This document shows, one piece after another, positions 1-64,000 of a DNA stretch of 64,000 nt. Every line of letters starts with the position of its first letter. Within the stretch, counting starts at the first letter, position 1. The DNA is taken from the NCBI GenBank assembly GCA_007570785.1, contig ML664174.1, positions 2,689,054 to 2,753,053 of the forward strand, in the 5' to 3' direction. Both the position numbers and the translations under genes were made by a program. Under the pieces are notes generated by a model. The model was given only the letters and a program-made list of their open reading frames with translations. It was not told where the DNA came from and did not search any database. The DNA comes from Antilocapra americana. Lineage: Eukaryota; Chordata; Mammalia; Artiodactyla; Antilocapridae.

Positions 1-58
1 ACACACACACACAGACACACACACACGCAGACACACACACACAGACACACACACACAC
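1..58. repeat. (CA)n-type microsatellite
   Basis: Alternating CA with regular CAGACA interruptions fills the first 58 bases. The tract is cut by the window edge, so its true length is unknown. Confidence 0.95.
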
Positions 59-915
59 TACTAGACCAGAACTAGGGTAACAAAGTTAACATAAAACTTG
101 ACTAATACAGTAAAACTCAAGGAAGAGAAAAAGAAACAAGAAGAAAAATTAGATTCAGAAAACATAAACAGCCGGGAAAAGTGTTAACTATGTGATATGA
201 GTAAATGTGACTGCTTTCTATGCCAATGTCCATGGCAAAACACATCACTAGAAAAATGGCAAAGAACATAAAAAAACAGGCAAGCTACCAAAGAATAATG
301 AGTATCTAGCAATCATAGGATAGATTCTCAAGTATTTTAACAAAAAATATAAGTAAAATGTGATGTTTATTTTAATCTATCAGATTTGCAAAGATGAGAA
401 AGATTGATAACGCCTAGGTTGTTTTTAAGTTGATGTAAAGTTATTTGAAATGTATATAAATTGGAAGAAAATATAGTATGCTTACTTTATTCCTAAGTGA
501 GCACACATGTGCTGTGGAGCACTGCCCATCTTCTCAACCCTGCCACCTTCATTTCCTATTCTGTGTTGATTTTTGCCCAGTAATTGCTTTTTATCACAGC
601 AACTGGCCTGAACACCCAGATTTGCAAAGATATGGCATCACTGAGAGGAATATAATGAGACCTAATGTTGAAAACAGGGAACTACCTTAAGCTAGTCGTT
701 CATACAGTATCTGACATAGGTCGAACATCAGTGTTTCCCTTAAGGATTCAGAATGTCTCCCGGGAATCCTGTGAGTTCCCTGCAGCAGCCCAGAGTGCTT
801 GGGTGCAGTTGGGGAAGCACGACATTAAACTATCAACAAAGGCTCTTTCTGGAGAGTGAGATTGGGGTGGAGCGAGAGAGAGCTTGCTTTCTTATATACA
901 TTTAAACAGTTTGAA
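59..915. other. Intronic or flanking DNA, no gene seen
   Basis: AT-rich sequence with no recognisable exon or named repeat. If the RGS6 assignment is right, it belongs to the intron downstream of the exon at 2220-2330. I looked here for the start of the RGS catalytic domain and did not find it. Confidence 0.5.
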
Positions 916-1145
916 GGGCTTCCCAGGTGGTGCTTAGTGGTAAAGAACCCACCTGCTGATGCAGGAGATAGGAGATGCAGGTTCAGTCCCTAGGTTGGGA
1001 AGTTCCCCTGGAGGAGGGCATGGCAACACACTCCAGCATTTTCGCCTGGGAGAATCCCATGGACAGAGGAGCCTGGTGGGCTACACTCCATGGGGCTGCA
1101 AAGAGTCAGACATGACTGAAGCAACTGAGCATGCATGCACACACA
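916..1145 (+). mobile_element. Bov-tA-type SINE
   Basis: A tRNA-Glu-derived ruminant SINE. It has the head (GGGCTTCCCAGGTGG), a degenerate B-box (GGTTCAGTCCC), the body phrase ending CCTGGTGGGCTACA, and the tail GTCAGACATGACTGAAGCAA. This copy has a duplicated GGAGAT segment before the B-box and a GCATGCATGCACACA tail. Confidence 0.93.
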
Positions 1146-1421
1146 AAGACAGTTGGAACTTTTCATAATGAGCATCTATGACTTCTATTCCTTCTTACAA
1201 GGTTTCCATTTTAAGAAAAGAAGTCAGAAAAAAAGACAAGGGTGAAAGTGAATGAGAGAGATACAAAGAAATGAAGAAATAAAGAATTGTCTAGCCAAGG
1301 GGCAGAGGGTGCAAAGGCACAACATACTGGGTTCCTTCTGTAATCTCCAATGTGGTCTAAGATGCCCTGGGCTTTAGTTGCTCAGCTATTAAGTAAACAC
1401 ACTAGCTTCTCTCATCTGTAT

Positions 1422-1628
1422 GGGCTTCCCTGGTGGCTCAGACAGTAAAGAATTCCACAATGCAGGAGCCTAGGATCCATCCCTGCGGTTGGGAAGATCC
1501 CCTGGTGAAGGAAATGGCAACCCACTCCGGTATTCTTGCCTGGAGAATTCCATGGACAGAGGAGCTTGGTGGGCTACAGTCCAAGGGGTCACAAAGTGTC
1601 GGACTGAGCAACCAACACTTTCACTTTT
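1422..1628 (+). mobile_element. Bov-tA SINE
   Basis: Near-complete copy from GGGCTTCCCTGGTGGCTCAG to the terminal CACTTTCACTTTT. A few bases are lost in the tRNA-derived part and around the GACTGAGC tail. It is antisense to RGS6. Confidence 0.95.
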
Positions 1629-2219
1629 CTCTAGTCCATAAGGAACTTCTGAATGGAACCATTGTACCTGCTACTCCAGAAGAGCAGAGAGATGAAGACC
1701 ATGGCTCTGGGGCCCTCTGCCTGGGTCCTAATCCTAATTCTACCACCTTCTTGCTGTGTGATCTTGAGCAAGTCCATTAACTCCTGTTTTCTATCTGTTC
1801 AATTCTGAGGATAATAATGTCTACCTGTTGAGGTGACTCACTGGAAGATACTTAGCAGAGGCCAAGTACAGAGTAAATGTTAGCTATTATTGTTGTTGTT
1901 GCTAATGTACAAAAGCAAATGATCCACAGATTCTTGCCCTCCATCAGTCACAACCAGGAACTATGAGGGACTGTTCCAGTTATCGTAACATCCATATGAT
2001 CAGAGAGAGGTCAGAGGGAAGCCATAAAGGATCCACATACAAAGCTATAAAGAGGTAGAAGCCATGGGCAAGGAAATCATTTGGGTGGTTACACAAGGAG
2101 CTTCTGTTCTATTGATAAAAAGAGTCAAATTAAGATAGGGTATAATAATAATCTCATGATCTCATGCATTTGTGTTCCTCCCTCCACTTCCAAACATTAA
2201 AACTTTTTTTTTTTTTTAC

Positions 2220-2330
2220 CTCATCTCTATGTCCCATAAAGCGATATCATCACTGATCCAGGGATTGGACGGCTCGGCTGGTGTGATCAAAGGGTCATAT
2301 TCCACGTACTGTTCTGTGTAAGCAATTAAG
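2220..2330 (-). CDS. RGS6: RGS6 exon, C-terminal half of the GGL domain
   Basis: The 111-nt exon reads, after one split serine codon, [15 protein letters not shown] then [21 protein letters not shown], and ends two bases into the next codon. This is the end of the G-gamma-like domain. It includes the NPW motif that corresponds to the NPF region of G-gamma subunits and packs on G-beta-5, plus the linker to the RGS domain. The acceptor is a strong pyrimidine tract ending CTGCAG. The donor is GTAAAA, followed at once by a run of 14 A on the coding strand. Phase matches the exon at 13889-13950 (E-S-L junction). From memory, human has Val where this reads Ile in DDIALWD. This is the last exon of the gene in the window. 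Confidence 0.95.
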
Positions 2331-3539
2331 CTGCAGGAGGAAAGCAGAGCAAAGAATACCACCAATTTCCTATAACAACAGGTACTCTGTTTAACACAAA
2401 CAACATATCAGCCTTCATACAATTCCAAGTTGAAGGGAAAAAATGACCTCCACTCCCACTTCTGACAACTCAAACTGTTTTCATTTGTCCTTGTTCCCGC
2501 CCCATGATTGACATATTGTTTCTGCATTATTGCAGTCACAATACATACATACATTTTATATCTTTCCCCACCTAACTCTTTCCCTGAATCTTGGTGCATC
2601 CCTCCCTGGTTATGCTAGCTTTACTGATACACTGGTCCAAACCTGCCTGGGTATCACCCTCCCATGGGGACTGCAGATCTCAGGGGATCTGGGGCACACA
2701 GCAGATGCTACAGTTTTTCAAGGCTGCTAGCCCAGCATTCCCAGTTGGAGGATTTACTTAAACCCTTTAAAGTCCTGGCAGACCTAAATGAGTTAACCTA
2801 TTCAAAGCATTTTTTTTTTTCAAAAAGTAACTCAGTTTTTATAGTTATAATTTAAAAAGTCATAATCTTTTAAAATAAAATTTCATTTTTAAAAACTTCA
2901 TGTAACTAAAATGATAAAATAGTGCTAAACAATTTCCTGTACAAAAAGCAATGGCGATGTTTTTTCTCCTATCCCTTCTCACAGACGCTTTTACTTTCTG
3001 TCTTTACTTTTTTTTTTAGCATTTACCTGGATATTCCTAAATTATATGTTTCCATAGCTGCTTTTGATTATCAATTTTAAACAAAGATCAACTTTTTACT
3101 CACCAGACCCCAACTCCCTCCACCATTTCCTCCCATGAGCCTCCAAATATAACACTTTTGTTATACCAGTAGTCAGTGTTCATGTTATTAAACTATATAA
3201 TAATTGTTTGCTGCTGGGCTCAGCAGTGTATTACATTTTTTAAGTGTTCTAACAAATCTGTAAAAACATCTAGCAATACTTTCCCACATTTTAAGCACAT
3301 CAGATAATCAATCCGTTCTATCTCTGTCTCCTGGAGGCCCTCTCCCCAAAGTCTTGAGTCCTCTTGCTCTTGTCAGAACCATTTGTTCTATAGGCTTGAT
3401 GCAAAATCATCATTATCTCGGGCCTTCCTTCATTTCTGTTGGAGCCCTGGTTTCCTGGATTCCATGCCTGCTTATTGGTTTTACTCCCTGGTTGTGCTGA
3501 AGCACATCTTTTAGCGGTTTCCTAAGAAAGGATATACAA
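2331..3539. other. RGS6 intron, no further feature supported
   Basis: AT-rich intron sequence directly upstream (in gene sense) of the last exon in view. It has several poly-T runs (for example 2812-2820 and 3009-3018) and no exon or confidently named repeat. Confidence 0.5.
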
Positions 3540-4150
3540 GAGCTAAATATTTTGAGTCTTTGCAGGCCTAAAAATGCTTTACTTTATACTTCACTTGCAG
3601 TGCTGGATATAGAACCCTGAGTTAAAACTAATTTTTCTTTCAGAATTTTGAAGGCATTGCTCCATTTCTTTTGATATCCAGTTTGTTATGGTACTATTGA
3701 GAAGTCTGAATCCATTTTAATTTTTGTTCTTTTGTTTGGTTTCTTTTCTCTCTGGAATCTTAGAGTTGTCTCTTTATTGCTATAGTGTTTTCAGATTTCC
3801 CCATGACCCTTGCTGGTAGTTTTTATTCACTGTGTACAATGGGCAATCAATAGGTAAAAAATACATGTATACATATATATATTTCCCAGAAATCTCATGG
3901 TGTTTCTTTGGTAATTTCATAACCTTCATCTCCTTGGTTTTCTCTTTTTATAATTCTTTTAAGTTAAATGTGGGAATGGATAATCCAATATTCCTAAATT
4001 TTCTCTATTATTTTGTTCTCCTGCCTTCTAATAGTTCTGAAATTTTCTTTATTTTTTCCATTATGGACTATTGCTTTCTTACATTTCCAGAGTTCACTCT
4101 TGTTTATCGTAGTATCTAGTTCTTCTTTTATGAATGAAATATCTTCTTAG
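3540..4150 (-). mobile_element. Probable ancient LINE-1 fragment
   Basis: T-rich sequence containing phrases such as GAATTTTGAAGGCATTGCTC and TTGAGAAGTCTGAATCC that I associate with antisense old mammalian L1. It is strongly diverged; the family and boundaries are uncertain. Confidence 0.35.
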
Positions 4151-4165
4151 GTTTCTGTGAATATC

Positions 4166-4374
4166 GTGTGCTCAGTCATTCAGTCATGTCTGACTCTTTG
4201 CGTCCCCCTAGACTGTAGCCCACAAGGCTCCTCTGTCCATGGAATTTTCCAGGCAAGAGTATTGGAGCAGGTTTCCATTCCCTATTCCAAGGCATCTTTG
4301 CAACGCAGGGATCAAACCTGAGTCTCTTGCACTGGCAGGCATATTCTTTACCTCTGAGCCACCAGAGAAACCCC
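4166..4374 (-). mobile_element. Bov-tA SINE
   Basis: Reverse orientation copy from GTGCTCAGTCATTCAGTCAT to the reverse-complement head CCACCAGAGAAACCCC. Its body is more diverged than most copies in this window. Confidence 0.93.
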
Positions 4375-4407
4375 AAGTAGTGGTAGACAAACTTGTTCTA
4401 CAAGACC

Positions 4408-4520
4408 ATGAGTTTGGGTAAACTCCTGGAGGTGGTGATGGAGAGGGAGGCCTGGCGTGCTGCGATTCATGGGGTTGCAAAGAGTCGAACACGACTGAGC
4501 AACTGAACTGAACTGAACTT
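4408..4520 (+). mobile_element. BovB (RTE) LINE, 3' end
   Basis: Only the last ~110 bp of BovB. It runs from CATGAGTTTGGGTAAACTCC through GGCCTGGCGTGCTGCGATTC to the diagnostic repeated tail (TGAAC)n. It is 5'-truncated, as is usual for RTE elements in ruminants. Confidence 0.9.
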
Positions 4521-4690
4521 AGGCTTGGCAGACCAGATGGTGTCTGTTGCAACTACTTGGCTCTTCCATTATGGCACAAAAGCAGCCACAGATCATTCGT
4601 GAATAAATGTGTGACTGTGTTCCAATAAAACTTTATTTGCAAACACAGGGAGTGGAGTGGAATGGATTTGGCCTGCGTGTTATAGTTAGC
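4521..4690 (+). mobile_element. hAT-Charlie-type nonautonomous DNA transposon fragment
   Basis: Contains GCCAGATGG-like and TGTTGCAACTACT motifs, then CCAATAAAACTTTATTTGC and TTTGGCC...GTTATAGTT. This is the layout of a common mammalian MER-class element. The family name is not certain. Confidence 0.45.
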
Positions 4691-5099
4691 AGTCTCTTGC
4701 CTATGGGCATCTCCATCTGGCTCCTGAGAGCAGGGCATGGGAGGAGTCTGGGGTCCCACAGATCGTATGCAACTCAGTCAGCAATTCTCTTGCTTTCAAC
4801 TTGCCCTTTGTGATGTGACATGTCTGAGTTCTGAGCTAATGGGACTCAATTTCTCCAGAGAATAAAGTGCCCACCTCTTGTGTTTGTTGTTAGTGGGGAG
4901 AGAAGGTCTCTTTGTGGGCTTGGAATCACAGATACAGAAGCTCCAGAGACTGACTACTTATTCCCCTGGGGTTACTCCCTTCCTCCTTCTTGCCTCCCAC
5001 GGTCCTGGGTGCCTTCAAGAGTCAAAGCCAGATTTTGCTGTGCAAACTGGTTTTGTTATAATTCTCCCATCCCTAACAAGGGGGTCATAATGTTCTTCA
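4691..5099. other. Intronic DNA, nothing recognised
   Basis: Unique-looking intron sequence between two old repeats; no exon-like stretch with splice sites. Confidence 0.4.
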
Positions 5100-5640
5100 T
5101 TCTGTCCCCATTCAATTTCTTTTTTATTAAATTTTGAAACATTTCTGGCATAAAAATTATAAAAGCACCACCCTTGAACTCACCACCCAATAAAAAGAAA
5201 CACGACATTACAGACAGAGACAGAAATCTGTGGTCATGCTTCTTAATTCCATACACTTGGGATCTTGGAAAAATGTGTGGAAATTGTTCATTCATTTGTT
5301 GAACTTGTGATTTTATACTATTTTTATTCCTTTACTGACATGTTACTTTTGGGGAGTGAGAGAAAACAAATATTTGTCCACAATATTATTAGTATCTTAA
5401 ATGAATTTATTATAATTTATGTAATCATTTCCTTTATATTAGACATAGACTTTTTCTTTTTTTAGTATACATAGTTCTGGCTATAGTAAAACACCATTGT
5501 TCATGTAATTTTTTTTATCTTTTAGGTTATTTATTTAGAATTAATATCTATAAGTGGAATTATTGGGCCAACAGGTATAAATCTTTTTATGGTTATCGAT
5601 CCACAATAAAATTTTCCCATAAGCACACTGCCATCTTGAG
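5100..5640 (-). mobile_element. Ancient L1 fragment
   Basis: AT-rich block with antisense-L1 phrases such as TCTATAAGTGGAATTATTGG GCC and a trailing AATAAAATTTTCCCA. These correspond to the reverse of the L1 ORF2 3' region. Highly diverged; boundaries approximate. Confidence 0.4.
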
Positions 5641-5767
5641 TGTCACCAGGTTCTCCTGTAATGGCAGGTTCAGAGTCACAATTCCTGCTACTGAATTGCA
5701 AAGAGCAGGCATGGCCAAGTAGCTTACTTCTGAGAATGTGAAGAAATTCATTGGCAGCTCCATCTCA

Positions 5768-5933
5768 TTGCTACTCAAAACGCGGTTCATGAAGCACAGC
5801 GCAGGCATCACCTGGGAGCTTGTAAGAAATGCAGAAGCTCAGGCCCCACCCAGACCCACCGAGTCAGAATCTGCATTGGTAATAAGATCACCAGGTGAAC
5901 TATATGCACGTTAAAGTTTGAGAAGCACCACAT
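5768..5933 (+). mobile_element. MER5A-like hAT-Charlie element
   Basis: Contains GCATCACCTGGGAGCTTGT, CAGGCCCCACCCAGACC, GAGTCAGAATCTGCATT and the terminal TTAAAGTTTGAGAAGCAC, in the order expected for the ~190-bp MER5A element. Confidence 0.75.
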
Positions 5934-6134
5934 CCCGTTCTTCAATTTTCTGAGAGGCTCAGGATGTTTTATTCATCAAACGAAGATGAAGGAGCCTGTG
6001 ATACTTTTAGTTTTAAACACATTGTCTCATGCATGGACTGTAACCCCACAGGGTGGGAGGAGCAGTGGACCAAATTGAAAAGCTTTGGTTTCTAGTTCTT
6101 CGGTGAGCCATTGAACTGATCTTTGTTGAGTTCA

Positions 6135-6298
6135 GGGATTCCCTGGTGGCTCAGATGGTGAAGAATCTGCCCGTGATGAAGGAGACCCAGCTTTGATCCC
6201 TGGGTCAGGAAGATCCCTTGGAGAAAGGAATGGCAACCCACTCCAGTATTCTCACCTGGCGAATTCCGTGGAGAGAGGAGCCTGGCGTGCTATAAGGC
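6135..6298 (+). mobile_element. Bov-tA SINE, 3' truncated
   Basis: Head and body are present (GGGATTCCCTGGTGGCTCAG to GGAGCCTGGCGTGCTATA), but the GTCGGACACGACTGAG tail is missing. Confidence 0.9.
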
Positions 6299-6689
6299 AA
6301 GTTGGCCATGTATTACTAACGGCCTTGATGAGCCCTCAGGACCTTTTGGTAAGAAAATAGGAAAGCATTTCAAGAGTCCTCCAATTACCCCACAACTATG
6401 AGATGGACCCTTGCAACCACCACAGGCAGTGCACGCCCACCATCCTGTAAATCTCTTGTTGGTGTACGTTTGGTGTGGGCAAGGCTTCATCCACACACGC
6501 CATCCAGCATCTCAGGTGAGAACGGACAGGCACGGGAGTGCTAAGTGAGCACTGGGACAGCAAGGGTCAAGAGATAAGTCGGAGCTGTGACAGCTCAGTG
6601 GGCAGGCATCCCTTTGCCACGTGGGCCAAATTCATGCTTCCTGAGGTGACACATCCAGACAGAGGGTGATGCACTCCAACCCCACAGGG
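6299..6689. other. Intronic DNA, no gene seen
   Basis: No recognisable exon. The right-hand part may already belong to the old interspersed repeat that follows. Confidence 0.4.
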
Positions 6690-7344
6690 ACAGAAGCTCC
6701 TGGGCTTGGGACCCTGCCCAACCTGGCCCTATGTATCTCTTTGTCCAGCTGTCCATCTATATCCTTTAATAAACGGGTAAGTAAAGTGTTTCCCTGAGTT
6801 CTGTGAGACACTCTGTAAATTAACCAAACCCAAGAGAGGGGTCATGGAAACCTCTGTTTACAGCCAAGTCAGACAGCAGTTGTGGGGAACCTAAGCCCAT
6901 TATGACTGGTGTCTGAAGTGAAAGTCGCTCAGTCATGTCTGACTCTTTGCGACCCCTTGGACTCTACAGTCCATGGAATTCTCCAGGCCAGAATACTGGA
7001 GTGGGTAGCTTTTCCCTTCTCCGGTGAGGGGGGGGGGGTGTCTTCCCAACCCAGGGATCGAACCCAGGTCTCTCACATTGCAGGCGGATTCTTTACCAGC
7101 TAAGCCACAAGGGAAGCCCAAGAATACTGGAGTGGGTAGCCTATCCCTTCTCCAGCTGGTCTTCCCAACCCAGGAATTGAACCGAGGTCCCCTGCATTGC
7201 AAACCGAGCTCTGACACTACCTCCAGGTAGAGTGTCAGACAGAGTTAAATTGTAGGACACCTGGCTGGTGTCAGAGAATTGCCTGGTGTGGAGGAAACAT
7301 CCCCATGTATCTAGTGTCAACAGAACCATGAGTATGGTGGTGTG
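6690..7344. repeat. Old mammalian interspersed repeat split by a SINE doublet
   Basis: The stretch 6690-6917 (ATCCTTTAATAAACGGGTAA, AGTGTTTCCCTGAGTTCTGT, ...GACTGGTGTCTGAAG) continues after the SINE at 7205-7344 (ACACTACCTCCAGGTAGAGT, AATTGTAGGACACCTGGCTG, GAATTGCCTGGTGTGGAGG). I recognise this as a recurrent mammalian repeat but cannot name the family with confidence. Confidence 0.4.
6918..7204 (-). mobile_element. Bov-tA SINE with a second, fused tRNA-derived head
   Basis: A full reverse-oriented unit (6918-7119) abuts a second head-only unit (7120-7204). The junction in element sense is CACTCCAGTATTCTT joined to GGGCTTCCC, the same join used at 16663 and near 23495 and 23628. A G-rich run (GGGGGGGGGG) interrupts the first unit near 7028. 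Confidence 0.85.
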
Positions 7345-7554
7345 AGAAAGTGTTAGTCGCTCAGTCATTTCTGAATTTTTGCGACCCCACGGACTGTAGC
7401 CCACCAGGCTCCTCTGTCCATGGAATTCTCCAGGCAAGAATACTGGAGTGGGTTGCCATTTCCTTCTCCAGGGGATCTTCCCGACCCAGGGAATGAACTC
7501 AGGTCTCCTGCACTGCAGGTGGACTCTTTACCATCTGAGCCACCAGGGAAGCCC
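7345..7554 (-). mobile_element. Bov-tA SINE
   Basis: Complete reverse-oriented copy from AGTGTTAGTCGCTCAG to CACCAGGGAAGCCC. The body is close to consensus. Confidence 0.95.
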
Positions 7555-8669
7555 ATGGTGGCTTGAGAGTAAAGGAAAAACACAGGGAAAGGAAGACTGT
7601 AGTTTTTCCCTACACAGCATCCCAAGAATGAAGTCTATATATGGCATCTGTACATAGTATCTGAGGGGGAAGAACAAGAGATGCTGTCAGGCTCCAGGGA
7701 AAATGGGCAGTAAGGGCTGGCTTGCAGCTGTGGGAAGTGATTACTCAAGGGGAGCAAGGGCATGGAATACAAAGCATTCTGGAGAGTGACCATCATTTTG
7801 ACTTTAGAAATACAATACAAATGTGCTGCTGCATTCCTTAGGAAATCAGGGCCTCTCGTGGGAAGGAAATCTGGAGACGGAATGTGAGAAGGGTGAACAG
7901 GAGAGTGTGTTTACATCCCCTTTGGTACGTGTACTTTCTAAATGATGATGCACAAAGGGGGACCGGGCAGGAAGAGGATCTGAATGGGAAGGGAATGAAA
8001 AGCAGAGCAGCAGTGCAGACACAGAGGGGAAAAGGTTGCTTCTTATTAATTCATTCATCTCTCTTTCTTCACGTTGGAGAAAACGGGGAAGAAAGACAAT
8101 ATAAAGAAGGAGTTCCTTAATTATGCGCCATCCAGAGAAAAAGTATGCAACAGAGAAACTCGGGTTGAGAGAAGGGCCATGGAGGTGAATGTGGCCCCTT
8201 AGACAGAAGAGCATACGCCAGGCCAGCTATCACGGCCTTTCTAGGTCTTGATCTGGATACAGGCACCCTGTCTACAGTGTTACCTTTGGTGTTTTCTTTT
8301 CTATCACCTAACATGAGCTGGGAGAGAGAAGCAAGGACTCTGCGGTATCTGGAATCACATAAAAGCAATGTTGTAATGACCTCTTCGCCCCCCTTTTTTT
8401 TCCTCCCTGAAACTATCATTAGACATTAAGTTCACAGACTTCTATCACCCTCCCTAACAGCTTTTTAATAGACCCTTAGGGTACGCAGTCCCTTGCTCAT
8501 TATCTCATTTCATGAATTACATTTCATGATCACAGAGGGGTCAGGAAGCAGAGGAGGAACCAGCTATAATTTCAAGGGGCAGTGGTGATCTCAGACATGG
8601 GCAGGCAAGGTGATGGTAAAAAATCAATTCAGCAGTTGGCTGTGACACACACATGGCTCCCAAGGATCA
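7555..8669. other. RGS6 intron, no gene seen
   Basis: Contains open frames of up to 122 codons on the minus strand (7846-8214), but no splice-bounded coding segment or known domain. I see no convincing repeat. Confidence 0.5.
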
Positions 8670-8874
8670 GGTGAAAGTGAAGTCGCTCAGTCGTGTCCAA
8701 CTCTTTGCGACCCCGTGGACTGTAGCCTACCAGGCTTCTCCATCCATGGAATTTTCCAGGCAAGAATACTGGAGTGGGTTGCCATTTCCTTCTCCACGAG
8801 ATCTTCCCCATCCAGGGATCGAACCCGGGTCTCCTGCATTGTAGACGGATGCTTTACCGTCTGAGCCACCATCA
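8670..8874 (-). mobile_element. Bov-tA SINE
   Basis: Reverse-oriented full copy with a well kept B-box (reverse complement of GGGTTCGATCCC). An A14 run follows near 8901. Confidence 0.95.
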
Positions 8875-9324
8875 GGTAAGGATAAGCTAAGTGCAGGAGC
8901 AAAAAAAAAAAAAATCACACAACACTATTTCTTGGCGTGATCTGGGCAGTGACTGGCCAGAGCTCAGTACCACTAAAGGTAGAGAAACATAGCAAAAGAT
9001 AGAGACTTTCCAGACAATTTGGAACTAAAATGTATAGATTTTTGTGTTCTATAAGTTGGTTTGCCTAGTGCTATAAAGCTGGGCTGAATAAAAAGTGGAT
9101 CCCCTTGAGCACTCTTGCAGAGAAGAGCAGGATCTCATCTATTTGGCAATTTCACCTATTGAAGAAACATAGGTAAATGACTAAAAGGGCCTCGAAGCAG
9201 AGTCTACAATGAAACACATATGCCCCAAGGCTCACTGCCTGTTATTAAGAGCATACCTCATGGAGATTCTTTCCCTCTTGCTTTTGGATGGAGACTAAAG
9301 AACTTGATTATTCTGATTTTCTGG
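8875..9324. other. RGS6 intron, no gene seen
   Basis: Unique-looking sequence; nothing recognised apart from a short poly-A run. Confidence 0.45.
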
Positions 9325-9803
9325 TGTGGTAGTTGTAAAAATGGAGTCTATTTCCCCAGTCCTTGAATCTGATCTGGGCCTGTGACTTGCTTTTGTTAAT
9401 AAAATGCAGCAGAAGTGTCAGAATGCCAGTTTCAAGCCTCCAGGAGCTGTGCATGTTTCTGCTCTCTTGCTTGCAATCCTTCTGTTCCCAGGCAAACAAG
9501 GTTAAACCGGCCTGCTGGAGGATGGGAGACCATGCAAAGCTCTGCCCAATGGACCCACCCGAGGTCATCCTAAACCAGCTGAGCCAAACATGTGAGAGAT
9601 CCCAGGCAAGATCAGTGGAGCAGCCAACCCAGTCCACAGAGGCACACAGACACGAGGGTGGTCCAGCAGACACAGATATGTGTACACAGACATGTGAGCA
9701 CACAGACTGGCAGGCAGTCATGTGAGCAACAGTAAATGTCACTTGTTTGAAGACACTATGTTTTTAGGTGGTTTGTTACTCAGCAATAGCTAACTGATAC
9801 ACC
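9325..9803 (+). mobile_element. MaLR-type LTR (MLT1-like), solo
   Basis: Phrases such as CTGGGCCTGTGACTTGCTTT, AATAAAATGCAGCAGAAGTG, GCCTGCTGGAGGATGGGAGA and the 3' GCAATAGCTAACTGATACAC follow the layout of an ERVL-MaLR LTR. No internal region adjoins it, so it is a solo LTR. Confidence 0.75.
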
Positions 9804-9936
9804 TGGCCTGCTACATATTGGAAATGGGAATAATTTAGAGAGGAAGAAGGGCTACTGGAGACAAGCTATGCTGACAGAAATAAGAAAACAAGGCAGCAAC
9901 TAAAAAGAAAAAACAGACTCAAAGAACATATTGGTC

Positions 9937-10147
9937 TGGGACCCTGATGGCTCAGATAGTAAAGAATCTGCCTGTAATGCAGAAGACCCAGGTTTGATCC
10001 CTGAGTAAGGAAGCTCCCCTGGAGAAGGGAATGGCGAGCCACTCCAGTATTCTTGCCTGGAGAATTCCATGGATAGATGAGCCTGGAAGGCTGCAGTTCA
10101 TGAGGTCACAGAGTTGGACATGACTGAGCAACCAGCACTTTTGCTTT
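9937..10147 (+). mobile_element. Bov-tA SINE
   Basis: Full-length, moderately diverged copy from GGGACCCTGATGGCTCAG to CAACCAGCACTTTTGCT. Confidence 0.93.
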
Positions 10148-10870
10148 ACTAGGGGAAAGGGAAACATTTTGATAAGACCTTGATCACTGACAGAATTTTA
10201 AAGCACAATATATGAACACTGACCCTGAGTTATCCAGAAAACTTAACTGGAAGGCAATGTCCTTCCTTTAAGAAGGCAAGGGCATGTGTAAGCAATATTC
10301 TCATTCAAAATAATTAAAATGAAAAGCTCAAGGTGTTAAGCATTATTTGTCTGGAAAATTCATTTGTGTGTGCAGGGACCATACTTCTGAAGCCAAAACT
10401 GGGTGACACTTCAGATGGGCTTTGGTGCCACTTCCAGGAAATAGAGTTTGGTGGCCATGATATAGGCATTTTGGGATATTTGACCACTCATAGGGACAAT
10501 GAGACAGAAGAGGGGAAATCAAGATGGCCCAGGAAAATCTGCACAGGAGAGCCAATGTCCTTCCTCAAAGGTTCTGGGTTCATGGTACCAGAGGAGGCAG
10601 CCCACAGACTGGAGGCTGCAGGGCCAGCCTTTGGCAGCCTGCAGGAGTCTCTGTGCTGGAGAGTGAAAAGAGAGAGGTGGGAAGAACTGCCATCTGCAGG
10701 GTCAGCCTCTTTCCTTGGCTTGCCCTCTGACCCTCTGGACACTACACGCCAAGTTCATGCCATTTTATGTACTTGAATTTTGCTCCTTTCCAAAGCATTG
10801 CACTGGAAAATAATAATTGTTCACATTCACGGCAAGTGCTGTAAGTGCCAAGGACTAGATCAGGCTCTCA
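10148..10870. other. RGS6 intron, no gene seen
   Basis: An open frame of 147 codons (10333-10776, plus) lies here. It has no recognisable domain, no splice context and lies antisense in an intron, so it is not called as a gene. Confidence 0.5.
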
Positions 10871-11045
10871 CAGAGGATTAACTCATGAACCCTGCCTGTT
10901 AGTTAAGCACCACTGCTGTCTCCCCTTTCAAGAGGTGCACAGAGAGGTGCAGCAACCTGCCCAAGGTCACAGTTAGAAAATGGCAGAGGCAGACTCTGAA
11001 CCTAGATGGCTGGCTCCACATCCATCCCCTACATTATGTGGTTCT
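10871..11045 (-). mobile_element. MIR SINE
   Basis: Reverse-oriented MIR core: GATTAACTCATGAACCCTGC, GCACAGAGAGGTGCAGCAAC, CTGCCCAAGGTCACAGTTAG and GAACCTAGATGGCTGGCTCC. Confidence 0.8.
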
Positions 11046-12564
11046 GCTCCTTTACTTTGCAAAGTTTCCTTTTTTCTCTTCCCAGCTGCATCTGGCCGCG
11101 TCCTTTGACCCCATCTTGACTCCTGCTGTTTTTAGAACTGAACTTTTATGATCACCAGCCCTCCTGCCCTCTCCCCAGTTTCAGTTCTCAGAGAACTAAG
11201 TGGAAAACCACATGCACCTGTTCTCAGCAGGCTGAGGTCCTTTGCCTGCTGGCTTCTGGCTAATTACCACTATCGCCTGGAGCGGGTCCAGGGAACCTAG
11301 GTCCGCCCATCTGAGATAGCTCGGCTGTCACCTCTGGAGAGCAGAGCAGTGGCACCCAAGGCCAGCTGCCAGCGCCACCTCCCTGTTCTCACCCCCACTG
11401 AGCCGCTGACAGACCAAGGCTCCAGGCTGCTTTATCTCCTGCTAACACCCGTCTCCTCTCTCCCTCCTCCTCTCTATCTGGGGGTTTCCTGTGGCTCTAA
11501 TGAAAGACCCTTGTGTCACATTGAAAAGTTGCCAGTTACTGCTGCTGGGAATAAAATGTAGTCTCTGCTGGGCGGGGACTCGTGGAAGCTTCAGGCTGGG
11601 GAGTGAGGAGGGCAGGGTTGGAATGAATAATCTCTTTGGGTGTGAGCACGCTCTCAAGCATAATTAGATGCTAGCAGCTGAGGCATGTAAACAAACAATG
11701 GGAACGCCCAGGCTCCCCTCCTCCGCAAGGGCTGTCTCTTTCCCTGCCATGCACACTCACACAGCTGGCCACCCTTGTGCTGACGGGTTTGGGATCTTTC
11801 CCTTCACTCCAAAGATGAGCCCTTTTGATGTGAGCTCTCAGATCGCTGTGCGTGTTGGGCAGTGGCTTCCCCAAATCCTCAGAGACTTGGTCGATCCACT
11901 ACAGGGTATTCAAAATGCAGTTTCCTCGGTCTACTCTGAATCCCTGAGTCTAATTTCTAGCACGAAGGCTTAAGACTCTCCAGTCTAAACCCCCTCCCCT
12001 ACCTGGATGATCAAGCACAAAACCACTGACCCTAGCAAGCAGACCAAGGGACTGATGTGCCCACATACATGCTTTCCTAGGACTGCAAGCTTTAAAGTAT
12101 CCTTCCACAGCTGGCTCTGACCCTAAGACAGCCAGGACAGCCATTAGTGTCCCCAATTCACAGACAAAGAAGCTTGCAGTTCCTCACAGGTTAGGACACC
12201 AGGGGAGTCGAGGTCCTCCCAGCTGTTTCATTCACAAGCATTCTGCTGGGCCAAAGACAAACACAGTGAGGTCTGAAAAGCAACCTCAGAGCCTGGTACT
12301 CCGAAAGCCCCACATTATGATAGTGGGTGAGGAGGCTCCCTCGCCACTCAGACTAAAACTGTGACCCCTTGAACATTTGTTTAATGTGAGGTGAGCTCCA
12401 GCCATGGCAACCTTCTCAAGCATGTGCATTAGGGAAAAATAGGAATATCAGGAATTCTCAATGGGGTTGATTTTGCCCCCTCCTGGGACATTTGATGGTG
12501 TGTGAAAACATTTTTGTCGTCATAAACTGTGAGGTGGGGTTTCGGCATGTAGCAGGTAGAGGTC
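11046..12564. other. RGS6 intron, unique DNA
   Basis: Fairly GC-rich intron DNA without recognised repeats or exons. The part around 11600-11710 is listed separately as a candidate regulatory block. Confidence 0.5.
11600..11710. promoter_or_regulatory. Candidate conserved regulatory block
   Basis: Repeat-free stretch with a homeodomain-type core in CATAATTAGATGC and, shortly after, a forkhead-like GTAAACAAACA. The motif clustering is visible. Conservation and activity are inference only. Confidence 0.2.
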
Positions 12565-12775
12565 AGGGGCTTCCTAGGTGGTACAGTGGTAAAGAATCTG
12601 CCTGCCAATGCAGGAGACGTGGGTTCAATCCCTGGCTCTGGAAGATCCCCTGGAGAAGGAAATGGCAACCCACTCCAGTATTCTTGCCTGGAAAATCCCA
12701 TGAACAGAGAAGCCTGGCAGGTTGCAGTCACTGGGGTTGCAAAGGGTAGGAAATGACTGAGTCACTGAGCACACA
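12565..12775 (+). mobile_element. Bov-tA SINE
   Basis: Full-length copy of the GTGGTACAGTGGTAAAGAAT variety with a GAGCACACA tail. Confidence 0.93.
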
Positions 12776-13888
12776 TATGTAGGTAGAGGTCAAGGATGCT
12801 GCAAAACATCATGTACAGAACAGCCTCCTGCCACCAGCAAGTATTTGGCCCAGAATGTCAATTTTGACACTACTGAGAAGTCCTGGAATAGATATGAGAT
12901 GCTATCAAAGAGATGAGCCCATATCCAAGGATGTCCTTGGCCACCTAAGGGCAAAGTGTGAATCCTAGTTCGGTGTTTGCGTGTGTAGACTTCTTTGGCT
13001 CGATTTGCTGTTATTTATCTAGAAAGGAGATGTGGATGAACCCAGGGGCCAGCAGGGAAAGGCTTACAAGTTGAACACACAGCTAAGCCCTCTGGGTCAG
13101 GTGGGCTTAAAGGACCCACTTTACTGTGATGATCAATAAATATTAAGACCCAGCTTAAGCCCTTGAGCCTTCAGATACTGGTCGCCGCTGTAACAGTAGC
13201 ATATGGATGAATAAACCTCTGGTTTGGGGTTACCTGTTCAGATTTATTCCATACAGAGTCCCCAGATGGTCTCCCCTCTTTAAAAAAGTTCAAAACCAGA
13301 CTGTTTCATTGACAAACTCAAGTCTCCCATGAGTTAACAGAGTGGAACCGACTCCTGGTGCAGACTATAACACTAAGGTCCCTGCGGAAGCCAGGCTGCA
13401 GGTGCTAAATATTTTCTTTACAGCTGATTCGATGCAGTTGGGAGGTTGATGGTGTGTGGAGATGGAACGCCTCCTGATGGTCCAGTCCCCACTGTTTGCG
13501 CAGCCAGCACCTCAAAGGGCACCCATAATTCTTTCCCCCTATAAAGTGAATCTGGGCGTTTTACAGCTGAAAAGGGAGCAATTCCATTTGAATTAATCAA
13601 GAGGCTGAAGGTAAATGTGCATTATGTAGCTTTTAAGGTCATTCTTCCTTGATTGACAAGGTCTCTCAGCCACCCTCCTGTAAAGCTTTAGCAACAGAAC
13701 ATTTCTTGACATCACTCAAGGGAGGTCTGCTATCTTAGCTGTCCTCAAACAGGCCTGTGGTTTTTCTCACCCATCAGTTTCAGAAATGACTGTGGTCTGC
13801 CTCCTGATACACACTCATCAGCTATAACGCTGGAACATTTCTCCTTTGTTGAATTAGAAATAAATAATAACATTAAGGGGAAACGTAC
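12776..13888. other. RGS6 intron, start of the 11.6-kb intron in gene sense
   Basis: No gene or named repeat recognised. 13570-13690, just downstream of the exon in gene sense, is rich in AATTAATC / TTGATTGAC motifs and could be regulatory. Confidence 0.45.
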
Positions 13889-13950
13889 CTTTCAGCCACT
13901 TTGGACATTTTTAAACAATGTCTGTCAATTTGTGCATTCAAAAATGTTAT
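13889..13950 (-). CDS. RGS6: RGS6 exon, N-terminal half of the GGL domain
   Basis: The 62-nt exon reads [20 protein letters not shown] plus two bases of the next serine codon. It is the first helix of the G-gamma-like domain that wraps G-beta-5; the spacing of hydrophobics (I, F, L, I, L, M, V) fits an amphipathic helix. The acceptor is TTTCCCCAG and the donor GTACGT. The preceding exon ends in IRKQ in phase 0, and the next exon (2220-2330) supplies the C that completes Ser. RGS7 differs clearly at this segment, so this exon is good evidence for RGS6. Confidence 0.95.
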
Positions 13951-14299
13951 CTGGGGAAAGACAGAACAGAAGCGTTAAGACTAAACTGGGATATTTTCAC
14001 CCTTTCACCCCAGGAACCCAAATCCTGTATTTCTACCAACAGCCAAACACCTCCTCTGGACAGACTTTTCCATCCCTCTAAGTTTCACTCCAGCAACTCT
14101 TTTCCTCTTTTGGAAATTCTTACCACACTTAAGAAATACATTCTACAGTTTAGCCTACATCACATACTCTCCTGTACTGTGTTACAGCTTAAGGCTTGAT
14201 TCCCAGAAGTGATTGCTAACTTAAAGATAGTATTTATTCTATAAAGCTTAGCAGCAGCATGGAGGTAACCCACACACCCTAACTATTTGGTTTGACTAT

Positions 14300-14500
14300 T
14301 CTCCAGTGACCCAACTTTCACACCTACATCACACCTATGTGCTTGGTGTACTTACCTGGAATCACTGAGTAGTTATTTTCTGTCATCTATTTCCCTTCCC
14401 CCACACAATAATAAACTCGTCAAGGTCAGGCACCTCACAGCTGATGCCTTTGGGTGTCCCCTAGAAGCCAGTAAAGCGTAATGTAAAGAGTAGTCCCTCA
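14300..14500 (+). mobile_element. Possible L2 3' fragment
   Basis: The order AATAATAAACTCGTCAAGGTCAGG then GTGTCCCCTAGAAGCCAGTA resembles the L2 3' end. Weak match; the edges are guesses. Confidence 0.3.
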
Positions 14501-15065
14501 AGTCACTTTATTACCAGTGAACTCCTGGAAAGGAATAATGTAATTAGCCAGCTGCTGGCTGTTGACTTGGGTTGACCAGTTAACTCCTCATCATAGCGGA
14601 TGATAATATGGAACCAAGTAATGGTGAAATGGCATTGGGAGTAGGGCTTGCTCTCTGTGTCAGCTTTCCTCTGAATCAGAGCAGTGAAGTTGGTGGTCCT
14701 GATCTGGTTTAGTCTGGAAGTGCATTACAATTTTAAGGACACTGTGATGCGAGTTCTCCCTACTCCTGCCCCCCAACCCCAGCCCCCAGCTCCTACAGCA
14801 TCTTGTAGAAAACTATACTACGGCAGTCAGCCCATGGTGTTGTGGTAACTCATTCTGTCCTTTCTTACTAACTGCTGGAGTAACTCAGTGGAGAAGTTCT
14901 CCTCTTGAGCCTCCATGAATTATTTACACACAGTGTTCGAAGGGTCACGTCACCCACAGCTGCGTCCATTGTGCTTTCTGGGAACTTAAAGCTCCCTGCG
15001 AACATTGAAGAGGTTTTCAAACTGGCCACGTCTCCCTTTGAGAGTGCAACAACCAATTCACTCAC

Positions 15066-15164
15066 TTGTTTCCGAATGTCTTCTTTTGTAGTTTTCCTGA
15101 TTGGCTGACTGGGGATGTGCACCGGGCTTTGTGACTGGGATTCTTCAGTCACACCGTACACAGA
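15066..15164 (-). CDS. RGS6: RGS6 exon, linker between helical extension and GGL
   Basis: This 99-nt, phase-0 exon of 33 codons reads [16 protein letters not shown], then [17 protein letters not shown]. The Ser/Thr/Gln-rich first half is an exposed linker; the basic [10 protein letters not shown] end leads into the GGL helix. The acceptor is TTCTTCTGTAG and the donor GTGAGT. This linker is the most paralogue-specific part of the protein and is what separates RGS6 from RGS7. From memory, human has Ala for the Ser in ESQSQ and HVLSQ for HIPSQ. Confidence 0.95.
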
Positions 15165-15214
15165 CTACAGAAGAAATGAGAACATTGAATCAAGCACCCT
15201 CAAGAGCTGAAGGA

Positions 15215-15395
15215 AGCCCAAAGGGTCAGCTATTTCGAGCACTCATCTGATGCTTCTGCCCTCCTCTATGACATCCTGACAATAAGTCATCAGCCTCTGC
15301 TTGAATTTCTCCAATGAAGGGAACTCTGGCTCTTGAGACAACTGGTCCCATCTTTGGGTTATCACTGCTAGAAAATTCTTCCTTTCATTGATGGT
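15215..15395 (-). mobile_element. L3/CR1-like LINE fragment
   Basis: CATCCTGACAATAAGTCATC, AGCCTCTGCTTGAATTTCTC and GAAAATTCTTCCTTTCATTG follow the reverse-oriented 3' part of ancient CR1/L3 elements. Diverged. Confidence 0.45.
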
Positions 15396-15407
15396 CTCCT
15401 TGCATAA

Positions 15408-15593
15408 CAGTGCTTCTCCAAATATGGTCCATGGGCTATCTGCAAAAAATTATCTTGGGTACTTGGTAAAGATGCACATTGCTGAACTCTACCCCAGATT
15501 CACTGAACCAGAATCTTTGTGGGTGGAGTTGGGAAGCCTGCACTTTTATCCAGGTGATTCTGAGACACAAGAAGGTTCAAGAACAGCTAAAGA
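15408..15593 (+). mobile_element. MER5-like hAT-Charlie element
   Basis: CAGTGCTTCTCCAAATATGG TCC at the left end, GAATCTTTGTGGGTGGAGTT GGGAAGCCTGC in the middle and CCAGGTGATTCTGAGACACA near the right end match the MER5A layout. Confidence 0.65.
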
Positions 15594-16542
15594 TAACACA
15601 CAAAGAGACCCCCTTTAGATTTTCTATTGGTTATGCCTCTCTGGTACAAACTTGAGATGGGAGGGTTTCAGACTTTTTCCTTTTCTTCTGACTGGTTTTC
15701 TGGACTCAGTTTCCCCACATAACCACAGGTATGGCTACTTTTAATCTGTTCCTTTTGTTAGAAACACATTAAAGACACTCTTTGTTCTGGGAAAGAAATA
15801 TAACCCTGAGGGGTAGAGTTTATAGCTGAAATCTATAATATCATGGAAGGCTCAGATAGGGTGCACATGGGCTCCAGGAAATTCTGGAATATTAGAATTA
15901 GGGGATCTTTAAAGATGAAATGAGGACATTTAAAGACTAATGTAAAAAATATGAAGATGTTGAATTTGTCATATATTTATTCTGGCCTTCCGTTACCCTG
16001 GTATTGTGAAATGACAGCAACATGCTTGCATACTTTCCTGATTACAATGATAATAACAAAGATTCTTTTATGTAAGGTTTTAAAAAAGGATAATACAGTG
16101 GGTATCAATAACTCAATGAAGAACAAAATATATAAGTAAAATGAAAGAGTTGATACATATGTCATGTCACATATACAGATGAGAGAGAGTCACTGCCCCT
16201 TCTAGTACAGTGAAACACAAAAGATTACAGGATCATTCATGGCTGGATAAGATGGTGGTTTGACTTGGGGAGATCTAATTATACTAAGACTTTCACTTGT
16301 GTGGAAGTATCAAGCCGACCACTGTGAGATTTCCTTACTTATGGTTCCTTATGTGTCCTTTCCTCTCCACTGCCTCCCCAGAGTCAAGAGCTATTTATGC
16401 TTTGGACCTCTGTACCCTTGAGCTTGCTATGGAAATCCTTGGGAAGCCCCCGGTCTGGTGCCCCCTTCTGGTGTTCCTGAACCCTCCTAAACTTCCCACC
16501 ATCGCCTGCTGGCTTACTTCATGCCTACCAAGCTGTGGGATA
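15594..16542. other. RGS6 intron, no gene seen
   Basis: AT-rich intron sequence; nothing recognised. Short open frames here lack any domain or splice context. Confidence 0.45.
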
Positions 16543-16859
16543 GGGACTTCCCTGAGAGCTCAGTTGGTAAAGAATCTGCCTGCAATGCAGGAGACCCCAG
16601 TTCAACTCCTGGGTCAGAAAGATCTGCTGGAGAAGGGACAGGCTACCCACTCCAGTATTCTTGGGCTTCCCTTGTGGCTCAGCTGGTAAAGATCCACCTG
16701 CAATGCAGGAGACCTGGGTTTGATCCCTGGGTTGGGAAGATCCCCTGGAGAAGGAAAAGGTTACCCACTCCAGTATTCTGGCCTGGAGAATTCCATGGAC
16801 TGTATAGTCAGTGGGGTCCCAAAGAGTCAGACAGGACTGAGCGACTTTCACTTTCACTT
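16543..16859 (+). mobile_element. Two-headed Bov-tA SINE
   Basis: A head-only unit (16543-16662) is joined at CACTCCAGTATTCTT / GGGCTTCCC to a complete unit (16663-16859). The complete unit ends in the usual GACTTTCACTTTCACTT tail. Each unit has its own B-box-like motif. Confidence 0.88.
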
Positions 16860-17047
16860 GTAGGACTTGCCACTGTATTTCTGTAGCCAAGTCCACACCT
16901 GCCACTCCATAAACGTTTGCAGAATGAATGAAATGGTTTCCAAGGATGAAACAGAGAGAATTACAAATAGCAAATTGTTATTTGAACAGTATTCAAGATG
17001 GAAGGGCAATTCCCATCAAGAATTTTAATTCAGCTAAACCAGCGAAC

Positions 17048-17122
17048 CTTTTTAACCTTTTGCGGGTTCTTCAAACGTCGACATTTTCTGATATCCATTT
17101 CTGTTGTGTTCACACAGCCTGG
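17048..17122 (-). CDS. RGS6: RGS6 exon, basic linker segment
   Basis: The 75-nt exon of exactly 25 codons (phase 0 at both ends) reads [20 protein letters not shown] then QKVKK. It continues from DVHRPV in the previous exon and runs into SVYG in the next. The cluster RKCRRLK..QKVKK is strongly basic. The acceptor is TTTTTCTTCTCAG. The donor is GTTCGC, a poor match to GTRAGT and the weakest donor among the ten. From the family's known sequence this exon is conserved in R7 proteins. Confidence 0.93.
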
Positions 17123-17455
17123 CTGAGAAGAAAAATAATATAAATTACTAAGTGACAACCATATCTTCCAAGTTGGCTCCAGTGACACCCTCAGAACCAG
17201 TCTTGGCCTTTCCTGTTACACCCAATACATGATTACCTCCATTTTGCCATTGACAATTTGTTTTTACAAAGGTGTTTCCATCTGTAATATGTGTTCCTCC
17301 ACAGAGTACTCATGTGAAATAAATAGCATACCTCATATTATCTAAGGATGATACATAGATGATACAGTGTACAGTTTATAAGAGTAAACTCATTATTCAA
17401 AGCAGTGGATGGCTTCAATTAGAACTTTTGTTATTTCACATACCTAACCACCTAA
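17123..17455. other. RGS6 intron, no feature recognised
   Basis: Short unique-looking intron stretch upstream of the exon in gene sense, apart from its own splice acceptor tract. Confidence 0.45.
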
Positions 17456-17620
17456 GGGCTTGCCAGGTGGCACTAATCGTAAAGAATCTACTTGCCAATT
17501 CAGGAAATGCAAGAGACGCGGATCCCTGGATTGGGAGGATCCCCTGGAGTAGAAATGACAACCCATTCCAGTATTCTTGCCTGGAAAATTCCATGGGCAG
17601 AGGAGCCTGGCAGGCTATGG
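17456..17620 (+). mobile_element. Bov-tA SINE, truncated and diverged
   Basis: GGGCTTGCCAGGTGGCACTA start, GCCAATTCAGGAAATGCAAG AGACGCGG variant of the B-box region, ending GGAGCCTGGCAGGCTATGG. The 3' tail is lost. Confidence 0.88.
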
Positions 17621-17739
17621 TTTTGCTTCTAATCAGACTTGAGGAAGGCTGACATAATTTATTCATTTTAGTTTCATTTCATGGGGAAAATGCAAAATTT
17701 GTTTTAATAATATGAAATTGGAAATGCATCAGATCTCAT

Positions 17740-18365
17740 TATTCATGGATTTTGTATTTGCGAATCTGCCTACTTGCTGAAATCTACTTATAATTCCCAC
17801 ACTGGTGCTCATGGTGACGTCGTGGTCACTGGTGCATGTGTGCAGAGCAGCAAAAACGTTGAGCTGCCCGACCCGCACGTTCCCTGTGAGGTGCCTTCTT
17901 GTTTCCTCTCCTGCTGTAAACAAGAGTCCTTTTCATGGTCTATTTAGCACTGTGTTTTACACATTTTTGTGGGTTTCGTTGGTGATTTGGCTGTTTAACA
18001 TGGTCCCAAAGCCCAGTGCTGATGTGCTGTTTCATGTTCCTAAGTGCAGGAAGACTGGGGTTTGCTTTATGGAGGAAAGAGGTGTATTAGATAAGCGTCA
18101 TCCAGGCGTGCGCTCTAGTGCTCTTGGTTGTGACTTCAAAGTCAGTGATCAACAAGATACATTAAATAAGGTGGCTTTAAACTGAAACACACTTTAAACA
18201 AGGTTCTGTATTGATTGGTTAATGAAAATGTGACTGGAGGCTTGCAAGAAACTAACCCTGTATTTCTCCCAGGATAATGACTCAGAATCCATTAAGTCAG
18301 TGCTTTCGATGATCAGTGACTGTAACATCAATTGGTTGCATTTGAAAGAGAATACTCTATAAGTT
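17740..18365 (+). mobile_element. TcMar-Tigger-type DNA transposon fossil
   Basis: CATTATTCATGGATTTTGTA near the left end, then GTCCCAAAGCCCAGTGCTGA, TACATTAAATAAGGTGGCTT TAAAC, GAAACACACTTTAAACAAGG and TAACCCTGTATTTCTCCCAG. These are phrases I associate with Tigger-family elements. The transposase frame is not intact. Confidence 0.55.
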
Positions 18366-18505
18366 GGGACTGAATAACATTAGAAATGGAAGCTGCTTAT
18401 TTTAGGACTGTAAACTTTGGGGCCCAAAGTTCCCTGAGTGAAATTCCCACAGCTCCACCATTTCCAATTCCATATTTTGTGAATGGATCATTTTTAAAAG
18501 GTGGA

Positions 18506-19562
18506 GCAAGGTGAAAAGACCGCCTTCAGAATGGGAGAAAATAATAGCCAATGAAGCAACGGACAAACACTTAATCTCAAAAATATACAAACAACTCCTG
18601 CAGCTCCATTCTAGAAAAATAAACGACCCAGTCAAAAAGTGGGCCAAAGAACTCAACAGACATTTCTCCAAAGAAGACATAAAAATGGCTAACAAACACA
18701 TGAAAAGATGCTCAACATCACTCATTATCAGAGAAATGCAAATCAAAACCACAATGAGGTATCACTTTACACCAGTCAGAATGGCTGCAATCCAAAAATC
18801 TACAAGTAATAAATGCTGGAGAGGATGTGGAGAAAAGGGAACCCTCTTACACTGTTGGTGGGAATGCAAACTAGTACAGCCACTATGGAGAACAGTGTGG
18901 AGATTCCTTAAAAAACTGCAAATAGACCTGCCATTTGACCCAGCAATCCCACTGCTGGGCATATACACCGAGGAAACCAGAATTGAAAGAGCCACGTGTA
19001 CCCCAATGTTCATCGCTGCTTTATTTACAATAGCCAGGACATGGAAGCAACCTAGATGCCCATCAACTGACGAATGGATAAGAAAGCTGTGGTACATATA
19101 CACAATGGAAAATTACTCAGCATTAAAAAAAAATTCATTTGAAGCAGTTCTACTCAGGTGGATGGAACTGGAGCCTATTATCCAGAGTGAAGTAAGCCAG
19201 AAGGAAAAACAACAATACAGTATACTAACGCATATATATTGAATTTAGAAAGATGGTAACGAGAACCCAGCATGCGAGACAGCAAAAGGAACGCAGACGT
19301 ATAGAACAGACTCGTGGACTCTGTGGATGAGGGCAGGGGTGGGATGATTTGGGAGAATGGCATTGAAACATGTTAAGTATCATATGTGAAATCAATCGCC
19401 AGCCCAGGATTGTTGCTCGGGGGTGCTGCACCGAGATTTCCCGGGGGGAGGGAGTTGGGAGGGAGGAGGGAGAGGGGTTCTGGAGGGGGAGCATATGTAC
19501 ACCCATGGCGATATCATGTCATTGTATGGCAAAACCAATAAAAAAAATTTTAAATAAATAAA
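18506..19562 (+). mobile_element. 5'-truncated bovine-type L1 with 11-bp target-site duplication
   Basis: The element carries the last ~730 bp of ORF2 and a ~320-bp 3' UTR ending in an A-rich tail with AATAAATAAATAA. It is bracketed by the direct repeat TAAAAGGTGGA (18495-18505 and 19563-19573). The left copy overlaps a TTTTTAAAAG context typical of L1 endonuclease cleavage. It lies antisense to RGS6 in the intron between the exons at 19745 and 17122. Confidence 0.93.
18511..19242 (+). pseudogene. L1 ORF2 C-terminal fragment
   Basis: An uninterrupted 243-codon frame, from an internal Met to the natural ORF2 stop. It covers the region after the reverse transcriptase, including the C-terminal cysteine-rich motif [18 protein letters not shown] and the [14 protein letters not shown] stretch. 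Endonuclease and reverse transcriptase domains are absent, so it cannot be active. The lack of stops indicates a fairly recent insertion. Confidence 0.92.
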
Positions 19563-19744
19563 TAAAAGGTGGAACTGATATATATTCCAGAAGATCTACT
19601 GAGATGATCTGAGTGAATGGCAAAACAAATTTCACAAAGCTTAGCAATTTTCTTAAGAATGAGACGCCTTGTGGCTAAAGACAGTCTTTTAAGTAAAGGA
19701 AGAGAGAAAATTGAAAAATAGAGAACCAAGCAGAGCTTTCTCAC

Positions 19745-19826
19745 CACTGGCCTGTGGACATCCCAAAAGGCTCGTTCTTGACTATCCAAAATTTTCCTTT
19801 CTGTCTTATCTTTTTTCCGATCAATC
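19745..19826 (-). CDS. RGS6: RGS6 exon, end of DEP helical extension
   Basis: The 82-nt exon completes a Lys codon split from the previous exon, then reads [16 protein letters not shown] and [11 protein letters not shown], ending in phase 0. It is the last part of the helical extension that packs on DEP and contacts G-beta-5 in R7 proteins; the [10 protein letters not shown] motif is diagnostic of this family. The acceptor is CACTCTTTCAG and the donor GTGAGA. From memory, human has Ile in place of the Thr in DKTERK. Confidence 0.95.
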
Positions 19827-20323
19827 CTGAAAGAGTGAGAAAAAGGAAATCAGAGGCTTTTTATTCTGTTTTCCTTCCTGATCCATGTGCCAGCTCTAGG
19901 CCCCATTTTTAGGTTAGTGTACATAGGGCCCTTGGCACCTGTGTGGCTCCTGCTCTCTGCAGAGCTGTATGACATGGGTGCACAGTTCCCTCAAGGAAAC
20001 CTCAAGAAGCCCACACATGGTAAGAGAGCTTGTTTTCAGCTAGGCTGCAAATTACTGATTAGGTGTAATGAATAGGGTGAGCCTATTCGGTGTTCAGGAA
20101 TGCAGCTGTCCATCTGAATTATTAAGATTAGGATTATTAAGAACTGCGTTAGTTGTTGTTATGCTCCCCCTTCCACCACCTTATCAAAGGACACTGCGTA
20201 TTCAAGTTTTGAGAAGGAATATAACCATAGGCTTGTAATCTTTCATCCTCAAACCTGAAAGTTTGCTTTAGCTTCAGAATCAGTAGAAATGTCTTCAAAA
20301 TGCTGCATTTATGTGTTTTAAAA
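19827..20323. other. RGS6 intron, no gene seen
   Basis: Unique-looking intron sequence with no named repeat. Confidence 0.45.
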
Positions 20324-20546
20324 TAGGACTTCTCTGGTGGCTCAGACAGTAAAGAATCTGCCTGCAATGCAGGAGACATGGATTTAATCCCTGGGTCGGG
20401 AAGATGCCCTGGAGAAGGAAATGGCAACCCACTCCAGTACTCTTGCCTGGAGAATTCCGTGGACAGAGGAGCCTGGCGCGGGCTACAGTCCATGGGGTCA
20501 CAAAGAGTCGGACATGGCTGAGTGACGAACACACTTTTCACTTTTC
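20324..20546 (+). mobile_element. Bov-tA SINE with 13-bp target-site duplication
   Basis: Full-length copy from GGACTTCTCTGGTGGCTCAG to CACACTTTTCACTTTTC, close to consensus. It is flanked by the direct repeat ATGTGTTTTAAAA (20311-20323 and 20547-20559). Confidence 0.95.
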
Positions 20547-20559
20547 ATGTGTTTTAAAA

Positions 20560-22408
20560 GTCACTTAAACCATCTGATTCCCTAAAAGCAAAGTAATAGC
20601 CCTGGTGTATGACAAGATCCAGGAGGCAAACATCATTGGCCTCAGCTGGGGGAGGCACAAATTGCAAGACAGATAGATTCTTTATGCTGCAACCAGTAGC
20701 ATAGGTAAGAGCCTTAAAAAGCAGCCTGCATTATTCCATGTTATCTAAGTAGAAAGTAACTTTGATTAATTGCTGTGTAACTCTGGGTTCTTGGCTCTCT
20801 TGGGAGTACTTCAGTTTACTAGACTAAAATAAAGTCATAATAATTCTGTGATTTTTGTGATAATTGCTGTGCACTTAAAACGCCCAGAATTATAATGTCA
20901 TCACAGAGTTAATCAAAATAGGGAATTGAGAAATACCACATATATACAAAGGAGTATTTTCCCCTCCTTTTATAACGTGCAATGATGCTGTGTGGTCCTG
21001 AAAGTGTAAATCAGACCTTCTCTTCACTTCCCAGTGGCTCCTGAGTGCACTGGCTCAATTCTTTCTTCTTCTCACTCCTCACCCACCCTCCTGCTTTCTC
21101 CTTCCTCAAGGGCTGTGGGGAGCACTGAGGTGGGGGTGGGGGTGGGCAAGTGGAATCATGAGTAGGGAGCAGAGGCTGCAGGGGGAGGAGAAGAGGGGAA
21201 CAGTTCACTGGACCCAAGGACCTCACGTCATTTCCACTGTGACCAGACTGCACATCAGCATCACCCACAAAGCCTGAGCACAGCCCTGGGCTGCAACACT
21301 GCCCAGAGCATGGGGAGGACCCTTTGAAGACCCACTGGGGCTGCTTACGTGCAAGTGGTACCCAGAGAAAAGATACTTGCCTCCTCCCAGTTCAGCATCC
21401 CTTCCCCACCCACTTCTCTGTCCCATTTCTTCCATCATCACTTGCAGCTAAATCAGAGCCCACTGCTGAAAAGGACAAGAGAGAACCCCACCTGAGCAAA
21501 CCCATTTCCCAGAATCAAAAGGATCTGGTTGATGACCATGTTTCTGGGCTGGGGGACATTCACTCCTCACTTCTGTTTCCTTACAGAGAGAGAAATTTCC
21601 ACTACACTCCCTGGGAGGGAAGAATACGGGAAAAACACTCTGACTTTCTCCTCCTTTCATCTCTTCTTGATTTAACTTATTGGTACATTTGAGAAAAGAA
21701 ATAGAGAAAGCTGAGGTTGGTCCATCTGACCCTGTCTGGGTCAGTCTGTTCTCAGGACACCCGTTCTCTGCAGGCAGTAAACTTGCAGGGCTTGACTCTG
21801 CCCTCAGATCGGGGGGTGGTACTACAGATACCCAGTTCTGCCCTGGATGGGAAACTGTAATTCTAGGGCAAATGATTTGTTGTCAAATCAAAATCTTGTC
21901 CCATCACTAGTTTTATCAGCAGCAATCTGACATCTTGGACTCCAAATGTCTGCCTTCTTGCCTTGTTTTTGATTGGGTTTGAACCCTTCCCCTTAGGAGA
22001 GATGGAGGAGGGGCCGCTTGTTGGCTTTCCTAAACCTCCAGTATGTTTTCCTAGAAAGATGAAATTTCCAGACCAACAAGTAAAGTAGGTCTAGTGTTTT
22101 TCAGCTTCTGAGCACAGAAGATTTGGAAATCTCCTTGGGAATTAGGTGCAGCTTCTCAGAACCAGAGTTATACATTTGGGAGGGACCCATTACCTGCTGG
22201 AACACACACTTGGGAGATTATTTCAGGGTGTCATGGGTGATAGAAATGCAGCTTATCCATCCTGACCTTGATTTCTGCTCAGTTGTTGTCATGAGAGAGA
22301 CAGTGACTAACCATGGCTGGCCATGGAAGGAAATCCCACTCTCATATCACCTCTAAATTCCAGAGAGGTCTTTTTCTCTTTGCAAGGGACCCTATGAAGT
22401 TCACCTAC
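20560..22408. other. RGS6 intron, unique DNA
   Basis: No exon or confidently named repeat. A GGTGGGGGTGGGGGTGGG run (about 21130-21145) could form a G-quadruplex. The open frames here are short and without domains. Confidence 0.5.
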
Positions 22409-22485
22409 TTGACTTGTGCTTCTGCTTGCATAAAGATGAATTCCCACTTCCTTGCAAAGGCCCTCTGGAGTCTTGCTAAGTTTTC
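22409..22485 (-). CDS. RGS6: RGS6 exon, DEP helical extension
   Basis: The 77-nt exon reads ENLARLQRAFARKWEFIF then MQAEAQV, and ends with AA, the first two bases of a Lys codon. The acceptor is TTTCTCTTTAG and the donor GTAGGT. The donor is placed so that the coding strand ends GTCAA and is followed by GTAGGT; reading two bases further would give an apparent stop, which phase with the next exon rules out. The alternating aromatic and basic pattern fits the known alpha-helical extension. Confidence 0.95.
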
Positions 22486-22499
22486 CTAAAGAGAAATGA

Positions 22500-22720
22500 A
22501 AATCAACAAGAAGGCATTAATCATTGTGAGTTTGCACATCGATACTTATTACAAGGCAGCCATCTATTTAGGTTACTTGCAAAAAAACAGCAGGCCCCTA
22601 CTTTAAATCCACCGGACACGAGCCCAGTTTGACATTGCACCAGACCCTGCTGTACAGAGCAGAACTATTAATATTCATTTACACATCCATTAAGTCTGAA
22701 GTCTGTGTGGTTCCTCAGTT
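22500..22720. promoter_or_regulatory. Candidate conserved non-coding block upstream of an exon
   Basis: Repeat-free sequence with GCATTAATCATTGTG, ATCGATACTTATTAC and AACTATTAATATTCATTTAC. It looks like conserved intronic DNA; no alignment was possible here. Confidence 0.2.
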
Positions 22721-23100
22721 CTTCTTTTCTTGTGTGTTTTACAGGAACATGACTCACACGGCATTTATAAAGGCCACTGAAGACAGGGAGACTGGACTGT
22801 GATTGTTCACACAGGATTTAGGGAAGGAATGACAGGGGTCTTTGCAATTGACTGCAAGACCAAGAATGGATTTCTCAAGACTTGTCTTCCAGCAGTCAGG
22901 GGGCTGGGAAGGTGGCAGAAAAGGAGAACCCAGAGGACCTGGCATTAATGACTTTGAAAGTCCAGATTCAAAAGTGGGAAAGAAGGGAGTGCCCAGGTTT
23001 GTGATGTTCATGAAAGGAAAACCCAAAAACCATAGGAAAGAAAAGGCATTCTGGGTCACCTTTAGAGGGAGAGGGAAGAAGCCTTTTCTCAAAGTCTGTT
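22721..23100. other. RGS6 intron, no gene seen
   Basis: Open frames on both strands are unsupported. No repeat recognised. Confidence 0.45.
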
Positions 23101-23340
23101 GAGCAACCTAGTGGTGCAATAGGACAGTGGGGCGGGGTGTTTGACAGGTGCCCTAATGACTCGCCTAATTCTGATGGAATGCAAGGCAAAAGCCCACATT
23201 ATGCCGTGTGTTTTCATAGAGATCATGGCAAAACTAATTGATTACCCTCATTAGTGGATTATTAATATAAAAGGAGCTTTGGTTGAAGACCAACACATGT
23301 AAACTCAGTTATTACCAAGGCTTGCTGTGTAAACATTTCA
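23101..23340. promoter_or_regulatory. Candidate enhancer, homeodomain-motif rich
   Basis: A repeat-free 240-bp stretch with clustered TAAT cores: CCTAATGAC (23152), CCTAATT (23164), ACTAATTGATTAC (23233-23245), CATTAGTGGATTATTAAT (23249-23266). Nearby are GTTTGACAGGTG and ATGTAAACTCAG. The motif cluster is visible; function is inferred. Confidence 0.3.
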
Positions 23341-23376
23341 AAAAACCAACAATTTGATTCTCCCACTGTTCACAGG

Positions 23377-23845
23377 GGGCTTCCCCGATAGCTCAGTTGG
23401 TAAAGAATCCACCTGCAATGCTGGAGACCCTGGTTCATTCCCTGGGTTAGGAAGATCCACTGGAGAAGGGATAGGCTACCCACTCCAGTATTCTTGGGCT
23501 TCCCTTGTGGCTCAGGTGGTAAAGAATCTACCTACAATGCAGGAGACCTGGGTTCAAGACCTGGGTTCGATCCCTGGGTTGGGAAGATTCCCTGGAGAAG
23601 GGATAGGCTACCCACTCCAGTATTCTTGGGTTTCCCTTGTGGCTCAGCTGGTAAAGAATCTGCCTGCAATGTGGGAGACCTGGGTTTGATCCCTGGATTG
23701 GGAAGATTCCCTGGAGAAGGGAAAGGATACCCACTCCAGTTTTGTGGCCTGGAGAATTCTGTGGACTGACTGTATAGCCATTGGGGTCACACAGAGTCAG
23801 ACGCAACTGAGCAACTTTCACTTTTTTTCCCACTTTTGTTTTTTT
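23377..23845 (+). mobile_element. Three-headed Bov-tA SINE with 13-bp target-site duplication
   Basis: Two head-only units (about 23377-23495 and 23496-23627) and a complete unit (23628-23845) are fused in tandem. Both joins are at CACTCCAGTATTCTT / GGG(C/T)TTCCC. The whole is flanked by CACTGTTCACAGG (23364-23376 and 23846-23858), so it inserted as one trimer. The second unit has a small duplication inside its B-box region (GGGTTCAAGACCTGGGTTCG). Confidence 0.92.
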
Positions 23846-23960
23846 CACTGTTCACAGGAAGCAAAGCTGGTAAAGCCTGAATGTCAGTCAACTGGGAAGC
23901 AGTTACCTAAATCATGATACAGTCATATCATGGAATAATAGATAGCCATTAAAAATGAGA

Positions 23961-24025
23961 TGGTCTTTTGGACTCTGTGGGAGAGGGCGAGGGTGGGATG
24001 ATTTGGGAGAATGGCAAAAAAATAA
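23961..24025 (+). mobile_element. 65-bp L1 3' end insertion with target-site duplication
   Basis: Only the last part of the bovine L1 3' UTR is present (GGACTCTGTGGGAGAGGGCG ... ATTTGGGAGAATGGC, then an A-rich tail). It is flanked by AAAAATGAGA (23951-23960 and 24026-24035). The same 3' UTR phrase occurs in the longer copy at 19315-19360. Confidence 0.88.
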
Positions 24026-24035
24026 AAAAATGAGA

Positions 24036-25619
24036 CTGTAGATTATTATTACTGCTATAGGAAGAGTCTCAACATCCTTACAGTATATGACTGGAGAAAG
24101 AAGCGGCTTACACAATAATGTTTATGGTGTGATCCAAGTTTGTTACGAAGAAAAATATGTATGTACAGAAAAAAGGACTGCAGGCTTCTTTCTCTGCTTT
24201 CTTTGTTGTTTGAATTTTTGTTTTTACAAAGATACTATGCCATCAGGAAAAAAAATAATGAAATCATATAATATACACAATAAAATAATAAAATTACCGA
24301 GTTGTGAAAACAAAATGTTTTTTTTTTTACTTTCTAACCACTTTTAGACAGAACTTCAACATGAAAGAACATCTTAATGCCATATTCTTTACCAATACCA
24401 AAGCAGAATGTTGTGGGGCAAGAGAACAGAAAACAGAATAAAATATGTCAGGAGTTGGTGCCATCACATTCCTATTTAGGAGCTTTTTTAAAAACAAGGG
24501 AACTCCTGGGAGGGGAGACACAGGATGGAGGGGCCACATGCTTCTGGCTGGGTTGTTCCTGAAGGTCACGTTCGAGCAGGGATGCATTCATGTCCAAGTT
24601 AAAGCGCTTGGTGCTAGGTGCCCAAAGAGCCAGCCAGTGATCTTCTGGAAGAGGGGTGGTTGCTGGCACACGAGGACAGATGGCGGGGTGGGACTGGGTG
24701 CCTAGGATGCTCGGGGCCATAGAATTGCAAGGCTGGGGATGCTTGGGGAGATCATAAAGTCCCAACACATTTATGCCCCACAGCTCCCACGGATAATCCA
24801 ACTTCAGCCACGGCCCAAGGCTCCCAGTGGCCTTCTGCTCTGCATCCTGCACTACTGTCTCCCCGCCAGTCCACAGGTCCTGTGATGCCAGTGGGACCAA
24901 AGAGTGGAGGGCCATGCACCCATCCTGTTCTCTGAGGGCAGGCACGTTCCCCTTGGGCTGCAGAGAAGGGACCGGTGGCTCACTGGGTGGGTGGACTTGG
25001 GTGCAGGTACCCACAAGTGACAAGGTCTGGTGAGCAGGGCCTCACTCTTGTTTCGGAGGATGGAGGCCATGAGAGTGGGAGGGACATGGGGAGGTGGGTG
25101 AATCTGAAGGTACTGTTCATGCTGGAGTATCCAGGGGTCAGGCATCTTCACTGCCCCCTGTGTTGCCCCTTCTCCCGGCTGTCAGCCCCTCAGTCATTCC
25201 ACAGCTCCACAACACCTCTGGAGGGCCTGTGAAAAGCTGGCCAATATTCTAGGTTTTCTGTGACCTGCACAAACTCTGGTTTGGGGGTAAGGAGCTTGCA
25301 ATCCCAAATATTAAATACTTTAAACATTATCTGTGACTCTTCAAGTTCTCTGTGCCTTGGCTCTATTAAATGGGAGTGGATATGAACATGGTGGGGTCTC
25401 CAGTTTCTGCAAGCAATCACACCTTGTGAAAGGAGGAGGAGGAGGAGGAAAGTCGGGAGTGTATATCTCCATCTGACATCCATCTTGTCTTCTGGATTGG
25501 ATTTGGTCCTAAGATTTTGCATCTACTGCCAAGTACTGGTGAATTGGGTATGAAGATGCAATTTTTAAAAATTATCATATATTAAGCTAAAAAATGATCA
25601 TATAGTAAATTTTTGTTTC
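24036..25619. other. RGS6 intron, no gene seen
   Basis: Includes an open frame of 183 codons on the minus strand (24472-25023). It has no recognised domain and is not bounded by splice sites, so it is not called. A short GGA repeat lies near 25433-25450. Confidence 0.5.
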
Positions 25620-26470
25620 TTCTTTTGGTGTATAGTAATTTAAATTTTAACACATGTATATGCTTGTGTAACCACCACCACAATCAGGATACAGAATGGT
25701 TCTATCACCGTCCCCCCCCACCCCCGCCCCCCTCCAACAAACTCCCTCATGCCATCTCTTTATAGCTGCATCCTGGCAGCCACTGATCTGTTTTCCCTCA
25801 TGACAGCTTTTTCACATAAATTGAATCTCACAGTTTGCAATCTTTTGAAACTGACTTCTTTCACTCAACAGAATGTCTTTGATCCTCATCCAAGTGGTTG
25901 GATTAACAACTCATTCCTTTTCAGGGCAGAGTAGTATTCTGTTCCAAGGCCGTAGAGTAGTTTACTTAACCACTCATCTGTTAAAATGCATTTCAACTTT
26001 GAGTTATCACACATAAAGCTACTACAGACATTAGAGTATGGGTTTTTGTATGGCTATAAGTTCTGATTTCTCTGGGGGTATGTATGTAGTTTTGTTACAG
26101 TGGGATTACTCGGTTGTATCTGGAACATGTGCACTGAACTTGATGAGAAGCTGCCAAACCATTTTTCAGAGTGGCCACATCCTTTTGCATTCCCACCAGC
26201 AATATAGGAGAATTCCAGTTGCTTACCACATCCTTACCAGCACCTAAACTATCAGTACTTTTAATTTTAGCCATTCTACTGTGTAGTGGTATCTCATCAT
26301 GGATTTAGGATGTACTTCTCTAATGGCTGTTGAACATCTTTCCATATGCTTCTTTGTCATACTTAAGTCCTCTTTGGTGAAGTGTCTGTTCGAGTCCTTT
26401 GCCAATTTTTAAGTTGAGTTGTTTTTTTATTGCTGAGATTTGAGAGTCCTTTATATAAAGATATGACTAT
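25620..26470 (-). mobile_element. Ancient L1 (L1M-type) 3' half of ORF2 and UTR
   Basis: Antisense L1 phrases include ACAATCAGGATACAGAATGG, CACTCAACAGAATGTCTTTG, CAGAGTGGCCACATCCTTTT GCATTCCCACC, and CCTTTGCCAATTTTTAAGTT. Frames are broken many times. A C-rich run (25709-25733) lies in its 3' UTR part. Confidence 0.8.
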
Positions 26471-26643
26471 ATTGTGATGGTAAGAAGAGCTGAGAAGAAA
26501 AAAAAAAAGGGAAATAGAAGAGACTTCCTTTCCACTGTCTGAAGGAGTTGGGGGAAGAAAAAGGGAAAAATACAAGCTGAGTCAGAGCTGCAGGTAGTTT
26601 ATAGTCTCCACCTACACCATACCTGGGAAATAATCATACTTAC

Positions 26644-26708
26644 TGCTTCATAATCTGCCAGTTCCAGCCTTGCTTTATTCTGCATTGTCCTCTTACAGAG
26701 GTAGATGG
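26644..26708 (-). CDS. RGS6: RGS6 exon, start of DEP helical extension
   Basis: The 65-nt exon completes an Ala codon (G from the previous exon + CC), then reads [21 protein letters not shown], ending in phase 0. The [17 protein letters not shown] stretch is a hallmark of RGS6 and RGS7. The acceptor is TTTCTCTTCCTTCAG; the donor is GTAAGT, the best consensus among the ten. From memory, human has Val in place of this Ile (AVYL). Confidence 0.95.
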
Positions 26709-26792
26709 CTGAAGGAAGAGAAATTACAACACATGAAAGACTAGCAGTATGGTGGAATCATAATCCACCCACTCATTTGTTCACCCACTCAT

Positions 26793-26818
26793 CCAGCCAG
26801 CCAGCCAGCCAGCCAGCA
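26793..26818. repeat. (CCAG)n tetranucleotide microsatellite
   Basis: Six or so perfect CCAG units follow directly on CACTCATC. Confidence 0.9.
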
Positions 26819-26994
26819 GCCCTCACTATATGCCCAGCACTGTACAGTGAAGAATAAATTTTTCTGTGGATGCCATGCCATCGGACCTCTAGGAATATTT
26901 CTATCGGTCAGGATCAGATGAGGACCCCCCTCATCCAATCCTGACAACCTCCCTTCATCCTCCTCACTCTGCTTCATCCCAAACATCCTCCATC

Positions 26995-27745
26995 AGTGCG
27001 ACCTTTCATAAATACGACCATGTTACCTTCCTGCCTAAATTTCCTGCATTGACTCCTTAGAGACCTCAGAAGAAAGGTCAGGCTTCTAAAGGCAGCATGT
27101 TTCTTCAAGATCTAGTCTCTGCTTGTCTTGTCAACCTCTTTCCTCCCTCATTCAGGCATGTTGCTGTTGTTGCTCAGTCGCTCAGCTGTGTCTGACTCTT
27201 TGCAACCCCATGGACTGCAGCACACCGGGCTTCCCTGTCCTTCGCTATCTCCTGGAGTTTGCTCACACTCATGTCCATTGCGTCAGTGATGTCATCCAAC
27301 CATCTCACCCTCTGTTGCCCTCTTCTCCTCCTGCACTCAGTCTTTCCCAGCATCAGGGTCTTTTCCAATGAGTTGGCTCTTTGCATTGGGTGATAAACTA
27401 TTAGAGCTTCAGCTGCAGCATCAGTCCTTCCAATGGATATTCAGGCATGTGAAGCTACCAAATCCTTTTGGTTCCATTTCTCTGTGTATGTGTCCACTAC
27501 ATGGAGGCTTTTTCCTCTTCTGCTTTACTTCGCTTCATCTGGAAACCACCTCCCAATCTTTGAAGACCCAGCTTGGTGTTCCTGATAGCATCTATCCATC
27601 CTCAGCCACTGGACCTAATTCCGTTGTGCAGTACTCGTGAGTTTGCTAGCTGTCCCTGCTCCAGGTTGAAGGCTCTTCTAGAGCAGAGGCTGTGTCCTAC
27701 TCAGCATGAACCATTGCACCAATCTCTGGTGCCTGCCAGGTCGAG
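26995..27745 (+). mobile_element. L2 LINE fragment interrupted by BovB
   Basis: The left part has GACCATGTTACCTTCCTGCC, ATTGACTCCTTAGAGACCTC and CAAGATCTAGTCTCTGCTTG. The right part (27451 on) has TTTACTTCGCTTCATCTGGA, GAAGACCCAGCTTGGTGTTC and AGAGCAGAGGCTGTGTCCTA. This matches L2 3' layout, with the BovB at 27162-27438 between. Confidence 0.6.
27162..27438 (-). mobile_element. BovB LINE 3' end inserted into L2
   Basis: Reverse-oriented BovB tail (GCTCAGTCGCTCAGCTGTGT, CCATGGACTGCAGCACACC, CATCCAACCATCTCACCCTC, CCCAGCATCAGGGTCTTTTC). It is bracketed by ATTCAGGCATGT (27150-27161 and 27439-27450). Part of the right-hand copy could belong to BovB itself, so the duplication is likely but not certain. 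Confidence 0.9.
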
Positions 27746-28887
27746 TGTGTGGACAGTGGAAAGGGAGGACAATTTAGGTGTCTCTTCCCAAGCTCAGGAA
27801 GGGCTATTGGCCTACAATTGTCAGGATATTCTTCCTCCAACATGGCCTTCATCACTTCTTCTCCTGCCTCTGCTTCTTCAGTATCTCCTTCCTTCTCCAG
27901 TGCCAAGTAGAATGACCCAGGGGAGACAATAGACAAATGGTATGAATAATAGGATGACTAGCAGGGAAGGTCAGAGAGGACCAGGACCGATCTGCTGTTT
28001 GACAACCTAATTATTCCAGGAGCTCTCGTCAACTCCTTGCTGGGTTAACCAACCTCCTCAGGTGGCCTGAAAATTTTCCTGATGCAGATTGGAGCCTTCT
28101 GGCAGCAGCCTCCTCTGTATGCCCACATTTCTCACATCATTCGAGTTTGTGGGTGAGGGTCAGTTGTATTTGTTCTCGAATCTGCTTATGTCAGGCATAC
28201 CTGTTATTTTAATAACATGCATTCACTAAATATTACATGCACTGATGAAATTAATATGAAAAGAGAGAGCACAGTTGTTTCTGTGAAGACCTAGCTGAAT
28301 GGTTTGGAACAATTTAATAAAGGAGAGTCAGCTTAGACACTTGCTGATAAATTTGGTATGGGTGAGAGAACTGAAAAACAAACATGAAAAAAAGAGTGAA
28401 AATATAAGAGGGGTCAACATACAGTTGCTTTAAAAGTATCTCTTGAATTCTTTCTGTACTTTAAGGAGGTCAGAACTGGGTGGTTTATTCCAAGTGTGGT
28501 TTATTTAAGAAAGAAACTCAAATTATGGGGACCTAAAGTCAAAGAGAATCTTTGGTTCTACCTCAAAAGGCTCTTGAATGGATATTCCTTGGTATATTCT
28601 CCATTCATTTGAAGTAGTTAAGGTATGCATGTACCACTTTTTCATGATTCTCTTCTTACCAACTTTTCCAGGGAAACAAACAGTTACAGCTCTGCACTGT
28701 GTCAGATAAGGGGTGTCTGCTCTGTTACAAGATACCTCCTTTGGTCTCTTGGGTCATCAATTAGGCAACCAGTGGAACTGGAGGCAACTTGTAGCAGGAA
28801 ACCTGGCGTGTCACCTGCCCCTGGTCTCAGTGATCCTTAAGCAGTGGAGCTATTGGAGCTGCTTTGACAACACTGCCTTGGATGGTG
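27746..28887. other. RGS6 intron, no gene seen
   Basis: Intron sequence without recognised exons. Part of its left end may be more L2. Confidence 0.45.
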
Positions 28888-29175
28888 TTATTTTTTTAAA
28901 TTTATTTTTGTCTGTGTCGGGCCTTTGTTGCAGCATGTGGGCTTTCTCTAGCTGAGGCGAGTGGGGGTGACTCTCTAGCTGTGGTGTGCAGGTCTCTCGC
29001 TGCAGTAGCTTCTCCTGTTGCGGAGCACGGGCTCTGTAGCACGTGGGCTCGGTAGTTGCGGCACATGGGCTTTGGTGCCCCAAGGCATGTGGGATCTTCC
29101 CAGACCAGGGATCAAACCTGTGTCCCCTGAATTGGCAGGCAGATTCTTATCCATTGTATCACCAGGGAAGTCCCT
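28888..29175 (-). mobile_element. CHR-1-type tRNA-Glu SINE
   Basis: Reverse-oriented cetartiodactyl SINE. It begins with a T-rich tail, continues through TCGGGCCTTTGTTGCAGCAT and GTAGTTGCGGCACATGGGCT, and ends at the tRNA-like head reading TGTATCACCAGGGAAGTCCC. Confidence 0.85.
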
Positions 29176-29853
29176 CACAGTAGTTCGTATTGGCCAAATT
29201 AGAAACTCTGGAAAGTCTAACCCAGATTTGGTCTTTATTTAAGCAGGATCATCCCAAGAAATTTCCAGCCTATCTGGGTCAAAATGAATGAGCTAAGTTG
29301 AGAAGTAAAGTACCACGCGCAGAAGGCAAAGGTACCTCTGCTGATGAGCATGAGTTATACGGTGGCATGCTGGTGGGCCCCTTCCTGTGGAGCTGATGTC
29401 ACCCGTTGGGCAGTCTGTCCACCACCACTGGGAGGCAGCAAGCAGCAGCTGAGGGGACCTTCCCTGGGGCTTGTGTGTACTCCTTAGGGCCTCAGCAGTG
29501 TTCCCTCTGACACCTAACCCATCAAGTAACCACCGGGGACAACAGCCAAGTCCTCTAACAGGGCATCTGGGGACTTGCTTTAAGCTCAGATGCTGGCTTT
29601 TTTTGGGGGGATATGTAATTTCTCATTGAAAAAATACTTGTCTTTTTTGCCCTCATGCCAGCATCTCACTTGGATACCCACTGCCATCTCAAGCTCACCG
29701 GCATCCCACCAGGACAAAAACAGAATGCAATAAAAAAATTTTAAAGTCAATAGCTTCACGTACTACATGTGCAATTAAACCTTTAAAAAACATTGAACCT
29801 ATCATATTTCAATGTTCTTAAAAATTGACTCCCTTTCCAAACTTTCTGTCTCT
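29176..29853. other. RGS6 intron, no gene seen
   Basis: No named repeat or exon recognised. Confidence 0.45.
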
Positions 29854-30345
29854 ACTCAGTTCAGTTCAGTCGCTCAGTCATGTCTGACTCTTTGCAACCC
29901 CATGGACTGCAGCGCACCAGGCTTCCCTATCCATTACCAACTCCCAGAGGTTGCTAAAACTCACGTCCATCGAGTCCATGGTGCCATCCAACCATCTCAC
30001 TCTCTGTCATCCCCTTCTCCTCCCGCCTTCAATCCTTCCCAGCATCAGGGTCTTTTCCACTCAGTCAGTTCTTTGCATCAGGTGGCCAGACTAGTGGAGT
30101 TTCAGCTTCAGCATCAGTCCTGCCAACAAATATTCAGGACTGATTTCCTTTAGGATTGACTGGTTTGAGCTCCTTGCAGTCCAAGGGACTCATAAGAGTC
30201 TTTTCCAACACCACAGTTCAAAAGCATCAATTCTTCAGTGTTCAATTTCTTTCTAGCTTTGACTAGACAGACCTTTGTTAGCAAAGTAATATCTCTGCTT
30301 TTTAATATGCTGTCTAGGTTGGTCTCTACCAGTCTCTCTGCTAGT
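29854..30345 (-). mobile_element. BovB LINE 3' part with internal deletion
   Basis: Begins with the reversed tail CAGTTCAGTTCAGTCGCTCA and continues through CATCAGGGTCTTTTCCACTC and GATTGACTGGTTTGAGCTCC. Compared with the copy at 33075-34324, about 60 bp is missing between TTCAGTGTTCAATTTCTTTC and TAGCTTTGACTAGACAGACC. It then runs to TTAGCAAAGTAATATCTCTG. Confidence 0.92.
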
Positions 30346-30439
30346 GACATCATAGTATACCTTAATCTCCTAAACTAGGGTACATACAAATCACTTATTT
30401 CTCTATTTTCCCCATACCTTCTAATTACCTTTTAGAACA

Positions 30440-30610
30440 ATTGGAAGTAACCTTGGCGACCATCAACTATAGACCCCTCACTAACAGTTGGAAAAATTAA
30501 AGGCTCAGAGAGCTGAAGTGCTTTACTCATGGACTACTTAGTGGTAGAGGTGGAATTAGAAGTGAGGTCTAGTTTTCCACTATGACATTCAATGCTCCAT
30601 GTACTCACTC
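30440..30610 (-). mobile_element. MIR-class SINE fragment
   Basis: Contains AGGCTCAGAGAGCTGAAGTG and TAGTGGTAGAGGTGGAATTA GAAGTGAGGTC, the usual order of reversed MIR-like elements. Diverged. Confidence 0.4.
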
Positions 30611-30654
30611 ACTGACCCATTCATTCATTCTCCCATTTAAAAATTTGAATGCCT

Positions 30655-31018
30655 CAATATATATATGTGGAATCTAGAAAAATGGTACGGTGAACCTATT
30701 TTCAGGGTGGGTAAAGAGACACAGATGCATAGAATGGGCATGTGGAAAAATAGGAAAGGGAGGATGGGATGAATCGAGAAGGTTGCATTGACATGTGTGC
30801 ACTACCATATGTAAAAGTGACAGCTACTGGGAAGCTGCTATACAGCCCAGGGAGCTTAACCTGGTGCTCTGTGATGACCCAGAGGGGTAGGAGGGTGGTG
30901 AGGTGGGAGGGAGGCCCAAGAGGGAAGGGATACGTGGATACATACAGCTGATTCACTCCATTGCACAGCAGAAACTAGCACAACATTGTAAAGCAATTAC
31001 ACTCCAATTAAAATAAAT
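30655..31018 (+). mobile_element. Bovine-type L1 3' UTR
   Basis: GTGGAATCTAGAAAAATGGT starts the block, and CAGCAGAAACTAGCACAACA TTGTAAAGCAATTACACTCC AATTAAAATAAATTT ends it. This is the standard ruminant L1 3' terminus, 5'-truncated. Confidence 0.85.
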
Positions 31019-31025
31019 TTGAGTG

Positions 31026-31223
31026 CCTCTTCTCTGGTAGCTCAGACAGTTAAGAATCAGCCTGCAATGCAGGAAACACAGGTTCCATACCTGGGTTGGG
31101 AAGCTCCCCTGGAGAAAGAAATGGCAACCCACTCCACTATTCTTGCCTGGACCGAGCCTGGCAGGCTACAGTCCCTGGGGTTGCAGAGAGTCAGACACGA
31201 CTGAGTGACTAACACGTCCACTT
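31026..31223 (+). mobile_element. Bov-tA SINE
   Basis: Begins at CCTCTTCTCTGGTAGCTCAG. A ~17-bp deletion removes the GAATTCCATGGACAGAGG segment (the text reads GCCTGGACCGAGCCTGG). It ends at GTGACTAACACGTCCACTT. Confidence 0.92.
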
Positions 31224-31267
31224 ATGTGCCAAGCAGTATTTCAGGTCTTAGGGAAATCACCACACTA

Positions 31268-31400
31268 GCAGCTACCATGTACATGGAGCTTGTTGAATGT
31301 CAGGCAGTGGTCTAGGGACTTTCCAAATGTCCACTTAATTAATCCTCATAATAACCTACGAGGCGAGTTCTGTTATTAGCCTCCTTTCATAGACAAGGGA
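31268..31400 (-). mobile_element. MIR SINE fragment
   Basis: CAGGCAGTGGTCTAGGGACT, TTAATTAATCCTCATAATAA CCTACGAGG and CATAGACAAGGGA in MIR order, reversed. Confidence 0.7.
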
Positions 31401-31845
31401 ATTTTTCAGGTTATTCCCCATTTTGGGAGACCCATAGTGGCTCTGGGAAGCTGCTGAACCTATTCTAAATGTCTCTCCTCAACTATGAAGACCTTTTCAT
31501 AAACTTGCCCATCCCAAATTATTCCATCTTTGTAATCATGCTTCAGCAACATAAAATCTTGGAGTAGTTGGATCAAATTCCTCAGCATCCTCTTCTTGCT
31601 GACACATCATGGTCTCTCTCTCAGCCTGGGATGCTTGGAGGTCAAGCCTGTCACTCACTCAAATCTGTGACAGAGCAATTGACACAAAGTTCATGATGAA
31701 AGAAGGGAAGTTTCTGGTTCTTCGTCAATCCAAGCCACACCTGTTCTGAATTCTTAGCTCCAGTGGCACATACTTTCTGGCAAGAGGGCTACTACAGAAC
31801 AAATAAGATCAAACATCATCCTGGGAATACTAATACCAACCCCCA
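31401..31845. other. RGS6 intron, no gene seen
   Basis: Nothing recognised. Confidence 0.4.
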
Positions 31846-32045
31846 CTATGGTTTTTATTGACTCCTTACTACGTGCCATACACCAAAACTTGCACACATT
31901 CCTAATTAACAAAACAATTTAATACTAACCAACAACACAAGAAGTACTGTTACTATTCTGCTTTTAAAATGAGATTTCAGAGGCGCAGAGAGGTTAAGTA
32001 ACTTGCCAAGATCACACAGCTAGTGGAGCCAGTCGACAATGGGCC
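31846..32045 (-). mobile_element. MIR SINE
   Basis: Reversed MIR with TTGACTCCTTACTACGTGCC, GCGCAGAGAGGTTAAGTAAC and TTGCCAAGATCACACAGCTA. Confidence 0.8.
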
Positions 32046-33000
32046 CTTTGTCCTGACTTCTCTCTCGGTAAATACTGATTTTCTGATTAACCAGGAAAAT
32101 ACAAAATGAGTATTTTGTATCCTGAACTTTAACTTCTCCATTTGATTTCCCAAAATAGGGGTATAGGAATTCAAAATAATTTTGCTTCGGTGAGAGCCTG
32201 ATATAAATTGTTATTTTTATCCCTGTTCTTACTGCACAGCTAAAATTACAAAAATCTGTAGAGAAAGGGAAATGGTGCCCTGTGGTATGCAGGGTAAGAC
32301 AGCTGATGGTTGTGGGTTTATATTCAAGTAAATATTTGAATTTTACTTGGGCCCAGGTTTTCTGGTCCCACCATCCTCCCAATCCTCTCCATTGCCTGGA
32401 AAAACATTGGTTTTCACATTCACAAGAGTACACAGCTGCTGCATGGAACTGAGCTACAATTATTCAAATTCTGAGCTTGGGCTTTTGTGAGCAGTATTTC
32501 AGCGCCAGAAGCACTTACTTTATGAGCAGCCAAATGCTGCTCCCGTTTCGAGCCGGAAACCTGTCTGGACCCACTTATCACCTCATTTAGGGCACAGCAC
32601 AGTTCCAGAGGGACCGTGGTGATGCCTGCAGATAGCTGATGAGACAGTCACGGGGCCCTGCCCCTTGCATCAGGGCCACGCTCCAGACTTGGAAAAGAAC
32701 CACTATAGCCTTGTAGGGCAGAGGCTTGCCAGGATTCTATCCTCAGGACTATTTCCAGTTGCTGGTTTCCCTTCCCTCAGAAGTGTGATCCAGAGCATGT
32801 AGCTTATCACAAGGTCTCAGGACAGGCTCCCTGGAGTACCACCCATCTGCAGCTGGCTCTACCTTCCTGTGAAAACCATCCTGCAAAGAATCCAAGAAGA
32901 AGTTAGAGGTCTCATTGCATGCCCTGGTCCCAAAGAGAGCAGCTGTGGGCTGCCGCAGTGGCTGAGTCAGTGATGAGGGTGCTGTGTGGAGGGGCAGACC
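32046..33000. other. RGS6 intron, no gene seen
   Basis: A 137-codon minus frame (32020-32433) overlaps the MIR and lacks any domain. Not called as a gene. Confidence 0.45.
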
Positions 33001-33471
33001 ATGAAAGGAGCATCTGAGTTCAAATTCTGCTGCCTCTACTGAGTGTCTGTTAATTACCTTTGATAAAGAACCAGTTGTTCAGTTGCTCAGTCGTGTTCAA
33101 TTCTTTGCAACCCAATGGACTGCAGCACACCAGGCTTCCCTATCCTTCCCTATCTCTTGGAGTTTGCTCAAACTCATGTCCATTGAGTTGATGATGTCAT
33201 CCAACCATTTCATCCTCTGTCTCCCCCTTCTCCCCTTGCCATCAACCTTTCCCAGCACCAGGGTCTTTTTCAAAGAGTCCGCTCTTCACATCAGGGAGGA
33301 AAGTATTGGAGTTTCAGCCTCAGCATCAATCCTTCCTAATGAAAATTCAGGGTTGATTTCCTTTAGGATTGACTGGTTTGATCTCTTTGCAGTCCAAGGG
33401 ACTCTCTGGAGTCTTCTCCAACACCTCAATTTGAAAGCATCAATTCTTCGGTGCTCCGCCTTCTTTATGGT

Positions 33472-33729
33472 TCAACTCTCACATCCATACATGACTGCTG
33501 CAAAAACCACAGCTTTGACTAGATGGGCCTTTGTCAGCAAAGTGATGTCTCTGCTTGTTAATACACTGTCTAGGTTGGTCATAGCTTTCCTTCCAAGGAG
33601 TAAGCAACTTCTAATTTCATGGCTGCAGTCACCATCTGCAGTGATTTTGGAGCCCAAGAAAATAAAGTCTGTCACTGTCTCCATTGTTTCCCCCTCTATT
33701 TGCCATGAAGTGATGGGACTGGAAGCCAT
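33472..33729 (-). pseudogene. BovB ORF2 C-terminal fragment
   Basis: An 85-codon open segment with FIFLGSKITADGDCSHEI and AHLVKAVVFAAVMYGCES. This is the region after the catalytic core of RTE-class reverse transcriptases. It is disconnected from the upstream part by frameshifts and the SINE insertion. Confidence 0.85.
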
Positions 33730-33921
33730 GATCTTAATTTTTTTTGAATGTTGAGTTTTAAGGCAGCCTTTTCACTTTCCTTTTTCACACTCATCAAGAG
33801 ACTCTAGTTTCTCTTAGCTTTCTGCCATTAGGCTGGTGTCACCTGCATATCTGAGGTTATTAATATTTCTCCCAGCAATCTTCATTCTAGCTTGTGCTTT
33901 ATCCAGCCTGGCATTTCTCAC

Positions 33922-34115
33922 AGTGGTGGTTTAGTCACTAAGTCGTGTCCAACTCTTATGACCCGCCAGGTTCCTCTGTCCATGGGGTTTTCCAGGCAAG
34001 AATACTGGAGTGGGTTACCATTTCCTTCTCCAGGGGATCTTACTGACCCAGGGATTGAACCCAGGTCTCCTGCACTGTAGGCAGTTTCTTTACTGACTGA
34101 GCTACCAGGGAAGCC
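33922..34115 (-). mobile_element. Bov-tA SINE nested in BovB
   Basis: Reverse-oriented SINE (TTTAGTCACTAAGTCGTGTC to TGAGCTACCAGGGAAGCCC). It separates BovB text ending GGCATTTCTCA from BovB text resuming TGTACTCTGCCTATAAG, so it inserted after the BovB. Confidence 0.93.
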
Positions 34116-34126
34116 CTGTACTCTGC

Positions 34127-34318
34127 CTATAAGTTAAATAAGAAGGGTGACAATGCACAGCCTTGATGTACTCCTTTCCCAATTTGGAACCAGTCTGTTG
34201 TTCCATGTCCAGTTCTTAACGTTGCTTCTTGACTTGCATACAGGTTTCTCAGGAGACAGGTAAGGTGGTTCAGTATTCCCATCTCTTGAAGAATTTTCCA
34301 CAGTTTGTTGTGATCCAC
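34127..34318 (-). pseudogene. BovB reverse transcriptase fragment
   Basis: A 63-codon segment including DHNKLWKILQEMGI and GVHQGCALSPFLFNL. The latter is the conserved block (GxxQGxxLSPxLFN) ahead of the catalytic YADD box of RTE reverse transcriptases. Truncated at both ends. Confidence 0.88.
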
Positions 34319-34334
34319 ACAGTCAAAGAACCAG

Positions 34335-35123
34335 AACCACTGTCAAATATTTACTGAGTGCCCACTATGGCTTAGGCATGCACTATGCACTGGATAATAA
34401 AAGTGAATGAGGTGGACCAGCCCCACCCTCATGGAGCTGACAATTGACTGGGCATCCAATCAGAGTACAGTGTGATAGATATGAGGAAATGGCCTCTCTG
34501 GGCCTCAGCTGCATCTGAAGTACAGGGGTAATATAACTTCATAAGACTGACACATAGATATATTAAACAGTCTTTATGGAGAATACAGGGCAAGAGTCTA
34601 ATAAATCCCTGCTTGGACAGAGGTAATTCCTTGCTTACCCAGTGCCCAGCTTCACTGACTCTTTGTTTTCTCAGGTAGGGTAACTTTTGTATACCCGTCC
34701 ATGGTCTGTTAGTCTTCCCCTCTAACTTACAACCATCAAAAACACCAATGAATTACTAAAAAGTCTTAACAAGTCTGTGAGAAAGGAAATGGCCAGGGGG
34801 ACATGCTCGCTTGATCCAGCCCTGCCTGAAACCCTTCCCAGGAAGTAGTGGTCAGTGGCCACTGGCCCAGTTCTCGATGGCCCCACAGAATGAGCACTTT
34901 GGCCACCCTTGATAAAACTTTTCTTCCCCTCCCACCTTCCCTTCCAATGGCTGCATCTTTCAGTGGGCTCTGCCTTTCATCAGTATGTGGAACAGTACCT
35001 GTCAACAATATGAGAATGGGCTAAGCAGGGCAAAGACCTTCCTCCCCATGCACCACAGCACCCACACAGCAAAGATGCGTCTTCTGCATTCCAGTAAGTG
35101 TGGGCCATGGATTCAGTGCTCAC
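34335..35123. other. RGS6 intron, no gene seen
   Basis: The first ~150 bp (TTTACTGAGTGCCCACTATG, CACCCTCATGGAGCTGACAA) look like an old, unnamed interspersed repeat. The rest is unique intron next to the donor of the exon at 35124. Confidence 0.45.
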
Positions 35124-35175
35124 CATAGTCCGTGTTTTCAGGTTCCCAGCAATTTGAAGGCCAGAAGTATGGGGC
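35124..35175 (-). CDS. RGS6: RGS6 exon, end of the DEP domain
   Basis: The 52-nt exon reads [17 protein letters not shown], then the first base of an Ala codon. The [14 protein letters not shown] motif closes the DEP domain of RGS6 and RGS7 and starts its helical extension; it differs from the RGS9 version. The acceptor is GGTCTTTTGCAG and the donor GTGAGC. It joins RFQ of the previous exon in phase 0 and GCC-Ile of the next in phase 1. Confidence 0.95.
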
Positions 35176-35525
35176 CTGCAAAAGACCATAGGTGTCAGGA
35201 CTGAGGATGCCAGCTTGTGCCCTCCCCTGCCGGGGGGCCCATGGGCAGCCCTCCCCCGGCCCAGGGAGGATCCCCCCCGACAGGCTCTGTCTGCACGTCC
35301 TTTGTGTTGACACTGCACCCTGACTCTTTCCTGTTCTTAGCATAGCCGAGGCCAGTCAACATTTTAATCTAAGTGTTGAGAAATAAAATCTCAGGGTCAG
35401 CCAAATGCAAAAATGAGAAGCTTTGTTTACAGGGCAAAAACTTCATATCCTGAAACAATAGCAGTCTAATGCAGGAGTCAGACAAGCATTGTTTACTGGG
35501 GCACATGCTCCAAGTTCCTTTATTG
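35176..35525. other. RGS6 intron, no gene seen
   Basis: GC-rich directly beside the exon (about 35210-35290), then AT-rich. Nothing recognised. Confidence 0.4.
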
Positions 35526-35935
35526 CTTTGCTATGGACTGAATGGTACCCTCTTGAATTTCTATGATGAAGCCTTAACCTACCCACTCCCCACCCCAGTG
35601 TGACTGTATGTGGAGTAAGGAAGTGATTAAGGTTAAATGAGATCACATGGGTGGGGCTCTGATCACACAGGATTAGTGTCCTATAAGAGGAAACACCAGA
35701 GGGCTAAAAACCTCTGTCACTATGTCTCTCTCGCTACCATGTTAGGACACAGTGAGAACTGATCATCTGAAAGTAAGGATGAAGGCTCTTCTCACAAACT
35801 GAACCCCACTTGAGGCTTAATCTTAGACTTCCAGCTTCAAGAGCTATGAGAAATTTCTGCTGTTTAAGCCACCCGGTCTATGGTATTGATATTTTCTTAT
35901 GGCAGCTGAAAAAACTCAGACATTCTTTGACCCTG
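35526..35935 (+). mobile_element. MaLR-type LTR, solo
   Basis: Starts GCTATGGACTGAATGGTACC, has GTGGGGCTCTGATCACACAG GATTAGTGTCC, CTACCATGTTAGGACACAGT GAGAA and ends TTTAAGCCACCCGGTCTATG GTATTGATATTTTCTTATGG. This is the layout of an ERVL-MaLR LTR. Subfamily not determined. Confidence 0.7.
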
Positions 35936-36091
35936 TCTGAAGAACTCCATTCCAAAGCCTTTTAGTTTAGACCTTGACACACCCCTTATGCTCTGCTCAA
36001 ATTCACTGTAGGACAGGATCTGAGAAAAGGAGAGGAAAATGTTTGGGAAGTGTTACTAGGTAGTGAGTAGAAATTTCACACCAAGAAGGTA

Positions 36092-36300
36092 ACATGATAT
36101 AGCAGAAGGATTAAGGACTTTGCTATCTGGCTGATCTAGGTTCCAATCAAGGCTGTCCCCTGGATTGACTAAATGTCCCATTAATTCTCTAGGTACCTTG
36201 GTTTTTGTATTGTAAAGTGGGTGATATTTATCCCCCCAAAGTTTGTTCTTCAGAATAAATTAGATATATGTAAAGCAACCAATGAATGGTAAATTCTCCA
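36092..36300 (+). mobile_element. MIR SINE
   Basis: ATGATATAGCAGAAGGATTA at the tRNA end, CTGATCTAGGTTCCAATCAA in the core and AAATTAGATATATGTAAAGC AACC near the 3' end, in MIR order. Confidence 0.6.
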
Positions 36301-36470
36301 CGAGGGCGTTTTACTATTATTGTGGGGGGGGGGCAAAAAATAGCACAGACAAGTTTGCTTTCCCAGAGGTGGTGGGAGGTAGGAGTTGCTTCCTTAACTA
36401 CCATCAGTTTTCTAGATAGTTCTAATCTGAGGTCAGATGATGAGAAGTAAAGGAGAGGCTGCAGGCCTAC

Positions 36471-36577
36471 CTGGAAACGATAAAAGGTGCCATCATCCTT
36501 CATGGTGAGAACATGGTCTGAGATGGGAAAGACGTAGCCCTGGGCAGCTATAAGGCTTCCCAAGTGTATTGCTTCAA
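36471..36577 (-). CDS. RGS6: RGS6 exon, core of the DEP domain
   Basis: The 107-nt exon completes a Val codon (G + TT), then reads [18 protein letters not shown] and [17 protein letters not shown], ending in phase 0. This is the DEP core; the [10 protein letters not shown] end is shared by RGS6 and RGS7. DEP binds the membrane anchor R7BP. The acceptor has a long pyrimidine tract (TTCTCTTTCTTCTGCCCTG TCCCTGCAG) and the donor is GTAGGC. From memory, human has Leu for this Ile (EALHLG), Phe for this Val (GYFFPIS) and Leu for this Met (VLTLKDD). Confidence 0.95.
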
Positions 36578-37330
36578 CTGCAGGGACAGGGCAGAAGAAA
36601 GAGAAGTTACTGCAAAACTGTCAGAATGCAGGGCTACTTAGATAAAGTGTAAGTGGGATGGGGTAGGGTGAGCAGAAAGGTAACTGCATGTCAATTGTCA
36701 TCACCCCCAAATCACAGCATGATTGGCTGATAACTTCTGAAATGACTGCACTGGGCTGGGCAGAGATATCAATGGTTGAAAAGGTCACACGTGTCTGGGA
36801 CTCCTGTGGATCCCAACTTTGAGCATCTGATATTGTTTACCCCCCAAGACTTCCAGAAAAAAGTCTAGCTTCCAGTTAGGATCATGGGCTCTGGTGTGGA
36901 AGTCTGTAAATAAGTGAGATGCTTCACGTAAAGTGCATGATAAGTGCTCAGTAAGTGCTGGCAGCCCTGAGTCATATTTTTAGTTTCATCCTTGTTTTTT
37001 CTTTTTTTAAAATCAGCACCTGCAATGAGTATACAGCCCACAGAGTCTTCAGACACACATTGCATTTCCTGACACGAGAATCCCACCAGCAATGAGGAGG
37101 GTATTACTGTTCTCTTATGGATAAAGAGGAATTAGAGGAAAAGAAGGTAGCGCATTGGGCAGTAGCATAGGGAGGTCAACCTAATACAAGCTTTGATATT
37201 TTTGCCACAACTTGTTGTTTTGTTGCTTTAGCACCAGCCATAAGTAGATTCTCATGAATAGTTAAGAATTTATATCGACTCTGAGAAGAGCTAAGAAAAA
37301 AGAAATTTAGATGGTTCTATCAGACATGAT
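36578..37330. other. RGS6 intron, no gene seen
   Basis: No named repeat except a possible AT-rich stretch near 37000. Nothing exon-like. Confidence 0.4.
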
Positions 37331-37553
37331 GTGTGCATGCTAAGTTGCTTCAGGCATGTCCAACCCTTTGTGACCCCATGGACTGTAGCCTGCCAGGATC
37401 CTCTGTCCATGGGATTCTCCAGGCAAGAATACTAGAGTGGGTTGCCATGCCCTCTTCCAGGGGATCTTCCCAACCCAGGGACTGAACCTGCATCTCTTAT
37501 GTCTTCTGCATTGGCAGGTGGGTTCTTTATCACTAGCGCCACCTGGGAAGCCC
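37331..37553 (-). mobile_element. Bov-tA SINE
   Basis: Reverse-oriented copy of the GTGCATGCTAAGTTGCTTCA type with ACTTATGTCTTCTGCATTGG-like B-box region. A 7-bp ACATGAT repeat (37324-37330, 37554-37560) may be its target-site duplication. Confidence 0.92.
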
Positions 37554-37715
37554 ACATGATAATCTTTCACAAGTATAAAAGTATTTTTGCAAATAAAAAT
37601 TAATTTTTGGCTGTAGAAATTATTGACATACTCAGGGAGTCTCTAGGAATTATTAATTTCATAAGTTCTGAAGCTTTTAAAGTGACTTGTATTGGCTTTT
37701 TTTGCAAACTTCTGG

Positions 37716-37813
37716 GGAGTTTTAGCAAGTAATTAAACCTCTTCATTGTGGTTCAGGCAATGTAGTTTTAAGGGCTGGCTCTAGAAGGCTGTTCCATGAC
37801 AGTGCTACAACTT
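37716..37813. repeat. 98-bp local repeat, copy 1
   Basis: Ungapped match to 40342-40439 with 8 differences in 98 (about 92 %). It contains CAAGTAATTAAACCTCTT and GGCTGGCTCTAGAAGGCTG. The flanks do not align apart from a short TATTGGCTTTTTTTGC-like tract. It does not resemble any repeat family I know. Confidence 0.9.
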
Positions 37814-38560
37814 TCAAGAGGTTGTATATGATCCCGTCATTTTGCGTATTGAGAATCTGCTATTCTTCTTTGGAAGAAGTGTATACACTTGCCACTGGTA
37901 GAACTGGAACAAACGTAATTGTATTTTACTTGCTTAGTGATGGCCAGTTTGGCTCTGAAATCTATACGCTTCAAGAACCATGAGTCCAGCCGAAAAGGGA
38001 AATTTCATCACCTGCTCTTTCTCTGGAGAAGGAAGAACAAAACCCAGTAAGAAGGGGACTTTCATGTCACCAGTCTGGAGCTAGGAGTCTCACTTCATTC
38101 TTCAAAAGGCTTGTGCTTAGAGATGCTGCAGACGGGAAGGAAGAAGGCAGGGAGGGCGGACTTTGGCTACCTGACTTCCCAGGGTCTTGGTTGGCCTCAT
38201 TTCTGCTGGTGAATTGTCCTTAACTCCTGCTCAACTACTTCTCAGAAGCCCAGACGGGTCCCAGACCTTGATATCCTCCCAAGGGCATCAAGGTATAACA
38301 GACCATGAGAGATAAGATCTGTATCATTCAGGATCTCTCACAGAAGCTTCGCTTATCAGAACCAGAGAATTCCTACAGCATGTTCTACCACTGGGTGGTT
38401 CAGGGCTCTCAGAATATACCATTGCTTCTGCTACTACTACCGCTGAAGATAATGATAAAATACTTGTCAGAAATATGATGATTACGCCAGAAGGGCAAAG
38501 AAAACAGTACTCTTGGAAGAGAAAAAAACCCACCATGAAGAAGGGTGACTCTACATCATG
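37814..38560. other. RGS6 intron, no gene seen
   Basis: Lies between the two local repeats. Nothing recognised. No counterpart of the RGS6 exon at 40717 was found here. Confidence 0.45.
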
Positions 38561-39020
38561 TCCTGAGGGAGGGGACTTCTTTTAGCTCCCCATCCCCACC
38601 TGACAAGGGCTTCCCAACACAGATGACCACACAGGTTCTTGAAAAATATAAATCTCTAATTTCTTCTGGCCTGGGCTTATCCTGAATGAATAAGCCCCTG
38701 TGTCTGTGGGAGACACTTCTATGTGTTCATCTAAACCTCTGTCCTCCATCCCCTGGGCAACAACTAGATTACACTTCCAGACCTTCCTGCAGTTGGGTGT
38801 GGATTGAGTTCTGACAAGAGAATGTGGGTGGAAATGACATATGCCATTTTCAGACTTGGACCATAAAAATGTCCTGTGTGTCCCTCCACATCCCCATCTA
38901 CTGGATGAAGGGAGAGAGGGCAGAGCCACAATGTGGAAGGAGTCTGGGATCCTGAACAGACATGAAGATTGATGCCCATTTGGGGCTCTGACCTGATTGA
39001 AAAATAAACTTGTGATATTG
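38561..39020. repeat. 460-bp near-identical direct repeat, copy 1
   Basis: Matches 41101-41560 at every base except 39011 (T here, C at 41551). The right half (about 38761-39015) reads as an old MaLR-type LTR: CCATAAAAATGTCCTGTGTG, GCAGAGCCACAATGTGGAAG GAGTCTGGG, GATTGAAAAATAAACT. Flanks diverge abruptly at both ends. It lies in the intron 3' of the 51-nt exon in gene sense. Confidence 0.97.
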
Positions 39021-39311
39021 TAGAGACTTACGCAGTCCAGTTTTCAGAAGCAGATAATCAGAAGTCCAGGCTGCATAAGGCAAACACTTAGGGTAGTCAA
39101 TATGGGTTCTTCCCTTAAAAGGATTAGCATTTATAGTTTTCACTTGCAGTTTCCGAACTTGACTAGAATTAAGAATTTCCTCTCGACATGAGAGTGGTCA
39201 CTAGTCATGATGGAGAGAAAGACTAGGTGTCACTTCTGTTCACGACCTACTTTTCTGGCACTCAGGTTTCTGGCAACTATGTTTAATTGAATTCTATGTA
39301 AATTATAAATT

Positions 39312-39524
39312 GGGCTTCCCTGGTGGCTCAAATGGTAAAGAATCTGCCTGCAATGCAAGAGACATGAGTTTGATCGCTGGATCAGGAAGATCCCCTGGAG
39401 AAGGGAATGGCAACCCACGCCAGGATTAATGCCTGGAGAATTCTACGGACAGAGGAGCCTGGTGGGCTACAGTTCATGGGGTTGAAAAGAGTTGGACACA
39501 GTTGAGTGAATAACACTTTCACTT
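39312..39524 (+). mobile_element. Bov-tA SINE
   Basis: Full-length copy from GGGCTTCCCTGGTGGCTCAA to GAATAACACTTTCACTT. Confidence 0.95.
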
Positions 39525-39545
39525 CCATTGTCAATGGTCTATTAA

Positions 39546-39825
39546 GGGCTTCCCGAGCCTTACGGCTCAGTGGCAGAGTCTGCCTGCCACTGCAGGACAC
39601 ATGAGTTTAAGTCTTGGCCCAGGAAGATCCCATGTGACAAGGAGCAACTAAGCCTATATGCCACAACTCCTGAGCCTGTGTTCTAGAGCCTGGAAGCTGC
39701 AACAAGAGAAGCCACCACAATGAGAAGCCTGCACCCCACAACTAGAGAAAAAAAGCCCTCTTAGCAACAAAGACTGAGCATAGCTCTCCACTGCCCAAAA
39801 ACTAACTAAAAATTACTAAAAAACA
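39546..39825 (+). mobile_element. CHR-1-type SINE with 9-bp target-site duplication
   Basis: The tRNA-like head (GGCTCAGTGGCAGAGTCTGC) is followed by the CHR-1 body (GGAGCAACTAAGCCTATATG CC, CTCCTGAGCCTGTGTTCTAG AGCC, CAACAAGAGAAGCCACC) and an A-rich tail. Flanked by GTCTATTAA (39537-39545 and 39826-39834). Confidence 0.92.
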
Positions 39826-39834
39826 GTCTATTAA

Positions 39835-40341
39835 TATTAAGAGCATCAGATTAAAATGCAGAAATGCTTGAGCTGTCATAGTGACTCCAGTAAGGAATCA
39901 CAGCTAAAGGTCAGACACCTAGACTGGGCAATTGAAAAATATCTTCAAAAAGCAGAGTAATTGAAGGCCATTTAATTTGAGGCAAGTAGATCTAATCCCC
40001 AAGAACATCAGAATACATTAGTGGGTGCTTGTAAATGTGACTTTCAGGCATCAGAATACTTAGTTAAGATTGGGAATGTATAACAACTTCAGAAAAGTTT
40101 ACTTACCTCGAATTTTATTTCTTTTCCTGGAACCCCCCCACCTCCCCCCCAACCTCCATTTTCTAATTATGCTTTAAAAATCAATTTTATTGCTTTTTTG
40201 CTGGTGGGAGCACAGATTTGAAAACTCCTTCATTGGCCAGGGTTTGCTGTTGTTTTTCTGGTGAGGTTTTCCTAATTGCATTGCACAATTAAAGTTGAAA
40301 AAAAATCACTCCTTCACTTCTTGCAGAAGCAGAGAACAGAA
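39835..40341. other. RGS6 intron, no gene seen
   Basis: AT-rich with a CCCCCCCACCTCCCCCCC run near 40133-40150. Nothing else recognised. Confidence 0.4.
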
Positions 40342-40439
40342 GGAGTCTTAGCAAATAATTAAACCTCTTAATTGTGGCTCAGGCAATCTAATTTTAAGAG
40401 CTGGCTCTAGAAGGCTGTTCCGTGACAGTGCTACAACTT
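40342..40439. repeat. 98-bp local repeat, copy 2
   Basis: Partner of 37716-37813. It lies 277 bp on the acceptor-distal (3', donor) side of the 51-nt RGS6 exon. It reads AAATAATTAAACCTCTTAATT where copy 1 has a G and a C. Confidence 0.9.
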
Positions 40440-40716
40440 ATCTTTAATTGCTGTGGCTAACCAGAGTCCACGTTATTGTATCAGGCTCTTTGGCATTCTA
40501 AATGGTTGCTCATTTCCTCCAAGGGTAATTTAAATTTAAAGCAGAAACTCAGTGGAGGAAATAAATTAATTCTGTTTGTAAATGGAGTGATTCCACATCT
40601 TGGAATTCACTTGTATAAGCCCAGTTCTCAGGAGGGTAGGAGAAACTGGTTTGGAAATTGGGTATGGTTTGTTCACTAATATTTTGTGGGTCAAGACAAG
40701 GTTGAGGGCCAAGTAC

Positions 40717-40767
40717 CTGGGTCCTCGATGGAAAGGTTCTTCATAAGCCACTGTACAATGTCCGTAC
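40717..40767 (-). CDS. RGS6: RGS6 exon, DEP domain helix (5'-most exon seen)
   Basis: The 51-nt exon completes a Gly codon, then reads TDIVQWLMKNLSIEDP and ends with the first base of a Val codon. This is a DEP helix, with the motif family (S/T)DIVQWLMKNLSIEDPVEA. The acceptor is GCTTTTCCGTTGCAG and the donor GTACTT. The length is a multiple of three with matching phases, so skipping it would keep the frame and remove 17 residues from DEP. The Thr is where I recall Ser in human. The exon sits between the two copies of the 460-bp repeat. The next upstream coding segment (..KIPSVVT in the family) was not found in the window. Confidence 0.93.
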
Positions 40768-41100
40768 CTGCAACGGAAAAGCAATTTCAATTGAAGACCT
40801 CACGGATGCTTAATTCTGTGCCAGAGGAAACATGGTTACCCAGGAGATCCCTAGGTCCAATTAACACACACCTAGAGAGCTAGATAATACTGATACTTTT
40901 CCATCCTAACCAGCTCTTTCCACCCATTGGTATGCTTCCATAGTCACAATCCCATTCTTTTCCTCAAAAAAGTCCACGTCTGATGACTCAGATGATCTTG
41001 TGTCCACATTCCTAGGGAGCTTCAGGAGGGGACTTCCTGGGGATACATATTTTGATGACAGGCTAGAAGACGTTTTATCACTCCTGCTCCCCTGAACATT
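40768..41100. other. Presumed upstream RGS6 intron, no feature recognised
   Basis: Contains the splice acceptor region of the exon at 40717-40767, otherwise unique-looking sequence. Confidence 0.45.
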
Positions 41101-41560
41101 TCCTGAGGGAGGGGACTTCTTTTAGCTCCCCATCCCCACCTGACAAGGGCTTCCCAACACAGATGACCACACAGGTTCTTGAAAAATATAAATCTCTAAT
41201 TTCTTCTGGCCTGGGCTTATCCTGAATGAATAAGCCCCTGTGTCTGTGGGAGACACTTCTATGTGTTCATCTAAACCTCTGTCCTCCATCCCCTGGGCAA
41301 CAACTAGATTACACTTCCAGACCTTCCTGCAGTTGGGTGTGGATTGAGTTCTGACAAGAGAATGTGGGTGGAAATGACATATGCCATTTTCAGACTTGGA
41401 CCATAAAAATGTCCTGTGTGTCCCTCCACATCCCCATCTACTGGATGAAGGGAGAGAGGGCAGAGCCACAATGTGGAAGGAGTCTGGGATCCTGAACAGA
41501 CATGAAGATTGATGCCCATTTGGGGCTCTGACCTGATTGAAAAATAAACTCGTGATATTG
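41101..41560. repeat. 460-bp near-identical direct repeat, copy 2
   Basis: Same orientation as copy 1 and offset by exactly 2540 bp. Both copies contain the same open frames on the minus strand, which are incidental. The alignment begins at TCCTGAGGGAGGGGACTTC and ends at GTGATATTG in both. Confidence 0.97.
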
Positions 41561-41629
41561 AAACCCAGGCATTTAAGAGTTATCTGTTTTAGTGTCTATT
41601 TACCTTAACTAATGTAAATCTTAAGAATC

Positions 41630-42110
41630 AGAAGGGACTTTTAAAACATATCTACTCCAACCCTAGCCAAGCATCATCCACAATACCCTGGATAAGAGGC
41701 GTTCTAATTTTCATTAAAAAAAAAAAAAAAGCAAACCAACAAACCCCAAGTGCCTGGAAACTCACAAATTCCTTCCTGGCAAGCCTATCGCAGTTGAATC
41801 ATCTTCAGTTTCTCTGAACTGAAATTGGCCCTTCTCTGAATTCCTCTCTTTGGTCTTAGTTTTGCCCTCTGATGATAGAGAGAAGAACTCAGACCTCTCA
41901 CTCTGTGAGACAGCCCTTCAGTTATATGGTCAGTACACTTAGTGTATCAGCAATGCTATCCTAGAATGTCCCCTGCTCCAGGTGAAACATGCCTGGATTC
42001 TTCAGCTCTTTCTTCCCATGATACGATTTGGGGATTCTCACCTTTGTGGTCAATATTCTCTGAATACAATTGCTTTTGTTTGCCTCCCTTTAAACGCGGC
42101 ACCTAGGACC
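41630..42110 (-). mobile_element. L3/CR1-like LINE fragment
   Basis: CTTAGTTTTGCCCTCTGATG, CTGTGAGACAGCCCTTCAGT, CCTGCTCCAGGTGAAACATG CC and CAGCTCTTTCTTCCCATGAT follow the reversed 3' part of CR1/L3. An A15 run (about 41717-41731) interrupts it. Confidence 0.5.
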
Positions 42111-42144
42111 AGTGTTCTCAGGAAAGTGCAGTTCATGTGGGGGT

Positions 42145-42364
42145 GAAAGTGAAAGGGCAGTTGCTAAGTCGTGCCCCACTCTTGGTGACCCCATGGATGG
42201 TAGACATAGACCACCAGGCTCCTCTGTCCATGGAATTCTCCAGGCAAGAGTACTGGAGTGGGTTGCCATTTCCTTCTCCAGGGGATCTTCCCGACCCAGG
42301 GATCAAACCTGGGTCTCCCACATTGCAGGCAGTTTCTTTACCTTCTAAGCCACAAGGGAAGCCC
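42145..42364 (-). mobile_element. Bov-tA SINE with 12-bp target-site duplication
   Basis: Reverse-oriented full copy with a small duplication (GTAGACATAGACCACCAGG). Flanked by TCATGTGGGGGT (42133-42144 and 42365-42376). Confidence 0.95.
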
Positions 42365-42376
42365 TCATGTGGGGGT

Positions 42377-43170
42377 AGAGGAGTCCAATTTTCTGGGAGG
42401 TTCTGAACTTCTGGACAATCTACCATTGTCATTCCCATATCTCACTTTAAACCAGTGAAGATCTTCAAAGGTATCCACTTCATCACCTCAGTATGGAATG
42501 TTAGATGGAAAAGAGTCTGAAAGGGGCAGTGTTTCCAGAGACCTGAGTCTTGTCATGGGTCTGAGCCGTGTGGTGGGGGGGAGGGCCTGCCATCAGCTCT
42601 CCTCGGATCGACGCCCAGCTGAAACATCAGAGAACCAGCGGAGGGGTTGAACAAATAGTTCCCTTTTTCCAAAAGTAAAGTTGCTCAGAAATTTGACTCG
42701 GGGTAAGAAGTGAGACCAGAACAGGCCCGAGTGCTAGACATTTTGTTGCTCTCTGGAAGGAGAAGGAATCTTGCAGAGTAGACTGTCTGGTTCTTTGTGT
42801 ACCACCCTACCCACCCAGGACCAGCCTCCAATGACACAGCCCTGCAAGTCCCCCACATTTCAACCTCAAAAGCAGGACTTCTAAGATTGCCCCACTCTTG
42901 CTCCTGGATGGCATCTATGAGCTAAACTTTGGATCGAAAACACTCCCATTCATTCATGTTCTTTGAGAGAAAGAGTGAGTATATATGTCTGTGTGTCCAC
43001 TTCCTCCACATTGTACAAGTTCAACATTTGTCCTCGGAAATGAAGAACAAAGCAGAAATCAAATGAGAACTGTAATCCCAAGTTGGGGGTGGGGTGGGGG
43101 GAGACTCTAACCTGTTTTTCCCTCAAAAGAAAAATAGTCCTTTTTTTGTATGTGGGTTGCTTAGAAACGG
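42377..43170. other. Presumed RGS6 intron, unique DNA
   Basis: No exon or repeat recognised. A GGGTGGGGTGGGGGG run (about 43087-43101) is G-quadruplex-like. Confidence 0.45.
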
Positions 43171-43370
43171 AGAGGTTTCCAGCATCAGCAACAGCTCTCC
43201 CCCGGGCAGGAGGATTATCTTTCTGCTGAGCTTGCTGAACCATTATTTATCACCTGCCAAGATTGATTACTCACCCTGGGACAATGACAGCCCTTCCTTT
43301 CCCCTGCTAATTACTGTCATCATTAATATCCATGTCACTAATTAGTATTCATTCACATTGAAACCCCTTC
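43171..43370. promoter_or_regulatory. Candidate developmental enhancer
   Basis: About 200 bp free of repeats and dense in homeodomain and related cores: GAGGATTATCTTTC, ATTATTTATCACC, GATTGATTAC (43261-43270), CTAATTACTG (43307-43316), CATCATTAATATCC, and the palindrome ACTAATTAGT (43337-43346). Such clusters are typical of deeply conserved vertebrate enhancers. Conservation could not be tested here. Confidence 0.35.
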
Positions 43371-44017
43371 CTTGCTATCATATCCGCTCCCCCCACCCCA
43401 CCCGACCCGGGCCTTCGGCACCATTGTCTGGGTTTCTGCCCCACTTTGGCTTTCTGCACTCATGTCCGGCCTAATTGTCCACCAGGCTCCGGTTTGCATT
43501 CACAGAGCTCAAGAACCACATGTAAGCACAATTTTGGTAAAGAAAGGAAAGTCACATAAGCCCCCAGCCTCCTCCCTCAGCACTGCGGGGACCACAGAGC
43601 TGGGTTTCTTGTCACTGGCGCAGCCACCGTGATCATCACTGTCTCATGCGGGGAGCCGGGTGACCGTCCTCAGGCCCCCGTGGGGCCGAGCTGCTTCCCC
43701 TGGCTGTCTAGGCCACCACCCTCAGTCTGCAGCAGCACACACCCCACTGCCATCTCAACACCCGTGGGCCCTGCTTGGTGGACCTGAGCACACACAGGGA
43801 TGCCCGGGGCTGCGGACGGTCTCATCCTCATGGGCATGGGTTATTGCTTCGCCAGGCTAATCCAGGAAGGGCCAGCCTCAGCCTTGTGGCAGATTCAGCC
43901 GCAGGAACAAGGAAGGGAAACCTGTCATAATATTATGTCCTTTAAGATGGCTACAATTGTTACACTGTAGAATCAGGCGAAAATAGTCCAAACCATTATC
44001 AGGAGAAAGCATTTTTA
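43371..44017. other. GC-rich intronic DNA, no gene seen
   Basis: Moderately CpG-containing (for example CCCGACCCGGGCCTTCGGC near 43403). No splice-bounded reading frame or repeat recognised. Confidence 0.4.
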
Positions 44018-44063
44018 TTCTTCTCTTTTCTCTTCCCTTTCTTCCTTCTTTTCCCCTTCTCCC
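44018..44063. repeat. Uninterrupted 46-nt polypyrimidine tract
   Basis: Pure C/T on the plus strand, a homopurine tract on the RGS6 coding strand. It ends at the A of CCCAATC. Confidence 0.9.
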
Positions 44064-44256
44064 AATCATTCTTCCCTTCTTATTCTAATAAGAAATCAAA
44101 GCAGATTATTTTTCTATTCTATCCAAAACTGATGATTGCCTTTTGTTACTACTACTGGATTCTGTTTCTTATCTTTGTCAAGCTGCAGTCCCAAATGGAG
44201 CAGGTCTGGAGCACAGCCTCCTGCTGCCCCAGGCCTGGCACTTTCGCTGCTCTCCA

Positions 44257-44484
44257 GGACTTCCCAGGCGGCTCACTGGTAAAGAATCCACCTGCCAATG
44301 CAGGAGAAGCAGGAGATGCAAGAGATGCAGGTTCAATCCCTGGGTCAGGAAGATCCCCTGGAGGAGGAAATGGCAACCCACTCCAGTATTCTTGCCTGGA
44401 GAATCCCATGGACGGAGGAGCCTGGTGGGTTATAGTCCATGGAGTACAGAGTGGGACATGACTGAGCAACCAAGCATGCACATG
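44257..44484 (+). mobile_element. Bov-tA SINE
   Basis: Full copy with an expanded purine-rich segment before the B-box (GAAGCAGGAGATGCAAGAGA) and a GCATGCACA tail, like the copy at 916. Confidence 0.94.
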
Positions 44485-45344
44485 AGGAAAGGGCAGAGGA
44501 ATGAAGATAGGACTTGCAAATCTGTCCACTTCCTGAGGGGTAGAGAGCAGGAGGCTTGTCATGGGCCTCTGATCAGTGGCTCCCTGGCCATCTGGCTGGG
44601 CCTGAGTCTCAGAGTGGCCTTCTGTAGACTCTAACGGGGCCGGACTAAGGGTGCCCCCCTCCTCCCTGGCATTTGTTTACTTACTTAGTTGGGTAGAGTG
44701 AGACTCAGTGACCTCCTCCCAAGTCATATTAAGTCTAGATCAATATAAACTGGATTTGAGTAAGCTAGTAAGACTTTCCAAGACTTTAGAGAGTTATATT
44801 TCTGGTGTCGGGGAGATCCCTATTATAAAAGCATTCTATTCTGGGCTCGGCCTCAGGTGTTTTAAGCTCCCCCAAAGAATAAGGGATACCAGGAACTTCT
44901 TCTGAAATAAATCAGAACCCAAGCAGATCCTACCATGACACACTTCTTTCATTTCCCCCAAAGTTTTGTATCAATCTGAACCCAAATTAGACTATGCAAA
45001 CTTGACAAAAGACTGGTTCCAGTCACCTGCAAATTTCAAGTTACCTGCACCTTGGTAGCTTGTATATCATGGTTCTGGTAACTGAAGCAATTAACAACTT
45101 ACTCATCAGTCCTGCCCATTGGGGAAAGACACTTCCATTTGAGCAAACTATTTTTTCTGGAGCCCAACCAAGGATAAGATGGTACACCTTAGGCAAGGTT
45201 GTGACTCCATCCTCTGTTGGAGTTTCATGAAACCGCCAAGGTCTCAGCTGCTCCTTTGAGTGAAGAACGCAGCTCTAGGCCATCTCATCATGCATGCAGG
45301 TGCCAAGTGCAGGCCAGCATCCACCCAGAAGGAGGACTATCCCT
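44485..45344. other. Presumed RGS6 intron, no gene seen
   Basis: Nothing recognised. Confidence 0.4.
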
Positions 45345-45550
45345 AGTGTTCACTGTGTACTAGGCTAGCACTAGACACAACCCTGTTGTCATATGTCCCC
45401 TTGACAATATGTAAAATATAGTAACTCACACCCATTTTAAAGATTAGATCCAGAGAGGCCCCAGGTCACATGCTAGTACCTAATGCAGCCCAGTCTGGAA
45501 TCCAGAATAGCTCATGTCTAATATTATATCTACTACACTGTTCTGCCCCT
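45345..45550 (-). mobile_element. MIR SINE
   Basis: Reversed MIR: GTTCACTGTGTACTAGGCTA, ACTCACACCCATTTTAAAGA, GAGAGGCCCCAGGTCACATG, ACTACACTGTTCTGCCCCTC. Confidence 0.7.
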
Positions 45551-45741
45551 CTTATCTCTGAATAACTTTCCAAGTAGTACACAGAACAACAGGAAAAGTT
45601 ATCTTCTGTATTCAACTTCCCTCCTGAAGCAGAGACACTAGTTTAGTCATAATAATAATTACCACTTTAGCTTTTAAGCTAATAATACATTGAGTAATTT
45701 CTCTATTTGAAGTTTTGGAATGATTCTACTATAATACTGCA

Positions 45742-45950
45742 CACACGCTAAGTCGCTTTAGTTGTGTCTGACTCTTTGCAACTCTTTGAACTGTAAGCCT
45801 ACCAGGCTCCTCTCTTCATGGGATTCTCCAGGCAAGAATACTGGAGTAGGTTGCCATGCCCTCCTTCAGGGGATCTTCTTGATCCAGGGATCGAACCTGC
45901 CTCTCTTATGTCTCCTGTATTGGCAGACAGGTTCTTTTACCACCAGTGCC
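45742..45950 (-). mobile_element. Bov-tA SINE
   Basis: Reverse-oriented copy (CACACGCTAAGTCGCTTTAG to TTTTACCACCAGTGCC). Forms an inverted pair with the next SINE. Confidence 0.93.
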
Positions 45951-46023
45951 ATAATAATTCCATGATGTAAATAGATTATTATCTCCATTTTGCAGATGAA
46001 TTGCAGGACACTCTATTAAGTGG

Positions 46024-46228
46024 AGACTTCCCTGGTGGCTCAGACGGTAAACCATCTGCCTATGATGCAGGAGACCCGGGTTCAATCCCTGGGTCAGGAA
46101 GATCTCCTGGAGAAGGAAATGGCAACCCACTCCAGTATTCTTGCCTGGAAAGTCCCATGGATGCAGGAGCCTGGTGGGCTACAGTCCAGGGGATCACAAA
46201 GAGTTGGACACGACCGAGTGACTTCACG
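46024..46228 (+). mobile_element. Bov-tA SINE
   Basis: Full copy from GAGACTTCCCTGGTGGCTCA to CACGACCGAGTGACTTCACG. The flanks TAAGTGGAGA and TAAGTAGAGA may be a target-site duplication with one change. Confidence 0.94.
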
Positions 46229-46539
46229 ATAAGTAGAGAAGCTTTTACAGTTTTAGGCCATTCTTTTATGAGCTAGTTAAAACACAATAAAATATAACAC
46301 TTAGCTATCAGAGAAAGCTTAAGAGGAAACATTTAACTGGGCTTTGCTGGGTGGCCACAGTGAATAGCTGGCAGTAAGAGAGAAGGAAATACCGGTAGGA
46401 GGACTAGCGTGATAAAGTCTAGAGGCATTTTTGAGAGGTAGTGTTTGATCAACGGGTTTGATTTTTCCAAGGGAAATGGTGACACATTTAACAGATACAC
46501 ACTTGCTTTCAAAGCATATGAAGCAATAAAGCACATTGC

Positions 46540-46880
46540 TTGTAAAGTTGGGCAGACTTGAGTTCCACTCATGGCACATCATTTCCAAATTGTATGACCC
46601 TGGGCAGGTGCCTTAACCACCACCCCCTCCAATCTCCATACTCGTGGGTTAACTGGGGGAAATTCTGCCGGCTTCCATGATGAAACAAGAGAAACCCTCA
46701 CCAAAAGCCTGGCCTGTGGTTTTGCTGAAATTTCTTATTAGGTCACCTATCTGCTCTGTGCCCTCATTTTTTTCTCATATGAAAATGAGGACAATAATAA
46801 AAAGGACCTGATGCGTAGGCTCTGGGGTTAAAGGAGACGCTGAATGTGCAATGCCGGCACAGTGCCGGGAATGTAATAAG
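46540..46880 (+). mobile_element. MIR SINE, interrupted or expanded
   Basis: GGGCAGACTTGAGTTCCACT and TGTATGACCCTGGGCAGGTG CC match the MIR 5' half. After a gap, TCATATGAAAATGAGGACAA TAATAA and CACAGTGCCGGGAATGTAAT match the 3' half. Confidence 0.6.
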
Positions 46881-47285
46881 CATAACACATGTGAGCCATG
46901 GAGGCAGTCTGTGTTTTATACTCACATTGGAGCCAAGTGTCTCACCAAGTCATCGGCATGGCTCAGAGAAGCAGCAGCAACTTGAACTTCCTGTTATCGG
47001 CCTGCTTTTTCATTTCAGGCCTCAGAGAACCTCAAACGTCTTCTGATGCTTTTTAGGAAGGGTTTTCTTGATGGACAGAAGGGGAGGGAGTTGCAGCAGG
47101 CAAGCTTTATGAGGCTAGTAAGGCCTCATGGAGCCGGGGGGCGGGGGACCCCCTCCAGCAGCTTTTGTAGCCTTGCTCCTCAGAGGACATTTTCCAGGTC
47201 AGGGAGTACCTTCTCTAGGAGCACTCATCTCGGTTTGGAACTAGACACCCACGATGTGATGATTTGGTCAGTGTCTGCTTCCCCC
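46881..47285. other. Presumed RGS6 intron, no gene seen
   Basis: Nothing recognised; one GC-rich patch near 47130-47160. Confidence 0.4.
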
Positions 47286-47690
47286 CTGTATCCGTTTCCT
47301 GGGACTGCCTAACAAAGCACCACAAACAGAGCAGCTTCAATCACAGAAATGTATCGTCTCTCAGAGTGGGCTTATCTGAGGGCTGTGGGGAGAAGCTGTG
47401 TCAGTCTCTCCCTTTACTTCTGGAGGTTTGCTGGCAGTCTTTGGCGTGTTCGTCTTGTGGAAGCATCACCCCCACCTCTGCCTTCATCTTCACAGGGCAT
47501 CTTCCTGTGTGCGTGTCCCTGTGTCCACTGTCTCCTCGTTCTAAGGACAGAGTGGATGAGGGCCCACCTGAACTAGTTCACCTTAACGAATTATACATCA
47601 ACAGCCTTGTGTCCAAATCAGGTCACATTCTAAGGGCTTGGAGGTTAGGACCGTGACACATAAATTTTGAGGGTGACACAGTTCACCTCA
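47286..47690 (-). mobile_element. MaLR-type LTR, reversed
   Basis: TGTATCCGTTTCCTGGGACT GCCTAACAAAGCACCACAAAC at the left, CTGCCTTCATCTTCACAGGG CATC in the middle, and AAATCAGGTCACATTCTAAG with AATTTTGAGGGTGACACAGT at the right. This is the reversed layout of an ERVL-MaLR LTR. Confidence 0.7.
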
Positions 47691-48069
47691 TAACAATTGT
47701 TCTGAGCGAGCAGGACTCTCTTACAGTTTTTCATCTCTGGCACCAAGCAAAGACCTGTCATGAAGCTGGGGTTTAATTAATGCTTATTGATCAACAGTTA
47801 CATTCAAATGGGCATCATATAAAACATAGCCATTCGTATTGCACATATTCATTGCATTAAAAAAATTTTTTATCAGTTTTTTGTGACACATGAAAACCTC
47901 ATCACAGGCCAGCACCAATTGTGGTATTGGGCATTTTGGAACTACTGCTTTAGAGGGAAGTTCAAGGTTTTTCATCCATTGACATTTGCTTTCAAAAACC
48001 ACATTTCTCCTTGTAAAAAGAAGTCTCAATGAACACTTTAAAAAAACATTAGGTAAATAGATAAACAAC

Positions 48070-48447
48070 CAGGATGGCTGCCTAGCACAGGGAACTATAT
48101 TCAGTATCTTGGAATAAACTATAATTGTTGTTAAGTCATTAGATCCTGTCCCACTCTTAGCGACCCCTCGGACTGCAGCACATCAGGCTTCCCTGTCCTT
48201 CACTATTTCCCAGTTTGCTCAAACTCATGTCCATTGAGTCTGTGATGCCATCCAAGCATTTCACCCTCTGTTACCCCTTTCTCCTGCCCTCAATCTCTCA
48301 TCAGGGTCTTTTCTAATGAGTCGGAAAAGGACAAGAAAAAGAACATAGATACCTATTCATATACATATATGTATAACCGAATCACTTTGCTGTATACCTG
48401 AAATTAACACAACATTGTAAATCAGCTATACTTCAATTAAAAAAAAA
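48070..48447 (+). mobile_element. Bovine-type L1 3' UTR split by BovB
   Basis: The left part is CCAGGATGGCTGCCTAGCAC AGGGAACTATATTCAGTATC TTGGAATAAACTATAAT. The right part (48325 on) runs from CGGAAAAGGACAAGAAAAAG AACATAG to AACACAACATTGTAAATCAG CTATACTTCAATT and a poly-A. The two rejoin as one continuous L1 3' end. Confidence 0.88.
48123..48324 (-). mobile_element. BovB 3' end nested in L1
   Basis: Reverse-oriented BovB tail (TTGTTGTTAAGTCATTAGAT to ATCAGGGTCTTTTCTAATGA) with small internal deletions. It splits the L1 3' UTR and so is younger. Confidence 0.9.
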
Positions 48448-48589
48448 TAGGCAGTAATCTGAACTGCCCCCTTCTCCTCATTCAACCCTGGCTGACAACT
48501 GAAAGAGGACAACAAGTAGAAGGAAAAGTGGTCTTCAACGCTCCTCTCAAGTCGAAAGACCCTCTCCTCCCTCCTCTCTCCTGCCTCTT

Positions 48590-49420
48590 CGCTGGCCCCC
48601 GTGGCTCTCTGCCTGCGGAGTTCAAACTGCTTGAGACCCACTTCAAATCGGCGCTGATTCTCCCTTCTTAACAGGAGGCTTTTGTGTCAGTCTGACTTGA
48701 ACAGTTAGGAGCAATTAAATCCAGACACACAGACTGATCATTTTGAACCGGCTGTACTCAAGCATCACTGCCTTCTTCAGCCCTAAACCAGGGCGGGCCG
48801 GGCCCACCTCCCTGGGGTCTTCTTTCCAGGTCAGGCACATAGGCCTGCCCACCTCCATGGGCACGTGGCAACTGCGCCCCACAGCGACCCACAGCGGGAA
48901 AGACAGCCAGCCACGGGGAACCCCCTGGTGGGCCTTCTCCTGCCTGCCCCCGCCCCCGCTCAGACCGCGCTTCCCCGCTTGCTTCCCATGCATTATGAAA
49001 AATAATAGGGGGCAGGAGACCGGGCGAGGTTATTACCAACTCATAAATCAACTGGGAAGCTCTGAGGGTTGTGGTGAGGTGTCTGAGCCCGGCTCCCCCC
49101 GGTTTGTTATCTCACCCGGGGCCCCCACCATTGATTCATAACCTCATAACCCTCTGCGTCCGAATCCCAAGTCTTCTATCTAATTGTCACCCGCCGAGTA
49201 CATGATTTGCAAGAGGATGCGGGCGGCGGCAGACGTGGGGGTGGAGGAGAGATTAGTTTTGTCAATCAAAAGCGTCCAAGGCGAGGAGGCGCACACCCGG
49301 GATTTAGCTCAACGATCAGCTTATTAAAGGGGAGGCTGGCTATGCTACACGGATGCACTTCGCACAGGGAGACTGCGGATCTCGGCCTCTGTAGGGGGTA
49401 GCCCCTGCTCCCTGAGGGTG
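48590..49420. promoter_or_regulatory. CpG-rich block, candidate orphan CpG island or regulatory element
   Basis: Much richer in GC and CpG than its surroundings (CTGCCTGCGGAG, AATCGGCGCTG, GGGCGGGCCGGGCCC, GACCGCGCTTCCCCGC, CACCCGCCGAGTAC, GATGCGGGCGGCGGCAGACG). Embedded AT-rich cores include CATTATGAAAAATAATAG. No repeat and no RGS6 coding segment is visible. It could be an alternative promoter, an unmethylated enhancer, or an old CpG island. Confidence 0.4.
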
Positions 49421-50024
49421 GCTGCCGCCTTCCGCCCCATCCAAAGGCAGAAATGAAAAACAGACAAGCAGATTTGAGGCTTTGGGGGAGAAGTGAGCTA
49501 GTGCCAGGTGTCCACTAGCCGCATTGGAGAACGTGACAAATGTTCTGGGGACTGTGGCTCCTTTCCAGGAGGGGTGGAGGGGTCCCAGGCTGGACGGAGT
49601 CAGGGCCGGGGTTGTCTGCTGGTTACCTCATCTGTGCACCTTTGAACCTGAAATGGGGTTCGAGAATATTGAAATTAATCTGAGAGGGTAAGGCTTCTGG
49701 AAGGGAGCAGGAGAGGCAGTCTTTGTAATGCCCAGGTGTGCAGGCTGCAATCACTTTACCTGGAATCCGATCCGGCTAACTGCACTGTTTGGGAATAATG
49801 CTGACGCGCTTCCACAGCACGCTCTAAGGCTTAAGTCTGCAAAGTGCTGCTGGACACCTGCCACCACCTTGGGAAGGGCAAGGTGTGCTCAGCAGGGAGT
49901 GTGAGCAGATCAGATTTCAAGCGGAGTCTGGGACACATAGGTGCCTGGGCAAAAGCTGAATCCGTGTTTCACTCATTTTAGCTCTGGGGCCCTGCAGCTC
50001 TGGCTTCCTGGGTCCCTGTTGGTT
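49421..50024. other. Presumed RGS6 intron, no gene seen
   Basis: Unique-looking sequence downstream of the CpG-rich block on the plus strand. Confidence 0.4.
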
Positions 50025-50195
50025 TTTGTCATCAGACAGATCTGGGTTCATATCCTGATTCTGCCCCTTGCTAGCTGATCACCTTGGATGAATTATTCAA
50101 CCACCTTGACACCCAGTTTACCCACTTGCAAAATGGGTCCATCAGAGGATCTACCCCAGACTGTGTTATGAGTATTTAAATGAGGAAATGGAGGT
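50025..50195 (+). mobile_element. MIR SINE
   Basis: CAGACAGATCTGGGTTCATA TCCTGATTCTGCC, CTAGCTGATCACCTTGGATG and TTTACCCACTTGCAAAATGG in MIR order. Confidence 0.8.
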
Positions 50196-53100
50196 GGCCA
50201 CCCTGATCCATGGGTAGTTCTGGTTCCTTTCTGCTTACACCTGATGCACACCTTCATCTTCCCAGAGTGGAGTCTGGCCTGGAGCTCATCTCCTGGGCAG
50301 CGAGCCTTAGGTGGAATCAAGCCTTCCTCCTGGCTCCTCCCCCAGCCTGTGTTGCAGGCCTAGACAGTTCAGAGCTGGCTCTAATTTCCATCTTTCAAGC
50401 TTCTCTGTTTCATTCAGATGCATGAGTCCATCCTTTTAAAAACTGGTCTGGGACCTTCTCCATCAGTAGAAGATCCATTCCCAGTCCAATTTCCAGTTCC
50501 TGAGGCAAAACAGAACCCCAAGGAACCCCAAGATCTCTCCTCCATCCCAGCTACAGCCAAGCCCTTATCCTGGCATCTACCACCACCGTGGGCCATGAAT
50601 CCGAATCCCGTGTCTGAGTCTGGGTTCCCCCTCCCAGCAGCTCTGCGACCTTGGGGATGTGCCGTACTCTTGCTAGGCTTCAGTTTCTCTAGGATATGAT
50701 AAAAGCACTGTCTGAGAGGGAGGCATGGGATAATTCCTGTAAAAGCTTCAACTTTGTGTCCTTCAGCACAGAGGAAATGATCAGCATGGGCTGATTTCAT
50801 CATCATCATTATTATTATTGCTATTCCTACTGATTGGACCACTCTTGTTCCTTTACCTGCAGTGATTAAGAAGATGGCTCTGTTCTTAAACAAAAAAGTG
50901 CACACGTGGGCTACAAGGGCTGGACTAGAGTGTTGGTGGGGAGTGTTCATGGGCTACAGACAGAGTGTGTAATTCCAGCCCACCCAATTTCAGGAGACAG
51001 TTCACAGAGAAGGAGGTGCTTAGCATCAGTGAGAAACAGAAAAGATAAAGGAGGAGAGTATTGGATGTAGAGCCAAGAACAAAGCCATCCAAAGCAATCA
51101 CATCAACAGTACCATGTGACAGCTAGCATTTATATGCAGGCTGGAACAGCAAGTCTCTGTGAAAGGGAACAGAGTCTTGGAGGGCAAAAGTCACAGCATG
51201 CTCGGGCATCACTTATATACGAAGCACTGAGCCAGTCACCAGTGGCCGAGAGTCATGTGTGAATCACGAAAGAACTAAAGAGCTGCAGGGAGATGATGTC
51301 AGAACTGCCAGGGAATGAGCTCATGCTTTCCTGGCATCAGGATGCTGGCCTTTCTCCCCACCCATCTCTCAACCTGGGCCTCATGGCCATTGCCTGTGGT
51401 GCCCTGATCCCTTCCTGCAGTTGACCTCAGGAAGTGATGTGCTGTTGGGTCAGCCTGCATCCCTCACACCTCTGCTGCTGGTCACCATCCCAGATCGCTG
51501 CTCAGCGGCCTTCAGCAAGGCACCCCAAACCCAGAGAGACTCGTGTGCAGGATACCTCCATTGTTTGTACTCCCCGTCATCTTTTAGGGAAGGGTGTAGC
51601 CTTGGGCTTCTCTGGGATCTACTGCCATCTTGCATCCAAGAACTACTCCCCCTTGACTTTCCCCTGAAGGACAGCCTTGAGTCCTCAGCACTGAGAGAGG
51701 GGCTGTCTGGGGCGGGGGGAGGTGGGTGTTGATGACCATGAAACAGAAGTAGTGGCAGGAGTGATAGGAGCTGGTCAGAGGCCTGTGTGTCCTGACCCTG
51801 TTGAGGGCTGGCGAGGGCCCTGGATAATAAGTTGTCAGCAAGAAAATGGGCTCAGTCCATGGGGAAGCTGGTGGTAGTCGAGCCACACTGCCCACCTTCC
51901 CTGCCCCAGTCTTTCCTTCTGAAATCCCTAACTCCTTTTCTGCTTCGGGCATTTAGGTAAGAAAAAAATACGATAATGAGGGGCCTGGGTGCTGTGAAGA
52001 CTGGGAGGCGGGTGAGGTGACATTTACATGGAGGCCTGAGAGCAGGAAGATGATGCATCTGGATGAAGGGCAGTGAGGTGGGAACAAGAAGAAGAAAGGT
52101 GCAGGCAACTGGAGATGTGACAGGAGACGGAGGGGCTGCACCCCTTGGAAGTCTCTGGAAGGCTGGAGTAGGGGAGGGGGTCTGTGCATTTTTAAAGGAT
52201 GCTTTGGCTGCTGCGTGGAGAAGGGATTGCAGAGGGACAAGAGAAGCAGGATACCAGCCAGCAGCCATTTTTCATGGTTTCAAGAAGAAATCTAACACAG
52301 GCTGGGCTCCCTGGTGGCAAGGAGATGGAGAGGAGCAAAATGGGGCCTGGGTCTGTTTTGGAAGCAGGGCTCCTGGTCCCCTTGAATTCCTTTACCCGGA
52401 GTAAGGGAATAAGAGGAGTCAGGCTTGACTTCTGGTTTCTAGCTTGACTAATTGGATGCAGGTGGAGCTTAGCCTACCTGAGGTGGGGAAGCAGATTGGG
52501 GAGGACACCTGGGTTTATTATTGGCCACATTTTGTCTGAATCAGATGTATATGGCAGCCATCCAAGTGGCAATGCTGAGTCTGCCAGTGGACATAGGAGG
52601 CTGAGTTTTCAGGGACAGAGCAGGCCTGGGATTTTTATTTGGGTGTCACTGGTGGGTAGAATGTACCTCAAGAAGGGAGGCTGGGTGAGATCACCGGAGG
52701 AGAACACGTAGACAGAGAAGAGAGGGCTTTGGAACCAAACCCTGGGCCTGGCCTTGGCATAGCTGGCTGGGGACCCAAGCCTGCCCTTCCTTGCTCTGGA
52801 ATGCCTTCTGTTACCCTGAGCACCTGGGCTTCTCTCTTATGTGACTTATCCAGTGATGCATCCTCTTCCTCGGGAGACAGCAGGATAAATGAGCTCCAAC
52901 TGTGGACCCTCCGCCAGCAACTCTTGGAACCCGCCCTTCCAGCCACCTCCCTTTCCTGCTCACGTCATGATTCAGGGAAATATCGGCACTCCCCACTATG
53001 TCCAGCACCTGACAGCATGCCCAGCACCCAAGCCAAAGAAACAGCTAAGGGTTTCTGTGTTCTCTTCTGATTTATAACTAAGATTAAAAGCTTGCTTTCT

Positions 53101-53354
53101 GGCTTTTCTGTCACTAAATTCCCTGAAAGCATCTTGTGGGGGCTCTGGAGCTGGCCCGTGGCTGAGCTCTACTAGGTGAACACAGCCTGGGAGCGATGTC
53201 AAGCTTCACATCCCACCTGGGGTTACAGACTCTGGGGAGGGATGCTGTCTTTCTAATGAACAAGCCTCATTTCGTTTCCATCAGCTCCAGACCAAGAGAA
53301 GCTAACTTTTGTTCAGAGAACATGTTAGGAATGTTTTAAACTGAGAAACCTTGT
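50196..53354. other. Presumed RGS6 intron, 3.2 kb without supported feature
   Basis: Several long open frames occur on both strands (for example 178 codons, minus, 50414-50950, and 138 codons, minus, 51852-52268). None shows a recognisable domain or exon-like splice context. A CAT/TAT trinucleotide run lies at about 50799-50820. Moderate GC content makes long chance frames expected. Confidence 0.5.
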
Positions 53355-53520
53355 ACAGTAAGTTCTTGACATACAAATGAGTTCCGTTCCAAGAGTGCGT
53401 TCATAAATCCAGTTTGTTCATAAGTCCAACAAAGTTAGCCTAGATACCCAATTGTACTGTAATGGGCTTATAATACTTTTCACACAAATAATACATAGAA
53501 AACAAACCAAAAAAATAAAG
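53355..53520. mobile_element. Probable TcMar-Tigger-like DNA transposon fragment
   Basis: CAGTAAGTTCTTGACATACA, GAGTTCCGTTCCAAGAGTGC GTTCATAAATCC, AAGTCCAACAAAGTTAGCCT and ATAATACTTTTCACACAAAT form a motif series found in a common mammalian DNA transposon group. Confidence 0.5.
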
Positions 53521-53525
53521 AAAAG

Positions 53526-54480
53526 ATTTTAAAATTAATTTTTACAGGCATATGGTTGCTTTACAACATTGTCTTAGTTTCTGCTGTACAGCAAAGTGAA
53601 TCAGTTCTATGTATACATGTATCCCCCCTTTTTCCATTTCCTTCCCATTTAGTTCACCACAGAGCACTGTGTAGAGTTCCCTGTGCTACACCGTGTGTTC
53701 TCATCAGCTATCGATTTTATACGTAGTAGTGCATGTATCAATCCCAATCTTTCAGTTCTGTACATCTGTGTCTCTATTTTTGCTCTGCAAGTAAGTTTAT
53801 CTGTACCATTTTTCTAGATTCCACATATAAGCCAAATTCTACGATGCCTGTTTTTCTCTTTCTGACTCATTTCACTCTATAGGACAGTTTCTAGGCCCAT
53901 CCATGTCTTTGCAAATTGCACAGTTTCATTCTATTTTTTGACTGAGCAATGGTCCATTGTACATTTGTACCACATCTTCTTTATCCATTCCTCTGCTGAT
54001 GGATACTCAGGTTGCTTCCACGTCCTGGCTATTGGGTGCTGCAGTGAACACTGGGATGAGTGCTATCTTTTTGAATGATGGTTTTCTTTGGGTATGTGCC
54101 CAGGAGTGGCTGGGTCATAGGGCAGTTCTATTTTTGTTTTTGAGTATTCTGTTTTTGAGTATACTGTTCTCCATAGTGAACCATTTACATTTCCACCAAC
54201 AGTGTAGGAAGGTTCCCTTTCCTCCACACCCTTTCCAGCATTTACTGTTTGTAGATTTTTTGATGAGGTGATACCTCACTGTAGTTTTGATTTGCATTTC
54301 TGTAACAGTTCGTGATGCTGAGCATCTTTTCAGGTTTGTTGGCCATCTGTGTCTTCTTTGGAAGAATGTGTATTTAGATCTTCCCCCTATTTTTTGATTG
54401 TGTCATTTTTTTTTTAATATTGAGCTGCTTGAGCTATTAGTTTATTTTGGAGATTAATCCCTTGTCAGTTGCTTCATTGG
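53526..54480 (-). mobile_element. L1 3' UTR and ORF2 C-terminal part, reversed
   Basis: Begins with a reversed ruminant L1 3' end (TTACAACATTGTCTTAGTTT CTGCTGTACAGCAAAGTGAA TC). It continues into antisense ORF2 (CTTTATCCATTCCTCTGCTG ATGG, CATTTACATTTCCACCAACA GTG). On the minus strand the fragment MQIKTTVRYH and CWKGCGGKGTFLHCWWKC is readable but broken. Confidence 0.88.
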
Positions 54481-55029
54481 CAACTATTGAGGTTGTATGG
54501 TTCAGCATACAGACTGAACTAAAAAGGCTGGTGTCTGATCAAATAACATGATAAAAGACACTGTCTGTTTTATTAAAATATTTTCTCAACAATGGTCATA
54601 TCCATGCTGTTGGGAGGGTAGCAGATTGAGAGACCCAGACTTGGAGTTCATTAAGGAGAGAGTCGTGTATAATTTTGAGGAATTGGGACTATGTTCAGCT
54701 CTACATTCCAAAAAACAAACAAGCAAAACAACAGTGGCTTAAACAAGATGGAAGTATATTTGGTAAAAGAAGTCTGGAGGTGGCTCCATAGGATCCTCAG
54801 GAATCTGCACTTTAACATGTCTTGTCCACTCTCCAAGTGCTTGGTTTTCATCCCCCAAATCAACTTATGCTTCAGCATGTCTACTGAAGTGCCAGCCATC
54901 ACATCTCAGCATCAAGCAGGGGGTAGAAGGAAAAGCAGAAATGCTAAAGAGTGCCTTTCCCAAGTGAGACCCCTCCCATTAAGCACATTTCCTGGAAGCC
55001 CCTTTTTCTGTTCACACATTGAGATACAC
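54481..55029. other. Presumed RGS6 intron, no gene seen
   Basis: Nothing recognised; part may belong to an old MaLR element. Confidence 0.4.
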
Positions 55030-55585
55030 AGAATAACGGCTCCCCAGAGATGTCCATGTCCTAGTCTCCAGAACTGTGACTATCTACCTTACACGGCAAA
55101 AAGGACTTTGCAGATGAGATTAAGGGCCTCAAGATGAGAAATTATCCTAGATTATCTGGGTGGGACCAATGCACTCATAAGGCTCTTTGTAAGAGAGAGA
55201 TAGGACTATCAGAGAGAAGGTGATGCGATGCCAGAAGCAGAGGTATGGGTGGGCTCGCACATGAGTATGTATTCAAAGGAGTGCCTGGGGAAGGATGGAA
55301 AGAGAGAGGAGTTGGGGAGGAGAGAGTGCTTGTCAGCTGCTGGCTTTGAAAACAGAGGAAAGGACCATGAGCCAAGGAATGCAGGCAACCTCCAGAAGCT
55401 GGAAAGGGTATGGACACAGATTCTCCCCTAGAGTTTCCGAAGGAACATAGTTCTGCTAACACCTTTACTCCTGTAAGACCCACTTCAGGTTCCTGACCTC
55501 CGCACTATAATACATTTGCACTGTACTGTCTTAAGCCACCAAATTTCTATTTGTTGCAGCTGTGATGGGAAATGAATACACACAT
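55030..55585 (+). mobile_element. MaLR-type LTR, solo
   Basis: GGCTCCCCAGAGATGTCCAT GTCCTAGTCTCCAGAACTGT, AGGACTTTGCAGATGAGATT AAGG, CCAAGGAATGCAGGCAACCT CCAGAAGCTGGAAAGG and TTAAGCCACCAAATTTCTAT are in the order of an ERVL-MaLR LTR. Confidence 0.75.
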
Positions 55586-56069
55586 GATTCAGACACCAGA
55601 ATTCAGTGATCTGACAACCTGGGAAATAGTTTTATTCTGAGTTACAGGATGCTCAGCCAAAAAGGGAACCATACTACTGAGTCAGAAAGGAAAAATCGAT
55701 GTTGGGGTCAGGAATAGCAGACTGCCAGGCAGGAGTGTTATGCAAATACAAGGGTCTCTACATTTAGCGGAACAGAAAAGTATTCTTCTCAAAACAGAAT
55801 TGAATCCACATTGAGGAAACATACCTCAGAAGGCAGCAGAAATAGCTTTAAAAGATTTATGGCAACTGATTCAAAAGGGGATTCAAGTGATTCTTTAGGC
55901 AGAACATTCTCTGTAAGGCTGAAAGTTACTAACCAGGTGTGTCTGAGCCCGGCTGTGAAGACCGCAGTCTAAAGCACGGCTTTGAATTTGGGAGAAGTAA
56001 CTTGCACAGTTATCAGTAAGACTTTTGGTCTCCAAAAGTCAGACAGTAAGCAGCTATAGCTTGAAATCA
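55586..56069. other. Presumed RGS6 intron, no gene seen
   Basis: Nothing recognised. Confidence 0.4.
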
Positions 56070-56265
56070 ACACTTGTATACTGTTGACTACATGCCAGGC
56101 ATGGTTCCAAGCACTTCACGGGTATTAGCTCATTTATATGCACAGCAACCTGATGAACCAGTTACTGTCATTATCCCATTTTACAGATGAAGATAGTGAG
56201 GCAGAGGACGGGCAGGCACTTGCTGAGGTCACACGGTCTGTGAAGTTAGGATCTGAACCAAGGCA
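56070..56265 (-). mobile_element. MIR SINE
   Basis: ACTACATGCCAGGCATGGTT CCAAGC, TTATCCCATTTTACAGATGA AG, GCAGAGGACGGGCAGGCACT and GAGGTCACACGG in reversed MIR order. A tandem 18-bp repeat GAATCTGAACCAAGGCACTT follows at 56252-56291. Confidence 0.85.
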
Positions 56266-56439
56266 CTTTGAATCTGAACCAAGGCACTTTGACTCGAGTC
56301 ATTGCTCAGAGTCAGTCACTTTGCATGGCTCAGTGGGAGGGTGGGGGAGGAGGGGAGGGTATAATTAAGGAGAGAGGCGGAACCAGAACTTGAAAGTTAC
56401 AGAAGGTCATTTAAGGGTGAGTTTTCTTTAAATCCTATC

Positions 56440-56637
56440 AGATGGTAAAGAATCTGCCTGCAATCCTGGGGACCTGGGTTCAATCCCTGGGTCAGGAAGA
56501 TCCCCTAGAGAAGGGATGGCTACCCACTCCAGTATTCCTGCCTGGAGAATCCCATGGACAGAGAACCTGGTGGCCTACAGTCCATCAGGTTGCAAAGAGT
56601 CAGACACAACTGAGCAACTAATACTTTCTCTTTCTCT
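56440..56637 (+). mobile_element. Bov-tA SINE, 5' truncated
   Basis: Begins inside the tRNA-derived head (AGATGGTAAAGAATCTGCCT) and runs to AACTAATACTTTCTCTTTCT CT. Confidence 0.93.
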
Positions 56638-57004
56638 AGATCCTACTTAAGATGCTCTCTTGTCCCCAAAGACTTTTATAGCTTGGCTTTGCTTGGCTTC
56701 CTGGACTATCTTATACCAAACTATAAGAAATAGAGTGACTAGTTCCCAAGCTGCCTGGGAGAAGGAATTAATTTCCAGTTTCAACCTATGATCTGTTCAG
56801 AGGCAATTAGGACAGGTAACAGAGGAAACAGGCAGAGTGTGGCAAAGCATTTGCATTACAGAAAACCACTTTATCATAGCCGACTTAACCTTGTAAACAT
56901 CTTGCAAACACCCTCTACCTTGTAAACACTTCTTTTACAGTCAAGCTATGTGTGGTGAATTGGCAGGTGCAAAGCTAAAGAAAAGAACAAGATCTTATTT
57001 CTTT
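56638..57004. other. Presumed RGS6 intron, no gene seen
   Basis: Nothing recognised. Confidence 0.4.
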
Positions 57005-57112
57005 AGATCCTGGACAGCTTGTGGGACCTCAGCTCCCCAACCAGGGTTTGAACCTGCACCCCAGCAGTGAAAGTGCTGAGTTCTTAACCACTGGACCACC
57101 AGGGAATTCCTG
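57005..57112 (-). mobile_element. CHR-1-type SINE, head only
   Basis: Reverse-oriented tRNA-like head: ACCAGGGTTTGAACCTGCAC CCC then TTAACCACTGGACCACCAGG GAATTCC. Confidence 0.85.
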
Positions 57113-58674
57113 AGACAAACACTTATATTCTAAGACTTCTACTCCCCAGATGCAGATAAGCCAGGGTAGAATGATGATCAATCATCCTGATTGGATCGGT
57201 GAGTGACACTCCCTTTGTAGAGTAACCAGCTGGCCCCCATTATATTTGGGTTGCAGTTAAAGAATATGACTAAATATTTCCTCTGCTTCAAGTGGCTACT
57301 CCTAGAAGCCTGGTTCTGGGGTCACATAAATTTAATTAAAGTAAGCAACAATCCAAAATCCAGTAAAGGGAGCACAGAGCTTATTTCTCAGGATTATGAC
57401 TCACTCACTTACCCCCCTGGAAGCAGAGATGCTTTAACCAAAGTGAGATGGAGACATTTCTCCTGTTTTGCCCACCTGGAGAAGGTGGGGGTAGACTGAA
57501 ACAAGGACAGTGTGGGGTCCTCAGAGATGCATGATGAAATTACTGTACAAAGGAGAGACGTTTTAGCCCATATTTCCTGACACAGACTAAAACGATCAAT
57601 AGATCTACTTAAGGCAATGATGTGAAACCTTCATTTCACTACCCCTACTCTTGGATGCCTTATCTTCTCCACGAGGTTTTCTCTTATGTACTGTAGCCAT
57701 GACCCCAGCTCTGCCCATTTCTTGAGACATGTCTTCCCCCAGGAAGGTGAGAGGCCAGGGACAAAGCTGTCTCTCTCTCTCCTTAAATGACATCCCTCAT
57801 GTCCTTGGATTGGATCGTGTAGAGTTCTACAGAGCCTGCCACTGATGAAGAACAGAAAACTAGACTGAGACAAGGCAACTGGAAAATGCCCATCAATATG
57901 ATCCAGAACAGGTTCTGGGGAGGAAATTACTCTGTTCCCCATATCTCTGGCTCCTAAGTAAAAGTCAAGGGGAGGGAGGCACATCTGATTGGCAGAGCCT
58001 GGAACACATATGTCTTGGCTGTACCCAGGGCAGGACAAGAGAATGTCCTTTGTCTATAGCTGGGAGTGGTCTTTGCTCCCACATGACATTCATTATTTGG
58101 GAGTTTCATAATCAAAGCAAGACATTCAGATGCTGGATAGCCAAAATAAATGACAAACATCCTTTATGCTTCCTCCTTTTTCCATGAATCGGAAAACCCA
58201 AGGCCAAGATCAGGGTGAGGTCTTAAGGGAAGGAAAGCAGAAAGATTTCCTGGACCACCACCAGCATAAAAGGAGGAAAGGCAGCCCAACTGGGATCAAC
58301 ACTGGAGAACAAGTCAGACATTTGCCTGGAGAGCCTCCTTTCCCCTGCCCCATGTGAATCACTGAAGGACAGGAAACTTTGAAGGCAGTTGGATGGGATT
58401 CAAAGTGCTAACATCTGGTAGGGAGAAAGGTAAATATGAAGTTCTCTATGATACTGTGAGAAATGTCACTAGATTGCAGAGAGATTAATTTGGGTCAAAG
58501 AGAAGCAAACTTTTGGCCCCATGAAGAATTTGAAATCTACTGGGGAGAGAGTCTTAATAAGTAGGGTCAGATATCATAATCCAAGCAACTTGACTGTCTT
58601 GAGAGACAAATGAATTTTACAAGGTTACGGGTGCCAACAGCTAAGCAAGTCCCTCACAACATGACCTCAGCTAC
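57113..58674. other. Presumed RGS6 intron, no gene seen
   Basis: A 135-codon minus frame (57631-58038) has no recognisable domain. No named repeat. Confidence 0.45.
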
Positions 58675-58865
58675 CCTGGCAGTTCGGACCACTTCAGCCT
58701 GTGACTGGACACACTGCTCAACACGTCTGGGTTTCCTGCCCTCAGGCCTTTGTTTCCGTGGCTTCCTCCACTTGAAATGCCCAGTGTCCACCTTTGAGAA
58801 GACATCAAGGGGGATTTCTTCAATGACCATTGGAGAAATGGCTTTCTTCCATGAAAGCCCCTAGG
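58675..58865 (+). mobile_element. L2 LINE fragment
   Basis: TTTCCTGCCCTCAGGCCTTT GTTTCCGTGGCTTCCTCCAC TTGAAATGCCC is the classical L2 3' region pattern. Confidence 0.6.
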
Positions 58866-60059
58866 ATATAAAATCAGAAGAGAGCCCCAGGATTGGTAAG
58901 GCCAAGTTCAAGAACAAACTAGACCCCAGGGAGAGCTAAGAATGTTCAGTGGGGGCCTCCCGTTGCCCATCCACTGCTTCCACCATGCCACAAGGACCTG
59001 GGAGAGAACAAATCCTGCCAGAGTTCTCTTAGAAACATCATCATTTCAGGATGAGAAAGAGCCTTCCAGAGATAAATAAGTCCCCTCATCTGTCCATCCA
59101 TCCAGCCATCCATCCATCCATTCAACTAACTCACAAGTATGTGCTAGATTACCTATAACTTGAGGTATTAGAAATATTGACACCAGCTACTTTTGCCTCA
59201 TCCTTACTCAGTGGGTAAAACCCTAGTGCCTTGGGGTCCCATTAATTTTTCAGTTCATCTCCATGTTGCTCTGAGCTTCCTCTTCCCCTAATTGGTCCCT
59301 GACATATTCCCCATGCCCATATCTGGAACTTCTGTTCTTTGGCTCCATTGGTGAAAAAAGTTCCTGCATAACCTTCAAAGAAGCACAGAAGGGTGCCTTT
59401 ATCTCCCGGTCTACACGGATGCTCCGTTTCCAGTGCCCTTCCTCCTACTGCCACCTCCCTCCACCACCTAATCTGGGGTTCAGAGGGAAAGTAGGCATCA
59501 TCTTGCCTGTCATATTTTTCCTTTTTATAGGTAAAAAGTTCTGATTATCCGAGGCTTATATATCCTACCAGTTTCCTCTCTACTCTTCTGTCTATCATCT
59601 CTCTCTGTTTTTGCTACCTTCTTCTCATTTGTGGAAGACTTTGGTGCCTGATCCCCATCTTGTTCTGCATCTAAAATCCTGCTATTATCCTCCACGACAT
59701 CATTATCCATGTGGGAAACCTACTGAATATGTCAGCTTCTCAATCCTGTCCTCTACTCCAATGACCTTCACATTCAAATCATCTTACTCCTCCTATTTGT
59801 AAATTGCACAGAGCTTCCAGGTGGAGTTGAATAGGGTGGCCAGGGTTCTGTTTCAGGGCCCCAGAATTTAGAAAATGCATTATAATGATTGTTAAAGGTT
59901 GTGCAAATACTTCAACAGCTTTTTTCTCTGAGGAAATAGCATCTTCTCCAGACACATTCCAACCTCCGGTCAAGTGGGAAGAGTCCTAATTTTAACAGGC
60001 AAGGTTCAGGACTCGTAACAGGACCTACAGAAGGCCAAGCCTACACCTCCACCTCTCCC
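58866..60059. other. Presumed RGS6 intron, no gene seen
   Basis: Includes a short (CCAT)n run (about 59093-59121). Otherwise nothing recognised. Confidence 0.45.
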
Positions 60060-60900
60060 TGCCCACCCCTGGGCCTTTGCACATGCTGGTCCACCAAGAC
60101 CGCCTTCAGGGCCCAGCCCAGATATTCCTCCCACCCCCACTGCATGTGGTCCCACAGCCCATGCACATTTATCTTTATCCCACTTCTGCAGCTTCTCACA
60201 CTGCACTGCTGCTGCCCGTCCAGGTATCTGCTCCTCATACTATCCACAAGCCACTGGTAGAAATGCCCTTTGTCTTATTCATCTCTAAAGTCCCGTGACA
60301 AGCTCAGTGCCCAACACCGTAGTCACTCAATAAACATTTGTAGAACAAACGGGTCTTTAAAACCCATAAAGCCCAAAGCTAGACAGCAAGTAGGAAGGAC
60401 TCCTGACCTTCATCACCTCTAACTCTGTCTCTCACCCCTAGTCCTCAGTGACTTAGCTGAGGGCTGCCCATCCTTAGGGATGCTCAGGCCCCAAACCTCA
60501 GAGTGATCCCTGAATTCTTGCTTCCTGTCACAGTTCACATCCGATCAGACGATCAGACAGAAAATCCATTCAGCCTTACCTTTCAAACACAGAATTCAGT
60601 CTGAAATGTAGCTTTTCTCACCACCTCCACCCTCCCACCGAAGACTGAGCCTCTGTCTCCTGCCTGATTCCCTGGTGGTCTCCCTGCTTCCACCCTTGAT
60701 TTCTGATGGTGGAGCCCCATGTAGTGAAAGAATGAAGCTTTAAAAATGCTGTTCGGGACAGATCTGCTCAAAACCCTGAAATGGCCAAAGTCCTCACAAC
60801 AGCCAACGAGTCACATCATCTGACACCCCTACCCAGAATCTTGCCTGGGCATCAACAAGGTGAACTCACATCTTTGCTTAGGTGGCACCTTATTCTGGTG
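60060..60900 (+). mobile_element. L2 LINE fragments
   Basis: CCTGGGCCTTTGCACATGCT GG and the 3' phrase ACTCAATAAACATTTGTAGA AC (about 60328-60350) are L2-like. 60770-60900 (CTCAAAACCCTGAAATGGCC) reads as another L2 piece. The region between them is uncertain. Confidence 0.5.
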
Positions 60901-60908
60901 GATCCCCA

Positions 60909-61205
60909 ACCAAACTTTTTTTTTTTAATGTGGTAAAAGTCACATAATATAAAACATGCAGTTTTAACCACATTTAACTGTTCAGTTCGGTGCACTAAGT
61001 GTATCTACATTGTTGTGCAACTCTCACCATCTTCTGGCTCCTGAATTTTTCTCCTTTCTAAATTGAAATTCTGTCCCCATTAAGCACTAAGTCCCCAGTC
61101 CCCCTCCCCAGCGCCTCCACCTCCTGGCCCCTGGCATCTACCAATGTACTTTCTGACTCTGTAATTTTGACTATTCTAGGTATCTCGTGTAAGTGAAATC
61201 CAACA
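60909..61205 (-). mobile_element. Ancient L1 3' UTR, reversed
   Basis: GTGGTAAAAGTCACATAATA TAAAA, CTACATTGTTGTGCAACTCT CACCATC and GACTATTCTAGGTATCTCGT GTAAGTGAAATCC form the reversed 3' region of old mammalian L1. Confidence 0.8.
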
Positions 61206-61226
61206 GTTACATCTGCATCTAATACA

Positions 61227-61441
61227 TGCTAAGTTGCTTCAGTTGTGTCCAACTCTTTGTGACTCCATGGACTGCAGACTACCAGAATCCTCTGTCCGTG
61301 GGATTCTCCAGGCAAGAATACTGGAATGGGTTGCCATGCCGTCCTCCAGGGGATCTTCCTGACCCAAGGATTGACCTGTGTCTCTTACATCTCTTGCATT
61401 GGCAGGCAGGTTCTTCACCACTGGTGCCACTTGGGAAGTCC
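61227..61441 (-). mobile_element. Bov-tA SINE
   Basis: Reverse-oriented copy (CATGCTAAGTTGCTTCAGTT to CTGGTGCCACTTGGGAAGTC CC). Confidence 0.94.
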
Positions 61442-61659
61442 CTAATGTATACTGGAATGCATTTTTAAGGCTAATTTAATATATGTCCTACAAACTGATT
61501 ATAGCTTTTCTCCCCCTGCACTATACAGTAGCTTCTCATAGATAACTAATGACCACACTGTAAATACGGCAAACTGCTCCAAATCTGCTCTCCTGATTCT
61601 TTTTCTCTATTTTACCTTTTAAACTTTCAGAAGCATTTATCTCTTTTCACATACTAGAT

Positions 61660-61830
61660 GCTACTTATTTATTATGATTATTATCTAGTTTGTCCCTTCC
61701 CACCCCCACTGAAATATAAGCATCATAGGGGCAAGGATCTTCATCACTTTTGTTTGCTGATACTCCCAAGCACCTGGGAAAGATGATCTGGCACATCATA
61801 GGCACTTAATAAATATGAATATGTTTTTCC
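61660..61830 (+). mobile_element. L2 LINE 3' end
   Basis: AATATAAGCATCATAGGGGC AAGGATCTTCATC, CCAAGCACCTGGG and GGCACATCATAGGCACTTAA TAAATATGAATATG follow the L2 3' terminus. Confidence 0.7.
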
Positions 61831-61849
61831 ACACAGAATTAAGTTTGGG

Positions 61850-62300
61850 TGATTCAGTTCTCAACGTATCTGCCTTTCATTGTTGTCTGACAAAATGCCC
61901 TCAAAGTGAATGGCTTAAAATAATTATTTATTTTGCTCAAAAATCTGCAGTGTGGGCAGAGCTTGATGAGTTCAGCTCACTTTGCACACTGCAGCCTCAG
62001 CTGAGGTGGCTTTACTAGGGGTACGTTTCAAGTGGAAACTGAACAATGGCTGCCAGCGAGCTCTTTCCGATGGCTGGGGGTTCAACCAAGGGTGTAAGCT
62101 GAGGGCTTCAGTTCCTTTCCATGTGGGCCTCTCCACGGCTGCTTGGGCTTCCTCACCGCCTGGTGACTGTACTCCCAGAGCACACATCCCAGGACCACAA
62201 GGCAGAGGTGCATGCCCTTTCTATGACTTTGCCTTGGCTAATGGGCGCACAGTGTCATGAAGCGTAACTTCAGTCACACTTTGCTGGCTTTCTCTTTTGG
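61850..62300 (-). mobile_element. MaLR-type LTR, reversed
   Basis: AGTGAATGGCTTAAAATAAT TATTTATTTTGCTC near the left, AGGGCTTCAGTTCCTTTCCA TGTGGGCCTCTCCACGGCTG CTTGGGC in the middle. Diverged; subfamily not determined. Confidence 0.6.
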
Positions 62301-62685
62301 GATGGAGTGGTACCAAAGTTCTAGAAGATCATGTGGGACAGAAGATATTATTCCAGACATCTTAAGAAATACAGCCTGGGGAGGGAACTAAGATGGCAGA
62401 GGAATAGGACGGGGAGAACACTCTCTCCCCAATAAATATACCAAAAGAACTTTTGAAGGCCGAGCAAACTCCAAAAAACAGGAACTGAATGCTGGCAGAG
62501 GACAACGGACATCTGGAGGGGCGACCCATTGCCGACATGAGGAGTAACAGTGAGGAAACCTAGACCCACCCACCAGAAAACCACACAAGCCTTCCCATCC
62601 AGGAAACTTCGACAAACCACACATCCAACCCATCCCACAGAGAGGAATCCCCACAATAAAGGGACAACACAGCAAGATAAACAAG

Positions 62686-63612
62686 ATGAAAAGGCAGAGA
62701 AATACCCAGCAAGTAAAGGAATAGGATAAATACCCCCTAGACCAAACAAAAGACGAAGAGATAGGAAGTCTACCTGACAAAGAATTCCGAATAATGATAG
62801 TGAAAATGATCCAAAACCTGGAAAATAAGTTGGAGTTGCAGCTCAATAACCTGCAGGCAAGGATTGAGAAGATGCAGGTAAGCTTTAACAAGGACTTAGA
62901 AGAAATGAAAAAGAGTCAAAATACAATAAATAATGCAATAAATGAGATCAAAAACACCCTGGAGGGAACCAACAGTAGAATAACAGAGATAGAAGACAGG
63001 ATAAGTGAGGTAGAAGACAGAATGGCAGAAATAAATGAAACAGAAAGGAAAAATGAAAAAAGAATTAAAAGAAATGAGGACAATCTTAGAGACCTCTGGG
63101 ACAATATTAAACACACCAATATTCGAATCATAGGAGTCCCAGAAGAAGAAGACAAAAAGAAAGACCATCAGAAAATTCTTGAAGAGATAATTGTAGAAAA
63201 CTTCCCTAAATTGGGGAAACAAATAGCCACTCAGGTCCAAGAAACACAGAGAGTCCCAAATAGAATGAACCTCAAGCGGGACACCCCAAGACACATATTA
63301 ATCAAATTAGCAAATATCAAATACAAAGACCAAATATTAAAAGCAGCAAGGGAGAAGCAAAAAATAACTCACAAGGGGAATCCCATAAGGATAACAGCTG
63401 ATCTCTCAACAGAAACGCTCCAGGCCAGAAGGGAATGGCAAAACATACTTAAAGTCATGGAAGAAAACAATCTACAACCCTGACTACTGTACCCAGCAAG
63501 GATCTCATTCAAATTTGAAGGAGAATTCAAAATTTTCTCAGACAAGCAGAAACTGAGAGAATTCAGCAACACCAAACCAGCCCTCCAACGAATGCTAAAG
63601 GAACTTGCCTAG
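62686..63612 (+). pseudogene. L1 ORF1 (ORF1p, RNA-binding trimer protein), two premature stops
   Basis: The natural ATG at 62686 (MKRQRNTQQVKE) meets an in-frame TAG at 62722-62724. The frame resumes, is open from there to a TGA at 63481-63483, and would end at the TAG of 63610-63612. The readable part has, in order, a coiled coil with heptads (MIQNLENKLELQLNNLQARI, then ITEIEDRISEVEDRMAEI), the RRM segment with NIRIIGVPEEEDKKK, and the C-terminal domain with RDTPRHILIKLANIKY and QARREWQNILKVMEENNLQP. Both stops look like single C-to-T changes, at Gln and Arg codons. No frameshift was seen. Confidence 0.9.
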
Positions 63613-63663
63613 ATAGGAAACACGGATGGGATAGATAATCTGGAACCCAAAACAATAAAATAA

Positions 63664-64000
63664 ATGGCAGCGGGATCATACTTATCAATAATTACCTTAA
63701 ATGTAAACGGGCTGAATGCCCCAACCAAAAGACAAAGATTGGCCGATTGGATACAGAAACAAGACCCCTATATATGTTGTCTACAAGAGACCCACCTCAA
63801 ACCTAGGGACACATATAGACTGAAAGCTAAAGGCTGGAAAAAGATATTCCATGCAAATAAAGACCAAAAGAAAGCAGGAGTGGCAATACTCATATCTGAT
63901 AAAGTAGACTTTAAAATAAAGGCAGTGAAAAGAGATAAAGATGGACATTACATAATGATCAAAGGATCAATCGAGGAAGAAGAAATAACAATTATAAATA
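63664..64000 (+). CDS. L1 ORF2 N-terminus (endonuclease domain), truncated by window edge
   Basis: The frame is open from ATG 63664 to the last base, 112 codons and counting. It starts MAAGSYLSIITLNVNGLNAP, with the APE-type endonuclease motifs LNVNGLN (active-site Asn) and QDPYICCLQETH (active-site Glu). It continues into the KAGVAILISDKVDFKIKAV region. ORF2 would encode endonuclease and reverse transcriptase. No stop is present in the visible part; whether the rest is intact cannot be judged here. Confidence 0.88.
   Translation, partial: MAAGSYLSIITLNVNGLNAPTKRQRLADWIQKQDPYICCLQETHLKPRDTYRLKAKGWKKIFHANKDQKKAGVAILISDKVDFKIKAVKRDKDGHYIMIKGSIEEEEITIIN

Follow-up and report, generated by a model that had tools for sequence, protein, structure and literature searches.

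Two near-identical copies of a 460-bp unit were identified in direct orientation on either side of an in-frame exon of a predicted R7-family RGS gene in the window (the whole stretch of DNA that was analysed, 64,000 nucleotides in length). With moderate confidence, the pair is attributed to a recent local templated copy, in which the right-hand unit (copy 2) served as the source of the left-hand unit (copy 1) by fork stalling and template switching (FoSTeS/MMBIR). The features concerned are listed in Table 1.

Table 1. Positions in the window of the repeat units, the neighbouring features and the exons.
Feature	Position	Strand	Basis
Copy 1 of the 460-bp unit, likely derived and inserted; LTR part cut off at 39020	38561-39020	+	459/460 to copy 2; LTR family not continued in the flank past 39020
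Copy 2 of the 460-bp unit, likely resident source	41101-41560	+	Flank past 41560 continues the LTR family; CpG where copy 1 has TpG
Putative terminus and edge of the old LTR, beside copy 2 only	41561-41615	+	z 2.55 for 55 bases anchored against 20 relatives
Hairpin: left arm, loop and first bases of right arm	38550-38560	+	Letters of the rejoined flanks
Hairpin: rest of right arm	39021-39025	+	Letters of the rejoined flanks
Repeat A, left copy	37716-37813	+	98 bp, 92% (8 differences) to 40342-40439, offset 2626
Repeat A, right copy	40342-40439	+	Matches left copy; same order relative to the 460-bp units
In-frame 51-nt exon between the copies, phase 1-1, predicted 17 residues of the DEP domain	40717-40767	-	AG/GT borders; PDB and Pfam matches
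Three further predicted exons	36471-36577, 35124-35175, 26644-26708	-	All four exons join in frame

Identity and extent of the repeat pair

Direct comparison confirmed the original prediction that the two units are identical at 459 of 460 positions, ungapped and in the same orientation, at an offset of exactly 2540 bp. The sole internal difference (39011 T in copy 1, 41551 C in copy 2) is a TpG in copy 1 and a CpG in copy 2, and the longest uninterrupted identity between the copies is 450 bp. The match was stretched by BLAST to 464 bp (38557-39020 and 41097-41560) with a second mismatch (38560 G, 41100 T) and was far beyond chance (E printed as 0.0), while no similarity was found by BLAST on either side of the 464-bp match. 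That the pair brackets an in-frame 51-nt exon, as had also been predicted, was borne out by the borders, phase and minus-strand position of the exon given in Table 1.

A megablast comparison of the whole window with itself at an identity of at least 93% returned only the 460-bp pair and one 41-bp pair. Twenty other 10-kb stretches of the assembly (one of which has 4946 N and two of which have a 10-N gap) contained no internal pair of at least 80 bp at an identity of at least 93%. In a search of the animal's own genome, in which the best candidates were scored, the unit was matched at these two places only, and neither copy together with its flank had a further match in 264 kb; a dispersed high-copy unit is therefore unsupported. 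Another direct match, which occurs in the window solely as a pair, lies at 19315-19362 and 23969-24016 (48 bp at 92%). Nothing on this locus was found in the titles or abstract openings of literature retrieved for RGS6 with cattle, or for RGS6 with copy number and bovine.

LTR content of the unit and direction of copying

A pattern taken from the unit was present at 24 places in the animal's own genome, 22 of them elsewhere than in the pair, compared to none for the reversed control. Sixteen of these 22 also matched copy 2 by BLAST at E values up to 1e-3, most of them over just 32-47 bases around the pattern, and one relative (L042) matched 41251-41481 at 60%. A second pattern, designed on the 3' end of the LTR, was present at 34 own-genome places compared to 5 for its reversed control, and 20 were fetched as relatives. 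Other diverged copies with the same 3' layout thus exist in the genome, and these sequence matches support the identification of the right part of the unit as the 3' portion of an old LTR. Of the earlier suggestion that half of the unit is an old MaLR-type LTR, it is the presence of an old LTR part that is upheld by the other copies; the family itself is presumed here to be MaLR/MLT1.

The direction of copying was assessed by anchoring the flanks of both copies at the AATAAA motif and scoring their fit to the relatives against random segments of the window. With 20 relatives, which had been chosen by their 3' end, and with flank lengths of 55-75 bases, which were adopted after a shared motif had been noticed in the printed relatives and make the figures partly post hoc, the 55-base flank of copy 2 was equalled by 5 of 5000 random segments (0.10%; z 2.55), whereas that of copy 1 was ordinary (37% of 5000 controls as good; z 0.4). 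At 65 and 75 bases the proportions of 5000 controls as good were 0.12% and 0.18% for copy 2 compared to 32% and 34% for copy 1, and copy 2 outscored copy 1 in 18, 15 and 16 of the 20 relatives at 55, 65 and 75 bases, respectively. With shorter flanks of 15, 25, 35 and 45 bases, 18.5%, 8.5%, 4.4% and 1.6% of 3000 controls were as good for copy 2, and 54%, 21%, 29% and 34% for copy 1.

Local scores against unselected relatives gave no signal (188 for the flank of copy 2 and 182 for that of copy 1, with a control mean of 181; these scores were reached by 230 and 473 of 1000 controls, respectively). When the anchored test was applied to 15 of the 22 relatives, copy 2 was equalled by 2.4-3.1% of 2000 controls and copy 1 by 18-66%. 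Shuffles of the flank's own letters were as good in 0.55-0.6% of cases for copy 2 and in 3.7-10% for copy 1, and by this control the flank of copy 1 is not wholly plain. In addition, the motif TAACTAAT, chosen after the relatives were seen, occurs exactly in copy 2 at 63 bases after the start of AATAAA, exactly in 4 of the 20 relatives at 67-70 bases and with one mismatch in 2 more, whereas copy 1 has at least 3 mismatches; the exact motif was present in 0.2% of 5000 random segments.

Copy 2 is likely to be the old resident and copy 1 a truncated young copy, because the LTR family runs on into the flank of copy 2 but breaks off at 39020 in copy 1. The CpG of copy 2 opposite the TpG of copy 1 agrees with copy 2 as the source. 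The claim of a recent duplication of the unit is thus supported by the identity of 459/460 and is extended by a probable direction, with assembly artefact and gene conversion as rivals that are considered below.

Junctions and hairpin at the probable insertion point

No poly-A was found after position 39020, and there was no target duplication at copy 1 beyond 2 bp (TG). The end of the source shares 2 bp with the target at the right junction and 3 of 4 bp at the left junction; each degree of homology occurs in 5.5-6.6% of random pairs and both together in 0.37%. When copy 1 was removed from the sequence, its flanks rejoined as a perfect hairpin across the join, with 7-bp arms and a 3-base loop. 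Such a hairpin, which was noticed after the fact, arose in 0.15% of 20,000 random joins with a loop of 3 bases and in 1.4% with a loop of 3-12 bases. An AATAAA lies at 39003-39008, with 12 bases of copy 1 after it, and 1.8% of the positions in the window fall 10-30 bases downstream of such a motif.

Origin of the repeat pair

From the near-identity of the copies, their likely polarity and the letters at the junctions, a stalling of replication followed by a template switch is inferred. At the small hairpin of the target site replication would have stalled or broken, the nascent strand would have switched through a few bases of homology to a template approximately 2.5 kb away, and 460 bp of copy 2 would have been copied in direct orientation before the strand switched back. 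The passages of PMC2583991 on sequenced FoSTeS junctions at the PLP1 locus give microhomology of 2-5 nt and name palindromes as a stimulus on limited data, and imperfect junction homology (microhomeology) of at least 5 bp is described at 51 of 159 join-points in the corresponding part of PMC6902434. The pair resembles the dispersed duplications at human PLP1 described in these sources in having a copied segment and a palindrome at the break and possibly in its short junction homology, and as in FoSTeS/MMBIR the source stayed in place and was copied without a tail. It differs from them in being one short local copy with no complex rearrangement, compared to template switches that span 120-550 kb in PMC2583991, and, with 3 of 4 bp matching at the left junction, it falls short of the minimum of 5 bp set for microhomeology in PMC6902434.

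The event could also be termed a class-2-like templated sequence insertion. The class 2 polymorphisms of PMC5110952 are similar in that the donor stays put, the insert is a few hundred bases long, a tail is absent and there is microhomology at the junctions. As described in that source, however, they lack a target duplication, a poly(A) signal and poly-A, have junctions like those of NHEJ and have a distant donor, whereas the donor here lies at a distance of 2.5 kb and the insert has an AATAAA close to its end. Class 1 insertions, according to the same source, carry a poly-A tail and duplicate at least 5 bp of the target, and copy 1 has no tail and TG only; neither class fits fully. The pair seems to be a routine outcome of DNA replication or repair, and not a novel type of element.

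The first rival is an assembly artefact, in which a wrong path or gap filling would have introduced the second copy, and it is considered unlikely. Near-identical stretches of 460 bp are hard for short reads, the use of which is suggested by two 10-N gaps among the nine 10-kb stretches (90 kb) examined to the right of the window (L005 at 590-599, L1-like by eye, and L013 at 2653-2662, in a GT run). Against this, the window itself contains no N, one base separates the copies, copy 1 has unique flanks that rejoin into the hairpin, and the own-genome search revealed neither a second locus nor a haplotig for the exon region. An assembler built on read words needs reads across both junctions, which was also counted against an artefact. 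On balance the sequence favours a real pair. The assembly could have collapsed additional tandem copies of the 2540-bp interval. Directly to the left of the window lie 4946 N (L004, 5055-10000), which may be a gap in the assembly or sequence that was withheld, and a search for mammalian contamination using one pattern each in viral contigs and genome contigs gave no match.

Gene conversion, by which an old insertion would recently have been overwritten, copy 1 from copy 2 or the reverse, is less probable again. Earlier local copying is apparent from the older local pair (repeat A, 98 bp at 92%), which has a near-equal displacement and the same order, but no diverged remainder is present at either edge of the unit, so that conversion of the whole unit would be needed. 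Moreover, the sequence that separates repeat A from the unit on the left is unrelated to its counterpart on the right, even with lenient scoring, so the pairs are not remnants of one block; duplication of 2.5 kb as a block or in tandem was rejected on the same grounds.

Marginally more doubtful still is an RNA route, in which a plus-strand RNA ending near the poly(A) site of the LTR would have been reverse-transcribed and patched into a break. The position of the AATAAA just before the end of copy 1 is in keeping with such a route, and insertions derived from RNA are among those described in PMC5110952. The poly-A and the longer target duplication, both class 1 features, are absent from the right-hand junction and the target, respectively, and class 2 as described in that source has no poly(A) signal and has distant donors. 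The usual L1 route is unsupported, with neither tail nor target duplication.

Age of the duplication

At an assumed substitution rate of 2.2e-9 per site and year, one difference in 460 positions corresponds to about 0.5 million years (interval 0.01-2.8). If gene conversion is the correct explanation, this figure dates the last homogenisation only.

An older local repeat pair

When a 1257-bp query containing the right copy of repeat A was searched against the animal's own genome, the only matches were to itself and to the left copy. Judged from the sequence, local copying seems to have connected these two zones twice, at different times. It is conceivable, though improbable, that the introns beside the exon form a recurrent donor and acceptor zone, in which two pairs of unlike age (98 bp at 92% and 460 bp at 99.8%) joined the surroundings of the exon to a zone 2.5-2.6 kb further down the gene in the same orientation and order. 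On this reading a fixed geometry of fork stalling would be suggested, and the newest pair would make 17 residues of the DEP domain removable in frame.

Exon and gene context

The exon between the copies reads (G)TDIVQWLMKNLSIEDP. All 92 residues of the predicted four-exon product aligned to residues 59-150 of RGS7 and 87 residues to RGS9 in the PDB, and Pfam matches were obtained to DEP (residues 1-52 of 92) and RGS_DHEX (residues 55-91). These matches identify the putative gene as an R7-family RGS gene on the minus strand, which is taken here to be RGS6 rather than another R7 member. Two inverted SINE-like stretches of 158 nt (39312-39469 and 42207-42364; 85% complementary) flank the same exon. 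The sole Rfam match in the window was to the tRNA model (57033-57105, minus strand, 41 bits), which could represent a tRNA gene or a tRNA-derived repeat.

Due to its phase of 1-1, loss or doubling of the 51-nt exon would keep the reading frame. DEP and DHEX are stated in PMC6310461 to be indispensable for binding of the anchors R7BP and R9AP, and loss of 17 DEP residues would therefore probably harm this binding.

Potential for exon loss by recombination

Section 7 of PMC2583991 gives the minimal uninterrupted identity for non-allelic homologous recombination (NAHR) as 134-232 bp in a mouse-cell assay and 300-500 bp in human meiosis. Like the low-copy repeats discussed there, the present copies are direct repeats, and at 99.8% identity their 450 uninterrupted bases lie above the mitotic minimum and within the meiotic range. 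Most NAHR repeats associated with disease are 10-400 kb long in that source, whereas the present unit is 460 bp and no rearranged allele was seen. Loss or gain of the exon through recombination between the copies is a mechanically plausible possibility, given the 450 bp of uninterrupted identity. The original prediction that unequal exchange would delete or duplicate the exon without breaking the frame is thus sustained as to mechanism and frame, and no such allele was seen in this assembly.

By itself the pair is the kind of structural variant that is expected in a mammalian genome. As an example of short-range templated copying within a mammalian intron, it would be datable, its direction can be read, its target has a hairpin and the repeats enclose an in-frame exon. 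Were it polymorphic, one could test directly whether repeats as short as these cause the loss of an exon from a signalling gene.
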